The notes under the pieces: model-generated
Databases searched by the model: none
Seen by the model: the letters and a program-made list of their open reading frames with translations, nothing else
Told to the model about the DNA's origin: nothing
Translations under genes and position numbers: made by a program
In this document: in pieces, positions 1 to 64,000 of the stretch
Layout: every line of letters begins with the position of its first letter
Position numbering within the stretch: the first letter of the stretch is position 1
Source of the DNA: Hydrogenophilales bacterium
GTDB taxonomy: Bacteria > Pseudomonadota > Gammaproteobacteria > Burkholderiales > Thiobacillaceae
Reading direction: 5' to 3'
NCBI GenBank assembly: GCA_016195805.1
Contig: JACPYT010000002.1
Span: 186,001 to 250,000, forward strand
Length of the DNA: 64,000 nucleotides

Positions 1-441
1 GCGGGGGAATACACGCAGGATCAGCAGCAGCTGGTCCAGGATGACGATCAGCGTGAACAGGACTAGGGTCGCCACGCGCACCTTGATATCGGGCTGGACA
101 TACGTGAACCAGACGAACAGGGCGACGTACGCAAGCACAAACAGGAACAGCAGTTTGCGGTCGTATTGCGGCGGCACCCCGGCGAACTTCCGAGTGCCGA
201 GGTTCATCACCATGAAGGCAACCAGGAGCAGCAGGTTGGCCAGGACGATGCTGAACAGATCGGGGATATGGTCGCGCGCGATGAACAGCGGAAAGGCCAG
301 CGTGATGGCGAGCGCGGTCCCGCTCCATTCGCGCAGGCCCTGGATGGTCTTGGGGTAGGTCTGCGCAATGATGAACAGAATCACGCTCATGGCCGTCGCC
401 ACGAAAAACGAAATGAGCAGAATGAGTAACGGCGGATTCAT
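1..441 (-). CDS. membrane protein, N-terminal part (possible membrane-anchored signalling protein)
   Basis: An open reading frame starts at an ATG at 439-441 on the minus strand and runs off the window edge with no stop, giving 147 codons. The translation begins MNPPLLILLISFFVATAMSV and is almost entirely hydrophobic, with several predicted membrane segments separated by short loops (for example TYPKTIQGLREWSG and RDHIPD). Five-to-six-helix N-terminal modules like this often precede GGDEF output domains in betaproteobacteria, but the output domain would lie outside the window, so that is inference only. No clear Shine-Dalgarno sequence precedes the start. The gene is real by its continuous coding pattern; function is unassigned. 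Confidence 0.65.
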   Translation of the reverse strand, partial: MNPPLLILLISFFVATAMSVILFIIAQTYPKTIQGLREWSGTALAITLAFPLFIARDHIPDLFSIVLANLLLLVAFMVMNLGTRKFAGVPPQYDRKLLFLFVLAYVALFVWFTYVQPDIKVRVATLVLFTLIVILDQLLLILRVFPR

Positions 442-519
442 CGGTAAGGCTTGTGGGGTGGGATCGCTTCCGGTCAAGCAGAGCGATCGGGGATGTTCGG
501 GCTGGGTTTTTTGATGGTT

Positions 520-936
520 CTATCTGGAGGGCTTGCGGCAGATCGGCCCCTCGATCGGGTTTTCGACGCTGTGCGCGATCGCGGTCGCAATCTCGTGGAC
601 TTCCTCGGGCGTGAAATGCTCGAACAGGCGGCGCGCGATCGGGGGCGGAATGCGGACGGTGCGGGTCGAGCCGTCCGCCAGCGTCACCGTGACGCCGGCG
701 GCGGCGTGGCTGACCAGTTCCGCGTCCGATTCGGCGCGCAGCATCTGCTCGTCCATGATCGCGTCGTACTCGGCCTCGAGGGCCTCTTCCAGCGCGTCGT
801 CCATCCCGTCCGGAAGCGCGACCACGAAGCCGTCGATCTCGTCCTTCCGTACCGTGCCGGCGATTCCGCGCGCAGCCGCGAACGCCACGAACCGGTCGCG
901 CAGCGCCTCGTCAAAAAACATGTATTCGACCGCCAT
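520..936 (-). CDS. conserved hypothetical protein, 138 aa
   Basis: This 138-residue acidic soluble protein starts MAVEYMFFDEALRDRFVAFA. The first two thirds are rich in Glu, Asp and Ala and look helical (EEALEAEYDAIMDEQMLRAE). A beta-like stretch (VTVTLADGSTRTVRIPP) and a helical tail with FTPEEVHEIATAIAHSVENP follow. No signal peptide, membrane segment or catalytic motif is visible. It is monocistronic-looking, between the truncated membrane protein and a methyltransferase, all on the minus strand. I do not recognise the family by name. The overlapping long plus-strand frame across this region is a high-GC shadow. Confidence 0.7.
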   Translation of the reverse strand: MAVEYMFFDEALRDRFVAFAAARGIAGTVRKDEIDGFVVALPDGMDDALEEALEAEYDAIMDEQMLRAESDAELVSHAAAGVTVTLADGSTRTVRIPPPIARRLFEHFTPEEVHEIATAIAHSVENPIEGPICRKPSR

Positions 937-1026
937 CCTTCAATCCCCAATGCCTCGTTGCAAAGCCACGCAGCGAGGATAAGCGCCCGCACCGCCGCGT
1001 GGCAAGCGCAGGCGCGCCATGGGCCG

Positions 1027-1677
1027 TTATGCGCCGGCCCGGCGGGCCGTCATCAGGAACACCGGGTAGTCCCGTGTTCCGCCCTCGCGTTCCCTGGCGA
1101 TGCTGAACACGGTCTGGAATTGGGCATCGGCAAACCCTGCTTGTTCGGCACGCCGGCCCAGGTCGGTCCGGTCGAAGCCATGGTGCACGTCGACCCCGAT
1201 GCCGTGAAACGAGCCGTCTTCCGAGTCCAGGTCGGCGATGCAGAGATACCCGCCGGGATTCAGCAGGTCGTGGAATACGCGCAGGATGTGGTTGGTGTCG
1301 GGAACATGGTGCAGCGTCATCGAGGTGACGATCAGGTCGAAGCGCTGCGCCGGCGGCGGGTCGACGAGCAGGTCCAGCTTCACCGGCGTCATGTGCGTCA
1401 CGCCCTGCGCCGCGATCTTCTCAGCCACCACGTCGAGCATGCCGCTCGAACTGTCCGCCAGCAGGATCGCGCCGAGTGCGTCCTTGAGCGGGAAGGACAG
1501 CAGGCCCGTGCCGCAGCCGTAATCGAAGGCGCTCATCTGTCGATTCAAAGGCACGGCCTTGCGGATGGCTTCGGCAATCTTCAGCCCGCGTTCCCGAAAT
1601 ACCGGGTTGTCGTCCCACTGGCGGGCTTTTGCGTCGAAGTGGGCGGCGTCGAGTGGGATGGGTTGGGGTGTGCTCAT
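1027..1677 (-). CDS. class I SAM-dependent methyltransferase
   Basis: The product is about 216 aa. It has the Rossmann methyltransferase fold: motif I as FDYGCGTGLLSFPL, an acidic motif II (ILLADSSSGML), and a post-motif segment RFDLIVTSMTLHHVPD that is typical of UbiE/Methyltransf_11-type enzymes. The substrate cannot be read from the sequence. I chose the ATG at 1677 (MSTPQPIPLDAAHF) over an upstream TTG at 1695, because it gives a normal distance to motif I. It lies downstream of the DNA glycosylase gene on the same strand with a short gap, so co-transcription is possible. Confidence 0.75.
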   Translation of the reverse strand: MSTPQPIPLDAAHFDAKARQWDDNPVFRERGLKIAEAIRKAVPLNRQMSAFDYGCGTGLLSFPLKDALGAILLADSSSGMLDVVAEKIAAQGVTHMTPVKLDLLVDPPPAQRFDLIVTSMTLHHVPDTNHILRVFHDLLNPGGYLCIADLDSEDGSFHGIGVDVHHGFDRTDLGRRAEQAGFADAQFQTVFSIAREREGGTRDYPVFLMTARRAGA

Positions 1678-1711
1678 GGGATATGGAATAGACAAGTGAC
1701 TTGCGGCTGCC

Positions 1712-2242
1712 TCAATTTTGCAGCACGGCCGCCCAGCGTGTCAGCTTTTCTTCGAACGGCATGGCCGCATGGGCCGGGCTGGTCGAGGGCAGCGTTTCGA
1801 TGCGGATGGCGAGGCGCGTGGCCGGCAGGCCGGGCAGCACGAGACGGCGGTAGAGCTCGGCCGCCTTGGCGCCGTTGAAGCAGATCAGCCCGATGCCCGG
1901 ATGGGACGCGATGAACGCGGCGAAGTCGTTGGGCACCACGCTCGAATGCACGATCGATGCGTCGAGGCTGCCCGGCCGTCGCGCTGCGGCGCAAACGTCC
2001 CACAGGGCGATCCCGTTCCGGGCGAGGCGTTGCGCGCGTTCCGCATAGGGTAATTCCGGCCCTGCGCCAAAGAGCCGCCCCATGATTTTCCAGAACGCAT
2101 TCTGCGGCTGGGCGTAGTACTGCTGCCGCTGCAGCGAAACCTGTCCGGGCAGGCTGCCGAGGATCAGAATCCGCGCATGCGCGTCGGCGATGGGCGGGAA
2201 GCCTTGGTCATGCTTTGACTGGAGGGTCGTATCGGATGACAC
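1712..2242 (-). CDS. DNA-deoxyinosine/uracil-DNA glycosylase family protein
   Basis: This 176-residue protein has the hallmarks of the UDG superfamily branch annotated as hypoxanthine-DNA glycosylase. Motif I is GSLPGQVSL (residues about 29-37), followed by QQYYAQPQNAFWKIMGRLFG, which is characteristic of this family. The C-terminal motif is LPSTSPAHA. Such enzymes excise deaminated bases (hypoxanthine, sometimes uracil) to start base-excision repair in the cytoplasm. The gene is followed by a methyltransferase and preceded by a small unknown gene. Family membership is confident from the motifs; the precise base specificity is inferred from the family. Confidence 0.85.
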   Translation of the reverse strand: MSSDTTLQSKHDQGFPPIADAHARILILGSLPGQVSLQRQQYYAQPQNAFWKIMGRLFGAGPELPYAERAQRLARNGIALWDVCAAARRPGSLDASIVHSSVVPNDFAAFIASHPGIGLICFNGAKAAELYRRLVLPGLPATRLAIRIETLPSTSPAHAAMPFEEKLTRWAAVLQN

Positions 2243-2257
2243 GCGCAGGCGCCACCG

Positions 2258-2632
2258 TTATTTCTGTAAAACCTGAGTCATGCCATGTGACCAGTCCGAA
2301 ACAAACGCATGAATCGACTCGATGAAATCAGGGTCCTGGTGCGCCTTGTCGATCGTGCAGTGAACGATCAAGTTCTGACGCGCTTCATCATAGGTAACCG
2401 TCCACGCCAGTGCATGCGGGCAATCGACCAATGCGTAACGGACCCCGTTCCTGATTTCGTCACGCCGCAGATTGAAGGCCCCCCAGATGCAATAAATGTC
2501 GCCTTCGTTTTTGCTGCTTGGGGTCACCGTGCTGATGGATGCGCACAGGCTTGTCAGGTTGTCGATCGTCAACACGTTCTTGAGGTCGTTGATATCCAGG
2601 CCGGCGTGATGAATTTCTCGGGAAAATTCCAT
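2258..2632 (-). CDS. hypothetical protein, 124 aa
   Basis: A 124-residue soluble protein starting MEFSREIHHAGLDINDLKNV. It contains FNLRRDEIRNGVRYALVDCPHALAWTV and ends with SDWSHGMTQVLQK. No membrane segments or cofactor motifs are visible; the mix of beta-like and helical segments is compatible with a small globular domain. It ends 16 bp before the DNA glycosylase start on the same strand. Base composition is slightly less GC-rich than its neighbours. Family not recognised; the even amino-acid composition and absence of stops support a real gene. Confidence 0.65.
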   Translation of the reverse strand: MEFSREIHHAGLDINDLKNVLTIDNLTSLCASISTVTPSSKNEGDIYCIWGAFNLRRDEIRNGVRYALVDCPHALAWTVTYDEARQNLIVHCTIDKAHQDPDFIESIHAFVSDWSHGMTQVLQK

Positions 2633-2727
2633 GCTGTATCGAGTACCGATTGATTGCCAGACAAAATAGGGTGAGCGCTGTTGTCAAAGGGTAGCCCGGC
2701 CCTATTGTTCTGTGTTGAAAATATGTT

Positions 2728-3576
2728 CTAGCCCAGGTCCCGTTCGAAACAGGTCAGGCGCACATCCACGCCGAGCGACAGGGTCGTCAATGCAGCGGCC
2801 GCCGCGCGTCCCTCGGAGCTGGCGCGGAAGAGATGCGGCGTCATCGCCAGCAGGTCGGTAATCTGCCCGGCGCTCGTCAGCGCTATCGGGAAGCGGAGCG
2901 TTTCCGTCGGCAGGCGGCTGAAGCCTGCCGGGGTGGACGGTTCGGCCGTGCGTTCCGGTTTCAGGCTGGGGTAGATGATCTCGCGCAGTTCGCGCAGATG
3001 GTCCGGCCCGGCGTCGACCTGCACCAGCCGGCCGCCCGGTTTGAGCACGCGCGCAAACTCCGCATACACGGGGAAGCCGAACAGGCACAGTACGCGATCG
3101 AGCGTGCCCGGCAGCACCGGAAGGTGGGCATTGGTTCCCACTACCCAGTTGACGCGCCTGTCCTGTTTCGCGGCCGCCAGCACCGCCCATTTGGAAATAT
3201 CCAGCCCCAGCAGCGCCAGGGTTTGTTCGTCCGGAACCGCCGCGGCCAACTCGCGCAGGTAGTAGCCCTCGCCACAGCCGGCATCGAGACAACTGCTCGT
3301 CACGCCAGCGGGCAGCTCGGCCAGTACGGCCCGGCTGACCGCGGCGGCAATCGGCTGGTAGAAGCCGGCCGTGAGGAAGCGCCGCCGCGCCGCGACCATC
3401 TCCTTGCTGTCGCCCGGATCGCGCGAGCGCTTGTGCTGTACCGGCAGCAGGTTGGTGGAGCCCTGGCTGGCGATGTCGAAACTGTGGCCGGATTCGCAGC
3501 GCCAGGCGGAGCCGTTGGCATGCAAAGGCAGGCCGTCCAGCGGGCAGGCCAGCGCCTGGAATGGGGTGATGCTCAT
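2728..3576 (-). CDS. rlmA: 23S rRNA (guanine-N1)-methyltransferase RlmA
   Basis: RlmA methylates N1 of G745 in 23S rRNA helix 35. The 282-residue product carries the family signature NLLPVQHKRSRDPGDSKEM near residue 45, then a SAM-binding motif CLDAGCGEGYYLREL and a conserved LFGFPVYAEFARVLKPGG segment. The start at 3576 (MSITPFQALACPL) matches the family length; a longer frame upstream overlaps the preceding gene. The N-terminal zinc finger is incomplete: it has C11, C27 and H31, but Asp14 stands where the second Cys of the usual CxxC would be. The ATG overlaps the stop of the cold-shock/DUF1294 gene as ATGA, which suggests translational coupling. Confidence 0.9.
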   Translation of the reverse strand: MSITPFQALACPLDGLPLHANGSAWRCESGHSFDIASQGSTNLLPVQHKRSRDPGDSKEMVAARRRFLTAGFYQPIAAAVSRAVLAELPAGVTSSCLDAGCGEGYYLRELAAAVPDEQTLALLGLDISKWAVLAAAKQDRRVNWVVGTNAHLPVLPGTLDRVLCLFGFPVYAEFARVLKPGGRLVQVDAGPDHLRELREIIYPSLKPERTAEPSTPAGFSRLPTETLRFPIALTSAGQITDLLAMTPHLFRASSEGRAAAAALTTLSLGVDVRLTCFERDLG

Positions 3577-4187
3577 ATCGTGCCCAGCATGGAACGCAGC
3601 ACCTCGGTGCCCGAGCTTGAGTAGAACCAGGCGAGGGCGCAGCAATTGAGAATGACCGTGACCCGGAACGCGAATTGAAATGATGGCTTCCGGGACTTGT
3701 GGCGAAGCAGTCTTTGCGCAGCCAGCGCGCCCGGCCAGCCGCCTGCCAGGGCTAAAAGATGCAGGGTGCTTTCCTGGGTCCGCCACTGGTCGTTTCTTGC
3801 AGCCGACTTGTCGAGCGCGTACGCGATGAATGCGACAAGGCTGGCAACGAGATAGAGCGCCGCGACGGCAATCGGCAATCTCCCGGCATAGACCGATCCT
3901 GCGACCAGGACCAGAAACGCCGCAGTCAGAATGAGCGGCGCATTGCCCTGGCCGGATGGGCTGGCCGGCGTGGCCCGCCTGCCGACGAAGGCAACGCGTT
4001 CGGCTTGTGGCCGACCCCTGGCATCGTGCCTGAGTTCGTAGGTCACGATTTCATTGCCGGCAGGCCGTTGCTGCCGGCTCGGGAATGACTTGATGTGAAC
4101 GAAGACGCGTGGGCCACCGCCGTTGGGCGTGATGAAGCCGAAGCCCTTGTCGTCGTTCCAGTCCGTGATCTTTCCCTGATAGCGCAC
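3573..4187 (-). CDS. cold-shock domain plus DUF1294 membrane protein
   Basis: The 204-residue protein starts with a cold-shock (OB-fold) domain: MRYQGKITDWNDDKGFGFIT contains the RNP1-like KGFGFI, and VFVHIKSF is the RNP2-like strand. After a Pro/Ser linker there are three to four membrane segments (from about residue 83) of the DUF1294 family, with the typical LLALAGGWPGALAAQRLLRHKSRK loop. This nucleic-acid-binding plus membrane fusion is a known architecture of unknown function. It overlaps rlmA by 4 bp. A Shine-Dalgarno sequence is not obvious. Confidence 0.85.
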   Translation of the reverse strand: MRYQGKITDWNDDKGFGFITPNGGGPRVFVHIKSFPSRQQRPAGNEIVTYELRHDARGRPQAERVAFVGRRATPASPSGQGNAPLILTAAFLVLVAGSVYAGRLPIAVAALYLVASLVAFIAYALDKSAARNDQWRTQESTLHLLALAGGWPGALAAQRLLRHKSRKPSFQFAFRVTVILNCCALAWFYSSSGTEVLRSMLGTI

Positions 4188-4222
4188 GACTATTTACCTG
4201 GCGTTCCGGATAAATTCCGGAT

Positions 4223-4603
4223 TCACGTCGGCGTTTGCAGGGCAGCCTGCATCGCCTGCTCCGACACCGGGTAGCTCAACACGGCATGGACGGGAAACAA
4301 TTCCAGCAGCTTGCCGATATGGTCTTCCTCGCGCGGATGCATGAACACGATCACCTTCGCCTGCGGCGCAAAGCGCTGCAGGGTGCGGATCGTGACGTCG
4401 AGGTTGGAGACGTTGGCGCCGGCGTAATTGTTGCCCCAGCCGTAGACGAACTCCCCGACGAAGAAATCAGGCGGCTGCTTCTGCAGCGCCCGGTGGAGAT
4501 TGCGGGCCGTGTCGAAGCGCTCCGAGGCAATGCCCAGCTTTCGGTACAGGACACTGAAATCGGGGGGGAAGGGGGACTCGATCAGGGAATAAAGGATTTG
4601 CAT
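4223..4603 (-). CDS. hypothetical protein, 126 aa
   Basis: The coding pattern begins at MQILYSLIESPFPPDFSVLY (ATG at 4601-4603). The 43 residues upstream in the same frame (back to 4732) are low-complexity and come from a repeat scar, so I exclude them. The protein contains FFVGEFVYGWGNNYAGANVSNLD and a Rossmann-like strand-loop AKVIVFMHPREEDHIGKLLELF, which looks like a small alpha/beta (response-regulator-like or flavodoxin-like) fold, but no phospho-acceptor set is clear. Function unknown. Confidence 0.65.
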   Translation of the reverse strand: MQILYSLIESPFPPDFSVLYRKLGIASERFDTARNLHRALQKQPPDFFVGEFVYGWGNNYAGANVSNLDVTIRTLQRFAPQAKVIVFMHPREEDHIGKLLELFPVHAVLSYPVSEQAMQAALQTPT

Positions 4604-4663
4604 GGGGCTGCAGTTTATACGGGCTTGTTGATTATCGTCTTGGTCGCCCCAGGTGCGAGTCGC

Positions 4664-4752
4664 GAAAACCGTGATCTGTCCCCTATTGCTACTTTCTGTC
4701 CTGACAGGCTGCCGTCGGGAAGGGGGGCTCATTTTATTTCGATGCTGACCCC
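4664..4752. repeat. degenerate repeat scar, possibly from a REP-associated transposase element
   Basis: On the minus strand this short intergenic stretch carries GGGGTCAGCATCGAAAT followed, about 70 bp later, by GGGGACAGATCACGGTTTTC. Paired GGGGTCAG/GGGGACAG motifs of this sort are commonly seen at the borders of REP-associated Y1 transposase units in proteobacteria. No transposase gene remains, so if the reading is right this is a solo scar. This is pattern recognition from memory, not a database match. Confidence 0.35.
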
Positions 4753-4774
4753 TTTAGCGCACTCTTAAGCATAA

Positions 4775-5554
4775 TCAACGTTCCGTCTCAGTGCGTCGCC
4801 GAGCCATCCTTCGTCGCCGCGCCATCAGCGCGAACACGCCCAAGCCCAGGTATTCGCGGGTGTAAGTCGCGTAGCGTTCGGGTTCCGAGGTCAGTTGCGC
4901 TCGAACCTCTTCGGCGAGCTCGTCCTCGGGATTGGCTTCGAGCCATCGGCGCATCGTGAGCCACTTGGCCGCCTCGTATCTGTCCCAGCTGTCCTGGTCA
5001 GCCAGAACCATTTCAACGACGTCGTAGCCAAGGGTGCGGAAAGACGCGAGCAGTGCGGGAAGCATGACAAAGTCGGAGACCTTGGCAAGACACCCCTTGG
5101 CAACTTCTTCCGTCGGCAACTGCCGCCAGAAGGGCTCGCCCATGAGGATGATTCCTGCCGGGCCGAGGCTTTGCGCCAGCAGCGCGATCGTGCCGGCGAC
5201 GCCGCCGGCTATCCAACTGGCACCCACACAGGCTGCCACATCGACCTTCTCGTCCGAGACGTAGCCGGCGGCATCGCCATGGATGAACTTCAGTTGGCCG
5301 GCAACGCCGAGCGCTTCGGCCCGACGTTTCGCTTGCTCGGTGAACAGCTGGCTCAGGTCGATGCCGGTGCCGACGATCCCGTGATCGCGTGCCCAGGTGC
5401 ACAGCATCTCCCCCGAACCGCTGCCGAGGTCGAGCACTCGCGCCCCCGCTTCCAGACGCAGTGCCGCGCCGAGTATGGCGAGCTTTTCGGGGGTGAACGG
5501 GTTGTGGATGCGGTGAGCGCTTTCGGTGATGTTGAATATTCGTGGGATGTCCAC
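4775..5554 (-). CDS. SAM-dependent methyltransferase, 259 aa
   Basis: The protein has a class I methyltransferase core: motif I ARVLDLGSGSGEMLCTWARD near residue 38, motif II VGTGIDLSQ, and FIHGDAAGYVSDEKVDVAACVG. The C-terminal half (AKGCLAKVSDFVMLPALLAS) resembles uncharacterised methyltransferases that act on small molecules. It ends with an Arg-rich tail (MARRRRMARRRTETER). A good Shine-Dalgarno (AAGGAGGCT, read on the minus strand) precedes the ATG at 5554. It stands alone between a repeat scar and the AT-richer island. Substrate unknown. Confidence 0.75.
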   Translation of the reverse strand: MDIPRIFNITESAHRIHNPFTPEKLAILGAALRLEAGARVLDLGSGSGEMLCTWARDHGIVGTGIDLSQLFTEQAKRRAEALGVAGQLKFIHGDAAGYVSDEKVDVAACVGASWIAGGVAGTIALLAQSLGPAGIILMGEPFWRQLPTEEVAKGCLAKVSDFVMLPALLASFRTLGYDVVEMVLADQDSWDRYEAAKWLTMRRWLEANPEDELAEEVRAQLTSEPERYATYTREYLGLGVFALMARRRRMARRRTETER

Positions 5555-5684
5555 TGCGGATAGCCTCCTTAGCGTGATGGTTCACCCGGCCGAATTAGCG
5601 TTGCATTGCAGGACGTGCCCCACGGTTTTCAGGTGGGCAGATGGGTTAATGCAAGACCTGACGCCGACGCATTGCTATTTCGCG

Positions 5685-7250
5685 TTAATCCTGAGCATTT
5701 GAATATTTGAACGCGACGCCCTTCAAGAAGACTTCCAAGTCGTCCTTATGCTTAAGATATTCCGCACTGTTTTCAAATGTTGCGTAGCATGCAGCACGAG
5801 CATCATTCTTGTCAGTAGCCAGTCCTAGATTGACCATCTGTTGAAATAGAGAGTGATGATCTGAATGTTGAAGCGAGGACGCGAGGTCGGCATTGGGATT
5901 TGATGCGAGGTACGCGCGGACAAGGAATTTCTCGGGCGCATCAAACGGGTATAGGAACAGGGCCTGTTCTGTGGCGTTTCCGAAATAGTTTGAATAGTTA
6001 GGATGATCTTTGTGGTCGCCATCGAAAACCGCGCAATATCCAACAGGATTCCGATACTGTGGAAAATTCCTTTTGTGGCGCTCGTAATCATTCTTTACCT
6101 GATCGATCGGACCGGACTGAATGACGTCAACGAGCCTGTGGAAGTGCTGATCCTCTGAGGACAGCTTGGTTAGTACCTTTCCTACAAGGAAAGCCGCAAG
6201 GTCATCTTCGCAGTACAACCGAAACAAAGGATATCCGACCGCGTCCATTTTGGATCTGGCAGCCTGATGAGAAATCCCTGGTATTACGCGGTAACCGCCA
6301 GCCGATTGCTCGATGAAGCGCCGTGATGCGCCGGGAAATGAAGACAGAAGCGTGGGCGAATGGGTCGTAATAATGAATTGCTTTTTGTCCCGCCACGATA
6401 TGTATTGAATAAGGTCCGCCAGCTTTCGCTGTATCGATGGGTGAAATCCCGCTTCTACCTCGTCAATCAAGATTAGCGAGTTGGGCGGGCAATCGATGAT
6501 GTCCTTGAGTAAGTAGATTACTGCCTCTTCACCTGATGCTGCGTTATAGGAAGAATACGACTGCCCAGAATGAGAAATGAGGAAACAACTTTTGTTGATA
6601 TGACTCCCCACTTCATTCAATTCAACCTGACCAATGCCAAACACATAGGAAAATGCTTGTTCAATTTCGGTATTCAGTCTCTGCGCGGTAGCTGTGTTCG
6701 CCTTCCTGAACAGCGCGTTTGAGAAACTCCGACTCGGTAGAATCCTCTCAAGGTCAATGAACCGCACTTCACGATCACGAATCTTTGCATTGAGTCTTGA
6801 AGTGTCTGCACTCTTCTTACCAAGCCCACTCCAAGCCTGACTGCTAGCGAGTCGCTTCCCCTCGCCTTGACGATCATTAGTCCCAACGCGCCAACTCAGT
6901 TCGTAGGAGTAATCGCTACCTATGTTTTCATGATTGGTAAATGCAAGGACATCGCTCCAATTGTGTTCGCGAATTTGGCCAGCAGGTGAAGTCGAATCGG
7001 CCTTCATGAATTTTTCAAAGCTACAGGCGATCAGCAGCAGGAGACTGGTTTTCCCAACTTTATTAGTACCCGAAATAACTGTGACGGGATGAGTTAGTGA
7101 GACCTCAAGGTTCGTAATGTGCCTGAACGCATTAATCTTCAGCCGACGCAGAAAATGTAGGTAGCTATTGTCTACTCCCGAGAAAACTGAGGTGTTGCAT
7201 GCCGCCAACTTTCGTTTCTTATCTTCGATATTCTGCAATTCAAGTGTCAT
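5685..7250 (-). CDS. OLD-like AAA/ABC-type ATPase with C-terminal Toprim-like domain
   Basis: The 521-residue protein has an SMC/ABC-type ATPase domain: Walker A GTNKVGKTS at residues 61-69, a signature-like AASGEEAVIYLL at 238-249, Walker B SLILIDEVEAGFHP at 259-272, and the H-loop FIITTHSPTLL near 293-303. The C-terminal third has a Toprim-like pattern: RLYCEDDLAAFLVGK (Glu349) and VFDGDHKD (residues 409-416, DxD-type acidic pair). This order matches OLD-family ATPase-nucleases, many of which act in phage defence. No UvrD-like (GajB) or HNH partner is adjacent, so a stand-alone class 1-type OLD protein is the closest reading. Codon use is clearly AT-richer than the flanks, suggesting transfer. 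The Toprim assignment is inference. Confidence 0.75.
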   Translation of the reverse strand: MTLELQNIEDKKRKLAACNTSVFSGVDNSYLHFLRRLKINAFRHITNLEVSLTHPVTVISGTNKVGKTSLLLLIACSFEKFMKADSTSPAGQIREHNWSDVLAFTNHENIGSDYSYELSWRVGTNDRQGEGKRLASSQAWSGLGKKSADTSRLNAKIRDREVRFIDLERILPSRSFSNALFRKANTATAQRLNTEIEQAFSYVFGIGQVELNEVGSHINKSCFLISHSGQSYSSYNAASGEEAVIYLLKDIIDCPPNSLILIDEVEAGFHPSIQRKLADLIQYISWRDKKQFIITTHSPTLLSSFPGASRRFIEQSAGGYRVIPGISHQAARSKMDAVGYPLFRLYCEDDLAAFLVGKVLTKLSSEDQHFHRLVDVIQSGPIDQVKNDYERHKRNFPQYRNPVGYCAVFDGDHKDHPNYSNYFGNATEQALFLYPFDAPEKFLVRAYLASNPNADLASSLQHSDHHSLFQQMVNLGLATDKNDARAACYATFENSAEYLKHKDDLEVFLKGVAFKYSNAQD

Positions 7251-7336
7251 AGCGACTGAGATCCTGAAGTTGAAATAGAAACTTGGGTGGACATGCGCCC
7301 ACGCACCAAAAAGGCGAATAACACATTAGCTTTCAT
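7247..7336 (-). CDS. possible 29-aa leader ORF overlapping the OLD-like gene
   Basis: On the minus strand an ATG at 7334-7336 opens a 29-codon frame starting MKANVLFAFLVRGRMSTQVS. Its TGA overlaps the ATG of the downstream ATPase gene as ATGA. An AAAGAG stretch sits about 8 bp upstream of the ATG and could serve as a ribosome-binding site. The 4-bp overlap suggests translational coupling or a leader peptide. The frame is short and could be chance; no family is recognised. Confidence 0.3.
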   Translation of the reverse strand: MKANVLFAFLVRGRMSTQVSISTSGSQSL

Positions 7337-7493
7337 GACGGCTCTTTGTATTAATTGAATCCCATTTTTGATAGCCGAACTTCGCGACGAAAAATCGCAT
7401 CCATCCTTTCCCAGGCTCAACTTCTTTATGCGATTGGATTTGTGTCTAGGATTCCAGCATTCGGATTAGGGTACAACATGGTGATAGTTTAAA
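7251..7493. other. AT-rich non-coding spacer upstream of the OLD-like gene
   Basis: Between the OLD-like gene and the htpG terminator lies an AT-richer spacer with no convincing gene other than the 29-codon overlap ORF. It presumably carries the minus-strand promoter of the ATPase gene, but I see no clear -35/-10 pair. No tRNA, integrase or direct-repeat attachment site is visible at either edge of the island. Confidence 0.5.
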
Positions 7494-7530
7494 AGCAATA
7501 AAAAAGCGCAACTGATTGCTCAGTTGCGCT
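7494..7530 (-). terminator. rho-independent terminator of htpG
   Basis: Read on the minus strand, the perfect 10-bp stem GCGCAACTGA / TCAGTTGCGC (7506-7515 and 7520-7529, extended by one A-T pair) has a 4-nt loop and is followed by TTTTTTATTGC. It lies 60 bp past the htpG stop codon and has the classic hairpin plus U-tract form. Confidence 0.9.
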
Positions 7531-7548
7531 CGGTACAACGTCTGCGGT

Positions 7549-7580
7549 CATTCGTGCTTCGACAAACTCAGAACGAACGG
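7549..7580. repeat. REP-like palindromic repeat
   Basis: The stretch contains TTCGACAAACTCAGAACGAAC, with ATTCGT on the left and ACGAAC on the right, forming an imperfect hairpin. It is a variant of a TTCGACAAGCTCAGGACGAAC-type dispersed repeat that is very common between genes in many proteobacteria. Only one copy is seen in this window. It lies between the htpG stop codon and its terminator. Confidence 0.5.
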
Positions 7581-7593
7581 CCATTTTCTTTTC

Positions 7594-9495
<1,902 letters not shown>

Positions 9496-9535
9496 GCCTG
9501 TTATCTCCCGTTAAAAACACACAAGGTGGAACGGG

Positions 9536-9564
9536 AAGTGGGGGCGGGGGCGGCGGGTTTCAAG
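9536..9564 (-). promoter_or_regulatory. sigma-32 (heat-shock) type promoter of htpG
   Basis: On the minus strand, CTTGAAA (9558-9564) is followed after 13 bp by CCCCCACTT (9536-9544). This matches the RpoH consensus (CTTGAAA, 13-14 bp, CCCCATnT) closely. Transcription would start near 9529, about 35 bp before the htpG ATG. The match to a known heat-shock gene strengthens the call. Confidence 0.75.
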
Positions 9565-9686
9565 CCCCGTGCGCGCGATTGGGGCCATTGCAAGCGCAGC
9601 GCTTCATGGCGCGTCATGGTCTATAAATGGAAGTTCCCTTTTTGCGTACCCGGAAACACCGGGTTGAGGGGTGAAGGAGGTTCAGC

Positions 9687-9887
9687 ATGGCACGCAAATT
9701 CATCGATTGCAGGGAATATCCGAGCGAAATGAACTGTACGGTGTCGATGTCCGCAGACAGCGAAGCGGAACTGCTGGAAGCGGCAGTGCAGCACGCCGTG
9801 TCCGTTCACGGCCACACCGACACGCCTGAACTGCGCGAAGCGCTGCGCGGGATGTTCAGGGAGGTGGAACTGAAAAAAGCGGCCTGA
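9687..9887 (+). CDS. DUF1059 domain-containing small protein
   Basis: The 66-residue protein (MARKFIDCREYPSEMNCTVS) fits the DUF1059 family, which is short, with a conserved FIDCRxxPSxxNCT start and a helical EAVQHAVSVHGH motif. Function is unknown in the family. A strong Shine-Dalgarno (GTGAAGGAGG) lies just upstream of the ATG. It is divergent from htpG and convergent with ppk1; a hairpin lies just downstream. Confidence 0.85.
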   Translation: MARKFIDCREYPSEMNCTVSMSADSEAELLEAAVQHAVSVHGHTDTPELREALRGMFREVELKKAA

Positions 9888-9931
9888 CGGTTACGCGAAC
9901 CGGCGGTTTGCGTCGGGTTCCGGTTTGTTGG

Positions 9932-9966
9932 CGGCAGGCTTTGAATCCTGCCGTCAGGGTTGTTTT
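9932..9966 (+). terminator. hairpin between convergent DUF1059 and ppk1 genes
   Basis: CGGCAGG (9932-9938) pairs with CCTGCCG (9947-9953) around an 8-nt loop, followed on the plus strand by TCAGGGTTGTTTTT. It fits a weak intrinsic terminator for the plus-strand gene. On the minus strand it lies directly beyond the ppk1 stop codon but has no U-tract in that direction. Confidence 0.5.
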
Positions 9967-12026
9967 TGCCTGGACAACAGCGCCAGCAGTTCGACCTGCG
10001 CGCTGTAGGCCTTGGCGCTGCGCTTGGCGCGGCGGCGGTAGCTGCCGTCGGACAGCATGTCCCAGGCCTGCACGTTGTCGCGCAGATAGGGCTTGAGGCC
10101 TTCGTTGATGACGCGCTTCTTCAGCTTGGGATTGAGGATGGGGAAGGCGGTTTCGATGCGGCGGAAGAAGTTGCGATCCATCCAGTCGGCCGATGAAAGA
10201 AACACCCTCTCGTCGCCACCGTTTTTGAAATAGAAGATGCGCGTGTGTTCAAGGAAGCGTCCGACGACCGAACGTACCCGGATATGCTCGGACAGGCCGG
10301 GAATGCCGGGTTTGAGCGCGCACACGCCGCGGATGATGAGGTCGATCTTCACTCCGGCCTGCGAGGCGGCGTAGAGCGCGGCGATCACCTGCGGTTCCAG
10401 CAGCGCGTTCATCTTGGCGATGATGGCGGCGGGCTTGCCGGCGGCCGCCAGTTCGGCTTCGTGGTTGATGGCGGCGACGACTTCGCTGTGCAGGGTGAAC
10501 GGCGACTGCCACAGGCGCTTCAGTTTGCCGGCCTTGCCGAGGCCCGTGATCTGGGTGAACAGGCCGCCGACGTCGGCGGTGATGGTCTCGTCGGCGGTCA
10601 GCAGGCCGAAATCGGTGTACAGGCGCGCGGTGCGGGCGTGGTAGTTGCCGGTGCCGAGGTGCGCGTAGCGGCGCAGCTCGCCTTCTTCGCGGCGGATGAC
10701 CAGCGCCAGCTTGGCGTGGGTCTTGTGGCCGACCACGCCGTAGACGACATGCGCGCCGACCTCTTCCAGTTTGGCGGCCCAGTTGATGTTGGCTTCCTCG
10801 TCGAAGCGCGCCATCAGCTCGACCACCACAGTGACCTCCTTGCCCGACTGCGCGGCGCGGATCAGCGCCTGCATCAGCTTGGAATCGGTACCGGTGCGGT
10901 ACACCGTCTGCCGCATGGCGACGACGTGGGGGTCGGCAGCGGCCTGTTCGATGAAGTCGATCACCGGCTGGAAGGATTCGAACGGGTGGTGCAGCAGGAT
11001 GTCGCCCTTGCGGATCTGCGCGAAGATGTCCTCATCCTTGGCCAGCCGTGCGGGCAGGGTGGGGGCGAAGGGGGCAAACTTGAGATCGGGGCGGTCGACC
11101 CAGTCGGGCACCTGCATCAGGCGCACCAGGTTGACCGGCCCCTGCTCCTGGTAGAGGTCGTCGGCATCGAGCTCGAACTGTTCCAGCAGGAAGGCCGCCA
11201 TCGACGCCGAGCAGTTGTCGGCCACCTCCAGCCGCACCGCCGCGCCGAAATGCCGTTGCGGCAGTTCGCCCTGCAGGGCCTCGCGCAGGTTCTTGGTTTC
11301 CTCGTCGTCGACGAAGAGGTCGGAGTTGCGGGTGACGCGGAACTGGTAGCAGCCCTGCACCGTCATCCCGGTGAACAGTTCGCCGACGTGGGCATGCAGG
11401 ATCGATGACAGGAACACGAAGCCGTATTCGCAGCCGGCGATTTCTTCGGGCATGCGGATGACGCGCGGCAGCGCGCGCGGCGCCTGCACCACGGCGGCGC
11501 CGGAATTGCGACCGAAGGCATCGCGCCCGGACAGCTCGACCGCAAAGTTGAGGCTCTTGTTGAGGACGCGCGGGAAAGGGTGCGACGGATCGAGCCCCAC
11601 CGGCGTTAGCACCGGCATCAACTCGCGGAAGAAGTAGTCGCGGATCCATGCCGCCTGGATTTCGTTCCACTGCGTGCGGCGGATGAAGTGGACGCCGTGC
11701 TCGGCCAGTTCGGGAATGATTTCCTTGTTGAAGAGCTCATACTGCCGGGCCACCAGCGCATGGGCCGTTTGCGATACCGCGCGGAACTGCTGGCGCGGTG
11801 TCATGCCGTCGGGCGAGCGCTGGGTGGAGTTGGCGCGGATCTGTTCCTTGAGGCCGGCCACCCGCACCTCGAAGAATTCGTCCATATTGCTCGACACGAT
11901 GCACAGGAAGCGCAGGCGTTCCAGCAGGGGCATGGACGGGTCGTCGGCTTGGGCCAGCACGCGGCGCTGGAACGCGAGGATGCCGAGCTCGCGGTTGATG
12001 AGCGTGTCGGGACTGGGCAGATTCAT
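9954..12026 (-). CDS. ppk1: polyphosphate kinase 1
   Basis: PPK1 makes inorganic polyphosphate from ATP, usually at the membrane. The 690-residue product starts MNLPSPDTLINRELGILAFQ, matching the family N-domain. It contains LLERLRFLCIVSSNMDEFFEVRVAG, FPRVLNKSLNFAVEL, the histidine segment VGHKTHAKLALVIR, HLGTGNYHARTARLYTDFG and a second conserved histidine in RFLEHTRIFYF. The ATG at 12026 is chosen over an upstream start at 12098, which would add 24 residues outside the family and run through a PHO box. It is divergent from a CYTH-CHAD gene, and the sixA gene follows that, forming a polyphosphate-related neighbourhood. Confidence 0.96.
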   Translation of the reverse strand: MNLPSPDTLINRELGILAFQRRVLAQADDPSMPLLERLRFLCIVSSNMDEFFEVRVAGLKEQIRANSTQRSPDGMTPRQQFRAVSQTAHALVARQYELFNKEIIPELAEHGVHFIRRTQWNEIQAAWIRDYFFRELMPVLTPVGLDPSHPFPRVLNKSLNFAVELSGRDAFGRNSGAAVVQAPRALPRVIRMPEEIAGCEYGFVFLSSILHAHVGELFTGMTVQGCYQFRVTRNSDLFVDDEETKNLREALQGELPQRHFGAAVRLEVADNCSASMAAFLLEQFELDADDLYQEQGPVNLVRLMQVPDWVDRPDLKFAPFAPTLPARLAKDEDIFAQIRKGDILLHHPFESFQPVIDFIEQAAADPHVVAMRQTVYRTGTDSKLMQALIRAAQSGKEVTVVVELMARFDEEANINWAAKLEEVGAHVVYGVVGHKTHAKLALVIRREEGELRRYAHLGTGNYHARTARLYTDFGLLTADETITADVGGLFTQITGLGKAGKLKRLWQSPFTLHSEVVAAINHEAELAAAGKPAAIIAKMNALLEPQVIAALYAASQAGVKIDLIIRGVCALKPGIPGLSEHIRVRSVVGRFLEHTRIFYFKNGGDERVFLSSADWMDRNFFRRIETAFPILNPKLKKRVINEGLKPYLRDNVQAWDMLSDGSYRRRAKRSAKAYSAQVELLALLSRQKQP

Positions 12027-12080
12027 GATGGATTTATTCGTAGTGTGCTTCAATGATAAACGCCCGTGTCTGACCCAAAC

Positions 12081-12098
12081 ATGACAGTTATATGACAA
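12081..12098 (-). promoter_or_regulatory. PHO box upstream of ppk1
   Basis: Read on the minus strand the sequence is TTGTCAT-ATAA-CTGTCAT, two 7-bp direct repeats separated by 4 bp, matching the PhoB-binding consensus CTGTCAT-AWAW-CTGTCAY at all but one position. It lies 55 bp upstream of the ppk1 ATG in the correct orientation. It also covers the ATG (12092) of the divergent CYTH-CHAD gene, so PhoB binding could affect both. Confidence 0.75.
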
Positions 12099-13735
12099 CG
12101 CCGCCTCCGAAGGAAGTCGAGCTCAAGCTGGCATTGCCGCCGGAGCAGGCTGCGGCCTTCCTGAAACGCATGGCGCGGCGGCGTACCCTGAAGGGTACAA
12201 GCACCGAGCCGTTGCACCCTGAAGGGCACAAGCACCCTGAAGGGCACAAGCAGCAGGACCTCGTCACCCGTTATTTCGACACGCCGGACTTCGCCTTGAG
12301 CGCGCAGGGCGTGGCGCTACGCGTGCGTCGAGTGGGACGGCGCTGGTTGCAGACGCTGAAGACCGAGGGCGAGCGGGCCGGCGGTCTGTCGCGGCGGGTC
12401 GAGTTCGAAATGCCGGTGAGCAAGGGGACGCCGGACTGGACGCGGTTCCCACCTGAGGCGCTGGCGTATGTGCCGGAAGCGCTGCGCGACCAACTCGTTC
12501 CGCAGTTCGAGACGCGTTTTCACCGCACCACTTGGCTGCTCGGGGGCAAGCGCGGGGCGCAGATCGAGGTCGCGCTCGACGTCGGCGAAGTCGTTGCGGG
12601 CGGGCGCAGCCAGCCGATCTGCGAGGTCGAGCTCGAACTGAAATCCGGCCAGCCGGATGCGCTGTTCGCGCTGGCGCTGGAGTGGGCCGCCGCGTTCGAC
12701 TGCCTGCCGTTCGACATCAGCAAGGCCGAGCGCGGCGTGCGCCTGGCGCACGGCGTGGCGACGGCGCCGGTGAAATCCGTTCCGCTGGCGCTCGACGACG
12801 GCATGAGCGTGGAGGAGGGGTTCGCTGCGATCGTCCAGGCGTGTCTGGCGCAGTTCCAGGCCAATCTGCCGGGCGTGCTGGGTGTTCTCCCTCTTCCGCT
12901 TGCGGGGAAGGGCGGGGAGGGGGAAGTGGCAAACGCTGGGCCCGAATCGGTTAACGAATACGTGCACCAGGCGCGGGTGGCATTGCGGCGGCTGCGCGCG
13001 GCGCTGCGGCTGTTTGGCAAAACGTGCGTGCTGCCGCCCGGGCTGCTGGATGGCCTGCGCACGCTGGCTGCCGCGCTCGGCCCAGCGCGCGACTGGGATG
13101 TGCTGTGCGGCGAAACCCTGTCGGCGATCGCGCCGCATTATCCCGACGCCGAATCCTGGCAGCACGGCATGCAGGCGCTGGAATTGCATCGCACCGGGGT
13201 ACGGGCAGCAATGCGGGACGCGCTGGCGCAGGCGCACCCGGGCGCCTGGCTATTGGCGATGCAGCGCTGGTTGTTGCAGCATGGCTGGCGCGTCGATCCT
13301 TCCGGCGGAACGCTGACGGAAGCGCAGCGTTTCGTCCAGCTGGCGCCGCTCGACGCCTGGGTGAACCGGGCGCTGCGGAAGGGACATCGCCCCGTCGTTC
13401 GCGGCGCGCGCGATTTCACCACGCTGTCGCCGGTCCAGTGCCATGCCCTGCGCATTGCGATCAAGCGCCAGCGTTATGCGGCCGAGTTTTTCCAGACCTT
13501 GTTCAAGGGCGCGCGGCAAGCCCGCTATCTGGCGGTGCTGCGCGACGCCCAGGACAGCCTGGGGCGGGCCAACGATGCGCGCATCGCTTCGGGGCTGCTG
13601 ACGGCAATGCCGGCAGGGACGGGGCCGATGCGGGATTTTTCCCTCGGCTGGCTGGCGGCGAAACAGGCGGACGGGGCGAACGGCGAGCGTGCCGGGCTGA
13701 TGCGCGCGTTCCTGAAATTGAAGCCTTACTGGTAG
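12092..13735 (+). CDS. CYTH and CHAD domain-containing protein
   Basis: This 547-residue protein has an N-terminal CYTH (triphosphate tunnel) domain, starting EVELKLALPPEQ with the ExExK-type motif and VTRYFDTPDFALSAQGVALRVRR. The C-terminal CHAD domain begins near residue 288 (VNEYVHQARVALRRLRAALRLF) and has the second His-rich repeat (HALRIAIKRQRYAAEFF). CYTH enzymes hydrolyse triphosphates; CHAD binds polyphosphate. Next to ppk1 it is likely to act on polyphosphate or triphosphate. Two insertions break the frame locally without shifting it: a tandem repeat at residues about 31-54 and a REP-like palindrome at about 265-285. No good ribosome-binding site precedes the ATG at 12092, and a stop lies 21 bp upstream in frame. 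Confidence 0.9.
   Translation: MTTPPPKEVELKLALPPEQAAAFLKRMARRRTLKGTSTEPLHPEGHKHPEGHKQQDLVTRYFDTPDFALSAQGVALRVRRVGRRWLQTLKTEGERAGGLSRRVEFEMPVSKGTPDWTRFPPEALAYVPEALRDQLVPQFETRFHRTTWLLGGKRGAQIEVALDVGEVVAGGRSQPICEVELELKSGQPDALFALALEWAAAFDCLPFDISKAERGVRLAHGVATAPVKSVPLALDDGMSVEEGFAAIVQACLAQFQANLPGVLGVLPLPLAGKGGEGEVANAGPESVNEYVHQARVALRRLRAALRLFGKTCVLPPGLLDGLRTLAAALGPARDWDVLCGETLSAIAPHYPDAESWQHGMQALELHRTGVRAAMRDALAQAHPGAWLLAMQRWLLQHGWRVDPSGGTLTEAQRFVQLAPLDAWVNRALRKGHRPVVRGARDFTTLSPVQCHALRIAIKRQRYAAEFFQTLFKGARQARYLAVLRDAQDSLGRANDARIASGLLTAMPAGTGPMRDFSLGWLAAKQADGANGERAGLMRAFLKLKPYW
12183..12249. repeat. short palindromic repeat, three units, inside CYTH coding sequence
   Basis: Two perfect tandem copies of GCACCCTGAAGGGCACAA (12214-12231 and 12232-12249, period 18 bp) follow a near copy GTACCCTGAAGGGTACAA (12183-12200). 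Each unit has a palindromic core CCCTGAAGGG. They encode TLKGTS and two HPEGHK units, an insertion that normal CYTH domains lack between the first strand and the YFDTPD strand. Confidence 0.85.
12885..12922. repeat. REP-like GC-rich palindrome inside the CYTH-CHAD gene
   Basis: CCCTCTTCCGC (12890-12900) is followed by TT-type loop bases and GCGGGGAAGGG, forming an imperfect hairpin, then CGGGGAGGGGG. This is the form of a widespread intergenic palindrome (CCCTCTCCCGCTTGCGGGAG type). Here it sits in the linker between the CYTH and CHAD domains and is translated in frame as VLPLPLAGKGGEGE. Confidence 0.65.
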
Positions 13736-13809
13736 ATTCGGGGCGAACCCCGGGTGCTGTACAGGGGTCCTTGCTGTGACCGGATGCCGGACTTTTTCAA
13801 GGAAAACCG

Positions 13810-14262
13810 ATGGAACTCATTTTGTGGCGACACGCCGAGGCCGACGATGCCGTCCCCGACCTCAAGCGCGAACTCACCGACAAGGGCCGCAAGCAGGCGG
13901 CGCGCATGGCCGACTGGCTGACGCCGCGGCTGTCGCAGGATATCCGGATTCTGGTGAGCCCCGCCGCCCGCACCCTGCAGACCGCGCAGGCGCTGGGACG
14001 CGGCTACCAGCGGGTACCGGCCCTGGCGCCGGGGGCCAGCGCGGAAGACGTGCTGGCCGCGGCAGGCTGGCCGGATGCGGCCTATCCGGTGCTGGTCGTT
14101 GGCCATCAGCCCACGCTGGGGCAGGTGGCGATGCAACTGCTCACCGGGCAGACCGGCGACCTGGCGGTGAAAAAGGGGAGCATCTGGTGGTTTCAGAGCC
14201 GCGAGCGGGCGGGGCAATTGCAGGTGGTATTGCGCGCTGTGGCCACGCCCGACTGGTTATAA
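13810..14262 (+). CDS. sixA: phosphohistidine phosphatase SixA
   Basis: SixA is a histidine-phosphatase-superfamily enzyme that removes phosphate from histidine in proteins such as HPt domains or PTS components. The 150-residue product starts MELILWRHAEADDAVPDLKR with the catalytic RHxE motif, continues ELTDKGRKQAARMADWL and VSPAARTLQTAQ, and has the second catalytic histidine in VLVVGHQPTLGQV. It lies 75 bp after the CYTH-CHAD gene. Its link to polyphosphate metabolism is by neighbourhood only. Confidence 0.9.
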   Translation: MELILWRHAEADDAVPDLKRELTDKGRKQAARMADWLTPRLSQDIRILVSPAARTLQTAQALGRGYQRVPALAPGASAEDVLAAAGWPDAAYPVLVVGHQPTLGQVAMQLLTGQTGDLAVKKGSIWWFQSRERAGQLQVVLRAVATPDWL

Positions 14263-14263
14263 T
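14258..14263 (+). promoter_or_regulatory. candidate -10 element for the fliF operon
   Basis: A perfect TATAAT overlaps the last codon of sixA, about 70 bp upstream of the fliF start. No matching -35 is seen at the right distance, so the promoter is weak or activator-dependent, or transcription comes from the polyphosphate genes upstream. Confidence 0.3.
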
Positions 14264-14331
14264 CGCCGGGTGACTACCCAACCCATCAAGACCAGGCAGC
14301 CGAACCCGACCACGCAGACGAGGAACGTCCA

Positions 14332-15678
14332 GTGCCGGGTTGGCTGAGCAGTCTGCGCGACCTGATCGCGGAAGCGAGTCCGCTGCGCCGCCTCATGCTT
14401 GCCCTGCTGGTGTTGCTGCCGCTGGCGGCGCTGACCGCGGCCTATGTGTGGCTCAATCCACCGGTCTATCGCGTGCTCTACCCGCACCTCTCCGACCGGG
14501 CGGGCGGCGAGGTCATCGCCGCGCTCGAGCAGCTCGACATTCCCTATCATCTGACCGCCGCCGACGGCAGCATCGAGGTGCCGGCCGATCAGCTGCACGC
14601 GGCCCGTTATCGCCTCGCCGCACGCGGCCTGCCCCGGTCCGATGCCGACGTGCAGAACGAGGTCGACCGCGCACCGCGCTTCGGCGCCTCGTCGCTGGAG
14701 GAACAGCAGCGTTATCAGCACGCGCTCGAAACCGATCTGGCGCGCTCGATCCAGTCGCTGGAAACGGTCGAGCTGGCGCAGGTCCATCTCGCCCTGCCCA
14801 AGGTCTCGCCCTTCCTGCGCGACGCGCCGCCGGCCACTGCCGCGGTGCTGGTGCGCTTGCGTCCGGGCGCGCGGCTGTCGACCGAGCAGGTGACGACGAT
14901 CCAGACCCTGGTGGCCGCCAGCGTGCCGCGCATGAAACGGTCCGAGGTACAGGTGCTCGACCCGCGCGGCGTCCTGCTCGGCGGAGCGGCGCCCGAGGTG
15001 GTGCAGACGCGGCGGATGGCGCTGGAGCAGGATCTGGCGCGACGGGCGCTGGCCGTGCTGACGCCGTGGCTCGGCAAGGACCGCGTGAGCGTGCAGGTGA
15101 CGGCCACGCTGGAAGACAGCGACGTCGAGCAGACGGTGGAGCGGGTGCGCAACGTCATGGTGGGCGGTCAGACGCGTCCGCTGGAAAAGACCGTACGCAC
15201 CACGCATACGCCGGAAGGCCGCATCCAGCGCGTGAATGCCATCGTGATTCTGGGATTCGAGGCGAGCGCCGCCGAACTCGCGCGGGCAGGCCAGTTGGCC
15301 CGCCAGGCGCTGGGGCTGGTGCCGGCGCGCGGCGACGCGGTCAATGTGTATGCGCTGCCTGCCGTGGTTCCCCAGCCGCCGCCCGAAGCTGTGGCTGCAC
15401 ATCAGCCGGTCCAGGCGCCGCGCTCGATTCCGCGGATGCAACCCGCCAGTCCGCCGCCGGCCCAGGCCGCTCCTTTCGACATTCAGCCCTGGATGCTGGC
15501 GGCTGCCTTGGCGATCCTGTTCCTGCTGGCTGCCGGCGTCTGGCGGCAGTCCCGTCCGGCGCCAGACGCCGAGCTGCCCATCGAGGATTTCGATGCCGAG
15601 CTCGACGCCGTCCGCAACCAGGTGCTGGCCAATCCGCGCGTGACCGCCGACGTCATCAAGCTCTGGATGCGCGCATGA
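14332..15678 (+). CDS. fliF: FliF-like flagellar M-ring protein
   Basis: FliF forms the MS-ring in the inner membrane. The 448-residue protein has an N-terminal membrane segment (LMLALLVLLPLAALTAAYVWL), the family's NPPVYRVLYPHLSDRAGGEV and ALEQLDIPYHL, RYRLAARGLPRSDADVQNEVDRAPRFGASSLEEQQRYQHALE region, AQVHLALPKVSPF, and a second C-terminal membrane segment (PWMLAAALAILFLLAAGVW). The tail ANPRVTADVIKLWMRA fits the FliG-binding end. It is shorter than typical FliF (about 550 aa), mainly in the periplasmic part. The start is GTG with GAGGAA upstream. It heads an operon of export genes. Confidence 0.88.
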   Translation: MPGWLSSLRDLIAEASPLRRLMLALLVLLPLAALTAAYVWLNPPVYRVLYPHLSDRAGGEVIAALEQLDIPYHLTAADGSIEVPADQLHAARYRLAARGLPRSDADVQNEVDRAPRFGASSLEEQQRYQHALETDLARSIQSLETVELAQVHLALPKVSPFLRDAPPATAAVLVRLRPGARLSTEQVTTIQTLVAASVPRMKRSEVQVLDPRGVLLGGAAPEVVQTRRMALEQDLARRALAVLTPWLGKDRVSVQVTATLEDSDVEQTVERVRNVMVGGQTRPLEKTVRTTHTPEGRIQRVNAIVILGFEASAAELARAGQLARQALGLVPARGDAVNVYALPAVVPQPPPEAVAAHQPVQAPRSIPRMQPASPPPAQAAPFDIQPWMLAAALAILFLLAAGVWRQSRPAPDAELPIEDFDAELDAVRNQVLANPRVTADVIKLWMRA

Positions 15679-15715
15679 GCAGCCGCATGAATCAAACCAG
15701 GATGCGCGCATGAGC
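15665..15715 (+). repeat. 16-bp direct repeat at the fliF-fliG junction
   Basis: GGATGCGCGCATGAGC occurs at 15665-15680 and again at 15700-15715, 35 bp apart. The first copy holds the fliF stop codon and an ATG; the second holds the fliG ATG. A 12-codon frame from the first ATG (15675) ends at a TGA overlapping the fliG ATG. It looks like a recent 35-bp tandem duplication of an original ATGA overlap. Confidence 0.8.
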
Positions 15716-16678
15716 CAGGCCGGCATCGAGAAATCCGCCGCGCTTCTGCTCGCACTCGGCGAAGATGCCACTGCTGCCGTATTCCGCTATCTGAGCCCGC
15801 TGGAAGTGAGCCGGCTCGGCAGCGCCATGCGCGAACTCGACGTGCTGCCACGCGAACGCGTGCGTGCGATCCTGCGCGATCATGCCGCCGAGGCCGCCGA
15901 GCAGACCGGATTTGCGGCGGATACCGGCCGTTTTCTTGATGAGACGCTGAAGCAGGCCTTCCGCCCGGAGCGGGCGCAGGCCATGCTGCAGCGCCTGGGG
16001 GCGTCGGCCGCACAGGCACTGGAGAAGCTGGCCTGGCGCGAGCCGGCGGAGATCGCCGGTCTGCTGGAGGCGCAGGCGCCCCAGCTGATCGCCGTGGTGG
16101 CCGCGCAGCTGCCGCGCGACGTCGCCGCTGCGGTGCTCGAGTTGCTGCCCGGCAAGACCCGCGCGGACACGCTGCTGAGCCTGGCGCACAGCGAGGTGCC
16201 GAGCATCGACATGCTGCGCGATCTGGAGGACTGGCTCGCGGGTCTCGATGCCACCGAATCGCCGCAGGGCGAGGCTACGGTGGCGAGTTTGCTGGGGCAG
16301 ATGAGCGAGGGCAGTGTCGCCGCTGCCCTCGTCCAGCTCGACCGGAACGACGCGGACCTGGCCGCGCGCCTGCGCGTGCGCAATCTCGCATTCGAAGACC
16401 TGGCGCGGCTGCCCGAGGCGGGTCGCAAAGCTTTCCTGCGCAACGTCGCTGCGCGTACCCTGCTGCATGCCCTGAAGGGCAGCGACGGCAGGGTGCTTGA
16501 TGCCCTGACGGCCGTGATGAGTCCGACCGCCGCCCAGCGCATGCGTGTCGACCTGGATACCCTGGGGCCCGTTCCGGTAACCGCGATCCAGGCTGCGCAG
16601 GACGAAGCAGGTGCAAGCCTGCGGCGACTGGCGGCAGAGGGCGCGATCCAGTTCCCTGACGAAGAGGAGGCGGCATGA
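15710..16678 (+). CDS. fliG: divergent FliG-like flagellar motor switch protein
   Basis: FliG normally couples the stator to the rotor. The 322-residue protein follows FliG order: an N-domain (MSQAGIEKSAALLLALGEDA, then VFRYLSPLEVSRLGSAM), a middle domain (EAQAPQLIAVVAAQLPRDVAAAVLELLP) where the usual EHPQ is altered, and a C-terminal domain. The torque helix region reads RNLAFEDLARLPEAGRKAFLRN; the conserved Asp pair of ordinary FliG (LDDRDIQ) is missing. The end AAQDEAGASLRRLAAEGAIQF matches FliG tails. It overlaps fliH by 4 bp. Identity as FliG is sound; ability to generate torque is doubtful. Confidence 0.82.
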   Translation: MSQAGIEKSAALLLALGEDATAAVFRYLSPLEVSRLGSAMRELDVLPRERVRAILRDHAAEAAEQTGFAADTGRFLDETLKQAFRPERAQAMLQRLGASAAQALEKLAWREPAEIAGLLEAQAPQLIAVVAAQLPRDVAAAVLELLPGKTRADTLLSLAHSEVPSIDMLRDLEDWLAGLDATESPQGEATVASLLGQMSEGSVAAALVQLDRNDADLAARLRVRNLAFEDLARLPEAGRKAFLRNVAARTLLHALKGSDGRVLDALTAVMSPTAAQRMRVDLDTLGPVPVTAIQAAQDEAGASLRRLAAEGAIQFPDEEEAA

Positions 16679-17286
16679 GCACCGACGATAAACGTCCGCC
16701 CGACAGCCCCACGGCGTTCGAGCAGTGGGAGGTGGTGGAACTGGCCTCGTCTTCAGGCGGCGCTGCCGCAGAGGTCGATCCCGAGACCGAATTGGCCGCG
16801 CTGCGCGAGGCCGCGCGCGCCGAGGGCTACGCCGAAGGGATGGCCGCCGGGCGGGCGGAAGGCGAGCAGGCCTGCGGCCGCATGAAACAGCTGGCCGAAA
16901 GCTTTTCCTCGACCCTCGACAACCTTGATTTCCGCCTCGCCGACATGGTGCTGGAACTGGCGCTCGACGTCGCGCGCCAGGTGGTGGCGGGCGAGCTCGC
17001 GGCACGGCCGGAGCGCATCCTCGACGTGGTCAACCTGGCGCTGAAGCAGATGGCGGAAACCAGCCGCGAGGCGCGCCTGCTGCTGAATCCGGACGACGCC
17101 GCGCTGGTGCGCCCGCACCTCGACCAGGTGCTCGACAAGAACCGCCTGCGCATCGTCGAGGACGTGCGCATCGTGCGCGGCGGCTGCCTGATCGAGACCT
17201 CGCAGGGCGACCTCGACGCCACGCTGCCGGCACGCTGGCGCCAGGTGGTGCAGGTGCTCGGCAGCAATCTGAACTGGATCGAATGA
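16675..17286 (+). CDS. fliH: FliH-like export ATPase regulator
   Basis: FliH is the stator-like partner of the export ATPase FliI. The 203-residue protein has an acidic N-terminus, a Gly-rich helical repeat region ([17 protein letters not shown], the GxxxG pattern of FliH), and a C-terminal domain [19 protein letters not shown] ... [20 protein letters not shown], which is the family signature. The ATG overlaps the fliG stop; the stop overlaps fliI. Cytoplasmic. Confidence 0.88.
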
Positions 17287-18680
17287 TGGACCGCATCGTC
17301 CGCCTGCGCGAATACCTGGCCGACTGCCGCCGCGCAGTGAGCTGGGCGACGCCGATCGCCACCAGCGGGCGGCTGACGCGGGTGTCCGGGCTGGTGATGG
17401 AGGCGGTCGGACTGCGGATGCCGGTCGGCAGCCAGTGCCATATCCAGATTCCCGGCGGCCAGAGCATCGAAGCCGAGGTGGCCGGGTTCGCTGGCGACCG
17501 CCTGTTCATCATGCCGGCGACCGACATCTACGGCGTGATGCCGGGTGCGCGGGTGATCCCCGACAATCCGCTGGCGGCCCAGCCGCCGCGCCTCGGCATG
17601 CGCTACATCCCGCGCCGCCGCGCGCAGGACCGGGTGCGCCAGGTGCCGGTGGGCGACAGCCTGTTGGGGCGCGTGCTCGACGGTGCCGGGCGCCCGCTCG
17701 ATGGCCTTGGACCGCTGATGCTGGAACGGCGGGTGCCGCTGTACAGCCGTCCGATCAATCCGCTCGAGCGTGCACCGATCCGGGAGACGCTGGACGTCGG
17801 CGTGCGCGCGATCAACGGCCTCTTGACGGTGGGGCGCGGGCAGCGGCTCGGCCTGTTCGCGGGCAGCGGCGTGGGAAAAAGCGTGCTGCTCGGCATGATG
17901 GCGCGCATGACCGAGGCCGACGTGGTGGTGGTGGGCCTGATCGGCGAGCGCGGCCGCGAGGTCAAGGAATTCATCGACCGCATCCTCGGCACCGAGGGCA
18001 TGGCGCGCGCCGTGGTGGTGGCGTCGCCGGCCGACCATCCGCCGTTGATGCGGCTGAATGGCGCAGCCTATGCGATGTCGATCGCCGAATATTTCCGCGA
18101 CCAGGGCAAGAACGTGCTGCTCATCATGGATTCGCTGACGCGTTACGCGATGGCGCAGCGCGAGGTGGCGCTGGCGATCGGCGAGCCGCCCGCGACCAAG
18201 GGTTATCCGCCGTCGGTGTTCGCCAAGCTGCCGCAACTGGCCGAGCGCGCCGGCAACGGCCGCAGCGGCAGCGGTTCGATCACCGCGTTCTTCACCGTGC
18301 TGATGGAAGGCGACGACCAGCAGGATCCGATCGCCGATGCGGCGCGCGCCATCCTCGACGGCCACATCGTGCTTAGCCGCGACCTCGCCGACGCCGGGCA
18401 TTACCCCGCGATCGACATCGAGGCCTCGATCAGCCGTGCGCAGCCCGACCTGCTCTCCGACGACGCGCTGGAGCGCACCCGCCGCTTCAAGTATCTCTAT
18501 TCGCGCTACATGCGCAGCCGCGATCTGCTGGCCGTCGGCGCTTATGTGCCGGGCGCCGATCTGGTGCTGGACGAAGGTGTGCGGCTGTATCCCCGGATGC
18601 AGGGCTACCTGATGCAGGGCATGCGCGAGCGTTCGACCCTGAATGACGCGCGCGTCGGCCTCGACGAGGTGCTCGGATGA
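17283..18680 (+). CDS. fliI: flagellum-type export ATPase FliI
   Basis: FliI is the F1-beta-like ATPase that energises type III export. The 465-residue length is normal. It has Walker [31 protein letters not shown], Walker [20 protein letters not shown] and the family segment [25 protein letters not shown]. The export-specific [20 protein letters not shown] loop is present, separating it from F1 subunits. It overlaps fliH and fliJ by 4 bp each. It is the best-conserved member of this cluster. Confidence 0.95.
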
Positions 18681-19129
18681 AGCCGTTTTCCCTCGCGCGG
18701 GTCCTGCAGCTGGCCGAGCGGCGCAGCGAAACGCTGTCGCGCGGGGTCAAGCTCGCGCACGGCGTGTGGCTGCGCGCACGCGGCCGCCAGGTGCAGCTGC
18801 TCGCGCTGCGCGACGCTCATATTGCACAGCTGGCGGGCGAACTGCGCGGGGGCGTGACGGCGGCGCAGCTGCAGGAAACGAATCGTCTGCAACGCGCGCA
18901 GGCGGCTGAAATGCAGGCGGCGCAGGCCGCCATCGACGCCGCCCATCGCGACTGGCAGGCGCGGCTGGCCGAATGGATGCAGACCGAGCAGCGGGTGAAG
19001 GCGCTGCGCCTGCTGGAGCAGCGCCATCTGGCGCAGGCCGCCATCCAGCAACGACGCGTCGAGCAGCGCGATCACGACGAGCTGGTCGAGCTGACGCATC
19101 GGCGCGATGCGGGACAGCGGGGACGCTGA
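18677..19129 (+). CDS. fliJ: FliJ-like coiled-coil protein
   Basis: The 150-residue protein is almost all alpha-helical and rich in Gln, Ala, Arg and Glu (for example [20 protein letters not shown] and [21 protein letters not shown]), giving a two-stranded coiled coil as in FliJ, the central stalk of the export ATPase. Sequence is poorly conserved in the family, so the call rests on position after fliI, size and coiled-coil form. Overlaps fliI by 4 bp and the next gene by one base. Confidence 0.78.
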
Positions 19130-19593
19130 TGCGGCTGCTAGAACTTACGCCTGACGAAATCGCTTTCCTGACGGCGCCGTTCCCGCTGTCCGACGATTTG
19201 CAGATGCGCCTGACCCGCAAGCTTGCCGCGACGCTGAGCGCACGCCTGCGCCTGCCGCTTGAGGCGATGCCGCAGCCGGCGCCTGCACGTGTCGATACAC
19301 CCGCGTCGCCGACCTGGCAGCCCGATGCCGCGCTGGCCAGCCTGTGGCTGACGCGCCGCCTGGGCGGGCGTGACGTGGGGGGCAGCGGCCCCTTTGTCCC
19401 CGCCAGTTGCGTCCGCACCCTGGATGCCGTGCTGGCGGAATGCTGGCTGGATGCGCCGGCTCAGGCCGCGCCGCCGCATGCGCTGGCCTGGCGCATCGCG
19501 ACCGGTCTCACGCAGGCAACGCTCGCCGTAGCTTTGCCGCATTCCACAACCGACATGACGCGCTGGGCGCGGGAGGTCATCCGGCATGGCTAG
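19129..19593 (+). CDS. unknown protein in flagellar export operon, possible truncated FliM/SctQ-like
   Basis: A 154-residue protein starting [20 protein letters not shown]; the ATG shares its A with the TGA of fliJ. It occupies the place where fliK-L-M-N normally stand. The start (LTPDEIAFL) recalls the FliM N-terminal helix (LSQxEIDALL), and LASLWLTRRLGGR followed by VRTLDAVLAECWL vaguely recalls the FliM/SctQ middle domain (rlFGG, then E-rich helix, aW). No SPOA-type C-terminal domain follows. These similarities are by eye and weak. No membrane segments or signal peptide. It overlaps fliO by 8 bp. Confidence 0.6.
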   Translation: MRLLELTPDEIAFLTAPFPLSDDLQMRLTRKLAATLSARLRLPLEAMPQPAPARVDTPASPTWQPDAALASLWLTRRLGGRDVGGSGPFVPASCVRTLDAVLAECWLDAPAQAAPPHALAWRIATGLTQATLAVALPHSTTDMTRWAREVIRHG

Positions 19594-19921
19594 ATTCGTC
19601 GCGGCAGGCGCGTTGCTGCTGATTCCGTCCTGGGCGCTGGCGGCGACCGATACCGCCGGCAGCATGCTCACCGTGCTGCTGAGCCTGGCACTCATCCTCG
19701 GCGGGTTCGTCGCGGTCGCCTGGTTCGTCCGGCGTTATCTGCCGGGCATGGGAACGCAAGGCGCAGTCAAGGTGGTGGGGACGACGGCGGTGGGCGCACG
19801 CGAGCGCGTGGTGGTGGTCGAGGTCGACGGTACCTGGCTGTTGCTGGGCGTGGGCGGCGGCAATGTGCGTCTGCTGCATACCCTGCCGAAACCGGACTCG
19901 ATCCAGGAGCATGCACGATGA
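19586..19921 (+). CDS. fliO: FliO-like flagellar biosynthesis protein
   Basis: FliO assists assembly of the FliP ring. The 111-residue protein has a cleavable-looking signal (ARFVAAGALLLIPSWALAAT), a single membrane helix (MLTVLLSLALILGGFVAVAWFV) with the RRYLPG that typically follows, and the cytoplasmic beta-rich part VVGTTAVGARERVVVVEVDG with LLLGVGGGNVRLLHTL, the FliO signature. It overlaps fliP by 4 bp. Confidence 0.85.
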   Translation: MARFVAAGALLLIPSWALAATDTAGSMLTVLLSLALILGGFVAVAWFVRRYLPGMGTQGAVKVVGTTAVGARERVVVVEVDGTWLLLGVGGGNVRLLHTLPKPDSIQEHAR

Positions 19922-20646
19922 AGGCGATTTTTCTGCTGTTGGCACTGGGCCTGAGCGCCTCGGCCTGGGCCGGGGACGCCAGCGTGCCCCTGTTGAGCGT
20001 GACGCCGGGCGCGGGCGGGCAGGTGATCGGCGTGCCCGGCGCGAGCCTGCCCTGGCTGCTGCTGTTTCCGTTTCTGCCTGCCTTGCTGTTGGCGTTCACC
20101 GCCTTCACCCGCATCGCCGTGGTGTTGTTCCTGCTGCGGCAGGGTCTGGGCAGCCCGACCGCGCCGCCCAATCTGGTGCTGATGGGGCTGGCGGTGCTGC
20201 TGACCATTTTCGTGATGTCGCCCGCACTCAAGACCATCAATGCCGAGGCCTACCAGCCTTATCTGGCCGGCGCACTGAGCTTCAACGCCGCCGCCGAAAA
20301 GGCCGCGTCGCCGCTGAAAAGCTTCATGCTGCGGCAAACCCGTGCCGAAGACCTGGGCTTGTTCACGGAAAATGACAAAAGCATCGATCCCAAGCGGGTG
20401 GACAGCGTGCCGCTGGCCGCGCTGGCGCCGGCCTTCCTCACCAGCGAACTCAAGACCGCCTTCCAGATCGGCTTCATGGTCGTGCTGCCGTTCCTGGTGA
20501 TCGATCTGGTGGTCACCGCCGTGCTGACCGCGCTCGGCATGATCATGCTGCCGCCGCAACTGGTGTCGCTGCCCCTGAAACTGCTGCTGTTCGTCACGGT
20601 GGACGGCTGGCACCTGCTGGTCGGTTCGCTGATTGGGAGCTTCTGA
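19918..20646 (+). CDS. fliP: flagellar export channel protein FliP
   Basis: FliP builds the core export channel with FliQ and FliR. The 242-residue protein starts with a signal peptide (MKAIFLLLALGLSASAWAGD). It contains the conserved LLLFPFLPALLLAFTAFTRI, VLFLLRQGLGSPTAPPNLVLMGLAVLLTIFVMSP, LAPAFLTSELKTAFQIGFMV and FLVIDLVVTAVLTALGMIMLPPQ, ending KLLLFVTVDGWHLLVGSL. All are typical FliP segments. Confidence 0.95.
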   Translation: MKAIFLLLALGLSASAWAGDASVPLLSVTPGAGGQVIGVPGASLPWLLLFPFLPALLLAFTAFTRIAVVLFLLRQGLGSPTAPPNLVLMGLAVLLTIFVMSPALKTINAEAYQPYLAGALSFNAAAEKAASPLKSFMLRQTRAEDLGLFTENDKSIDPKRVDSVPLAALAPAFLTSELKTAFQIGFMVVLPFLVIDLVVTAVLTALGMIMLPPQLVSLPLKLLLFVTVDGWHLLVGSLIGSF

Positions 20647-20665
20647 TGGAAGGCGGTGTTTTCTA

Positions 20666-20920
20666 ATGGAGGGCCTTGCGCGCGACGCGCTCTGGCTGGT
20701 GATGCTGCTTGCCGCGCCGGTGTTGCTGGCGGGGCTGCTGACCGCATTTGCCATCAGCCTGTTTCAGGCGGCCACGCAGATCCTCGAACCGACCTTGTCC
20801 TTCGTTCCCAAGCTCATCGTCGTGCTGCTCGTGCTGGCGCTGCTGGGCAGCTGGATGGGCGGGCAGCTGGTCGAATTTGCGCGCAGCATGCTGACCGATT
20901 TCCCGGGCTTGGTCGAATGA
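20666..20920 (+). CDS. fliQ: flagellar export channel protein FliQ
   Basis: This 84-residue protein has two membrane hairpin segments (LWLVMLLAAPVLLAGLLTAFAI and LIVVLLVLALLGSWMGGQLV) joined by SLFQAATQILEPTLSFVPK, the FliQ signature. The ATG at 20666 (MEGLARDALW) fits; an earlier start at 20633 would overlap fliP. A GGAAGGCGG stretch about 12 bp upstream may be the ribosome-binding site. Confidence 0.93.
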   Translation: MEGLARDALWLVMLLAAPVLLAGLLTAFAISLFQAATQILEPTLSFVPKLIVVLLVLALLGSWMGGQLVEFARSMLTDFPGLVE

Positions 20921-20927
20921 GCGGCTT

Positions 20928-21677
20928 ATGCCCCTGAGCGAAGCGAGCCTGTCGGTCTGGGTATTTGCCTTTGCGCGCCTCGCCGGCTGGACCGTGTTCG
21001 ATCCGCTGACCGGCCGCCTGCCGCTGCTGTTGCGCCTGTTCCTGGCCGCCGTGCTGGCTGCCGTGCTGGCTCCGGGCTTGGCGGCCGGCGCCATTGCTCC
21101 CTTCAGCGTACAGGGTTTGCTGGCACTGGGCATGGAAGTCGCGTGGGGCGCGGCGCTGGCGCTCTGCGTGTGGCTGGTGTTCGCGGCGGTGAGCGCGGCG
21201 CTGGTGTGGGCCGGCCACACCGCGACCGGCGGCCTGCTGGCGCTGACCGCCGAACAGGCGGCGCCGGCGGACGCCGCCTGGCGCGCCCTGGCCGGATGGC
21301 TGGCGGCGATGGCGTTTCTAGGGGCAAGCGGGCATCTGCTGATTGTGCACGCGCTACGCGACAGCTTTGCTGCCATGCCGTTTGCCGTTCTGCCCGCCGC
21401 AACGGACCTGCGCCAGTTGGCCGAAGCCGGCAGCTGGCTGTTTGCGACCGGCGTGCAGCTGGCCTTGCCGCTGCTGGCCCTGGCGCTGCTGGTCCAGCTG
21501 GCATTCGGCATCGTGGCGCGCACCACGCCGGGCTTGGACATGTTCTCGGCCGGACTGGGCGTGGCGGCACTGGGGCTGGTGGCGCTTTGGATCGTGGCGG
21601 TGCCGCTGCTCGCGCATGGCGTCGGCCTGGGCATCGAACAGCTGACAGGCTGGCTGGGCAGGCTCGCGTCGAGATAA
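20928..21677 (+). CDS. fliR: flagellar export channel protein FliR
   Basis: FliR is the third channel subunit. The 249-residue protein is highly hydrophobic with about six membrane segments. It shows the family features VFAFARLAGWTVFDP, LLRLFLAAVLAAVLAPG, LALGMEVAWGAALALCVWLVF and LALLVQLAFGIVARTTPGLDMFSAGLGV. It is the last gene of the cluster. The genes for FlhA, FlhB and FliE, and for rod, hook and filament, are not in the window. Confidence 0.9.
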   Translation: MPLSEASLSVWVFAFARLAGWTVFDPLTGRLPLLLRLFLAAVLAAVLAPGLAAGAIAPFSVQGLLALGMEVAWGAALALCVWLVFAAVSAALVWAGHTATGGLLALTAEQAAPADAAWRALAGWLAAMAFLGASGHLLIVHALRDSFAAMPFAVLPAATDLRQLAEAGSWLFATGVQLALPLLALALLVQLAFGIVARTTPGLDMFSAGLGVAALGLVALWIVAVPLLAHGVGLGIEQLTGWLGRLASR

Positions 21678-21771
21678 AGCCAGTCGCAGCCAGATAGATT
21701 AGAATGCTGCGATTTATCGTGAACGCGCTGGAACAACGGCGCGGTACTGAAATAAAAGCGGCGGAAACAAG

Positions 21772-22662
21772 ATGGCAGAAATGAATACAGCCAGAGGAAG
21801 CCTGGTTGCGATAGTCACCCCCATGTCAGACGATGGCGCGCTCGACCTCGACGCGTTGCGCCGTCTGGTCGACTGGCATATCGCCGAAGGAACCGACGGC
21901 ATCTGCATCGTCGGCACCACCGGCGAATCGCCCACGGTCAGCTTCGATGAGCACTGCCTGCTGATCCGCACCACGGTCGAGCAGGTCGCCGGGCGGGTAC
22001 CGGTGATCGCGGGGACCGGCGCAAATTCCACCGCCGAAGCGATCGAACTCACCGAGTGCGCCAAGGCCGCAGGCGCACAGGCCGGTCTGTCGGTGGTGCC
22101 GTACTACAACAGGCCGACGCAGGAAGGCCTCTACCAGCACTACAAAAAGATTGCCGAGTCGGTCGATCTGCCGCTGATCCTCTACAACGTCCCGGGGCGC
22201 ACGGTCGCCGATCTGTCGAACGACACCACGCTGCGTCTGGCGGACGTGCCCGGCATCGTAGGCATCAAGGACGCCACCGGCAGCATGGAGCGCGCGGCCG
22301 ACCTGCTGCGCCGCGTGCCGAAGCATTTTTCGCTGTACAGCGGCGACGATGCCTCGGCGATGCCCTTTCTGCTGCTGGGCGGGCACGGCGTGATCTCGGT
22401 CACCGCCAACGTGGCGCCGAAACTGATGCACGAGATGTGCGTGGCGGCGCGCGACGGGAACCTGGCGCGTGCGCGCGAACTCAATAATGCATTGCTGCCG
22501 CTGCACAGCAAATTGTTTGTCGAGGCCAACCCGATTCCGGTCAAATGGGCGTGCGCAGAGCTGGGCCTGATCCCGTCCGGCCTGCGTCTGCCCTTGACCC
22601 CGCTGTCTGCCGGCTTGCACGACACGGTGCGTGATGCGTTGCGTCATGCCAAACTGATCTAG
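21772..22662 (+). CDS. dapA: 4-hydroxy-tetrahydrodipicolinate synthase
   Basis: DapA condenses pyruvate with aspartate semialdehyde, the first dedicated step of lysine/diaminopimelate synthesis. The 296-residue product shows [52 protein letters not shown] (catalytic Tyr), the Schiff-base lysine in [13 protein letters not shown] and [26 protein letters not shown] -10-like element lies about 70 bp upstream (21700-21705), without a clear -35. bamC follows, as in many proteobacteria. Confidence 0.98.
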
Positions 22663-22715
22663 CACGATGCAATGCGCCGTGCCGCTTTGATGCAAGCTTT
22701 TCTTTAGGACACCTT

Positions 22716-23816
22716 ATGCGTTTATTGCCCCTGTTCTTGATGGTTGCCGTAGCCCTGTCGGCCTGCGGCATCGTGGAATCCAAAAAGATCGATTACAAAT
22801 CGGCTCAGAAGGCGCCGACGCTCGAAGTGCCGCCCGATCTGGTGGCGCCGACAGCTGACGACCGCTACGCGATTCCCGATACCCAGGGCGGCGGCACCGC
22901 CACCCTGTCGACCTACAGCCAGGAACGCAAGGCCACGCCGGCCGCATCGACCACACTGTTGCCCACGGAAGAAAAGGTTCGCATCGAGCGCGCCGGCAGC
23001 GAACGCTGGCTGGTGGTGCAGGCGACCCCGCAGCAGGTATGGCCGGTGCTCAAGGACTTCTGGCAGGAGAACGGCTTCATCATCAACAAAGAGTCGCCCG
23101 CGACCGGCATCATGGAAACCGACTGGGCGGAAAACCGGGCCAAGATTCCGCAGGACGTCATCCGCCGCACGCTCGGCAAGGTGATCGACGGCCTGTATTC
23201 CACCGCCGAGCGCGACAAGTTCCGCACGCGCATCGAAACGGGCAAGGACGGTACCGAGATCTACATCAGCCATCGCGGCATGAAGGAGGTCTATACGACC
23301 GAGGGCAAGGACCAGACCAAATGGGAGCCGCGCCAGCCCGATCCCGAACTCGAAGCCGAAATGCTGCGCCGGCTGATGCTGCGCTTCGGCGTGGAAAAGA
23401 GCCGCGCCGATGCGCTGCTGACCCAGCAGCAACAGCCGGAACAGGCGCGCATCGTCCAGGACGCCGGTGTCCCGGTGCTGGAAATGGATGAAGGCTTCGA
23501 CCGGGCCTGGCGTCGGGTCGGCCTCGCGCTCGACCGTGTCGGCTTTGCGGTGGAAGACCGTGACCGCTCCAAGGGTGTCTATTACGTGCGCTACATCGAT
23601 CCCGATATCGACAACGCCAGCAAGCGCGACGACGGCATGCTCGCCAAGCTCGCCTTCTGGCGCAGCAAGAAGCCACAGACCTCGCCGCAACTGCAGATCG
23701 TGGTCAGCGAGGCGGGCGAGAAGAGCCGTGTCAGCGTCACCGGCACCGACGGCAAGCCGGCCGACGACAAGACGCGCAACCGCATCATCAATCTGCTGCA
23801 CAAGGAATTGAAGTAA
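22716..23816 (+). CDS. bamC: outer membrane assembly lipoprotein BamC
   Basis: BamC (NlpB) is a lipoprotein of the BAM outer-membrane assembly complex. The 366-residue protein has a lipoprotein signal with lipobox LSAC (Cys18), followed by the characteristic unstructured region IDYKSAQKAPTLEVPPDL. Two helix-grip domains follow (LVVQATPQQVWPVLKDFWQ and MDEGFDRAWRRVGLALDRVGF). Placement right after dapA matches the nlpB/dapX order. About 20 bp separates it from the next gene. Confidence 0.93.
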   Translation: MRLLPLFLMVAVALSACGIVESKKIDYKSAQKAPTLEVPPDLVAPTADDRYAIPDTQGGGTATLSTYSQERKATPAASTTLLPTEEKVRIERAGSERWLVVQATPQQVWPVLKDFWQENGFIINKESPATGIMETDWAENRAKIPQDVIRRTLGKVIDGLYSTAERDKFRTRIETGKDGTEIYISHRGMKEVYTTEGKDQTKWEPRQPDPELEAEMLRRLMLRFGVEKSRADALLTQQQQPEQARIVQDAGVPVLEMDEGFDRAWRRVGLALDRVGFAVEDRDRSKGVYYVRYIDPDIDNASKRDDGMLAKLAFWRSKKPQTSPQLQIVVSEAGEKSRVSVTGTDGKPADDKTRNRIINLLHKELK

Positions 23817-23841
23817 TTGAAGTGACGGGCGAAGGCGCTTG

Positions 23842-24600
23842 ATGAGGTTTGCAAGCCTGGGCAGCGGCAGCGAAGGCAACGGCCTGGTGGTCGAGGCCGG
23901 TTCCACCCGGGTGCTGATGGATTGCGGCTTCGGGCTGGCCGACAGCATTGCGCGGCTGGCGCGGCTCAAGCTCGCAGCCGCCGACCTGGCCGGCATCGTC
24001 GTGACCCACGAGCACAGCGACCATATCGGCGGAGTAGGGCGGCTGGCGCGCAAGCACAAGCTGCCGGTGTGGCTGACCGCCGGCACGCTGGCCATGGCGC
24101 AGGATCTCGACGGCGTGGCGGTGCGGGTGATCGACAGCCATGCGGCATTCGCGGTCGACGGGCTGGAAATCCAGCCGTTTCCGGTGCCGCACGACGCGCG
24201 GGAGCCGGTGCAGTTCGTGTTTGGCGACGGCAACCGCACGCTTGGGGTGCTGACCGACGCGGGGTGCAGTACACCGCACATCGAGGCCATGTTGGATGGC
24301 GTCGACGCGCTGGTGCTGGAATGCAACCATGACGCGACGATGCTGGAAAACGGGCCTTATCCCGCGAGCCTCAAGCGTCGCGTGGGCGGGCGTTTCGGCC
24401 ATCTGGAAAACGGCCAGTCCGCAGCCTTGCTGGGCAAGCTGAAACATGAAAAATTGCAGTGCGTGATGGCTGCGCACGTATCCAAAACGAACAACACGTC
24501 CGTGCTGGCGCAACGCGCGCTGGCCCAGGTGCTGGCGTGTGCGGACGAAGATGTGCGCGTGGCCTGCCAGACGGCAGGATTTGACTGGATCCGGATTTGA
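23842..24600 (+). CDS. MBL-fold metallo-hydrolase (YycJ/WalJ-like)
   Basis: The protein of about 252 aa starts MRFASLGSGSEGNGLVVEAG, the hallmark of the YycJ/WalJ subfamily of metallo-beta-lactamase-fold proteins. It has the zinc motif THEHSDHIGG (HxHxDH), a later NHD-type segment (LVLECNHDATML) and MAAHVSKTNNTSVLA. I chose the ATG at 23842 over a TTG at 23839. Such proteins are exonuclease-like and of debated function in Gram-negatives. It follows bamC, possibly in the same transcript. Confidence 0.88.
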   Translation: MRFASLGSGSEGNGLVVEAGSTRVLMDCGFGLADSIARLARLKLAAADLAGIVVTHEHSDHIGGVGRLARKHKLPVWLTAGTLAMAQDLDGVAVRVIDSHAAFAVDGLEIQPFPVPHDAREPVQFVFGDGNRTLGVLTDAGCSTPHIEAMLDGVDALVLECNHDATMLENGPYPASLKRRVGGRFGHLENGQSAALLGKLKHEKLQCVMAAHVSKTNNTSVLAQRALAQVLACADEDVRVACQTAGFDWIRI

Positions 24601-24644
24601 CCGGCCAGGACATTAATTGAACCAGCGATTTAACTGGACAGACT

Positions 24645-26023
<1,379 letters not shown>

Positions 26024-26027
<4 letters not shown>

Positions 26028-26368
26028 ACTGGGACCTGCTGTTGCTGGGGCTGTTGGGTGCGGTAGGCTGGTACTGGTATGCCGGCATGCAGGTGCGTGA
26101 ACAGGCCATCGCAGTGGGCCGCCGCGCCTGCGGCGAGGCAGGGGTGCAATTCCTCGACGAGAGCGTGGCCCTGAGCCGGACCCGTTTTGCGCGCAACGGC
26201 AGCGGCCAGCTGCAATTCCAGCGCGACTATCGCTTCGAGTTCTCCGATACCGGCAACAACCGCCGCCCCGGCGTCGTTCGCATGCTCGGCGAGCGCGTCG
26301 AATGGGTCGGCCTCGATGGGGAATGGCAGTCGGGACACGTGGCCAGCGTCACCCGGCTGCCGGGTTGA
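26024..26368 (+). CDS. DUF3301 domain-containing protein
   Basis: The 114-residue protein starts at GTG overlapping the rhlE stop. It has an N-terminal membrane anchor (MNWDLLLLGLLGAVGWYWYAG) then RACGEAGVQFLDESVALSR, the DUF3301 signature, and QFQRDYRFEFSDTGNNRRPG. Function is unknown in the family. Co-translated with rhlE by overlap. Confidence 0.85.
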
Positions 26369-26417
26369 TCCGGGGAGGCTTCGCCTTGCAGACGCAAGGC
26401 GTGGTCGCGTTCCGGCT

Positions 26418-27356
26418 TTACTCCTGCTCGATTTCGAGGATCGCCAGACTGATCTGCTGGCCCAGATTGGTATCCCACTCCGCCCAGTCCTGGTAGGCCT
26501 TGAGCTTTTCTGCGATGACCGGCTTCATTTCGTAATCGCTCTTGCCTTCGCCGTACATGCGCCGCACTTCGGACATCAGCGTACTGAAATAGGCTTTCTG
26601 GTCTTCGACAAACTTGCGGTCGCCCGTCTTGCCGTGGCCGGGCACGTAGCGTTTCGCGTTGAGGGCAAGCGCCCGGTCGGTGGCCTTCATCACGCCCTTG
26701 AACGTGCCGTCGCGGATATTCATGACCTGATGGTTCAGCACGTTGTCTGCGGTGAACAGGATGCGGTCTTCCACCACCTCGATCATCAGGTCGGTCTTGC
26801 TGTGCGCGTCGGTCGACGAATGGATGCGGAAGGTTTTGCCGCCGATTTGGAATGCCTGGCCGTCGGCCGCTTCGACGGTGGGAATCACGGCATGGGTGCC
26901 GTCGGTGTAGCCGCCGGTCATGTCCGACATCAGCTTGATCCAGAACGCGTCGGCGCCGTTCCTGGCCTGCTTGATCATGTCGGGGTGGGCGATCAGCGTG
27001 GCGTTCGGCCAGGCTTCCAGAATCGCCTGGTTGCCGAGCCAGTGGTCGCCGTGGACGTGGGTGTCGAAGATATGGGTGACCGGCTTGTCGGTCGTCTTGC
27101 GAATCTGGGCCACCACCATGCGGCCGACCTGCACGCTCGAACCCGGATCGATCACCACGACGCCCTCCTGCGTGACGACCCAGGCCGGGTTGTTCATGAA
27201 GCCCTGGTTGGCGACCGAAGGCACGCCTTGCGGGCCATGGATGACATAGGTGTCGGCGCTGATTTTCTGCGCCGGGTACGGATGGACGACGTCATTGGGG
27301 CCGGCCAGCGCCGACGTGCAGAAGGCCAGGATGGCGAGCAGGGGAAGGATGCGCAT
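26418..27356 (-). CDS. periplasmic MBL-fold metallo-hydrolase (SoxH-like)
   Basis: About 312 aa from the ATG at 27356 (MRILPLLAILAFCTSALAGP), which is a clear Sec signal peptide. The longer frame upstream (27386) places charged residues before it and is rejected. The enzyme has the zinc motif THVHGDHWLGNQAI, then LIAHPDMIKQ, DRILFTADNVLNHQ and KRYVPGHGKTGD, as in periplasmic metallohydrolases annotated SoxH or quinoprotein-relay hydrolases. SoxH relatives occur beside sulfur oxidation genes, but none is adjacent here, so substrate is open. Confidence 0.85.
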   Translation of the reverse strand: MRILPLLAILAFCTSALAGPNDVVHPYPAQKISADTYVIHGPQGVPSVANQGFMNNPAWVVTQEGVVVIDPGSSVQVGRMVVAQIRKTTDKPVTHIFDTHVHGDHWLGNQAILEAWPNATLIAHPDMIKQARNGADAFWIKLMSDMTGGYTDGTHAVIPTVEAADGQAFQIGGKTFRIHSSTDAHSKTDLMIEVVEDRILFTADNVLNHQVMNIRDGTFKGVMKATDRALALNAKRYVPGHGKTGDRKFVEDQKAYFSTLMSEVRRMYGEGKSDYEMKPVIAEKLKAYQDWAEWDTNLGQQISLAILEIEQE

Positions 27357-27427
27357 GGGGGCTTCTCCGTTCGGTTTGAAAGACAAACATACACAGGCCG
27401 GGGGATTTGTTTAATGGTCGAATCGGC

Positions 27428-28132
27428 CTACCACCACTTCTCGAAAATGATGCGGTTCATCGGCACACCCAGGTCGTGCAGCAGGGTGCTCATGTCCTCG
27501 ACCATGCCCTTGGGGCCGCACAGGTAATACAGCGTGTCGTCCGGCACGTCGAGCGCATGCAGCTTGACCGGGTCGATGCGGCCGGTGAGGCCGTGCCAGT
27601 TGGCATCGGGCTGGGTGACGGTGATGCTCACGTGCAGGTTGTCGTGCGTGCGGACGGCATCCTCGAGTTCGTCGCGGAACAGGATTTCACGGCTGTCCGA
27701 CACGCTGTAGACCAGATGCGCGCAGGTCGGCAAGGCCGTATCGCGCACATGGCGGAAGATGGACAGCAGCGGCGTGACACCCACTCCGCCGCCGATCAGC
27801 ACCACGTTGTCGCTCATCTCGGGCAGATAGACGAACGGCCCCTGGCCTTGGCTCACACGCACGCGGTCGCCCACCCGGGCGCGTTCGTGTATCCAGCGCG
27901 CCACCGGATGCCGCGCGCTGGCCTTGATCGCCAGTTCGATCTCGCCCTGATGGATGGGGGAGGTGGTGATGGAATAGCCCGAGGTGTGCGTCACGCCGTC
28001 GACTTCGATGCTGAGGTCGACCCACTGCCCCGGCAGAAACCGGAAGCCGGCATCGGGGATGGCAAGGCGGAGGGTATGGATGCTGGGCGTAGCGGGGGTG
28101 ATCGCCGCAATCCGGGCGTCAAAGATATGCAA
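27428..28132 (-). CDS. ferredoxin-NADP reductase-type flavoprotein
   Basis: The 234-residue protein has an FAD-binding beta-barrel (FLPGQWVDLSIEVDG, with GYSITTSPIHQGEIELAIK in place of the usual RxYS) and an NAD-binding domain (VVLIGGGVGVTPLLSIFRHV; YYLCGPKGMVEDMSTLL), typical of the ferredoxin reductase/phenol hydroxylase reductase superfamily. It has no 2Fe-2S domain. The final residues EKWW end with an aromatic pair near the flavin, as in other FNR proteins. It starts 3 bp after the msrB stop on the minus strand, so they are co-transcribed; a role in supplying electrons to MsrB or another partner is inference. Confidence 0.85.
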   Translation of the reverse strand: MHIFDARIAAITPATPSIHTLRLAIPDAGFRFLPGQWVDLSIEVDGVTHTSGYSITTSPIHQGEIELAIKASARHPVARWIHERARVGDRVRVSQGQGPFVYLPEMSDNVVLIGGGVGVTPLLSIFRHVRDTALPTCAHLVYSVSDSREILFRDELEDAVRTHDNLHVSITVTQPDANWHGLTGRIDPVKLHALDVPDDTLYYLCGPKGMVEDMSTLLHDLGVPMNRIIFEKWW

Positions 28133-28135
28133 GGC

Positions 28136-28540
28136 TCAATCCTGTTTTGTCTTCTGGAAGGCCAGCGAGGCCGAGTTGATGCAGTAGCGCATGCCGGTGG
28201 GGGCCGGGCCGTCGGGGAAGATGTGGCCCAGGTGCGACCCGCAGCGGCGGCACAGGGCCTCGACGCGCACCATGCCGTGGCTGGCGTCGGTTTTTTCCGC
28301 CACGGCATCGGCGTTCAGAGGCTGATAGAAACTTGGCCAGCCGGTGCCCGAGTTGAACTTGGCGGCCGACGAAAACAGCGGCTCACCACAGGCGGCGCAG
28401 CGATACTCGCCGTTTTCGTGATGGTCCCAGTATTGCCCGGTGAACGCCCGCTCGGTACCGTGCTCGCGCAGGATGCGATATTGCTCGGGGCTCAACTCGG
28501 CGCGCCATTCGGCGTCGGTTTTTGTTTTATCAAAGCTCAT
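28136..28540 (-). CDS. msrB: peptide-methionine (R)-S-oxide reductase MsrB
   Basis: MsrB repairs oxidised methionine. The 134-residue protein contains two CxxC zinc pairs (CAAC and CRRC), the motif [14 protein letters not shown] and [24 protein letters not shown], which holds the catalytic Cys (RYCIN). The length is typical of a free-standing MsrB. A Shine-Dalgarno (GGAGAAG) precedes it. It is divergent from the rubrerythrin gene, which also relates to oxidative stress. Confidence 0.96.
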
Positions 28541-28574
28541 GGTCTTCTCCGTCAGACAAAGAGTGTATACGAGG

Positions 28575-28603
28575 TTGACAGCGTCATCGCGGCGGGTTTA
28601 ATC
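28575..28603 (+). promoter_or_regulatory. promoter for rubrerythrin gene
   Basis: TTGACA (28575-28580) is a perfect -35; 17 bp later TTAATC (28598-28603) is a weak -10. Transcription would start near 28611, just before a perfect palindrome. A second candidate -10 (TATACA, near 28671) exists in the 140-bp leader. Confidence 0.45.
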
Positions 28604-28615
28604 TTCGTTCAGGTA

Positions 28616-28630
28616 TTAGACTTAGTCTAA
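28616..28630. promoter_or_regulatory. palindromic operator-like site before rubrerythrin
   Basis: TTAGACTTAGTCTAA is a perfect 7-1-7 inverted repeat. It lies immediately downstream of the predicted transcription start, a usual place for a repressor site. The 7-1-7 form is like Fur/PerR-family boxes, but the bases are not a known Fur box that I recognise. A related site lies at 29227-29241. Confidence 0.55.
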
Positions 28631-28745
28631 AAACCGTAATTTCATCCACTGGCCGGCCTGCTATACATAGAGGGTCGGGTAAATCAGACAGGATGGAAAT
28701 TCCAATGCTGCAAGGCATGTCTATGTAAACAAAGGAGATCAGGTT

Positions 28746-29165
28746 ATGCAACTCAAAGGTTCGAAAACCGAAGACCATCTGAAAGCCGCCTTTGCGGGCG
28801 AATCACAGGCCAACCGCCGCTACCTCTACTTCGCAGCGAAAGCCGACGTGGAAGGCTACAACGACGTTGCCGCCGTGTTCCGCTCCACTGCCGAAGGCGA
28901 AACCGGCCATGCGCACGGCCACCTCGAGTACCTGGAAAAGTGCGGCGACCCTGCCACCGGCATGGCTTTCGGCCCCACCGCCGACAACCTGAAGACCGCG
29001 ATCGCCGGCGAAACCCACGAGTACACCGATATGTATCCCGGCATGGCCAAGGATGCACGTGCCGAAGGCTTCGACGAAATCGCCGACTGGTTCGAGACGC
29101 TGGCCAAGGCCGAGCGTTCGCACGCCAACAAGTTCCAGAAGACGCTGGACAGCCTGGGCGCGTAA
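28746..29165 (+). CDS. rubrerythrin family protein (ferritin-like domain only)
   Basis: Rubrerythrins are diiron peroxidases that protect from hydrogen peroxide. The 139-residue protein has paired di-iron motifs: [16 protein letters not shown] and [11 protein letters not shown], then [17 protein letters not shown] and [14 protein letters not shown]. The C-terminal rubredoxin domain of classical rubrerythrin is missing, so it must be reduced by another protein, perhaps the Fe-S product downstream. A strong Shine-Dalgarno (AAAGGAGATC) precedes it. It is followed by a terminator. Confidence 0.95.
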
Positions 29166-29180
29166 TTCTGCCCGAGCCAA

Positions 29181-29210
29181 AAGCGGGTCGGTTTCGGCCC
29201 GCTTTTTTTT
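29181..29210 (+). terminator. rho-independent terminator after rubrerythrin
   Basis: AGCGGGTCG (29182-29190) pairs with CGGCCCGCT (29195-29203), with one G-T pair, around a 4-nt loop, then a run of eight T. It separates rubrerythrin from the downstream Fe-S gene, so the latter has its own start of transcription or depends on read-through. Confidence 0.88.
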
Positions 29211-29226
29211 GAATCTATAGTCATAT

Positions 29227-29241
29227 TTATACCAAGTCTAA
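29227..29241. promoter_or_regulatory. second operator-like site, before the Fe-S gene
   Basis: TTATACCAAGTCTAA has the same 7-1-7 spacing and an identical right half AGTCTAA to the site before rubrerythrin; the left half matches 5 of 7. It sits just before the Shine-Dalgarno of the Fe-S oxidoreductase gene, 13 bp upstream of its ATG. Binding there would block transcription or translation initiation. Confidence 0.4.
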
Positions 29242-29253
29242 ACTGGAGTTCGC

Positions 29254-30582
29254 ATGAGCACACGCGAAGGCAATCTCGAAGCCCCGACCCGTCATCCGCT
29301 CGACTGGAAAAATCCCGATTTCTACAACGAGGACAAGCTCAACCACGAGCTCGAGCGCATCTTTGACATCTGCCATGGCTGCCGCCGCTGCGTCTCGCTG
29401 TGCACCGCGTTTCCGACCCTGTTCGACCTCGTCGACGAATCCGAGACGATGGAAGTGGACGGCGTGGCCAAGGCCGACTACTGGAAGGTGGTCGACGAGT
29501 GCTATCTGTGCGACCTCTGCTACATGACCAAATGCCCCTACGTGCCGCCGCATCCGTGGAACCTCGATTTCCCGCACACCATGCTGCGCGCCAAGGCGAT
29601 CAAGTTCCAGCAGGGCGGCACCACGTTCCGCGACAAGCTGCTGTCCTCCACCGACGCGATGGGCAAGCTCGCCTCGATTCCGGTGGTGGTGCAGGCGGTC
29701 AACGCCAGCCTGAAGAGCAAGCCGGTGCGCAAGCTGGTCGACAGCGTGCTCAAGATCCACCCCGACCGTCAGCTGCCCGAATACGACAGCGCGAAGTTCC
29801 GTTCCACCGCGAAGCCGCGCAACGACTTCGCGGTGAAGCCCGGTGAGAAAACGCCCGGCAAGGTGGCGATCTACGCCACCTGCTACGTCAACTACAACGA
29901 GCCCGGCATCGGCCACGACCTGCTGAAGCTGCTGGCGCACAACGAAATCCCCGCGGTGCTGGTGGAGAAGGAAGCCTGCTGCGGCATGCCCAAGCTGGAG
30001 TTGGGCGACCTCGACGCGGTGGAGAAGCTCAAGGACACCAACATCCCGCATCTGGCGAAGCTCGCCCGCGACGGCTATGCGATCCTCACCGCCGTGCCCT
30101 CGTGCACGCTGATGTACAAGCAAGAACTGCCGCTGATGTTCCCGCACGACGCCGACGTGCAGGCGGTGAAGGAGGCGATGTGGGATCCGTTCGAGTACCT
30201 GATGGCGCGCAACGTCGACGGCCTGCTGAAAACCGATTTCAAGGACCCGCTCGGCAAGGTCGCCTACCATGTGCCGTGCCACCAGCGCGTGCAGAACATC
30301 GGCAACAAGACGCGCGACGCGCTGCAGCTGGCCGGCGCCACCGTCACGATGGTCGAGCGCTGCTCCGGCCACGACGGTACCTGGGGCGTGAAGACCGAGT
30401 ACTTCGACAAGTCGATGAAGATCGGCAAGCCGGTGTTCCGCCAGATGGCCGAGCCGCAACCTGATTATGTGAGTTCCGACTGCGCGATTGCCGCGCGTCA
30501 CATCCTGCAGGGCATGGGCGATTCCAGTGCGCAGAAGCAGCATCCGATTACGCTGCTGCGCATCGCCTATGGTCTGGAATAA
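29254..30582 (+). CDS. heterodisulfide reductase-like iron-sulfur oxidoreductase
   Basis: The 442-residue protein has two ferredoxin-type 4Fe-4S sites near residues 40-50 ([11 protein letters not shown]) and 83-94 ([13 protein letters not shown]), then two CCG domains ([14 protein letters not shown] and [10 protein letters not shown]) of the GlpC/HdrB kind. No membrane segment is visible, so it is cytoplasmic. With rubrerythrin upstream and DUF3501 downstream it forms a conserved-looking trio; it is likely to pass electrons, but donor and acceptor are unknown. A good Shine-Dalgarno (CTGGAG) precedes the ATG. Confidence 0.9.
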
Positions 30583-30605
30583 CTGTTGTTAGCAAGGAGA
30601 GCGAT

Positions 30606-31190
30606 ATGCCGCACATTACCCGTGACAGCCTGATGACCCTGGAAAGCTATTCCAAGGTACGCCCGGCGCTGCGCGCCGAAATCATGGCGCACAAGAAGAA
30701 CCGCATGGTCGAGCTGGGCGACCACGTCACGCTGATCTTCGAGGACGAGAAGACCATGCGCTACCAGATCCAGGAAATGCTGCGCGCCGAGCGCACCTTC
30801 GAGGACGCGGGCATCCAGGACGAGCTCGACGCCTACAACCCGCTGGTGCCGGACGGCACCAACTGGAAGGCGACCATGATGATCCAGTATTCCGACCCGG
30901 ACGAACGCAAGGTGGCGCTGGCAAAGCTGAAGGGCATCGAGGACCGCGTCTGGGTGCAGGTGGCCGATCAGCCGAAGGTGTTTGCCATCGCCGACGAGGA
31001 CCTGGAGCGCGAGAACGAGGAAAAGACCTCGTCGGTGCACTTCCTGCGCTTCGAGCTGGATCCCACCTCGATTGCGGCGGCGAAGGGCGGCAACCCGATC
31101 CGCATGGGCATCGATCTGGCCGCCTATACGGTGGAATCGATGACGCTGGCGGACACGACGCGCGCTGCACTGGTCGTCGATTTGGCCTAA
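30606..31190 (+). CDS. DUF3501 family protein
   Basis: The 194-residue protein starts MPHITRDSLMTLESYSKVRP and contains MLRAERTFEDAGIQDELDAYN and WVQVADQPKVFAIADEDLER, the family pattern of DUF3501. No cofactor motif, Cys pair or membrane segment is visible. Its gene follows the Fe-S oxidoreductase by 23 bp with a good ribosome site (AAGGAGAG), so it belongs to the same operon. Function unknown. Confidence 0.9.
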   Translation: MPHITRDSLMTLESYSKVRPALRAEIMAHKKNRMVELGDHVTLIFEDEKTMRYQIQEMLRAERTFEDAGIQDELDAYNPLVPDGTNWKATMMIQYSDPDERKVALAKLKGIEDRVWVQVADQPKVFAIADEDLERENEEKTSSVHFLRFELDPTSIAAAKGGNPIRMGIDLAAYTVESMTLADTTRAALVVDLA

Positions 31191-31252
31191 AGTCATAGGC
31201 AGGCGGTAGAACAACACTACGACAACGCACCGCCATCCTTCGAGGAGGTGTG

Positions 31253-32503
31253 ATGCTGGATCAATTGCTGGTTCATCAGGTACGGCGGCGGGTCGAATCC
31301 TCCGGCTTGCCGTTCGTGGTCGAATTGTGGAATGGCGAACAGGTCGGCGCGGCCGCCAATGCGGCGGTGCGGGTGCGGCTGCACCAGGCGGCCAGCCTCA
31401 AGGCCATGGCCGACCCCAACCTGGGCACGCTGGCGCGGGCCTACGTCGAGGGCGACCTCGATCTGGAAGGCGATGTCCGCGACATCCTCGCGCTCGGCGA
31501 CCGCCTGTGCAATGCAGGCGACTGCTCGCCGAAAACCGGATCAGACGGCTGGAAGTGGTGGCGCCACACGCGCAGCAAGGACCGCAGGAACATCCAGTAC
31601 CACTACGACGTGTCCAACGATTTTTACGGCCTGTGGCTGGATGCGCGCCGGGTGTATTCCTGTGCCTACTTCAAGACCCCGGACATGAGCCTGGACGAAG
31701 CGCAGGAGGCCAAGCTCGACCACATCTGCCGCAAGCTCGATCTCCAGCCCGACGAGCAGTTTCTCGACATCGGCTGCGGCTGGGGCGGGCTGATCCTGCA
31801 CGCAGCGGAGCGCTACGGCGTGCGCGCGGTCGGCATCACCCTGTCGGACGACCAGCATGCGTATGTCAGCCGGCAGATTGCTGCACGCGGTCTGGCCGGC
31901 CGGGTCGAGGTGCGCAGGATGGATTACCGTGACGTGCCCGAACTCGGCAGCTACGACAAAATCGCCAGCGTGGGCATGTTCGAGCACGTCGGCCGTCTCA
32001 ATCTGCGCACCTATTTCGACAAGATCCATGCGCTGCTGAAGCCGGGCGGGATGGTGCTCAACCACGGCATCACCACGTCCGAGCCCGAGGCCAGCGGCCT
32101 CGGCAGCGGCATTGCCGAGTTCATCGAAGACTATGTGTTTCCGGGGGGCGAGCTGGTGCACGCCTCCGATGTGCTGCGCGCCGCGGCAGGCAGCGGCCTC
32201 GAATGCCTCGACGCCGAGAACCTGCGCCCCCATTACGGCAAGACCCTGTGGCACTGGGTGACCCGGCTGGAGGCGCATGCCGACGAAGCCCGTCGCCTGA
32301 TCGGCGAACAGAAATACCGCATCTGGCGCATCTACATGGCGGGCTCGGCCTATGCCTTCGATCACGGCTGGATGGAGCTGTGGCAGGTGCTGGCCGGCAA
32401 GGCTGTCGACGGCACGCAGCCGAACTATCCATTCAAGCGGGATTTCATCTATCGCGTGCCTGAGTTTTGGCACTCGGGATTCCGCAGGCCCGATGATTTG
32501 TAA
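31253..32503 (+). CDS. cfa: cyclopropane-fatty-acyl-phospholipid synthase
   Basis: Cfa methylenates unsaturated acyl chains in membrane lipids using SAM. The 416-residue product has the N-terminal lipid-binding part, the conserved HYDVSNDFYGLWLDARRVYSCAYF, SAM site FLDIGCGWGGLILHAAERYG and the FEHVGRLNLRTYFDKIHALLKPGG segment. The GTG at 31250 is too near the GAGGAGGTG ribosome site, so I chose the ATG at 31253. It is monocistronic-looking after DUF3501. Confidence 0.96.
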   Translation: MLDQLLVHQVRRRVESSGLPFVVELWNGEQVGAAANAAVRVRLHQAASLKAMADPNLGTLARAYVEGDLDLEGDVRDILALGDRLCNAGDCSPKTGSDGWKWWRHTRSKDRRNIQYHYDVSNDFYGLWLDARRVYSCAYFKTPDMSLDEAQEAKLDHICRKLDLQPDEQFLDIGCGWGGLILHAAERYGVRAVGITLSDDQHAYVSRQIAARGLAGRVEVRRMDYRDVPELGSYDKIASVGMFEHVGRLNLRTYFDKIHALLKPGGMVLNHGITTSEPEASGLGSGIAEFIEDYVFPGGELVHASDVLRAAAGSGLECLDAENLRPHYGKTLWHWVTRLEAHADEARRLIGEQKYRIWRIYMAGSAYAFDHGWMELWQVLAGKAVDGTQPNYPFKRDFIYRVPEFWHSGFRRPDDL

Positions 32504-32550
32504 TCGGCGTCTGCGCGGGTCATCATGCGTTAAAGCAATCAGGAGCCCCC

Positions 32551-33408
32551 ATGACACGACGACCCATACGCCAGCTTGTCCCTGCCTTCGAGGTCACCGA
32601 AGGCGCCGGGGTCACCGTCCACCGCAGCATAGGTACGCCGGCGCTGCGCAATCTCGATCCTTTCCTGATGCTGGACCACTTCGGCAGCGACAACCCGGAC
32701 GAATACATCGCCGGTTTCCCGGACCATCCGCACCGCGGCTTCATCACCTTCACCTACATGCTCGATGGCCACATGGAGCACCGCGACAGCATGGGCAACC
32801 GTGGCGATCTCAAGGCCGGCGGCGTGCAATGGATGAAAGCGGCCAGCGGCGTCATCCATTCGGAGATGCCGCAGCAGACCAACGGCTTGATGCGCGGCTT
32901 CCAGCTCTGGATCAACCTGCCGGCGCGTGAAAAGATGTCGGCGCCGGCGTATCAGGAGTTCTCTGCCGCAGCGATTCCCGGGGTGGCGCTGGAGCAAGGC
33001 AATGTGCGGGTGCTCGCGGGCCAGTTCGGCGTCACGCGCGGGGTCATCGAGGATCCGGCCACCGACGTCCGCTACCTCGATGTCACCCTGGCGGCCGACG
33101 CGCGATTCAGCCTGCCGCTGGGCGACACGCACACTGCCTTCGTCTACGTCTTCGAAGGCAGCGCCCGCCTGGCCGGCGAGGACCTGGCGACGCATACCCT
33201 GGCGGTGCTGGGATCCGGTGACGCGGTGGAAATCGAGGCCGGCACCGCCGGTGCCCGCTTCATCCTGGTTGCCGGCCGGCCGATCGGCGAGCCCGTGGTG
33301 CAGTATGGGCCCTTCGTCATGAATACCCGCGACGAGATCGAACAGGCCTTCGCAGACTACCAGGCAGGCCGCCTGGTGCAGGCCAGGGCGACGATGACGG
33401 GGCATTGA
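32551..33408 (+). CDS. pirin family protein
   Basis: The 285-residue protein is a bicupin. The N-terminal cupin carries metal ligands in FPDHPHRGFITFTYMLDGHMEHRDSMG (His-x-His, His) and GVIHSEMP (His, Glu). The C-terminal cupin starts near DVRYLDVTLAADARFSLPL and lacks the ligands, as in pirins. Quercetinase activity is known for relatives, but the physiological role is generally unclear. A weak AGGAGC ribosome site precedes it. Confidence 0.9.
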   Translation: MTRRPIRQLVPAFEVTEGAGVTVHRSIGTPALRNLDPFLMLDHFGSDNPDEYIAGFPDHPHRGFITFTYMLDGHMEHRDSMGNRGDLKAGGVQWMKAASGVIHSEMPQQTNGLMRGFQLWINLPAREKMSAPAYQEFSAAAIPGVALEQGNVRVLAGQFGVTRGVIEDPATDVRYLDVTLAADARFSLPLGDTHTAFVYVFEGSARLAGEDLATHTLAVLGSGDAVEIEAGTAGARFILVAGRPIGEPVVQYGPFVMNTRDEIEQAFADYQAGRLVQARATMTGH

Positions 33409-33516
33409 ACGAGAGGTCGGCGAGTTGCCGGTGTTCCCGGGTCTGCCTGCCGCCCGTGCGCACAGGCGCCTGACGAGCCGGATTCGGGCAAGCCGTGGGG
33501 AGCAGGGAGAGAAGAC

Positions 33517-33912
33517 ATGGCCGTATTCCTTGCCGACGCACTGGTGCTGGGGCATCTGCTGTTCGTCGCCTTTGTCATGGCAGGCGGGTTCCTGCTGGTG
33601 CGCTGGCCGAAACTGGCTTGGCTGCACTTGCCGGCTGCTGCCTGGGGGGCGATCATCGAATTCACCGGCTGGATTTGCCCGCTTACGCCGCTGGAGAATC
33701 GCCTGCGCATGCTCGGCGGGGGCAGCGCTTACAGCGGCGGCTTTGTCGAACGCTACCTGTTGCCGATCCTGTATCCCGAGAATTTGACGCTGCCGATCCA
33801 GCAGGTGCTGGGCGGCGTGGTCGTGGGCGTGAATCTCGTTGCGTACGCGCTGGCTTACCGGGCTCTGCGTCGCAAGGCGGTGACTCAATCCGCCTGGCGA
33901 TCCAGGTCCTGA
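33517..33912 (+). CDS. DUF2784 family membrane protein
   Basis: The 131-residue protein has about four membrane segments and the DUF2784 features [47 protein letters not shown], then [19 protein letters not shown]. Function is unknown. A Shine-Dalgarno (AGGGAGAGA) precedes the ATG. It overlaps the tail of the convergent cation efflux gene by 28 bp. Confidence 0.88.
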
Positions 33913-34793
33913 TCCGCCAGCGAGACCGGGTCTTCCATCGGCTCCAGGTGGGTGGTGATATGCGCGTGCGGCACGGCCCGCCTGATGTCGGCTTCGATGC
34001 GCTCCGACCAGTCGTGGCCTTGCTGGACTGTCCAGGCTCCGGGCACCATGAGATGGAAACTGACGAAGGCGCGGGTCCCGGCCTGGCGCGTGCGCAGGGC
34101 GTGGAACTCGAGGCCCTGCTGGCGATAGCGATCCAGGATGCCCTCGATCGCCTTGAGTTCGTCTTCTGGAATGGACACGTCCATCAGGCCCGCGGCAGAA
34201 CGCTGCAGCAGCTGCCACCCGGTCCACACGATGTTCATGGCCACCAGAATGGCGATGACCGGGTCAAGCCAGAGCCAGCCGCTCAACCACACCAGCCCGA
34301 CGCCCGCGATGACGCCTACGGACGTCCAGACGTCGGTGAGCAGGTGGTGCGCATCGGCTTCCAGGGTGATGGATTTGTATTTGCGGCCCACCCCCATGAG
34401 GATGCGCGAGGTGACCAGGTTGATTATCGTAGCGACCACCGACACGCCCAGGCCGATCCCCACTGCTTCGAGCGGCTGTGGATTGAGCAGGCGCTCAATG
34501 GCCGCATAGGCGATGCCAACCGCTGCAACAAGGATGAGGAAGCCCTCGAATGCGCTGGAGAAATACTCCGCCTTGCCGTGTCCGTGTGCATGATTGTCGT
34601 CCGCCGGCAGGGCTGCCAGCGTCAGCATGGCCAGCGCCATCATCGCCCCTGCCAGGTTGACGAAGGATTCGAGCGCGTCGGAGAGCAGGCCGACCGAGCC
34701 GGTGAGCCACCAAGCCCAGCCCTTGAACAGGATGGTGGACAGGGCCGCGGCGATGGAGAGCCAGGCGTAACGTTTGAGGGTGGCAGGTAACAT
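33885..34793 (-). CDS. cation diffusion facilitator transporter
   Basis: About 302 aa from [20 protein letters not shown]; the longer upstream frame adds a non-family basic leader and overlaps the divergent nitroreductase. Six membrane helices are seen, with the metal site of TM2 and TM5 ([40 protein letters not shown], HxxxD) and a cytoplasmic C-terminal domain ([20 protein letters not shown]). It has a histidine loop ([16 protein letters not shown]). Exports Zn, Fe, Co or similar divalent ions; the ion is not determined. Confidence 0.92.
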
Positions 34794-34908
34794 CTCGGCG
34801 TGGTTGACGGCGGGGAGGAAATGGCTCGGATTGTAGCGCAGGCACCGCCGCTTCCTTGTGCGTGTCGCCATGCGCTATGGTGAAGATTTCTTCCTCAGGA
34901 ACGCACCG

Positions 34909-35496
34909 ATGCCGGATACGCTCAACGCCGCCATCCGCCGGCGCTATGCCTGCCGCGATTTCGTCGCCGGCCGGGCGCTTGCGCCGGAACAGCTGGACCT
35001 GCTGCTCGAGGCGGGACGGCTGGCGCCTTCGGCCTTCGGCCTCGAGCCCTGGCGCTTCATCGTCGTGACCGACGCAGCGCGGCGGGCGGCGGTGGCCCGT
35101 GCTTGCCTGGATCAGCCGGCCGCGCGTACCGCTGCGGCGCTGATCGTGGTCGTCGCGCTGGTTGCGGCGCTCGATCCGGCATCCGACTACGTGCGGGCGC
35201 GCCTGGCTGCCGAGGCGCGCGGACAGGACGCGGCGCCGATCCATGCGGCCTACCGCGCGTTCCATCGGGCCGATGCCATCGCCGGGTGGGCGGTGGGGCA
35301 ATGCAATTTTGCGGCCGCGCATATCCTGCTGCAGGCGGCACACATGGGGCTGGGAAGCTGTCCGGTCGGCGGTTTCGACGAGCCGGCCCTTGCTGCCGCC
35401 GTCGACCTGCCGCCAGGCGAGGTGCCGGCCCTGGTCATCGCCCTCGGCGAATGCCGGCATGCGGCGCCCGAGCGGATCCGCAAATCCCCCGACTGA
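34909..35496 (+). CDS. nitroreductase family protein
   Basis: About 195 aa from the ATG at 34909 (MPDTLNAAIRRRYACRDFVA), which has an AGGAA site 8 bp upstream; a frame from a GTG at 34858 adds a non-family leader. The FMN-binding arginines sit in RRRYACRDF, with LEAGRLAPSAFGLEPWRFIVV and LLQAAHMGLGSCPVGGFDEPAL as in NfsB-type nitroreductases. It reduces nitro compounds or quinones using NAD(P)H; the physiological substrate is unknown. Divergent from the cation efflux gene. Confidence 0.9.
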   Translation: MPDTLNAAIRRRYACRDFVAGRALAPEQLDLLLEAGRLAPSAFGLEPWRFIVVTDAARRAAVARACLDQPAARTAAALIVVVALVAALDPASDYVRARLAAEARGQDAAPIHAAYRAFHRADAIAGWAVGQCNFAAAHILLQAAHMGLGSCPVGGFDEPALAAAVDLPPGEVPALVIALGECRHAAPERIRKSPD

Positions 35497-35544
35497 ACGC
35501 GCCGGCCATCTTTCTTGAAGACATCCCGCGGATGAATCAATAAA

Positions 35545-36051
35545 ATGCGGGGGATGAAAATCCTGCCCGCCCTGCTCCTGTGTCTGCCGCTCGCCGCCCA
35601 TGCCGCGTGGATGGACTTCGATCACGATTTTGAACAGGACAAGCCCTGGTCCGAGGTGGCGGCTCAGTTGCCGCCCTATCCGAAGGAGCAGAACCTGCTG
35701 CCGTTCACCGTTTCGTCGGCGACGGACAACCGCTTCTTCGTCGATGCCGAATCGATCAGCGTCGGGAGCGACCAGGTCGTGCGCTACACCGTGGTGATCA
35801 AGGCCGCAGGCGGGGCGACGAACGTTTCCTTCGAAGGCATACGCTGCGAAAGCGGCGAACGTCGCCTCTATGCCTACGGCCATCCGGACGGCACCTGGTC
35901 GAAGGCGCGCAATGCAGGCTGGGAAAGCATCCGGTTCCGTTCGCTGCTGTCGTATCACAAGGCCTTGTACGAGGACCATTTCTGCCCCGGCGGCATCAAC
36001 GTCCGCAACGCCAAGGAGGCTGTGGAAAGCCTGCGGCGCGGGAAGCGCTGA
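35545..36051 (+). CDS. CNP1-like family protein
   Basis: A 168-residue exported protein with a signal peptide ([15 protein letters not shown]), then the family segment [23 protein letters not shown] and [20 protein letters not shown]. The CNP1-like family is known from betaproteobacteria and often neighbours proB, as here, where its TGA shares one base with the proB ATG. An alternative start is the ATG at 35554. Function unknown. Confidence 0.88.
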
Positions 36052-37172
36052 TGCAGTCCGTCCTGAGGCACGCCCGGCGCATCGTCGTCAAGGTCGGTTC
36101 CAGCCTGGTCACCGCCGAAGGGCGCGGGCTCGATCACGCCGCACTGTCGCGCTGGGCCGAGCAGATCGCCGCGCTGACCGCGCAGGGCAAGGAAGTGGTG
36201 CTGGTGTCCTCGGGCGCGATCGCCGAGGGCATCGCCAGGCTGGGCTGGAAGAAGCGTCCGCAGGCCGTCAATGAATTGCAGGCCGCCGCCGCCGTCGGAC
36301 AGATGGGCCTGGTGCAGGCCTACGAATCGATCTTCCGCACCCACGGCCTGCACGCCGCGCAGGTGCTGCTCACCCACGAGGACCTGGCCGACCGCACCCG
36401 CTATTTGAACGCACGTTCCACCCTGCGCACGCTGCTGGAGTTGCGCGTGGTGCCGATCATCAACGAGAACGACACGGTCGCGACCGACGAGATCCGCCTC
36501 GGCGACAACGATACGCTCGGCGCGCTGGTGACCAACCTGATCGAAGCCGACTGCCTCATCATTCTCACCGATCAGCCCGGCCTCTACACCGCCGATCCGC
36601 GCAAGTATCCGGACGCCACGCTGGTGATGGACGCGCACGCCGGCGACCCCGATCTCGAGCGCATGGCGGGCGGGGCGGGCAGCAGCATCGGCACCGGCGG
36701 CATGCTGACCAAGATCCTTGCGGCCAAGCGCGCGGCGCGGAGCGGCGCCCATACGGTGATCTGCAGCGGGCGCGAGGAGCGCGTGCTGCTGCGGTTGGCA
36801 GCGGGCGAGGCGATCGGCAGCCAGCTGGTGGCGCGCCAAGCGCCGCTCGCCGCACGGCGGCAGTGGCTCGCCGACCATCTGCAGCTGCGCGGCGGCGTGG
36901 TGCTCGACGACGGCGCCGTGCGTGCCCTGCGTGAGGACGGCAAGAGTCTGCTGCCGGTCGGCGTGAAAGGCATCACCGGAGAATTCGAGCGCGGCGAAGT
37001 GGTGGCGATCGTCGATACCGACGGCTGTGAAATTGCGCGCGGGCTGGCCAACTACAGCGCCAGCGAGGCGCGCCGCATCGCCGGCAAGCCGTCGAGCGCG
37101 ATCGAGGCCGAACTCGGCTACATGGACGAGCCGGAGATGATCCACCGCGATAACCTGGTGGTGCTGGCGTGA
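36051..37172 (+). CDS. proB: glutamate 5-kinase
   Basis: ProB phosphorylates glutamate in the first step of proline synthesis. The 373-residue length includes the C-terminal PUA domain ([23 protein letters not shown]). The kinase part shows [58 protein letters not shown] and [14 protein letters not shown]. The stop overlaps the GTG of the following gene. No proA is in the window. Confidence 0.97.
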
Positions 37173-37765
37173 CCGTCACGCTGGATTTGCTGCGCCACGG
37201 CGAACCCGTCGGCGGGCGCAAGTATCGCGGTCAGATCGACGACCCGCTGTCGGAAAAGGGCTGGGCGCAGATGCATGCGGCAGTGGGCGAGACGGCGGCA
37301 TGGACGCGGATCGTCTCGTCGCCGCTGGCGCGCTGTCGTGCCTTCGCCGAAATGCTCGCCGACCGCCATGGCCTGCCGCTGACGCTCGACGAACGACTGA
37401 TGGAAGTCGGCTTCGGCGTGTGGGAAGGCAAGTCGGCCGCCGAGATCGAGCAGGATGCGCCCGGCACGCTGGCGCGCTTCAAGGCTGACCCTGTGAATGC
37501 CCGTCCGGCCGGAGCGGAACCGCTGGCCGATTTTCACGCGCGGGTGGCGGCCGCGCTCGACGACCAGCTTGCGCAGCATGCAGGCCAGCACGTGCTGCTG
37601 GTGGGGCACGCCGGCGTGATCCGCATGGCGTTTGCCTGGGCGCTGCACGTGCCGCTGGAGCATGCCTATCGCATCGAGGTGGCGAGCGCCGGGCTGACAC
37701 GCCTGCGTTTTGACGACGGCCGCGCGAGTCTGATCTTTCACGGCGGCGGTCTCGCCCACCGGTGA
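37169..37765 (+). CDS. histidine phosphatase family protein (CobC-like)
   Basis: The 198-residue protein has [20 protein letters not shown] (catalytic RHGE), [33 protein letters not shown] and [17 protein letters not shown]. This form with GRKYRGxxDxPLSxxG is that of alpha-ribazole phosphatase (CobC), which finishes the cobalamin nucleotide loop. The BtuF-like gene downstream supports a cobalamin role. It starts at GTG overlapping the proB stop. Exact substrate not proved. Confidence 0.85.
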
Positions 37766-38625
37766 TCCGCCGCGGTTTTCTCTGTCTGTGCCTGCTGCTT
37801 GCCCCGACCGCGCAGGCGGCGACGATCCACCTGCGCGACGATGCCGGGCAGGCGCTTGCGTTCAGCCGGCCGCCGCAGCGCATCATCGCGCTGGCGCCGC
37901 ATCTCACCGAACTGTTGTTCGCCACAGGCGCTGGCGCCCAGGTAGTGGGCGTGGATAGCGCCAGCGATTACCCGAAAGCTGCGCAGACATTGCCGCGTGT
38001 CGGCGACTTCAGCCGCATCAACTTCGAACTCATCCTGGCGCTGAAACCCGATCTGGTCATAGTCTGGGTGGGCGGCAACCGGGCGGCGGACATTCACCGC
38101 CTGCAACAGCTGGGCGTACCCGTGCTGCAGACCCAGGCGACCCGGCTCGACGACGTGGCACGCCTGTTGCGCCTGATCGGACTGGCGAGCGGCCACGCCA
38201 GGGAAGGAGAGCGGGCAGCGCAGGACTTTTCCGCGCGGCTGGCCACGCTGCGTGTGCGCCCCGGCCGGAAGCCGCCGGTCCGTGTGTTCTATCAGGTATG
38301 GGATCGTCCGCTGATGACGGTGGGCGGCACGCACTGGATCAGCGATGCGCTGGCGCTATGCGGCGCCCGCAACGTGTTTGCCGACCTGCACGCGCTGTCC
38401 CTGGTGGTGTCGCGCGAAGCGGTGCTGCAGCGTGCGCCGGAACTGATCGTGAGCGGCAGCGATGCGCCCGACATGCGCAGCACGTGGCAGCAGTTTACCG
38501 GCCTGCCGGCTGTCAGAAACCGGGCCTTTGTGCGGGTGGACGCGGACCGCCTGCATCGTCTCACGCCACGTCTGATCGGGGGTGTGGCCGAGCTGTGTAC
38601 GGCGATTGAACCTTATGTCCGGTGA
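37762..38625 (+). CDS. BtuF-like cobalamin/metal-chelate binding protein
   Basis: A 287-residue periplasmic binding protein with a signal peptide ([15 protein letters not shown]). It has [42 protein letters not shown] and [18 protein letters not shown], typical of the BtuF branch of class III binding proteins. No permease (BtuC) or ATPase (BtuD) is beside it. GTG start overlapping the previous stop. It overlaps the tail of fur by 13 bp, convergent. Confidence 0.87.
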
Positions 38626-39062
38626 CGCGAGTCGCTGGTCTTGCGGTTGGGACAGTTTTCCTTGATGCAGTCGGCGTAGATCTGCAGCGAGTGATCGTGG
38701 ATGGCGAATCCGCGTTCCTTGGCGATCCGGTTCTGGCGCTTTTCGATTTCGCTGTCGAAGAATTCCTCTACTTTGCCGCATTGCAGGCAGACCAGATGAT
38801 CGTGGTGGTCGCCCTGATTGAGCTCGAATACGGCCTTGTCGCTGTCGAAGTGGTGACGAATCAACAGCCCGGCCTGCTCGAACTGGGTCAGCACGCGGTA
38901 GACGGTGGCGAGGCCGATGTCCTGACCTTCGTCGGAGAGCAGGCGATACACCTCCTCGGCAGTCATGTGGCGTTTGTCGCTCTGCTCGAACAGATCGAGG
39001 ATTTTCAGGCGTGGCAGCGTGGCTTTGAGACCGATGCTCTTGAGATCGGACGGATTGCTCAA
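38613..39062 (-). CDS. fur: ferric uptake regulator Fur
   Basis: Fur is an iron-responsive repressor. The 149-residue protein has the winged-helix domain ([48 protein letters not shown]) and the metal-binding domain with [16 protein letters not shown] and CIKENCPN. The order fur divergent from bamE is common in betaproteobacteria. Confidence 0.97.
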
Positions 39063-39141
39063 TGGGGTCTCCGGAACGGGAACGCGAATACGCTATGATA
39101 CGTTTTTTTCCAACCGCCCAAACCTTTCCGGTTTCCTGGCC

Positions 39142-40233
39142 ATGCGTCATTTCCTGATTTCTGCCCTGTTTTTGAGTCTGCTCGCGGGATGCTCCAGCGT
39201 CAGCATCGGCCCCCATCATATCGATGTGCAGCAGGGCAATGCGCTCGACCAGGAAAACGTCGCGCGCCTGAAGACTGGTCTGAACCGTTCACAGGTCCGC
39301 TTCCTTCTCGGTACGCCACTGATCGTCGACCCGTTCCGCACCGATCGCTGGGATTATGTGTATATGTTTTACAAGGCGGGGAAACTGACCGAGCAGAAAC
39401 ACATCACCCTGTTCTTCGAGGGCGACACACTGGCGCGTATCGAAGGCGATCTGCCGGAACCGGCCGCGCAGCCGTCGACGCCAGCCGTCGAGCCCCGGCC
39501 CGAGTCGCAGTCCGTACCCGCCACGCCGGTGGCACCGGATGCCGCTGCGGCGCCGCTCGCCGTCGAGCCGGCAGCGCAGTCCGCACCGGCCGCATCCGGG
39601 CCGGCTCCGACGCCGGCAGCGCCTGCACCGGTGGCAGCGCCTGTTGTGGCCCCGGTTGCACAGCCGGAAGCCGCCAGGGCCGAACCGGCCCCCCAGCCGT
39701 TGGCATCCGAAACCAGCATCGTGCCGCCGCTGCCGAGCCCGAAGGACGCTCCAGCCTACGTCGATCCGCGTCCCGTTCCCGAGCTGAGCCTGAAGCCTGA
39801 AACCGACGTGGCGCAAATCAAGCCGGATGCCATGCCGCCTTTTCCCGAGCCGCATGCAGCGGCGGCTGCAAGCGACGATCCGGTACTGAAATCGCTCAAC
39901 GCCTGGGCTGACGCCTGGACGCACCGTGACAGCGACGCCTACTTCGCGGCGTATGACGCCAGCTTCGCTCCGCAGGATGGGGGCAGCCGCGCCGCCTGGG
40001 AGGCGCGCAAACGTCAGGTGTTGAGCACGGCGAAGCGCATCGAGGTGAAAATCGATTCGCCGTCGGTCGAGAAGGGCAGCGATGGCACGGCCACGGTGAC
40101 CTTCAAGCAGTATTACCGATCCGGCAGTTATCACGATGCCGTCGTCAAACAGGTACGCATGGTCGAACGCGAGGGCCACTGGTTGATCACGGAGGAAAAG
40201 GTGCTGTCGCCCCTGAAGGATGGCCGGCCGTGA
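39142..40233 (+). CDS. bamE: BamE-type lipoprotein with long Ala/Pro linker and C-terminal SnoaL-like domain
   Basis: The 363-residue protein starts [20 protein letters not shown] with a lipobox (Cys17). Residues about 20-115 form the BamE/SmpA domain ([46 protein letters not shown]). After a Pro/Ala-rich linker of roughly 130 residues comes a domain ([34 protein letters not shown]) that looks like an NTF2/SnoaL-type fold. Ordinary BamE is only 100-150 residues. An ATG further upstream would run into fur and was rejected. A TATGAT -10-like box lies at 39094-39099. Confidence 0.88.
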
Positions 40234-41033
40234 GCGTGCGGATCGCGATTGCCGGTGTGTCCGGCCGGATGGGGCGTGCCCTGCTCGAAGCAGTGGAAAC
40301 CGATGCCGGCTGCACGCTCGGTGCGGCCCTTGACCGCCCCGGCAGCGTGCTGGTGGGGCAGGATGCGGGCGCTGCCTGGGGCGCCGCCAGCGGGATTCGG
40401 GTGACGGATCAGCCGGCAACGGCCCTGCAGGGCGCGCACGCGCTGATCGACTTCACCCGTCCCGAAGCCACCTTCGGTTATCTCGATGCCTGTGTCGCGG
40501 CCGGCGTGCCGCTGATCGTCGGTACCACAGGCTTCGATGAGGCGGGCAAGGCGCGCATAGCCGCGGCGGCGCAGCGGATTCCCGTGGTGTTCGCCCCCAA
40601 CATGAGCGTCGGCGTGAATCTCCTGATGAAACTGGCCGAGCTCGCCGCCCGGGTGCTCGACGATGGCTACGACATCGAGATCATCGAAGCGCATCACCGC
40701 CACAAGGTCGATGCGCCGTCCGGTACCGCGCTGGGACTGGGGCAGGCGGTGGCGCGCGCGATCGACCGCGATCTTGCCAGCTGCGCCGTCTACGGGCGCG
40801 AAGGCGTCACCGGCGAGCGCGACCCCAAAACCATCGGCTTCGCCACCGTGCGCGGCGGCGACATCGTCGGCGACCACACGCTGCTGTTCGCCGGCATCGG
40901 CGAACGCGTCGAACTGACCCACAAGGCGAGCAGCCGCGCCACCTTCGCCCAGGGCGCGCTGCGTGCCGCCAAATGGCTGCAGGGCCGCGCTCCCGGTCTG
41001 TACGACATGCGCGATGTGCTCAATCTGAAATAA
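40230..41033 (+). CDS. dapB: 4-hydroxy-tetrahydrodipicolinate reductase
   Basis: DapB reduces the DapA product, the second step of lysine/diaminopimelate synthesis. The 267-residue protein has the NAD(P) site [29 protein letters not shown], and the catalytic [16 protein letters not shown]. The start is GTG overlapping the bamE stop by 4 bp. Confidence 0.97.
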
Positions 41034-41055
41034 GGCTATGAACCAGGAAACCACC

Positions 41056-41310
41056 ATGAACGCCGTCAAGGTCTACAGCACCGGCACCTGCCCCATCTGC
41101 GTCAAGGCCAAGGCCTTTCTCGACAAGCGCGGCATCGGCTATGACGAAGTCCGCATCGATCTCGACCGCGAGGCGATGAAGGAATTCGCCGTCGTGACCA
41201 ATGGCGCACGCACTGTGCCGCAGATCGTCGTCGACGGCACCTGCATCGGCGGTTTCACCGAATTGACCGAGCTCGACATGGACGGCGGCCTGGACCATCT
41301 CCAGCCCTGA
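41056..41310 (+). CDS. grxC: glutaredoxin 3-like (GrxC)
   Basis: The protein is about 84 aa from the ATG at 41056 ([20 protein letters not shown]), preceded by AGGAAACC; a start at 41038 adds six residues. It has the dithiol site CPIC (CPYC in usual glutaredoxins), the cis-Pro loop [11 protein letters not shown] and [12 protein letters not shown]. The residue change in the active site is unusual but keeps both Cys. It follows dapB by 22 bp. Confidence 0.9.
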
Positions 41311-41347
41311 TCGGGCTCGTGGCCGCCCGCAAAAGCGCGGTCAAGCA

Positions 41348-41376
41348 TTGAAGCCGGGCTCCGGATCGGCTACAAT
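41348..41376 (+). promoter_or_regulatory. sigma-70 promoter of carAB
   Basis: TTGAAG (41348-41353), exactly 17 bp, TACAAT (41371-41376). Both elements match the consensus well. Transcription would start near 41383, at the base of the leader hairpin. Confidence 0.7.
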
Positions 41377-41386
41377 GACGGCATTC

Positions 41387-41425
41387 AAATTCAGGCGGGT
41401 TCGCGCGAGCGGCTCGCCTGAATTT
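41387..41425 (+). promoter_or_regulatory. carA leader hairpin, possible attenuator
   Basis: AAATTCAGGCG (41387-41397) pairs perfectly with CGCCTGAATTT (41415-41425) and is followed by TTTTG. The hairpin lies at the very 5' end of the predicted transcript, 45 bp before the carA start. It may be an attenuator-like or mRNA-stabilising structure; pyrimidine control of carAB is known in other bacteria, but the mechanism here is not shown. Confidence 0.5.
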
Positions 41426-41470
41426 TGTCACCTGCGCCACGCCCGATTTTTTTGCCCAGCGGAGTCTTCC

Positions 41471-42610
<1,140 letters not shown>

Positions 42611-42612
42611 TC

Positions 42613-45819
<3,207 letters not shown>

Positions 45820-45836
45820 TCTGAAGAGGCAAGCTT

Positions 45837-46313
45837 GTGAGCAAATTCCCCCTCACCGTCGTCGGTGCTGAAAAGCTGCGCGTTGAACTGCAGCATCTGA
45901 AAAGCGTGGAGCGCCCCGCGGTGATCCAGGCGATTGCCGAGGCGCGCGCGCAGGGCGACCTGTCGGAAAATGCCGAATACGACGCCGCCAAGGAGAAGCA
46001 GGGCTTCATCGAAGGCCGCATTGCCGATCTCGAAGGCAAGCTGGCCAATGCGCAGATCATCGATCCCGCCACGCTGGACGCGGATGGCCGCATCGTTTTC
46101 GGCGCCACGGTTGAACTGGAAGACGTCGAATCGGGCGATACGGTGACGTATCAGATCGTCGGTGACGACGAGGCCGACATCAAGCAGGGCAAGATATCGG
46201 TCTCGTCCCCCATCGCCCGTGCGCTGATCGGCAAATATACGGGCGACGGCGTGGACGTGCAGGCGCCGGGCGGCGTGCGCCAGTACGAAGTGCTGGACGT
46301 GTTCTACAAATAG
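45837..46313 (+). CDS. greA: transcription elongation factor GreA
   Basis: GreA rescues backtracked RNA polymerase by stimulating cleavage. The 158-residue protein starts at GTG ([20 protein letters not shown]). It has the coiled-coil N-domain with the acidic tip ([20 protein letters not shown]) and the C-domain [20 protein letters not shown]. It follows carB by 17 bp and is commonly found there. Confidence 0.97.
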
Positions 46314-46314
46314 C

Positions 46315-46773
46315 ATGCGACGCTTCTGGGATGGCCTCGCCGGTGGGTTGCTGGTGTTGTGGATCGGCGGCATGTGGGCGATCGGCTACGTGGCCGCGCC
46401 GGTTCTGTTCGCCAATCTGGGCGACAAGCAGCTCGCCGGGATGCTGGCCGGCAGGCTGTTCGGGGTGATGGCGTGGATCGGCATCGCTGCAGCGACCTAC
46501 CTGCTGGTCTACCGGTTTGCCCGCGACGGCGCCGCAGCGATGAAAACCCTGTTTTTCTGGGCGGTGGCGCTGATGCTGGCGCTCACGCTGGCGGGCCACT
46601 TCGGCATCCAGCCCATCATGCAGAGCCTGAAGGATCAGGCCATGCCGCACGCCGTGATGCAAAGCGTGTTTGCCGACCGTTTCGCCCGCTGGCACGGGGT
46701 GTCGAGCATTCTTTATCTGATTCAGAGCGCGCTGGGGCTGTTGCTGGTCTGGCGCTCGGGGCTGGCGCGATAG
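46315..46773 (+). CDS. DUF4149 family membrane protein
   Basis: The 152-residue protein has four membrane helices with the DUF4149 pattern (LLVLWIGGMWAIGYVAAPVLFANL; RWHGVSSILYLIQSALGLLLV). Function unknown. It starts one base after the greA stop, so it is in the same operon, and is convergent with yhbY. Confidence 0.9.
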   Translation: MRRFWDGLAGGLLVLWIGGMWAIGYVAAPVLFANLGDKQLAGMLAGRLFGVMAWIGIAAATYLLVYRFARDGAAAMKTLFFWAVALMLALTLAGHFGIQPIMQSLKDQAMPHAVMQSVFADRFARWHGVSSILYLIQSALGLLLVWRSGLAR

Positions 46774-46790
46774 ACCCCGCCAGGAACCCT

Positions 46791-47087
46791 TCAACCCGGC
46801 AGGACGATCACAGGCTTGCCGGCAGCGCGATAAATCACCAATATCTTGCCGATCTGCTGCACCGGCGCCGCGCCGGTGGCCGCGCAGATTTCCTCCAGCC
46901 AGGCACGACGCGTGTCCGGCTCGTCGCTGGCAGCCTTGATCTTGATCAGTTCGTGCGCGTCGAGTCCACGCTCGATCTCCTTCAGCACGGCAGCAGTCAA
47001 GCCCTGGTTGCCGATCATGACCACCGGCTGGCGGCTGTGTGCCAGGCCTTTGAGAAATTGCCGCTGGGCGGGCGTGAGTGATTTCAT
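46791..47087 (-). CDS. yhbY: YhbY-like RNA-binding protein (CRM domain)
   Basis: The 98-residue protein has the CRM domain: RQFLKGLAHSRQPVVMIGNQG (with the GNQG loop), KEIERGLDAHELIKIKAASD and QIGKILVIYRAAGKP. YhbY binds pre-50S ribosomal particles. Divergent from rlmE, the usual arrangement. Confidence 0.95.
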   Translation of the reverse strand: MKSLTPAQRQFLKGLAHSRQPVVMIGNQGLTAAVLKEIERGLDAHELIKIKAASDEPDTRRAWLEEICAATGAAPVQQIGKILVIYRAAGKPVIVLPG

Positions 47088-47137
47088 GCGTCTTCCTTAA
47101 ACTGAGCGCGGATTGTAGCCGATAGAGTCATTAATAC

Positions 47138-47788
47138 ATGGCGCAGAAACCCAAACGGACCAAATCGGGCAGTGCCTGGATGCACGAACACGTGACGGAT
47201 CCCTACGTCAAGAAGGCGCAGCAGGACGGCTACCGCTCGCGCGCCGCGTATAAATTGCTGGAAATCGACACGCGCGACCACCTGCTGCGTCCCGGCATGA
47301 CCGTAGTGGATCTGGGGGCGGCGCCCGGCAGCTGGTGCCAGGTGGCGGTGCAGAAGATGAAAAAGCAGGGCAGGGTGCTGGCGATCGATCTGTTGCCGGT
47401 GGCGCCGATGCCGGGCGTCGACAGCCTGGAAGGCGATTTCACCGAGCCGGCGGCGCTGGCCTGGCTGGAAGAAAAGCTGCAAAACGGACGGGTTGACCTT
47501 GTATTGAGCGATATGGCCCCCAACATCAGTGGTGTCATGCTGCGCGATCAGGCTCGACATTACGAATTGTGCGAGTTGGCGCTCGATTTTGCGGTGAACT
47601 GGCTGAAACCGGACGGTGCCTTTCTCGTCAAAGTATTTCAGGGTGTCGGGTTCGAGGATTTTCGGACCCGGATGCGGCAGGCGTTCGAACAGGTGCTGAT
47701 CCGCAAGCCGGACGCCTCGCGCGATCGCAGTACCGAGGTTTATTTGCTGGGACGTCGCCCTGTCGCAGCGCAGGATGGCGGGTCGTGA
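47138..47788 (+). CDS. rlmE: 23S rRNA (uridine-2'-O)-methyltransferase RlmE
   Basis: RlmE (FtsJ) methylates U2552 of 23S rRNA. The 216-residue protein has the RSRAAYKLLEID start motif, SAM site MTVVDLGAAPGSWCQVAVQ, catalytic Asp in LVLSDMAPNISG and FLVKVFQGVGFEDF. Upstream of ftsH as in many proteobacteria. Confidence 0.97.
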   Translation: MAQKPKRTKSGSAWMHEHVTDPYVKKAQQDGYRSRAAYKLLEIDTRDHLLRPGMTVVDLGAAPGSWCQVAVQKMKKQGRVLAIDLLPVAPMPGVDSLEGDFTEPAALAWLEEKLQNGRVDLVLSDMAPNISGVMLRDQARHYELCELALDFAVNWLKPDGAFLVKVFQGVGFEDFRTRMRQAFEQVLIRKPDASRDRSTEVYLLGRRPVAAQDGGS

Positions 47789-47817
47789 TGCTGCCGTGAC
47801 AACCCGGTATTGTGGGT

Positions 47818-47832
47818 TTAGAATGAGTCTAA
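47818..47832. promoter_or_regulatory. palindromic site upstream of ftsH, similar to the rubrerythrin operator
   Basis: TTAGAATGAGTCTAA has 7-1-7 form and the same right half AGTCTAA as the rubrerythrin site; the left half differs at one base from a perfect repeat. It lies 30 bp upstream of the ftsH start. The TAGAAT part could instead be a -10 box, so the shared-regulator reading is tentative. Confidence 0.35.
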
Positions 47833-47862
47833 GTGCGCCGTATTCGGCGCCAAGGAGTAAAC

Positions 47863-49755
47863 GTGAACAATTTGTCCAAGAACATCGCCATCTGGCTGAT
47901 CATCGCTGTCATCCTGATGACGGTGTTCAATCAGTTCGGCGCCCAGCGCACCGCGCAGTCGCAGATGCCGTACTCGCAATTCATCGAGGAGGTGCACCAG
48001 CAGCAGATCTCCAAGGTGGTGATCGAGGGCAACGTACTGAAGGGCGAGCGCAGCGACGGCCAGCGGTTCACCAGCTATGCGCCGAGTGACCCGTGGATGG
48101 TGTCCGATCTGCTGAAGAACGGCGTCTCGGTCGAGGCCAAGCCGGAAGAACAGCCGTCCTTCCTGATGAGCCTGTTCATCTCGTGGTTCCCCATGCTGCT
48201 GCTGATCGGCGTCTGGATCTTCTTCATGCGTCAGATGCAGGGTGGCGGCCGTGGCGGTGCCTTTTCGTTCGGCAAGAGCCGTGCGCGACTGCTCGACGAA
48301 AACGCCAACCCGGTGACCTTTGCCGACGTGGCGGGCTGCGACGAGGCCAAGGAAGACGTCGCCGAACTGGTGGATTTCCTGAAAGACCCGTCCAAGTTCC
48401 AGAAGCTGGGCGGGCGCATCCCGCGCGGCGTCCTGATGGTGGGCCCCCCGGGTACGGGTAAAACGCTGCTGGCCCGCTCGATCGCGGGCGAAGCCAAGGT
48501 GCCGTTCTTCAGCATCTCGGGTTCCGACTTCGTTGAAATGTTCGTCGGTGTCGGTGCCGCGCGGGTGCGCGACATGTTCGAGCAGGCGAAGAAAAACTCG
48601 CCCTGCATCATCTTCATCGACGAAATCGATGCGGTCGGCCGCCAACGTGGCGCCGGCCTCGGTGGCGGCAACGATGAACGCGAACAGACGCTGAACCAGT
48701 TGCTGGTCGAAATGGATGGCTTTGAAGCGACCACCGGCGTCATCGTGATCGCCGCGACCAACCGTCCCGACGTGCTCGATCCGGCGCTGCTGCGCCCGGG
48801 CCGTTTCGATCGCCAGGTGGTGGTGGGTCTGCCCGACATCCGCGGCCGCGAGCAGATCCTGCTGGTGCACATGCGCAAGGTTCCGGTGGCGCCCGATGTG
48901 CGGGCCGATATCCTGGCGCGCGGCACGCCGGGCATGTCCGGCGCCGACCTTGCCAATCTCGTCAACGAGGCGGCCCTGTTTGCCGCTCGGCGTAGCAAGC
49001 GTCTGGTGGACATGGACGATTTCGAGCAGGCCAAGGACAAGATCTTCATGGGCGCCGAGCGCAAGTCCATGGTGATCACGCCTGAGGACAAGAAGAAAAC
49101 GGCTTATCACGAGTCCGGCCATGCAGTGATTGGCATGTCCTTGTCGGGTTGCGATCCGGTGCACAAGGTGACGGTCATACCGCGCGGCCGCGCTCTGGGC
49201 GTGACCATGTCACTGCCCGAAATGGATCGCTTCAGCCTCTACAAGAACCAGATGCTGGACCAGATCAGCATGTTGTTCGGTGGCCGGGTGGCGGAAGAAA
49301 TCTTCGTCGGTAGCATCTCGACCGGCGCCTCCAACGATTTCGAGCGCGCCACCAGCATCGCGCGCGACATGGTGACGCGCTACGGGATGTCTGAAGCGCT
49401 GGGTCCGATGGTATACGGCGAGAATGAAGGCGAGGTGTTCCTCGGACGTTCGGTGACCACGCACAAGAACATGAGCGAGGCCACCATGCAGAAGGTCGAT
49501 GCGGAAATCCGTCGCATCCTGGACGAGCAATACGCGCTGGCAAAGAAAATCCTGACTGACAGCCGAGACAAGGTCGAGGCGATGACGGCCGCTTTGATGG
49601 AATGGGAAACCATCGACGCCGAGCAGATCGCCGACATCATGGCGGGCCGCCCGGTGCGCCCACCCAAGCCGTCAGCCACACCCCAGCCGCCTGCCAGCGG
49701 CGGCGACAAGCCCAGTGCTCCGGCGCCGACCGCACAGCCTGCGCAGGAAACCTGA
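47863..49755 (+). CDS. ftsH: ATP-dependent zinc metalloprotease FtsH
   Basis: FtsH is a membrane AAA+ protease for quality control and regulated proteolysis. The 630-residue protein starts at GTG ([20 protein letters not shown]) after AAGGAG. It has two membrane helices flanking a periplasmic domain, Walker [41 protein letters not shown], and the zinc motif [10 protein letters not shown] (HExxH). The tail is Pro/Ala-rich ([20 protein letters not shown]). A terminator follows. Confidence 0.98.
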
Positions 49756-49784
49756 GCGGCGGGACGTCATCACCCACTACAATG

Positions 49785-49810
49785 GAGGGGCTTTGGCCCC
49801 TCTATTTTTT
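49785..49810 (+). terminator. rho-independent terminator after ftsH, abutting folP
   Basis: GAGGGGC (49785-49791) pairs with GCCCCTC (49796-49802) around a 4-nt loop, followed by TATTTTTT. It ends directly before the folP ATG at 49811, leaving no room for a separate promoter and ribosome site. A TACAAT (49780-49785) just before the hairpin could be the -10 of a folP promoter starting inside the hairpin. Confidence 0.82.
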
Positions 49811-50635
49811 ATGCCTGTTCTTCACGCCGGTTCGCATCGCCTTCCGCTCAATCATCCCAGCATCATGGGCATCGTCAACGTCACGCCCGATTCGTTTTCG
49901 GATGGCGGACGGCTGCATGACGCGCAGGCCGCGATTGCCCACGCGCTCAAGCTGCGCGAACAAGGCGCCGATATCCTTGACGTCGGAGGGGAATCCACCC
50001 GACCCGGCGCAGTGGCTGTGCCTGCCGACGAGGAAATCGGACGCGTATTGCCGGTGATCGAGGCGCTGGTTCGTAAGGGTTGCCTGGTGTCGGTCGACAC
50101 CAAAAAACCGGAAGTCATGCGTGCAGCGCTCGCTGCCGGGGCGGCAATGGTGAATGATGTGGCGGCCCTGCAGGCCCCGGGTGCGCTGGAGACGGTGGCA
50201 GCGTCGGGAGCGGCAGTATGTCTCATGCACATGAAGGGTGAACCCCGGAGCATGCAACAGGCCCCCCGTTATGACGATGTGGTGGACGAGGTGAAGCGTT
50301 TCCTGCAGGGGCGGGTAGACGCGTGCGTAGCGGCAGGCATCGGCCGAGAGCGGCTGGTGATCGACCCCGGCTTCGGCTTCGGCAAAACGCTGCAACACAA
50401 CCTGGCACTGCTGAAGCGCCTGGATCGTCTGGCCGAACTGGGCCTGCCGGTGCTGGCCGGGCTGTCACGTAAATCGATGCTGGGCGCACTGACAGGGCGC
50501 ACAGTGGATGAGCGCGAATTTGCCGGGGTGGCGGCGCACCTGATAGCCGTGACACACGGGGCGCGGCTGCTCCGGGTACATAATGTTGCGGCCATGCGCG
50601 ATGCGCTGGCCGTCTGGAATGCAGTGGAGGGATAG
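49811..50635 (+). CDS. folP: dihydropteroate synthase
   Basis: FolP joins p-aminobenzoate to hydroxymethyl-dihydropterin pyrophosphate in folate synthesis and is the sulfonamide target. From ATG 49811 it has 274 aa with [45 protein letters not shown] and [15 protein letters not shown]. No ribosome site precedes this ATG, because the ftsH terminator ends there; an ATG at 49865 is too far in. It precedes glmM, a standard pair. Confidence 0.95.
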
Positions 50636-50640
50636 TAAAA

Positions 50641-52005
50641 ATGGGACGTAAATATTTCGGCACCGACGGCGTGCGGGGCAGGGTGGGCGAATCGCCCATC
50701 ACCCCCGAGTTTGTGATGCGTCTGGGCTATGCCGCCGGGCAGGTGCTGGTGGCCGACCGTGGCAGCCTGCCGCCGAACCAGCACCCGACCGTGCTGATCG
50801 GCAAGGACACCCGGATTTCAGGCTATATGCTGGAAGCCGCGCTGGAAGCCGGTTTCACTGCGGCCGGTGTGAACGTGCTGATGACCGGGCCGATGCCTAC
50901 GCCGGCCGTGGCCTATCTGACGCGGGCATTGCGCCTGCAGGCCGGAGTGGTGATCTCGGCTTCGCACAACCCGTTCGAGGATAACGGCATCAAGTTTTTT
51001 TCCGCCAGCGGCCAGAAGCTGCCGGACAGCGTCGAGGAGGCGATCGAGGCACATCTGGATCAGCCGATCGTGACGGTCGAAGCGCGCCAGCTGGGACGCG
51101 CCCGCCGCATCGAGGATGCCGCAGCGCGCTACATCGAGTTTTGCAAGAGCACCTTCCCCAATAATCTCGACTTGCGCGGGATGCGGATCGTGGTCGACTG
51201 CGCGCACGGGGCGACCTATCACATCGCCCCCCACGTGCTGCACGAACTGGGTGCAGAGGTGATTGCCATCGGCAACGAACCGAACGGCTTCAATATCAAC
51301 GACGAATGCGGTGCGACCCATACCCAGGCCCTGTCCGAGGCGGTACGCACGCATCATGCGGATATCGGCATCGCGCTCGATGGCGACGGCGACCGCCTGA
51401 TGATGGCTGATGCCGAGGGGCGAGTGTACGACGGCGACCAGCTGGTCTACGTTATTGCCCGCCATCGCATCCAGAGCGGCTACATGAAGGGCGGCGTGGT
51501 GGGCACACTGATGACCAACCTCGGCACCGAGCACGCGCTGGCGCGTATCCATATTCCGTTCGAGCGTGCCAGGGTAGGCGACCGCTATGTGCTCGAGCGT
51601 CTGCAAGCCAACGGCTGGATGCTCGGCGGCGAAACCTCGGGGCACATTCTCTGCCTGGACAAGCACACGACGGGTGACGGAATTGTTTCAGCCCTGCAGG
51701 TGCTGCGCGCCCTGTGCGAAACGGGCGAGACGCTGGATGCCTTCACGGCCGATCTGGAGACCTATCCGCAGGTGATGATCAATGTGCCGGTGGCAAAAGG
51801 CTTCAGGCTGGATGCCGCGCCCGCGGTCAGTGCCTCGGTCGCCAAGGCAGAGGCTGCGCTGAATGGCAGCGGCCGGATCGTTTTACGAGCCTCCGGTACC
51901 GAGCCGCTGATCCGCGTGATGGTGGAAGGGCGCGATGCCAGCCTGGTGCGTCACACGGCTGAAACAATTGCTGCTGCAGTCAGGGCGGCCGCCGCAGGCG
52001 GGTGA
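50641..52005 (+). CDS. glmM: phosphoglucosamine mutase
   Basis: GlmM converts glucosamine-6-phosphate to glucosamine-1-phosphate for peptidoglycan. The 454-residue protein starts [20 protein letters not shown]. The active-site Ser is in [17 protein letters not shown]; the metal loop is [14 protein letters not shown], then [20 protein letters not shown] and [23 protein letters not shown] lies before the ATG. Confidence 0.98.
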
Positions 52006-52014
52006 TTTCCCGTC

Positions 52015-52048
52015 CTGAAATATATCTGTAATATTCGCCCGTTAGTAT
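52015..52048 (+). promoter_or_regulatory. PHO box and -10 of the pst operon
   Basis: CTGAAAT-ATAT-CTGTAAT (52015-52032) is a 7-4-7 direct repeat close to the PhoB consensus (5 and 6 of 7 matches). Exactly 10 bp later comes TAGTAT (52043-52048) as -10, the spacing used by PhoB-activated promoters. It lies 46 bp before the pstS start. Confidence 0.7.
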
Positions 52049-52093
52049 GACTGCGTCGCCTGGGCGGCAAAGTCAAAACTACCGGAGATTTAC

Positions 52094-53113
52094 ATGATTA
52101 CTATCAATAAACTGGCCAAGGGCTCCCTGGCTGTGGCCATGGGCCTGGCTTTCTCTGTTAGCGCGCTGGCCGCTGACATCACCGGCGCGGGTTCGACCTT
52201 CGCCTATGCGATCTACACCAAGTGGGCCGAAGGCTATCAGGCCAAGACCGGCAGCAAGGTCAACTATCAGGGCATCGGTTCGTCGGGCGGCGTCAAGCAG
52301 ATCAAAGCCAAGACGGTCGACTTCGCAGGCAGCGATGCGCCGCTGAAGGAAGAAGAGCTGGATGCTGCTCACCTGGTGCAGATTCCGACCGTGATGGGTG
52401 GTGTCACCATCGTCATGAACGTTCCCGGCATTGAATCCGGTAAGCTGAAGCTGGACGGTGCCACCGCTGCCGACATCTTCCGCGGCGCGATCACCAAATG
52501 GAACGCCCCCGCCATCGCCAAGCTGAACCCCGGCGTGACCCTGCCGGACCTGGCCATCACCGTGGCGAACCGCTCGGACGGTTCCGGCACGACCTACGCA
52601 TTCAGCAACTACCTGGCCAAGCAGTCGGTGGCGTTCATGCGCGAAGTCGGCGCCGGCAACACCGTGAACTGGCCGGCCAACTCGGTGGGCGGCAAGGGTA
52701 ACCCGGGCGTAGCCGCCAACGTCGAGAAGATCAAGGGTGCGATCGGCTACGTCGACTTCTCCGATGCAGTGAAGAACAACATGAAATTCGTCATGCTGAA
52801 GAACCATGCAGGCAACTTCATCATGCCGAGCCAGAAGTCGGTTGCCGATGCTGCTGCCGGCGCGAACTTCAAGGTTCGCGGCATGGCGCCTGATCTGCTG
52901 GACCAGTCGGCCAAGAACGCATGGCCGATCACCACCGCGACTTTCGTGCTGGCGTACGAAAAAGGTTCTGATGCCGCCAAGCAGAAAGCCATCGTCGACT
53001 TCTTCACCTGGTCCCTCAACAACGGCCAGAAAGAGGCTGCCGAGCTGGGCTATGTTGCACTGCCGCCGAATGTCGTGAAGATGGTTGAAGCGGAAATGAA
53101 GAGCATCAAGTAA
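52094..53113 (+). CDS. pstS: phosphate ABC transporter substrate-binding protein PstS
   Basis: PstS binds phosphate in the periplasm. The 339-residue protein has a signal peptide (LAVAMGLAFSVSALAADIT), then GAGSTFAYAIYTKWAEGYQ, VNYQGIGSSGGVKQI (phosphate loop), DFAGSDAPLKEEEL and NRSDGSGTTYAFSNYL. Two strong hairpins follow the gene, before pstC. Confidence 0.97.
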   Translation: MITINKLAKGSLAVAMGLAFSVSALAADITGAGSTFAYAIYTKWAEGYQAKTGSKVNYQGIGSSGGVKQIKAKTVDFAGSDAPLKEEELDAAHLVQIPTVMGGVTIVMNVPGIESGKLKLDGATAADIFRGAITKWNAPAIAKLNPGVTLPDLAITVANRSDGSGTTYAFSNYLAKQSVAFMREVGAGNTVNWPANSVGGKGNPGVAANVEKIKGAIGYVDFSDAVKNNMKFVMLKNHAGNFIMPSQKSVADAAAGANFKVRGMAPDLLDQSAKNAWPITTATFVLAYEKGSDAAKQKAIVDFFTWSLNNGQKEAAELGYVALPPNVVKMVEAEMKSIK

Positions 53114-53138
53114 GACGCCGAGCGTCTCGCAGATGTTC

Positions 53139-53202
53139 GCCGGGGCAGCATGCTGCCCCGGCTGTTCTACGAAAGCAGCTGCCGCGTTGTCGGCTGCTTT
53201 CG
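53139..53202 (+). other. two strong hairpins between pstS and pstC
   Basis: The 24-bp perfect palindrome at 53139-53162 has the half GCCGGGGCAGCA. A second hairpin pairs CGAAAGCAGC (53170-53179) with GCTGCTTTCG (53193-53202). Neither has a T-run. They probably protect the pstS mRNA 3' end or reduce read-through, giving excess PstS over the membrane parts, as known for binding-protein genes in other ABC operons. Confidence 0.8.
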
Positions 53203-53236
53203 CAGATAAAAGAACCAAACCAATAGGCACCCCATA

Positions 53237-54214
53237 GTGAGCGAGCCCAGCGCATCCGCCGGAATCGATCTGCATGCCAGGCAGGTCCGAAAATTTCGGC
53301 TGCAGGACATGTTCTTCCATCACTCCACCCAGATTTTCGCCTTCGTTGTTCTGGCGGCACTGGTGGGTATTCTGGTCTCGCTTGCCATCGAGGCCTGGCC
53401 AAGCCTCAAGACGTTCGGCCCCGCCTTCCTGTGGACCAATGTCTGGAGTGTGCCGGACGACCGGTTCGGTGCGCTGGCGGCCATCTACGGCACGGTGACG
53501 ACGTCCGTTCTGGCGCTACTGATTGCAGTGCCGATCAGCTTCGGGATTGCCTTGTTCCTGACCGAGACCTGTCCAGTGTGGTTGCGCCGCCCCCTGGGTA
53601 GCGCTATCGAATTGCTGGCGGGAATTCCCTCCATTGTGTATGGCATCTGGGGATTGTTCGTCTTCGCGCCGCTGTTTTCCGAGTATGTCCAGCCGCCCTT
53701 GCAGGAGTGGCTGGGCAAGGTGCCGGTTATCGGCGGCTGGTTCGCCGGTCCGCCCATCGGGGTTGGCATTCTCGCTGCCAGCATCGTCCTGGCCCTGATG
53801 ATCATTCCCTTTATCGCTTCGGTCATGCGCGATGTGTTCGAAACGGTGCCGCACGTGCTCAAGGAATCGGCTTACGGGGTCGGCTGCACGACCTGGGAAG
53901 TGGTGCGCAATATCGTGCTGCCTTATACGCGGGTAGGGGTCATCGGCGGCATCATGCTGGGGCTGGGGCGTGCACTGGGGGAAACCATGGCGGTGACCTT
54001 CGTGATCGGCAATGCCAACCGCATCAACGGCAGTCTGTTCGCGCCGGGCACCTCGATTGCCTCCACGCTGGCGAACGAGTTCGGCGAGGCGGATCCCGGC
54101 CTGCATATTTCTTCCCTGTTTGCATTGGGCCTCGTTTTGTTTGTCATCACCTTTGTCGTGCTGGCGATTTCACGCTGGCTCATCAGCCGCAGCATAGGCT
54201 CGGAAGGGCTGTAA
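53237..54214 (+). CDS. pstC: phosphate ABC transporter permease PstC
   Basis: The 325-residue protein has six membrane helices with PstC features: [55 protein letters not shown] and the coupling loop [20 protein letters not shown], then [18 protein letters not shown]. Start GTG at 53237. pstA follows after 5 bp. Confidence 0.96.
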
Positions 54215-54219
54215 TCGAC

Positions 54220-55065
54220 ATGATTAGCCTATACACGCGCCGGATTTGGCTGAACCGCATCGGCATTACCCTTTCCATGCTCGCAATGAGCCTGGGGCTG
54301 ATCGCTTTGTTGTGGATTTTGTGGACCCTGTTTTCCAAGGGCTTTGCCGTGCTGAGCTGGGATCTGTTTACCCAGGACACGCCGGCGCCCAGTTCCGAAG
54401 GGGGGGGCTTGCGCAATGCGATTGTCGGTAGCGCTCTCATCCTGTTGTTTTCCATGCTGATCTCGACACCGATCGGCATTCTGGCGGGAATCTATCTGGC
54501 CGAGTTCGGCAGGGTGTCGAAATTTGCGTCGTTTACCCGCTTCATGACCGACATCATGCTGTCGGCGCCATCCATCGTCATCGGCCTGTTCGTTTATGCA
54601 CTGTTCGTGGCGACTACCGGCGGCTTCTCGGGATGGGCTGGCTCGCTGGCGTTGTCGCTGATCGCCATCCCGGTGGTAGTGCGCACCACCGAGAACATGC
54701 TGAAGCTGGTACCGACCAGCCTGCGCGAAGCGGCATTTGCGGTGGGGGCGCCGCGCTGGCAGGTATCGCTCAAGGTGACGCTGCGTGCGGTCAAATCGGG
54801 TGTGGTGACGGGCGTGCTGCTGGCCATGGCGCGCATCACCGGCGAAACCGCACCGTTGTTGTTCACCGCGCTGAACAACCAGTTTTTCAGCACCAACATG
54901 GCGAAACCCATGGCCAACCTGCCCGTGGTGATCTTCCAGTTCGCGCTGAGCCCGTTTGACAACTGGGTGGCCCTGGCCTGGGGCGGGGCGCTTCTGATCG
55001 CCTTGCTGGTACTGGCGGTCAACATCGGCGTGCGCGTCGTTTTCCGCAATAAAGACAAACGTTAA
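54220..55065 (+). CDS. pstA: phosphate ABC transporter permease PstA
   Basis: From ATG 54220 the protein has 281 aa with six helices: GITLSMLAMSLGLIALLWIL, STPIGILAGIYLAEFGRVSK, MLSAPSIVIGLFVYALFVATTG and coupling loop LREAAFAVGAPRWQVSLKVTL, GVLLAMARITGETAPLLFTAL. A run of eight G (54400-54407) lies in the coding sequence. A longer frame from 53707 is a shadow of pstC. Confidence 0.95.
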   Translation: MISLYTRRIWLNRIGITLSMLAMSLGLIALLWILWTLFSKGFAVLSWDLFTQDTPAPSSEGGGLRNAIVGSALILLFSMLISTPIGILAGIYLAEFGRVSKFASFTRFMTDIMLSAPSIVIGLFVYALFVATTGGFSGWAGSLALSLIAIPVVVRTTENMLKLVPTSLREAAFAVGAPRWQVSLKVTLRAVKSGVVTGVLLAMARITGETAPLLFTALNNQFFSTNMAKPMANLPVVIFQFALSPFDNWVALAWGGALLIALLVLAVNIGVRVVFRNKDKR

Positions 55066-55083
55066 TTTCTCCGGAGCTTCACG

Positions 55084-55866
55084 ATGCCCGATCAAGCCAT
55101 GCCTGCCGGCGAAAATGCTGCTTTGCAAGTCCGCAACCTGGATTTCTTCTACGGCGATTTCAAAGGCCTCAGCAACGTCAACCTGGACATTGCGCACAAG
55201 AAGGTGACGGCCTTCATCGGACCCTCCGGCTGCGGCAAATCCACGCTGCTGCGCACCTTCAACCGCATGTACGACCTATACCCCGGCCAGCGTGCCGAAG
55301 GCCAGATCCTGTTCCATGGCAAGAACCTTCTGGACAAAAGCCAGGACGTGAACCTGGTGCGCGCCAAGATCGGCATGGTGTTCCAGAAACCGACGCCGTT
55401 CCCGATGACCATCTACGAAAACATCGCCTTCGGCGTGCGGCTGTACGAGCGCATGTCGAAAAGCGCCATGGACGATCGCGTCGAGTGGGCACTCAACAAG
55501 GCCGCACTGTGGAGCGAGGTCAAGGACAAATTGAACAAGAGCGGCCTGTCGCTTTCCGGCGGTCAGCAGCAGCGCCTGTGCATTGCGCGCGCGGTCGCGG
55601 TCAAGCCGGAAATCGTGCTGCTGGACGAACCGACCTCGGCGCTGGACCCGATCTCCACCGCCAAGATCGAGGAGCTGATCAACGAGCTGAAAAGCGATTA
55701 CACCATCGCCATCGTCACCCACAACATGCAGCAGGCTGCGCGGATTTCGGATTTCACGGCGTTCATGTATCTGGGCGAACTCATCGAGTTCAACGAAACC
55801 GGCACCATTTTCATGCGACCGGGCAAGAAGCAGACGGAAGACTACATTACTGGCCGGTTTGGTTGA
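55084..55866 (+). CDS. pstB: phosphate ABC transporter ATP-binding protein PstB
   Basis: The 260-residue ATPase has Walker [22 protein letters not shown]-loop [20 protein letters not shown], signature [19 protein letters not shown], Walker [14 protein letters not shown] and the H-loop [16 protein letters not shown]. The end ITGRFG is the family C-terminus. The last 25 bp form one arm of a 16-bp inverted repeat, and a second copy of ITGRFG-stop is found 76 bp further on. No phoU follows. Confidence 0.97.
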
Positions 55867-55962
55867 CCGGCCAGTAATGTAGCGGCGGAGGCTAACGTGA
55901 GCGAAGCGAATGTTAAGGCTAATGCCGGCCGGAGCCGCTCCATCACCGGCCGTTTTGGCTGA
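55842..55962 (+). repeat. inverted repeat and duplicated pstB 3' end
   Basis: CTACATTACTGGCCGG (55842-55857) pairs perfectly with CCGGCCAGTAATGTAG (55867-55882). At 55942-55962 the codons ATC ACC GGC CGT TTT GGC TGA repeat the ITGRFG-stop end of pstB with different codons. Between them lies a palindromic segment (GCTAACGTGAGCGAAGCGAA and beyond). It looks like an insertion or template-switch that rebuilt the gene end and left the old one outside. Confidence 0.65.
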
Positions 55963-56040
55963 TTCCTCCGCGCGCCATGGGTCGGGCGGTTGACCGTCCG
56001 GCGCGTAGCGCTTACCATCGCGCACTTTTGTTTGGCAGAC
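55963..56040. other. intergenic hairpin before tpiA
   Basis: CGGGCGGT (55983-55990) and its near-complement CCGTCCGG (55994-56001) flank TTGA-type loop bases. No T-run follows, so it is not a clear terminator. No promoter is obvious for tpiA here. Confidence 0.35.
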
Positions 56041-56059
56041 TCCTGCTGTGGATAAGACT

Positions 56060-56806
56060 ATGCGCAAGAAGCTCGTAGCCGGTAACTGGAAAATGCACGG
56101 CAGCCTGGCTGAAAATGCCGCGCTGCTGGCTGCAATCAAACCCGCTTTGAACGGAATCGAAGCCGCGGTGTGTGTGCCTTTCCCGTATCTGGCGCAGGCG
56201 CAGGCTGTGCTTGCAGGGTCGTCGATTGCCTGGGGCGCGCAAAATGTGTCCGAACAGGCCAAGGGTGCGTTCACGGGTGAAGTATCCACTTCGATGCTGC
56301 TCGATTTCGGTTGCCGCTACGTGATCGTCGGGCATTCCGAACGGCGCAGCCTGTATGGCGAATCCGACGAGCTGATCGCACGCAAATACCTGGCCGCACA
56401 GGCGGCCGGCCTGACACCGATCTTGTGTGTCGGCGAATCGCTGGATGAGCGCGAATCGGGTGTGACCGAAGCAGTCGTGGCGCGTCAGCTTGATGCCGTG
56501 ATCAAGGCGGCCGGGGTGGCATCGCTGGCCAAGGCTGTGCTGGCCTACGAACCCGTGTGGGCGATCGGCACCGGCAAGACGGCAACGCCGGAGCAGGCCC
56601 AAGCTGTGCATGCCTTCATTCGCGGCAAGATCGCCGCCCTCGACGCGGGCGTGGCCGACCAGCTGATAATCCAGTATGGGGGTAGCGTAAAAGCTGCGAA
56701 TGCGGCAGAATTGATGGCTCAGCCGGATATCGATGGCGGACTGATTGGCGGTGCTTCCCTGGTCGCCGATGAGTTCATCGCGATTTGCCGGGCAGCAGCC
56801 AAGTAA
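56060..56806 (+). CDS. tpiA: triosephosphate isomerase
   Basis: TpiA interconverts dihydroxyacetone phosphate and glyceraldehyde-3-phosphate. From ATG 56060 ([20 protein letters not shown]) it has 248 aa; a GTG at 56048 adds four residues. The catalytic His is in [20 protein letters not shown], the Glu in [20 protein letters not shown], and the phosphate loop is [11 protein letters not shown] with GGLIGGASL. Confidence 0.98.
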
Positions 56807-56830
56807 GCGTCGCCGAGTAAGAATCAAGTC

Positions 56831-57181
56831 ATGGAAACACTGGTCTGGGTCGTTCACATTATCGTTGCCATTGCGCTGATCGCGCTGGTGCTCCTGCAGC
56901 ATGGCAAAGGCGCGGACATGGGCGCGGCATTCGGCAGCGGTTCGTCGGGCAGCCTGTTTGGTGCCAGCGGTTCGGCCAATTTTCTGAGTCGCAGCACCGC
57001 AGTGCTGGCAAGCCTGTTCTTCCTGACCAGCCTGGGGCTGGCGTATTTCGGGCTCCAGCAACACAAACCGGCGGCCAGTGTGCTTGACCGCACGGTTGTC
57101 CCAACGACCACGCAGCCCGTTGTGCCATCGCAGGTGCCGGGCAAGAATGCGGGCTCGAAAGCGGGGGACATCCCGCAGTAA
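56831..57181 (+). CDS. secG: preprotein translocase subunit SecG
   Basis: SecG assists the SecYEG channel. The 116-residue protein has two membrane helices and the motif LLQHGKGADMGAAFGSGSSG between them, then NFLSRSTAVLASLFFLTSLG. The C-terminal Pro/Val/Thr-rich tail is usual. It lies between tpiA and a tRNA-Leu, the common betaproteobacterial order. Confidence 0.95.
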   Translation: METLVWVVHIIVAIALIALVLLQHGKGADMGAAFGSGSSGSLFGASGSANFLSRSTAVLASLFFLTSLGLAYFGLQQHKPAASVLDRTVVPTTTQPVVPSQVPGKNAGSKAGDIPQ

Positions 57182-57208
57182 GCAGTAATATCCGGGCGTA
57201 TGCCCTTG

Positions 57209-57293
57209 GCCGACGTGGTGGAATTGGTAGACACGCTATCTTGAGGGGGTAGTGACCTAGGTCGTGCGAGTTCGAGTCTCGCCGTCGGCACCA
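57209..57293 (+). tRNA. tRNA-Leu (GAG)
   Basis: The 85-nt sequence folds as a class II tRNA with the acceptor GCCGACG pairing to CGTCGGC, discriminator A and encoded CCA. The anticodon loop is TTGAGGG with GAG at 57243-57245, closed by CTATC/GGTAG. A long variable arm and TTCGAGTCT T-loop are present. It sits in the usual place before nuoA. Confidence 0.95.
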
Positions 57294-57373
57294 TCAAATT
57301 TCCTGATTCGTTCATTAGCGTTCGCTATTGATTAAACGATTGATTTTTAAGACAAAAATACCAATTTTTCGGC

Positions 57374-57403
57374 TTGACAGTCGACGCTCTGCACTAATAC
57401 ACT
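57374..57403 (+). promoter_or_regulatory. promoter of nuo operon
   Basis: TTGACA (57374-57379) is a perfect -35; after 18 bp TACACT (57398-57403) is a fair -10. The start would be near 57410, about 43 bp before nuoA. The spacer from the tRNA to here is AT-rich and holds no gene. Confidence 0.6.
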
Positions 57404-57452
57404 CGGGTCATAATTACTCAACAGCCTGACAAGGGCGTAGCCGGAGGAACCC

Positions 57453-57812
57453 GTGGTGCTGGAAAACTACCTCCCCATTCTATTGTTCATTCTGGTCGGC
57501 CTGGCGTTCGGTATCGGCCCGATCATCGCCGGTGGCCTGCTGGCACCGCACCGCCCCGACAGCGAAAAACTCTCTCCCTACGAATGCGGCTTCGAAGCAT
57601 TCGAAGATGCGCGCATGAAATTCGACGTGCGCTACTACCTCGTCGCCATTCTGTTCATCCTGTTCGACCTGGAAATCGCTTTTCTTTTCCCCTGGGCCAT
57701 CGTGCTGGAGGAAATCGGCTTGGCGGGTTTCATCGCCATGATGGTTTTCCTGGGTATCCTGGTCGTCGGCTTCATCTACGAGTGGATGAAGGGTGCGCTG
57801 GAGTGGGAATGA
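57453..57812 (+). CDS. nuoA: NADH-quinone oxidoreductase subunit A
   Basis: NuoA is a membrane subunit of complex I. The 119-residue protein has three helices and the family motif [20 protein letters not shown] then [23 protein letters not shown] start after CCGGAGGAAC. nuoB follows closely. Confidence 0.97.
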
Positions 57813-57828
57813 TGATGGAGGTCACGCT

Positions 57829-58305
57829 ATGAGCATCGAAGGCGTCCTCGAACAGGGCTTCGTCACCACCAAGGCCGATCAGCTCATCAATTACATGCGC
57901 ACCGGTTCGATGTGGCCGATGACTTTCGGGCTGGCCTGTTGCGCGGTGGAAATGATGCAGGCCGGTGCCTCGCGCTACGATCTCGACCGCTTCGGCATCG
58001 TGTTCCGCCCGAGTCCGCGCCAGTCCGACGTGATGATCGTCGCCGGCACGCTGTGCAACAAGATGGCGCCGGCACTGCGTAAGGTCTACGATCAGATGGC
58101 CGAACCGCGCTGGGTGATTTCCATGGGCTCGTGCGCCAACGGCGGCGGCTATTACCATTATTCCTATTCGGTGGTGCGTGGCTGCGACCGCATCGTGCCG
58201 GTCGACATCTATGTTCCCGGTTGCCCCCCGACTGCAGAGGCCTTGCTGTTCGGCATCATCCAGTTGCAGAACAAGATCCGTCGCACCAACACCATCGCCC
58301 GTTAA
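57829..58305 (+). CDS. nuoB: NADH-quinone oxidoreductase subunit B
   Basis: NuoB carries the N2 4Fe-4S cluster next to the quinone site. From ATG 57829 ([20 protein letters not shown]) it has 158 aa, with cluster Cys in [26 protein letters not shown] and [13 protein letters not shown] longer frame from 57793 overlaps nuoA. Confidence 0.98.
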
Positions 58306-58314
58306 GCCATCTAC

Positions 58315-58914
58315 ATGCCCGCAAAGCTGGAGTCACTTTCCATTTGTCTGCAAAACGTTCTGGGTGAAGCCACTGTCCAGGCCGTCGAGCGATTGGACGA
58401 GCTGACGTTGATTATCAAGCCGCAGGCGTATGCGGCCACCATGCAAACCTTGCGCGATCATCCCGATTGCCGTTTCGAGCAACTGATCGACCTGTGCGGC
58501 ATGGATTATTCCGACTATGGTGAGGGCGCCTGGGGGGGCGCACGTTTTGCCGTGGTGGTGCATCTGCTGTCGGTGTCGAACAACCAGCGCGTCCGGGTCC
58601 GCGTATTCTGTCCCGATGATGATCTGCCGGTGGTGGCGTCGGTGGTCGATATCTGGCCGTCGGCCAACTGGTTCGAGCGCGAGGCCTTCGACCTGTATGG
58701 CATCGTGTTCGAGGGGCACCCCGACCTGCGTCGCATCCTCACCGACTACGGTTTCATCGGCCATCCATTCCGCAAGGATTTCCCGCTGTCGGGCAACGTC
58801 GAGATGCGTTACGACCCGACCCAGCAACGCGTGATCTATCAGCCGGTGTCGATCGAGCCGCGGGAAATCACCCCGCGCATCGTGCGCGACGAAAGCTACG
58901 GGGAAGGGCGCTGA
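58315..58914 (+). CDS. nuoC: NADH-quinone oxidoreductase subunit C
   Basis: NuoC belongs to the hydrophilic connecting arm. The 199-residue protein has [48 protein letters not shown] and [19 protein letters not shown], the 30-kDa subunit signature. It overlaps nuoD by one base. Confidence 0.98.
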
Positions 58915-60167
58915 TGGCCGAGATCAGAAACTACACCATGAACTTCGGTCCGCAGCATCCGGCCGCGCACGGCGTGCTGCGCCTGGTGCTGGAACTCGAC
59001 GGCGAGGTAATCCAGCGCGCCGACCCGCATATCGGCCTGCTGCACCGTGCGACGGAAAAGCTCGCCGAGCACAAGACCTTCATCCAGTCGGTGCCCTACA
59101 TGGACCGCCTCGACTACGTGTCGATGATGGTCAACGAGCACGCCTACGTGATGGCGATCGAGAAATTGCTCGGCATCGAGGTTCCCGAGCGCGCGCAATA
59201 CATCCGCGTGATGTTCGACGAGATCACCCGCATCCTCAACCATCTGCTGTGGCTGGGTGCGCACGCGCTCGACGTTGGTGCGATGACGGTGTTCCTGTAT
59301 GCCTTCCGCGAGCGCGAGGATCTGATGGACTGCTATGAGGCGGTATCCGGCGCACGCATGCACGCGGCCTATTATCGTCCTGGCGGCGTCTATCGCGATC
59401 TGCCTGACAGCATGCCGCAGTATCAGGCCCAGCACACCCGCAACGAAGCGACGATGAAGTCGATGAACGCCAACCGCCAGGGTTCGTTGCTCGACTTCAT
59501 CGAGGATTTCACCAACCGGTTCCCGACCTACGTCGACGAATACGAGACGCTGCTGACCGATAACCGCATCTGGAAGCAGCGCACGGTCGGCATCGGCGTG
59601 GTCTCGCCCGAGCGTGCCAAGGCATTGGGCTTCACCGGTCCGATGCTGCGTGGTTCCGGCGTCGAATGGGACCTGCGCAAGAAGCAGCCTTACGAAGTCT
59701 ACGATCGCATGGACTTCGACATCCCGGTCGGCACCAACGGCGACTGCTACGACCGCTATCTGGTGCGCATCGAGGAGTTCCGCCAGTCCAATCGCATCAT
59801 CAAGCAGTGCATCGACTGGCTGCGCAGGAACCCCGGCCCGGTCATCGTCGACAATCACAAGGTCGCTCCCCCCGATCGCCTGTCGATGAAACAGAACATG
59901 GAAGAGCTGATCCACCACTTCAAGCTTTTCACCGAAGGCATGCACGTGCCGGCGGGCGAAGCCTATGCCGCGGTCGAGCATCCCAAGGGCGAGTTTGGCA
60001 TCTACCTGGTATCCGACGGCGCCAACAAACCCTATCGTCTGAAAATCCGTGCGCCGGGGTATGCGCATCTGGCCGCGCTCGACGAAATGAGCCGCGGCCA
60101 CATGATCGCCGACGTCGTCGCCATCATCGGCACGCAGGATATCGTTTTCGGGGAGATCGACCGCTGA
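58914..60167 (+). CDS. nuoD: NADH-quinone oxidoreductase subunit D
   Basis: NuoD (49-kDa) forms the quinone-binding cavity with NuoB. The 417-residue protein has [38 protein letters not shown], the quinone-cavity region and the end [24 protein letters not shown]. It overlaps nuoE by one base. Confidence 0.98.
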
Positions 60168-60640
60168 TGCTGTCTTCTGAATCGCTTGCGCTGATCGATG
60201 TCGAGGTCGCCAAATATCCGCCGGAACAGAAGCAGTCTGCGGTGATGGGCGCGCTGCGCATCGCCCAGACCGAGAAGGGCTGGCTGAAGCCCGAACTCAT
60301 CGAGTACATCGCCGATTATCTCGACATGCCGGCCATTGCCGCATACGAAGTCGCGACTTTCTACAACATGTACGATACCCGGCCGGTGGGACGACACAAG
60401 ATCACCTTGTGCACCAACCTGCCGTGCATGCTGAGAGGGGCGAACGAGATCGCCGAGCATCTCAAGAAAAAACTTGGCATCGGCTTCGGCGAAACCACCG
60501 AGGACGGCCGCTATACGCTGAAGGAAGGCGAGTGCATGGGGGCCTGCGGCGATGCGCCGATGTGCCTGCACAATAACCACACCATGCACACGCACCTCAC
60601 CCCCGAGCAGGTGGACGAACTCCTGGACAAGCTGAAATGA
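60167..60640 (+). CDS. nuoE: NADH-quinone oxidoreductase subunit E
   Basis: NuoE (24-kDa) holds a 2Fe-2S cluster. From ATG 60167 it has 157 aa with the cluster Cys in [12 protein letters not shown] and [12 protein letters not shown]. The helical N-domain ([19 protein letters not shown]) is normal. It overlaps nuoF by 4 bp. Confidence 0.97.
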
Positions 60641-61917
60641 GCCTGCTCACGCCCACCCATCAGGTCTGCAGCTGGACCCAGGCGCTCGACAACCCGGCGT
60701 CGCTCGCGACCTATGTCGCCAACGGCGGCTATCAGGCGCTGCGCCGCGTCGTTGCGGAGAAAGTGTCGGGCGACGCCATCATTGCCGAACTCAAGACCAG
60801 CGCCTTGCGCGGGCGCGGCGGTGCTGGCTTTCCGACAGGCCTGAAGTGGAGTTTCATGCCGCGTGCTTTCCCGGGCGACAAGTACATCGTCTGCAACAGC
60901 GACGAGGGCGAACCGGGTACCTTCAAGGACCGTGACATCCTGCGCTACAACCCGCACCAGCTGATCGAGGGCATGGCGATCGCCGGCTACGTGTTGGGCG
61001 CGCGCGTAGGCTACAACTACATCCACGGCGAAATCTTCGAGATCTATGACATCTTCGAGCGTGCGCTGACGGAAGCGCGCGCGGCCGGCTACCTAGGCGA
61101 CAATCTGTTCGGTACCGATTTCTGCTTCCAGCTGCATGCGCACCACGGCTACGGCGCCTACATCTGCGGCGAGGAAACCGCGCTGCTCGAATCGATCGAG
61201 GGCAAGAAAGGCCAACCGCGCTTCAAGCCGCCGTTCCCGGCAAGCTTCGGCCTGTACGGCAAGCCGACCACCATCAACAACACCGAGACGCTGGCCTCGG
61301 TGCCGTGGATCGTGCAGCACGGCGGCCAGGCTTTCCTCGAACTCGGCAAACCCAACAACGGCGGCCCCAAGCTGTTCTCGGTGTCGGGCCACGTCAACAA
61401 ACCCGGCAACTTCGAAGTGCCGCTCGGTACGCCGTTTTCCGAATTGCTCGAGATGGCCGGCGGTGTGCGCAACGGCCACACGCTCAAGGCCGTCATTCCC
61501 GGCGGATCGTCGGCGCCGGTGCTGCCGGGCGACATCATGATGGACTGCACCATGGATTTCGACTGCATTGCCAAGGCGGGCTCGATGCTGGGCTCGGGTG
61601 CGGTCATCGTGATGGACGAAACGGTCTGCATGGTGCGTGCACTGGAGCGGCTGTCCTATTTCTACTTCGAGGAGTCCTGCGGGCAGTGCACGCCGTGCCG
61701 CGAGGGGACCGGATGGATGTATCGGGTGATCCACCGCATCGAGCATGGACAAGGCCGGCCGGAGGACATGGAATTGCTCAACAGCGTGGCAGGGCACATC
61801 GGTGGCCATACCATCTGCGCGCTGGGCGACGCCGCGGCGATGCCGGTGCAAAGCTTCCTCAAACATTTTGGCCGCGAGTTCGAATACCACATCGAACACA
61901 AGCGCTGCATGGTCTGA
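60637..61917 (+). CDS. nuoF: NADH-quinone oxidoreductase subunit F
   Basis: NuoF (51-kDa) binds NADH and FMN and carries the N3 cluster. The 426-residue protein has [19 protein letters not shown] (NADH site), FMN loop [38 protein letters not shown] and cluster [15 protein letters not shown] with a later Cys in [10 protein letters not shown]. Confidence 0.98.
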
Positions 61918-61930
61918 ACGGAATCTGACG

Positions 61931-64000
61931 ATGGCTACGCTCAATATCGAAATTGACGGACGCGCGCTGCAGGTCGAAAGCGGCGACACCATCATGGATG
62001 CGGCCAACCAGGCCGGCATCACGATTCCACATTTCTGCTATCACAAGAAGCTTTCCATCGCCGCCAACTGCCGCATGTGCCTGGTGCAGGTGGAGAAGGC
62101 GCCGAAGCCGCTGCCCGCGTGCGCCACGCCGGTGACCGACGGCATGAAGGTCTACACGCGTTCGGAATATGCCATCAACGCCCAGAAAAGCGTGATGGAA
62201 TTTCTCCTCATCAACCATCCGCTCGATTGCCCGATCTGCGACCAGGGGGGCGAATGCGCGCTGCAGGATCTGGCCGTCGGCTATGGCGGCTCGGCCTCGC
62301 GCTACCAGGAAGTCAAGCGGGTGGTGCGCGACAAGAACCTCGGCCCGCTGATCGCCACCGACATGACGCGCTGCATCCATTGCAGCCGCTGCGTGCGCTT
62401 CGGCCAGGAAATCGCCGGCGTGATGGAACTCGGCATGCCCGGGCGCGGCGAGCATACCGAGGTGATGCCGTTCCTGGAGAGCCAGGTGGCATCCGAACTG
62501 TCGGGCAACGTCATCGATCTGTGCCCGGTCGGCGCGTTGACCAGCAAACCCTTCCGCTATACCGCCCGTGCTTGGGAGCTGTCACGCCGCCCGTCGATCA
62601 GCCCGCACGACAGCCTCGGCTCCAACCTTGAAGTCCACGTCAAGGACAACAAGGTGATGCGCGTGCTGCCGCGCGAGAACGAGGACGTCAACGAGTGCTG
62701 GCTGGCCGACCGCGACCGCTTCTCCTACGAAGGCCTCAACACGGCCGAGCGCCTGTCCCAGCCGATGGTCAAGCACAACGGCCAGTGGGTGGAAACCACC
62801 TGGCAGATGGCGCTCGAATTTGTCGCGGACAGACTGAAAGCGATTCCAGCCGAGCGGATCGGCGCGCTGTCGACGCCGTATCGCCCGGCGGAAGAGTTGT
62901 TCCTACTGCAGAAGCTGATGCGCGGCATGGGCAGCGGCAACATCGACCACCGTCTGCGGCAGTCCGACTTCTCGCTCGACGACAAGGCGCACGGCGGCTT
63001 CTGGCTCGGCATGCCGGTGACCTACATGTCGCGCCTCAACCGCATGCTGGTAGTGGGTTCCAACCTGCGCAAGGACCACCCGCTGATGGCGCACCGTATC
63101 CGCGAGTCGGTGCGCTGGTATGGCCAGCTCAACCTGATCAATGCGCACGAGGACGAATTCCTCGGCAAGGTGCACGCCAAGCGCATCGTCGCGCCGTCGC
63201 AGCTCGCCAGTGCACTGGCGGGCGTGTGCCGTGCGCTGGCCGAACTGAAAAACCTGCCGGTGCCGGACATCGCTGCGCACGGCATCGTCGACGACACCGC
63301 ACGCAGGATGGCCGAGAGTATTGCGGGCGGCGGCCAAGGCCCGATAGAGGGCGCGCGCGCGGTGTTCCTCGGCAACATGGCGCAGCATCACCCCAGCTAT
63401 TCGCAGATTCACGCGTTGGCGCAGGAGGTGGCACGCCTTTCCGGCGCCAGTTTCGGCGTGCTGGGCGAAGCGGCCAACAGCGTCGGCGCCGTGGCGGTCG
63501 GCGCTGTTCCGGGGCGGGGTCCGCTGGGACAGCCCGCCGTCAAGGGCCTCAATGCGCAGCAGATGCTGGCCGAACCGCTCTCCGCCTATCTGCTGCTGGG
63601 CGTCGAAGCCGAGCTCGATACCCACGATCCGGTGACCGCGATGGCGAGCATCAACGCGGCGGACTTCGTCGTGGTGATGTCGCCCTACAAGGGCAAGTCG
63701 CTCGACTATGCCGATGTGCTGCTGCCGATCGCGCCGTGGACCGAAACCTCGGGCACTTTCATCAATACCGAGGGGCGCGTGCAGAGTTTCAGCGCGGTGG
63801 TGAAGCCGCTTGGCGAAACGCGTCCGGCCTGGAAAGTATTGCGCGTGCTGGGCAATCTGCTGGGGCTGGCGGGGTTCGACCACAACGATTCCAAGGAAGT
63901 GTTACGCGACGCGCTGGGCGACACGCCCATCGGAACGGTGCAGGCTTTCCTCACCAATGAAGTCAGCGGCGTGCGGGTGGTACCGCCCCAGGCTGGCGGC
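61931..64000 (+). CDS. nuoG: NADH-quinone oxidoreductase subunit G, partial
   Basis: The frame from ATG 61931 is open to the window end (690 codons), so the C-terminus is missing. The N-terminal ferredoxin part has Cys in HFCYHKKLSIAANCRMCLVQ, then HPLDCPICDQGGECALQD and the 4Fe-4S ferredoxin motif TRCIHCSRCVRFG ... CPVGAL. The molybdopterin-like domain follows (ENEDVNECWLADRDRFSYEG). Peripheral arm of complex I. Confidence 0.97.
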   Translation, partial: MATLNIEIDGRALQVESGDTIMDAANQAGITIPHFCYHKKLSIAANCRMCLVQVEKAPKPLPACATPVTDGMKVYTRSEYAINAQKSVMEFLLINHPLDCPICDQGGECALQDLAVGYGGSASRYQEVKRVVRDKNLGPLIATDMTRCIHCSRCVRFGQEIAGVMELGMPGRGEHTEVMPFLESQVASELSGNVIDLCPVGALTSKPFRYTARAWELSRRPSISPHDSLGSNLEVHVKDNKVMRVLPRENEDVNECWLADRDRFSYEGLNTAERLSQPMVKHNGQWVETTWQMALEFVADRLKAIPAERIGALSTPYRPAEELFLLQKLMRGMGSGNIDHRLRQSDFSLDDKAHGGFWLGMPVTYMSRLNRMLVVGSNLRKDHPLMAHRIRESVRWYGQLNLINAHEDEFLGKVHAKRIVAPSQLASALAGVCRALAELKNLPVPDIAAHGIVDDTARRMAESIAGGGQGPIEGARAVFLGNMAQHHPSYSQIHALAQEVARLSGASFGVLGEAANSVGAVAVGAVPGRGPLGQPAVKGLNAQQMLAEPLSAYLLLGVEAELDTHDPVTAMASINAADFVVVMSPYKGKSLDYADVLLPIAPWTETSGTFINTEGRVQSFSAVVKPLGETRPAWKVLRVLGNLLGLAGFDHNDSKEVLRDALGDTPIGTVQAFLTNEVSGVRVVPPQAGG

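Follow-up and report, generated by a model that had tools for sequence, protein, structure and literature searches.

A Solitary Gene for a Probable ABC ATPase-Toprim Protein in a Variable Site Behind htpG as a Candidate Single-Gene Anti-Phage System

Introduction

What is a single gene of low GC content doing between a chaperone gene and a methyltransferase gene in a GC-rich stretch of bacterial DNA, and by what route did it arrive there? This question was raised by a stretch of 64,000 nucleotides from a Hydrogenophilales bacterium (contig JACPYT010000002.1, positions 186,001 to 250,000), hereafter the window, in which the gene for a protein that we refer to as P0001 lies next to htpG. Proteins in which an ATPase and a Toprim domain are encoded by one gene pose the problem of how a single chain can both detect infection and keep its nuclease in check. 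Broad defence from an OLD protein acting alone was counted among the open questions in a 2023 review (PMC10568477), and the papers on IbfA and YbjD discussed below have begun to answer it. A clade that stands apart, lacks a partner and has altered residues at its metal site would offer a clean test case.

Results

Base composition and surroundings of the gene. A preliminary description of the window had pointed to an AT-rich island among high-GC genes, and this was borne out by our measurements. The P0001 gene has a GC content of 0.474, as against a mean of 0.643 (sd 0.031) and a minimum of 0.573 across 1179 overlapping 1566-bp windows in the rest of the 64 kb, and its GC3 is 0.504 compared to 0.897 for htpG. 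The low-GC stretch runs from a few bases past the P0001 stop codon to about 7500. The open reading frame that had been described is real, although the span given for it (5685-7336) ended 86 bases beyond the ATG within a frame that is open for 546 codons. Six aligned relatives start at the position equivalent to that ATG or two codons later; in the relative L011 the start residue at the equivalent position differs. The coordinates of the gene, its motifs and its surroundings are listed in Table 1.

As the preliminary description had also stated, no known defence partner is found among the neighbours of the gene (the methyltransferase gene and htpG). The genes of the close relatives are solitary as well. 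Neither a helicase nor a reverse transcriptase (RT, by a crude motif scan) adjoins P0001. Pattern scans found no promoter-like site for the gene, and the stretch from 4000 to 9000 gave no Rfam match at E up to 1. Terminator-like hairpins in the scanned stretch were no more frequent than in shuffles (2 found, 1.9 expected). Judged by these data, P0001 is a gene that appears to have been acquired horizontally, as a solitary gene in an AT-rich insert between htpG and the methyltransferase gene.

Table 1. Positions in the window of the P0001 gene, its motifs and the features around it.
Feature	Position	Strand	Remarks
Methyltransferase gene, left flank	4775..5554	minus	follows htpG in 5 of the 20 relatives examined
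GTCAGGTCTTGCATTAAC, 18-base word at left edge of insert	5645..5662	minus	also at cargo edge in G009 and G051
Estimated insert, about 1.8 kb, GC 0.470	5667..7445	.	edges are ends of alignments to relatives, not a sequenced empty site
P0001, predicted ABC ATPase-Toprim protein, 521 aa	5685..7250	minus	ATG at 7250
E440 of PEK motif, candidate further metal ligand	5931..5933	minus	invariant in 12 proteins; E in 14 of 16
Toprim-like D410-G-D412	6015..6023	minus	both D invariant in 12- and 16-protein sets; aligned to OLD DxD
Toprim-like acidic residue E348	6207..6209	minus	invariant in both sets; aligned to OLD Toprim glutamate
H-loop H297	6360..6362	minus	invariant in both sets
Walker B LILIDE, residues 259-264	6459..6476	minus	E264 invariant in both sets
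ABC signature SGE, residues 239-241	6528..6536	minus	G240 and E241 invariant in 12; E241 in 15 of 16
Walker A GTNKVGKT, residues 61-68 (K67)	7047..7070	minus	G61, N63, G66 and K67 without exception in the 12-protein set
AT-rich stretch upstream of the gene, at right edge of insert	7251..7445	.	alignments of several relatives behind htpG break off at about 7445-7448
Terminator-like hairpin behind htpG, 12 pairs and T run	7504..7531	minus	pattern match only
htpG (Hsp90), conserved right flank	7594..9495	minus	Pfam HSP90 2.4e-137

Domains and conserved residues of P0001. The ATPase motifs noted earlier, with Lys67 in the sequence GTNKVGKT, belong to an ABC ATPase by the Pfam matches of P0001 (AAA_15, 4.4e-19; AAA_21, 1.8e-14), both of which lie outside the C-terminal half, and the set of ABC-ATPase motifs (K67, SGE, DE and H297) is complete as judged from the alignments. 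The acidic pattern described for the C-terminus was also found, as E348-D349 and D410-G-D412. In 12 diverse homologs the invariant positions were the start residue, G61, N63, G66, K67, S233, G240, E241, L259, E264, H270, H297, E348, D349, A352, G380, D410, D412 and E440, which we take to be just the working parts of the protein. In a wider alignment of 16 proteins, G66 is a serine in one and G380 is conserved within the P0001 clade only.

The proposal that the C-terminus is a Toprim domain was sustained in part. Taken alone, the C-terminal half matched no Pfam family at E up to 5, reached an hhalign probability of 0.2% against an OLD/GajA profile, and as a profile gave chance matches only to PDB sequences (best 0.21). 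At the same cut-off none of the C-terminal halves of 15 members matched a Toprim family of Pfam; 13 Pfam families each matched one of these members, the best being DUF4435 at 0.012. However, the PADLOC profile ATPase-Toprim_I-B did match the isolated half of P0001 (0.0017), the sole defence profile to do so, and full-length P0001 aligned to the OLD/GajA profile with a probability of 99.3% over residues 256-415, with E348 placed on the Toprim glutamate and D410 and D412 on the DxD motif. Full-length P0001 also aligned to a single-sequence profile of an IbfA-like protein (98.3%, residues 33-517). The order of its PADLOC matches was HEC-04 (8.5e-32, residues 156-463), ATPase-Toprim_I-B (1.7e-23, residues 36-510), AriA and PtuA.

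An AlphaFold model of P0001 from 16 sequences had a pLDDT of 80.3 and a pTM of 0.69, and it replaced an earlier model from six close sequences (pLDDT 55.2), whose Foldseek list was set aside. The strand-helix order predicted around residues 343-450 fits a Toprim fold. Foldseek of the 16-sequence model listed Thermus OLD 6p74 at the top (9.2e-13, 548 columns), followed by GajA and then PtuA-type chains, all of them with low TM-scores; against whole OLD and GajA chains these were 0.22-0.40, with an rmsd of up to 23 A. The rows of the VIA alignment cover P0001 residues 22-338, the ATPase half, only, so that the missing Toprim folds among them are uninformative. Because of these low TM-scores and the restricted VIA rows, the predicted Toprim fold lacks structural confirmation. 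Based on the full-length profile alignment, the conservation of the motifs, the predicted fold and the PADLOC ATPase-Toprim profile, we consider a diverged Toprim domain at the C-terminus likely, not proven.

Relatives and distribution. A scan of GTDB species genomes yielded, from 25 candidate stretches, at least seven loci with relatives of P0001 at 55-79% identity in the best segment, a count that is a lower bound because the scan needs exact short peptides. The record titles of these loci name Sedimenticola, Deltaproteobacteria, Methylobacter, Methylophilus, Proteobacteria, Allomuricauda and Bacteroidetes. An eighth relative (L090, 55% identity) lies directly behind a phage integrase on an IMG/VR provirus contig. 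It is the one member of the P0001 clade among the 35 of 106 stretches that were confirmed in a third viral scan, which used a broad profile; two viral scans for the clade itself confirmed none of their stretches (1 and 19, respectively).

Within the genus the gene is rare rather than present at this site, with normal GC, in most relatives: it was found in one of 56 genomes of the genus, the window's own, and four further genus genomes match distantly, over 50 to 142 residues. Three of 369 genomes passed 1e-15 in the class search, the own genome and two at about 30%, and a profile search of 398 genomes of the phylum returned the own genome alone at 1e-20. At another site of one genus member there is a wider-group relative (L087:3593-5044 in G051; 23% identity over 373 residues). 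None of 156 matching plasmid records covered 80% of P0001, there was no plasmid DNA match to the gene, and phage records gave one match, at 24%.

In our tree P0001 and six relatives (seven full-length rows, 54-79% identity) form one clade with support of 100/100 on a long branch; two relatives were left out, L011, whose frame departs from the family near a contig end, and L013, which has one internal stop. P2 Old and the OLD protein of the relative G004 are split from the other 23 rows by a branch with support of 100/99, the long branches being flagged. Joining the P0001 clade with the IbfA-like protein (AU p 0.281) or with HEC-04 (AU p 0.111) was not rejected in either case. The scanned neighbours of the relatives vary by locus (RtcB, HAD hydrolase, DNA methylase, PhnA-type protein, aminotransferase), and some relatives adjoin small toxin-type families (TumE, HepT-like, PIN). 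GC was lower in the gene than in its flanks in all eight relatives. Comparison of seven upstream and seven downstream 500-base stretches gave no shared flank DNA, only short matches with E of 0.055 or worse. Together, these data describe what is, as judged by alignment and tree, a distinct clade whose members, found in bacteria far apart from each other and in one provirus, have differing surroundings.

The site behind htpG. The 3' end of htpG was present in 47 of the 56 genus genomes (a few matches were short), and in 20 of 46 relatives the DNA that follows it was examined, three of these stretches being short (983, 2469 and 3492 bases). Five of the 20 (G002, G007, G009, G012 and G042) keep both flanking genes, with the methyltransferase gene 1.5 to 3.6 kb after htpG. 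There was no strictly empty site among these five, each of which holds other cargo: a Schlafen AlbA_2 protein in G002 (4.4e-17), three unnamed ORFs in G007, AbiO/Nhi in G009 (2e-190), four ORFs with no accepted family in G012, and, in G042, a 266-aa ORF and a HEPN RiboL-PSP protein (2e-26). Also behind htpG are DarT with a NADAR antitoxin in G053 (8e-20, 3.2e-87), HEC-07 in G028 (7.2e-204) and a type IIG RM system in G011 (3.8e-283), together with weak matches to RTasHEPN in G055 (2.2e-6) and to part of PDC-M34A in G001 (2.3e-6). With the OLD/AriA-type protein of G004 described below, a defence- or toxin-type family was confidently recognised behind htpG in seven of the 20 relatives. The underlying PADLOC scan took in 20 ORFs from 13 of the 20 genomes, leaving out G008, G013, G014, G019, G023, G030 and G051; seven genomes gave strong matches, two weak ones and four (G007, G012, G026 and G029) no accepted family.

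On the 5' side of htpG the next gene of the window (9954-12098) was found in 15 of the 20 relatives, and two of the five misses had less than 1.8 kb of sequence. The GC content of up to 2.5 kb was lower on the 3' than on the 5' side of htpG in 18 of 20, the order being reversed in G014 and G023; this comparison of the two sides is one of gene content and GC. The 3' side of htpG is a variable cargo site where relatives carry other genes, several of them of defence type.

Several further observations concern this site. In G004, another species of the genus, a canonical OLD/AriA-type gene of 559 aa lies behind htpG (L062:616-2295; 6.8e-37, Old 9.1e-33), and two unrelated ATPase-Toprim genes, that of G004 and that of P0001, have therefore been seen here; none of 122 viral stretches was confirmed as holding a relative of the G004 protein. 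Behind htpG the relative G028 has a second copy (L065:1292-1477, 81% identical) of window positions 7446-7628, which comprise the htpG 3' end and the terminator region. This copy lies shortly before the HEC-07 gene and is possibly a footprint of cargo entry. The same 211-aa protein, with no Pfam or PADLOC family, comes first behind htpG in G007 (L057:1179-1814) and G051 (L063:672-1307). The word GTCAGGTCTTGCATTAAC occurs in two exact copies in the own genome, the second at G000:C10:208995-209012, and once in L058 of G055; we take it to be reminiscent of REP-type repeats.

Discussion

We think it probable that P0001 is the product of a solitary anti-phage gene that combines a sensor ATPase with a Toprim nuclease, works by abortive infection, and was acquired horizontally into the cargo site between htpG and the methyltransferase gene. 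From its relatives, its site and its distribution we infer a defence role for P0001, with a putative nuclease activity and sensor-effector logic; its composition, motifs, clade, solitary state, sporadic distribution and variable site were observed. The single-gene defence system envisaged in the preliminary description is plausible. The gene is solitary in the window and in close relatives and foreign in composition.

In the mechanism that we propose, the SMC/Rad50/PtuA-like ABC ATPase would be sensor and clamp and the diverged C-terminal Toprim domain a metal-dependent nuclease. The ATPase would keep the nuclease inactive in the resting cell. A signal of infection would alter the state of the ATPase and free the Toprim site (E348, D410, D412 and probably E440), which would then cut nucleic acid such that the infected cell is stopped.

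Abortive infection is suggested by what has been reported on single-gene relatives. IbfA is reported to be a single ATPase-Toprim gene that causes abortive infection, with burst size and viability lowered, phage DNA replication normal and late transcripts reduced (PMC12111858). P2 Old is described as cleaving tRNA once RecBC is inhibited (as told in PMC13261556 and PMC13096335). Based on the normal phage DNA replication and the low late expression and burst size with IbfA, and on the tRNA cleavage by P2 Old, our guess leans slightly towards RNA, in particular tRNA, over DNA as what P0001 would cut. Two reports call for restraint. In the IbfA study complementation was incomplete and the authors took the protein not to be an ATPase (PMC12111858), a conclusion that weighs against a simple ATPase reading. 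The Toprim domain of the Class 1 OLD protein YbjD was dispensable for its phenotype on induced expression (PMC13261556), which cautions against assuming that the nuclease is the effector. It is on account of these reports on IbfA, P2 Old and YbjD that we put the model of sensor ATPase and Toprim nuclease no higher than probable and treat RNA over DNA as a lean only.

A DNA target would leave the protein the same but make it a metal-dependent DNA nuclease restrained by its ATPase, in the way that has been put forward for GajA and Thermus OLD. These two proteins head the Foldseek whole-chain order, and residues E377, D431 and D433 of the Thermus OLD DNA nuclease (PMC7049728) correspond to E348, D410 and D412 in P0001. 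However, the spacing places A352 and A438 of P0001 at the metal-B positions D381 and S478 of Thermus OLD, and phage DNA replication stays normal with IbfA, the nearest tested relative in kind, such that we regard cutting of DNA as rather unlikely. It is improbable that P0001 is instead an orphan, an effector once part of a retron (type I-B) or of a Gabija-like system, which has lost its partner and is perhaps functionless alone. ATPase-Toprim_I-B was the second-best defence profile for P0001, as well as the only one matched by the C-terminal half, but the eight relatives have no RT motif (in a crude scan, with some flanks short), no shared flank DNA and no recurrent neighbour.

We see very little probability in the view that P0001 is a chromosomal housekeeping or DNA-repair ATPase of RecF/Rad50 type with no part in defence. 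Its ATPase half does resemble SMC/Rad50 heads (VIA Z up to 18.8), and an archaeal OLD-type protein has been given a cell-cycle role (PMC12796447). Against this, the gene is present in one of 56 genus genomes, its family, at 54-79% identity, occurs in more than one phylum and has a low local GC, and it occupies a site where relatives hold defence genes. An origin as an integron cassette seems more improbable still: the own genome has an integron integrase (G000:C17:239642-240586; 476.7 bits, cut-off 265) beside an ORF array with a GC content of 0.48-0.57, yet the P0001 gene is on a different contig, and its flanks match intercassette DNA at chance level only and fold no better than shuffles. 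The cassette-like ORFs near that integrase (L074, G000:C17:232000-250000) are on the strand opposite to it.

Returning to P0001 as a probable solitary defence gene, the kind of system is known, and the P0001 clade and the htpG 3' site look new. In our search of the open-access literature, with subscription papers and preprints mostly outside it, none of the matches listed described the clade or a defence site behind htpG. We tentatively suggest, while giving this slightly less than even credence, that the gap 3' of htpG is an integrase-less swap site that holds one small defence unit per lineage, its content being replaced when the flanking genes recombine, and that P0001 stands at the head of a cross-phylum family of its own, abortive nucleases of the one-gene ATPase-Toprim kind whose Toprim site has been remodelled (CED..A, PEK) and which database models do not name. 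The site is also a place to seek new defence genes, as four of the 13 scanned relatives hold low-GC genes there that no library names.

Comparison with Known Systems

PtuA (Septu/retron I-A) resembles P0001 in the ATPase half, for which it gave the best PDB sequence matches (1.5e-10) and a VIA Z of about 18. PtuA works with an HNH partner, whereas P0001 has no partner. GajA of Gabija, a Class 2 OLD, is followed by a UvrD-like helicase gene where P0001 has the methyltransferase gene.

The Class 1 OLD proteins (P2 Old, Thermus scotoductus OLD, YbjD) share with P0001 an isolated gene, an ATPase with what in P0001 is a probable Toprim domain, and the E/D/D residues of metal site A. In Thermus OLD, E480 completes metal site B, a site (D381, S478, E480) described as conserved in all Class 1 homologs, in which the ABC signature is called degenerate (PMC7049728). 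E348, D410 and D412, each conserved in 16 of 16 proteins, match metal site A, and E440 matches E480 by spacing; alanines replace D381 and S478, P0001 reads CED..A where OLD reads VEG..E, and its signature is a canonical SGE, unlike that of Class 1 OLD. With two alanines in metal site B and an ordinary SGE, P0001 would be Class 1 by context only. P0001 as a canonical Class 1 OLD was ruled out by the 100/99 branch and the incomplete metal-B set. The OLD assignment of the preliminary description thus stands in the broad sense of an ABC ATPase with a Toprim-like C-terminus and is not supported in the narrow one, in view of that branch and the differing metal site B.

The retron type I-B effector (PDLC02914) is like P0001 in that its profile extends over most of the protein and also matches the C-terminal half alone. 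No Y-x-D-D-like motif was found by a crude scan of ORFs of at least 200 codons in the available flanks of eight relatives, some of which were short (L007, 233 bases on the right; L011, 398 on the right; L013, 6 on the left). P0001 as a retron component was rejected on the missing Rfam match at 4000-9000 and the missing RT motif in these flanks.

HEC-04 (PADLOC PDLC04149), which according to PMC12111858 defends against T4 and T5 as a single gene, is an ABC ATPase fused to a Toprim domain, the architecture predicted for P0001. Three HEC-04 proteins score 715-716 bits with its profile at full length, compared to 108 bits over residues 156-463 for P0001 and 112-118 for its clade mates, a difference that rules out P0001 as HEC-04 proper. 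The C-terminal half of P0001 alone did not match the HEC-04 profile, and HEC-04 members and P0001 relatives form separate clades in the tree, the joining of which was not rejected (AU p 0.111). In the genome G366 (L084:325-8159) a HEC-04-like gene (150 bits) has a 1162-aa ORF on one side and a methylase-like ORF of 957 aa on the other, an arrangement that resembles the Hma locus, the gene names having been assigned by eye.

IbfA of the IncI1 plasmids R64 and pUA1135 (PMC12111858) is like P0001 a single gene of about 520 aa, with the order of ATPase and then Toprim domain that is predicted for P0001. The IbfA-like protein that we compared is encoded by a 1557-bp ORF beside a ProQ gene in L017, which fits the published IbfA in length and neighbour. 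It shares about 24% identity with P0001 over 353 residues and scores 141 bits with the HEC-04 profile, as against 108 for P0001, and the full-length profile alignment pairs E348, D410/D412 and PE of P0001 with their counterparts in it. IbfA, as reported, is plasmid-borne within an operon, unlike the solitary P0001.
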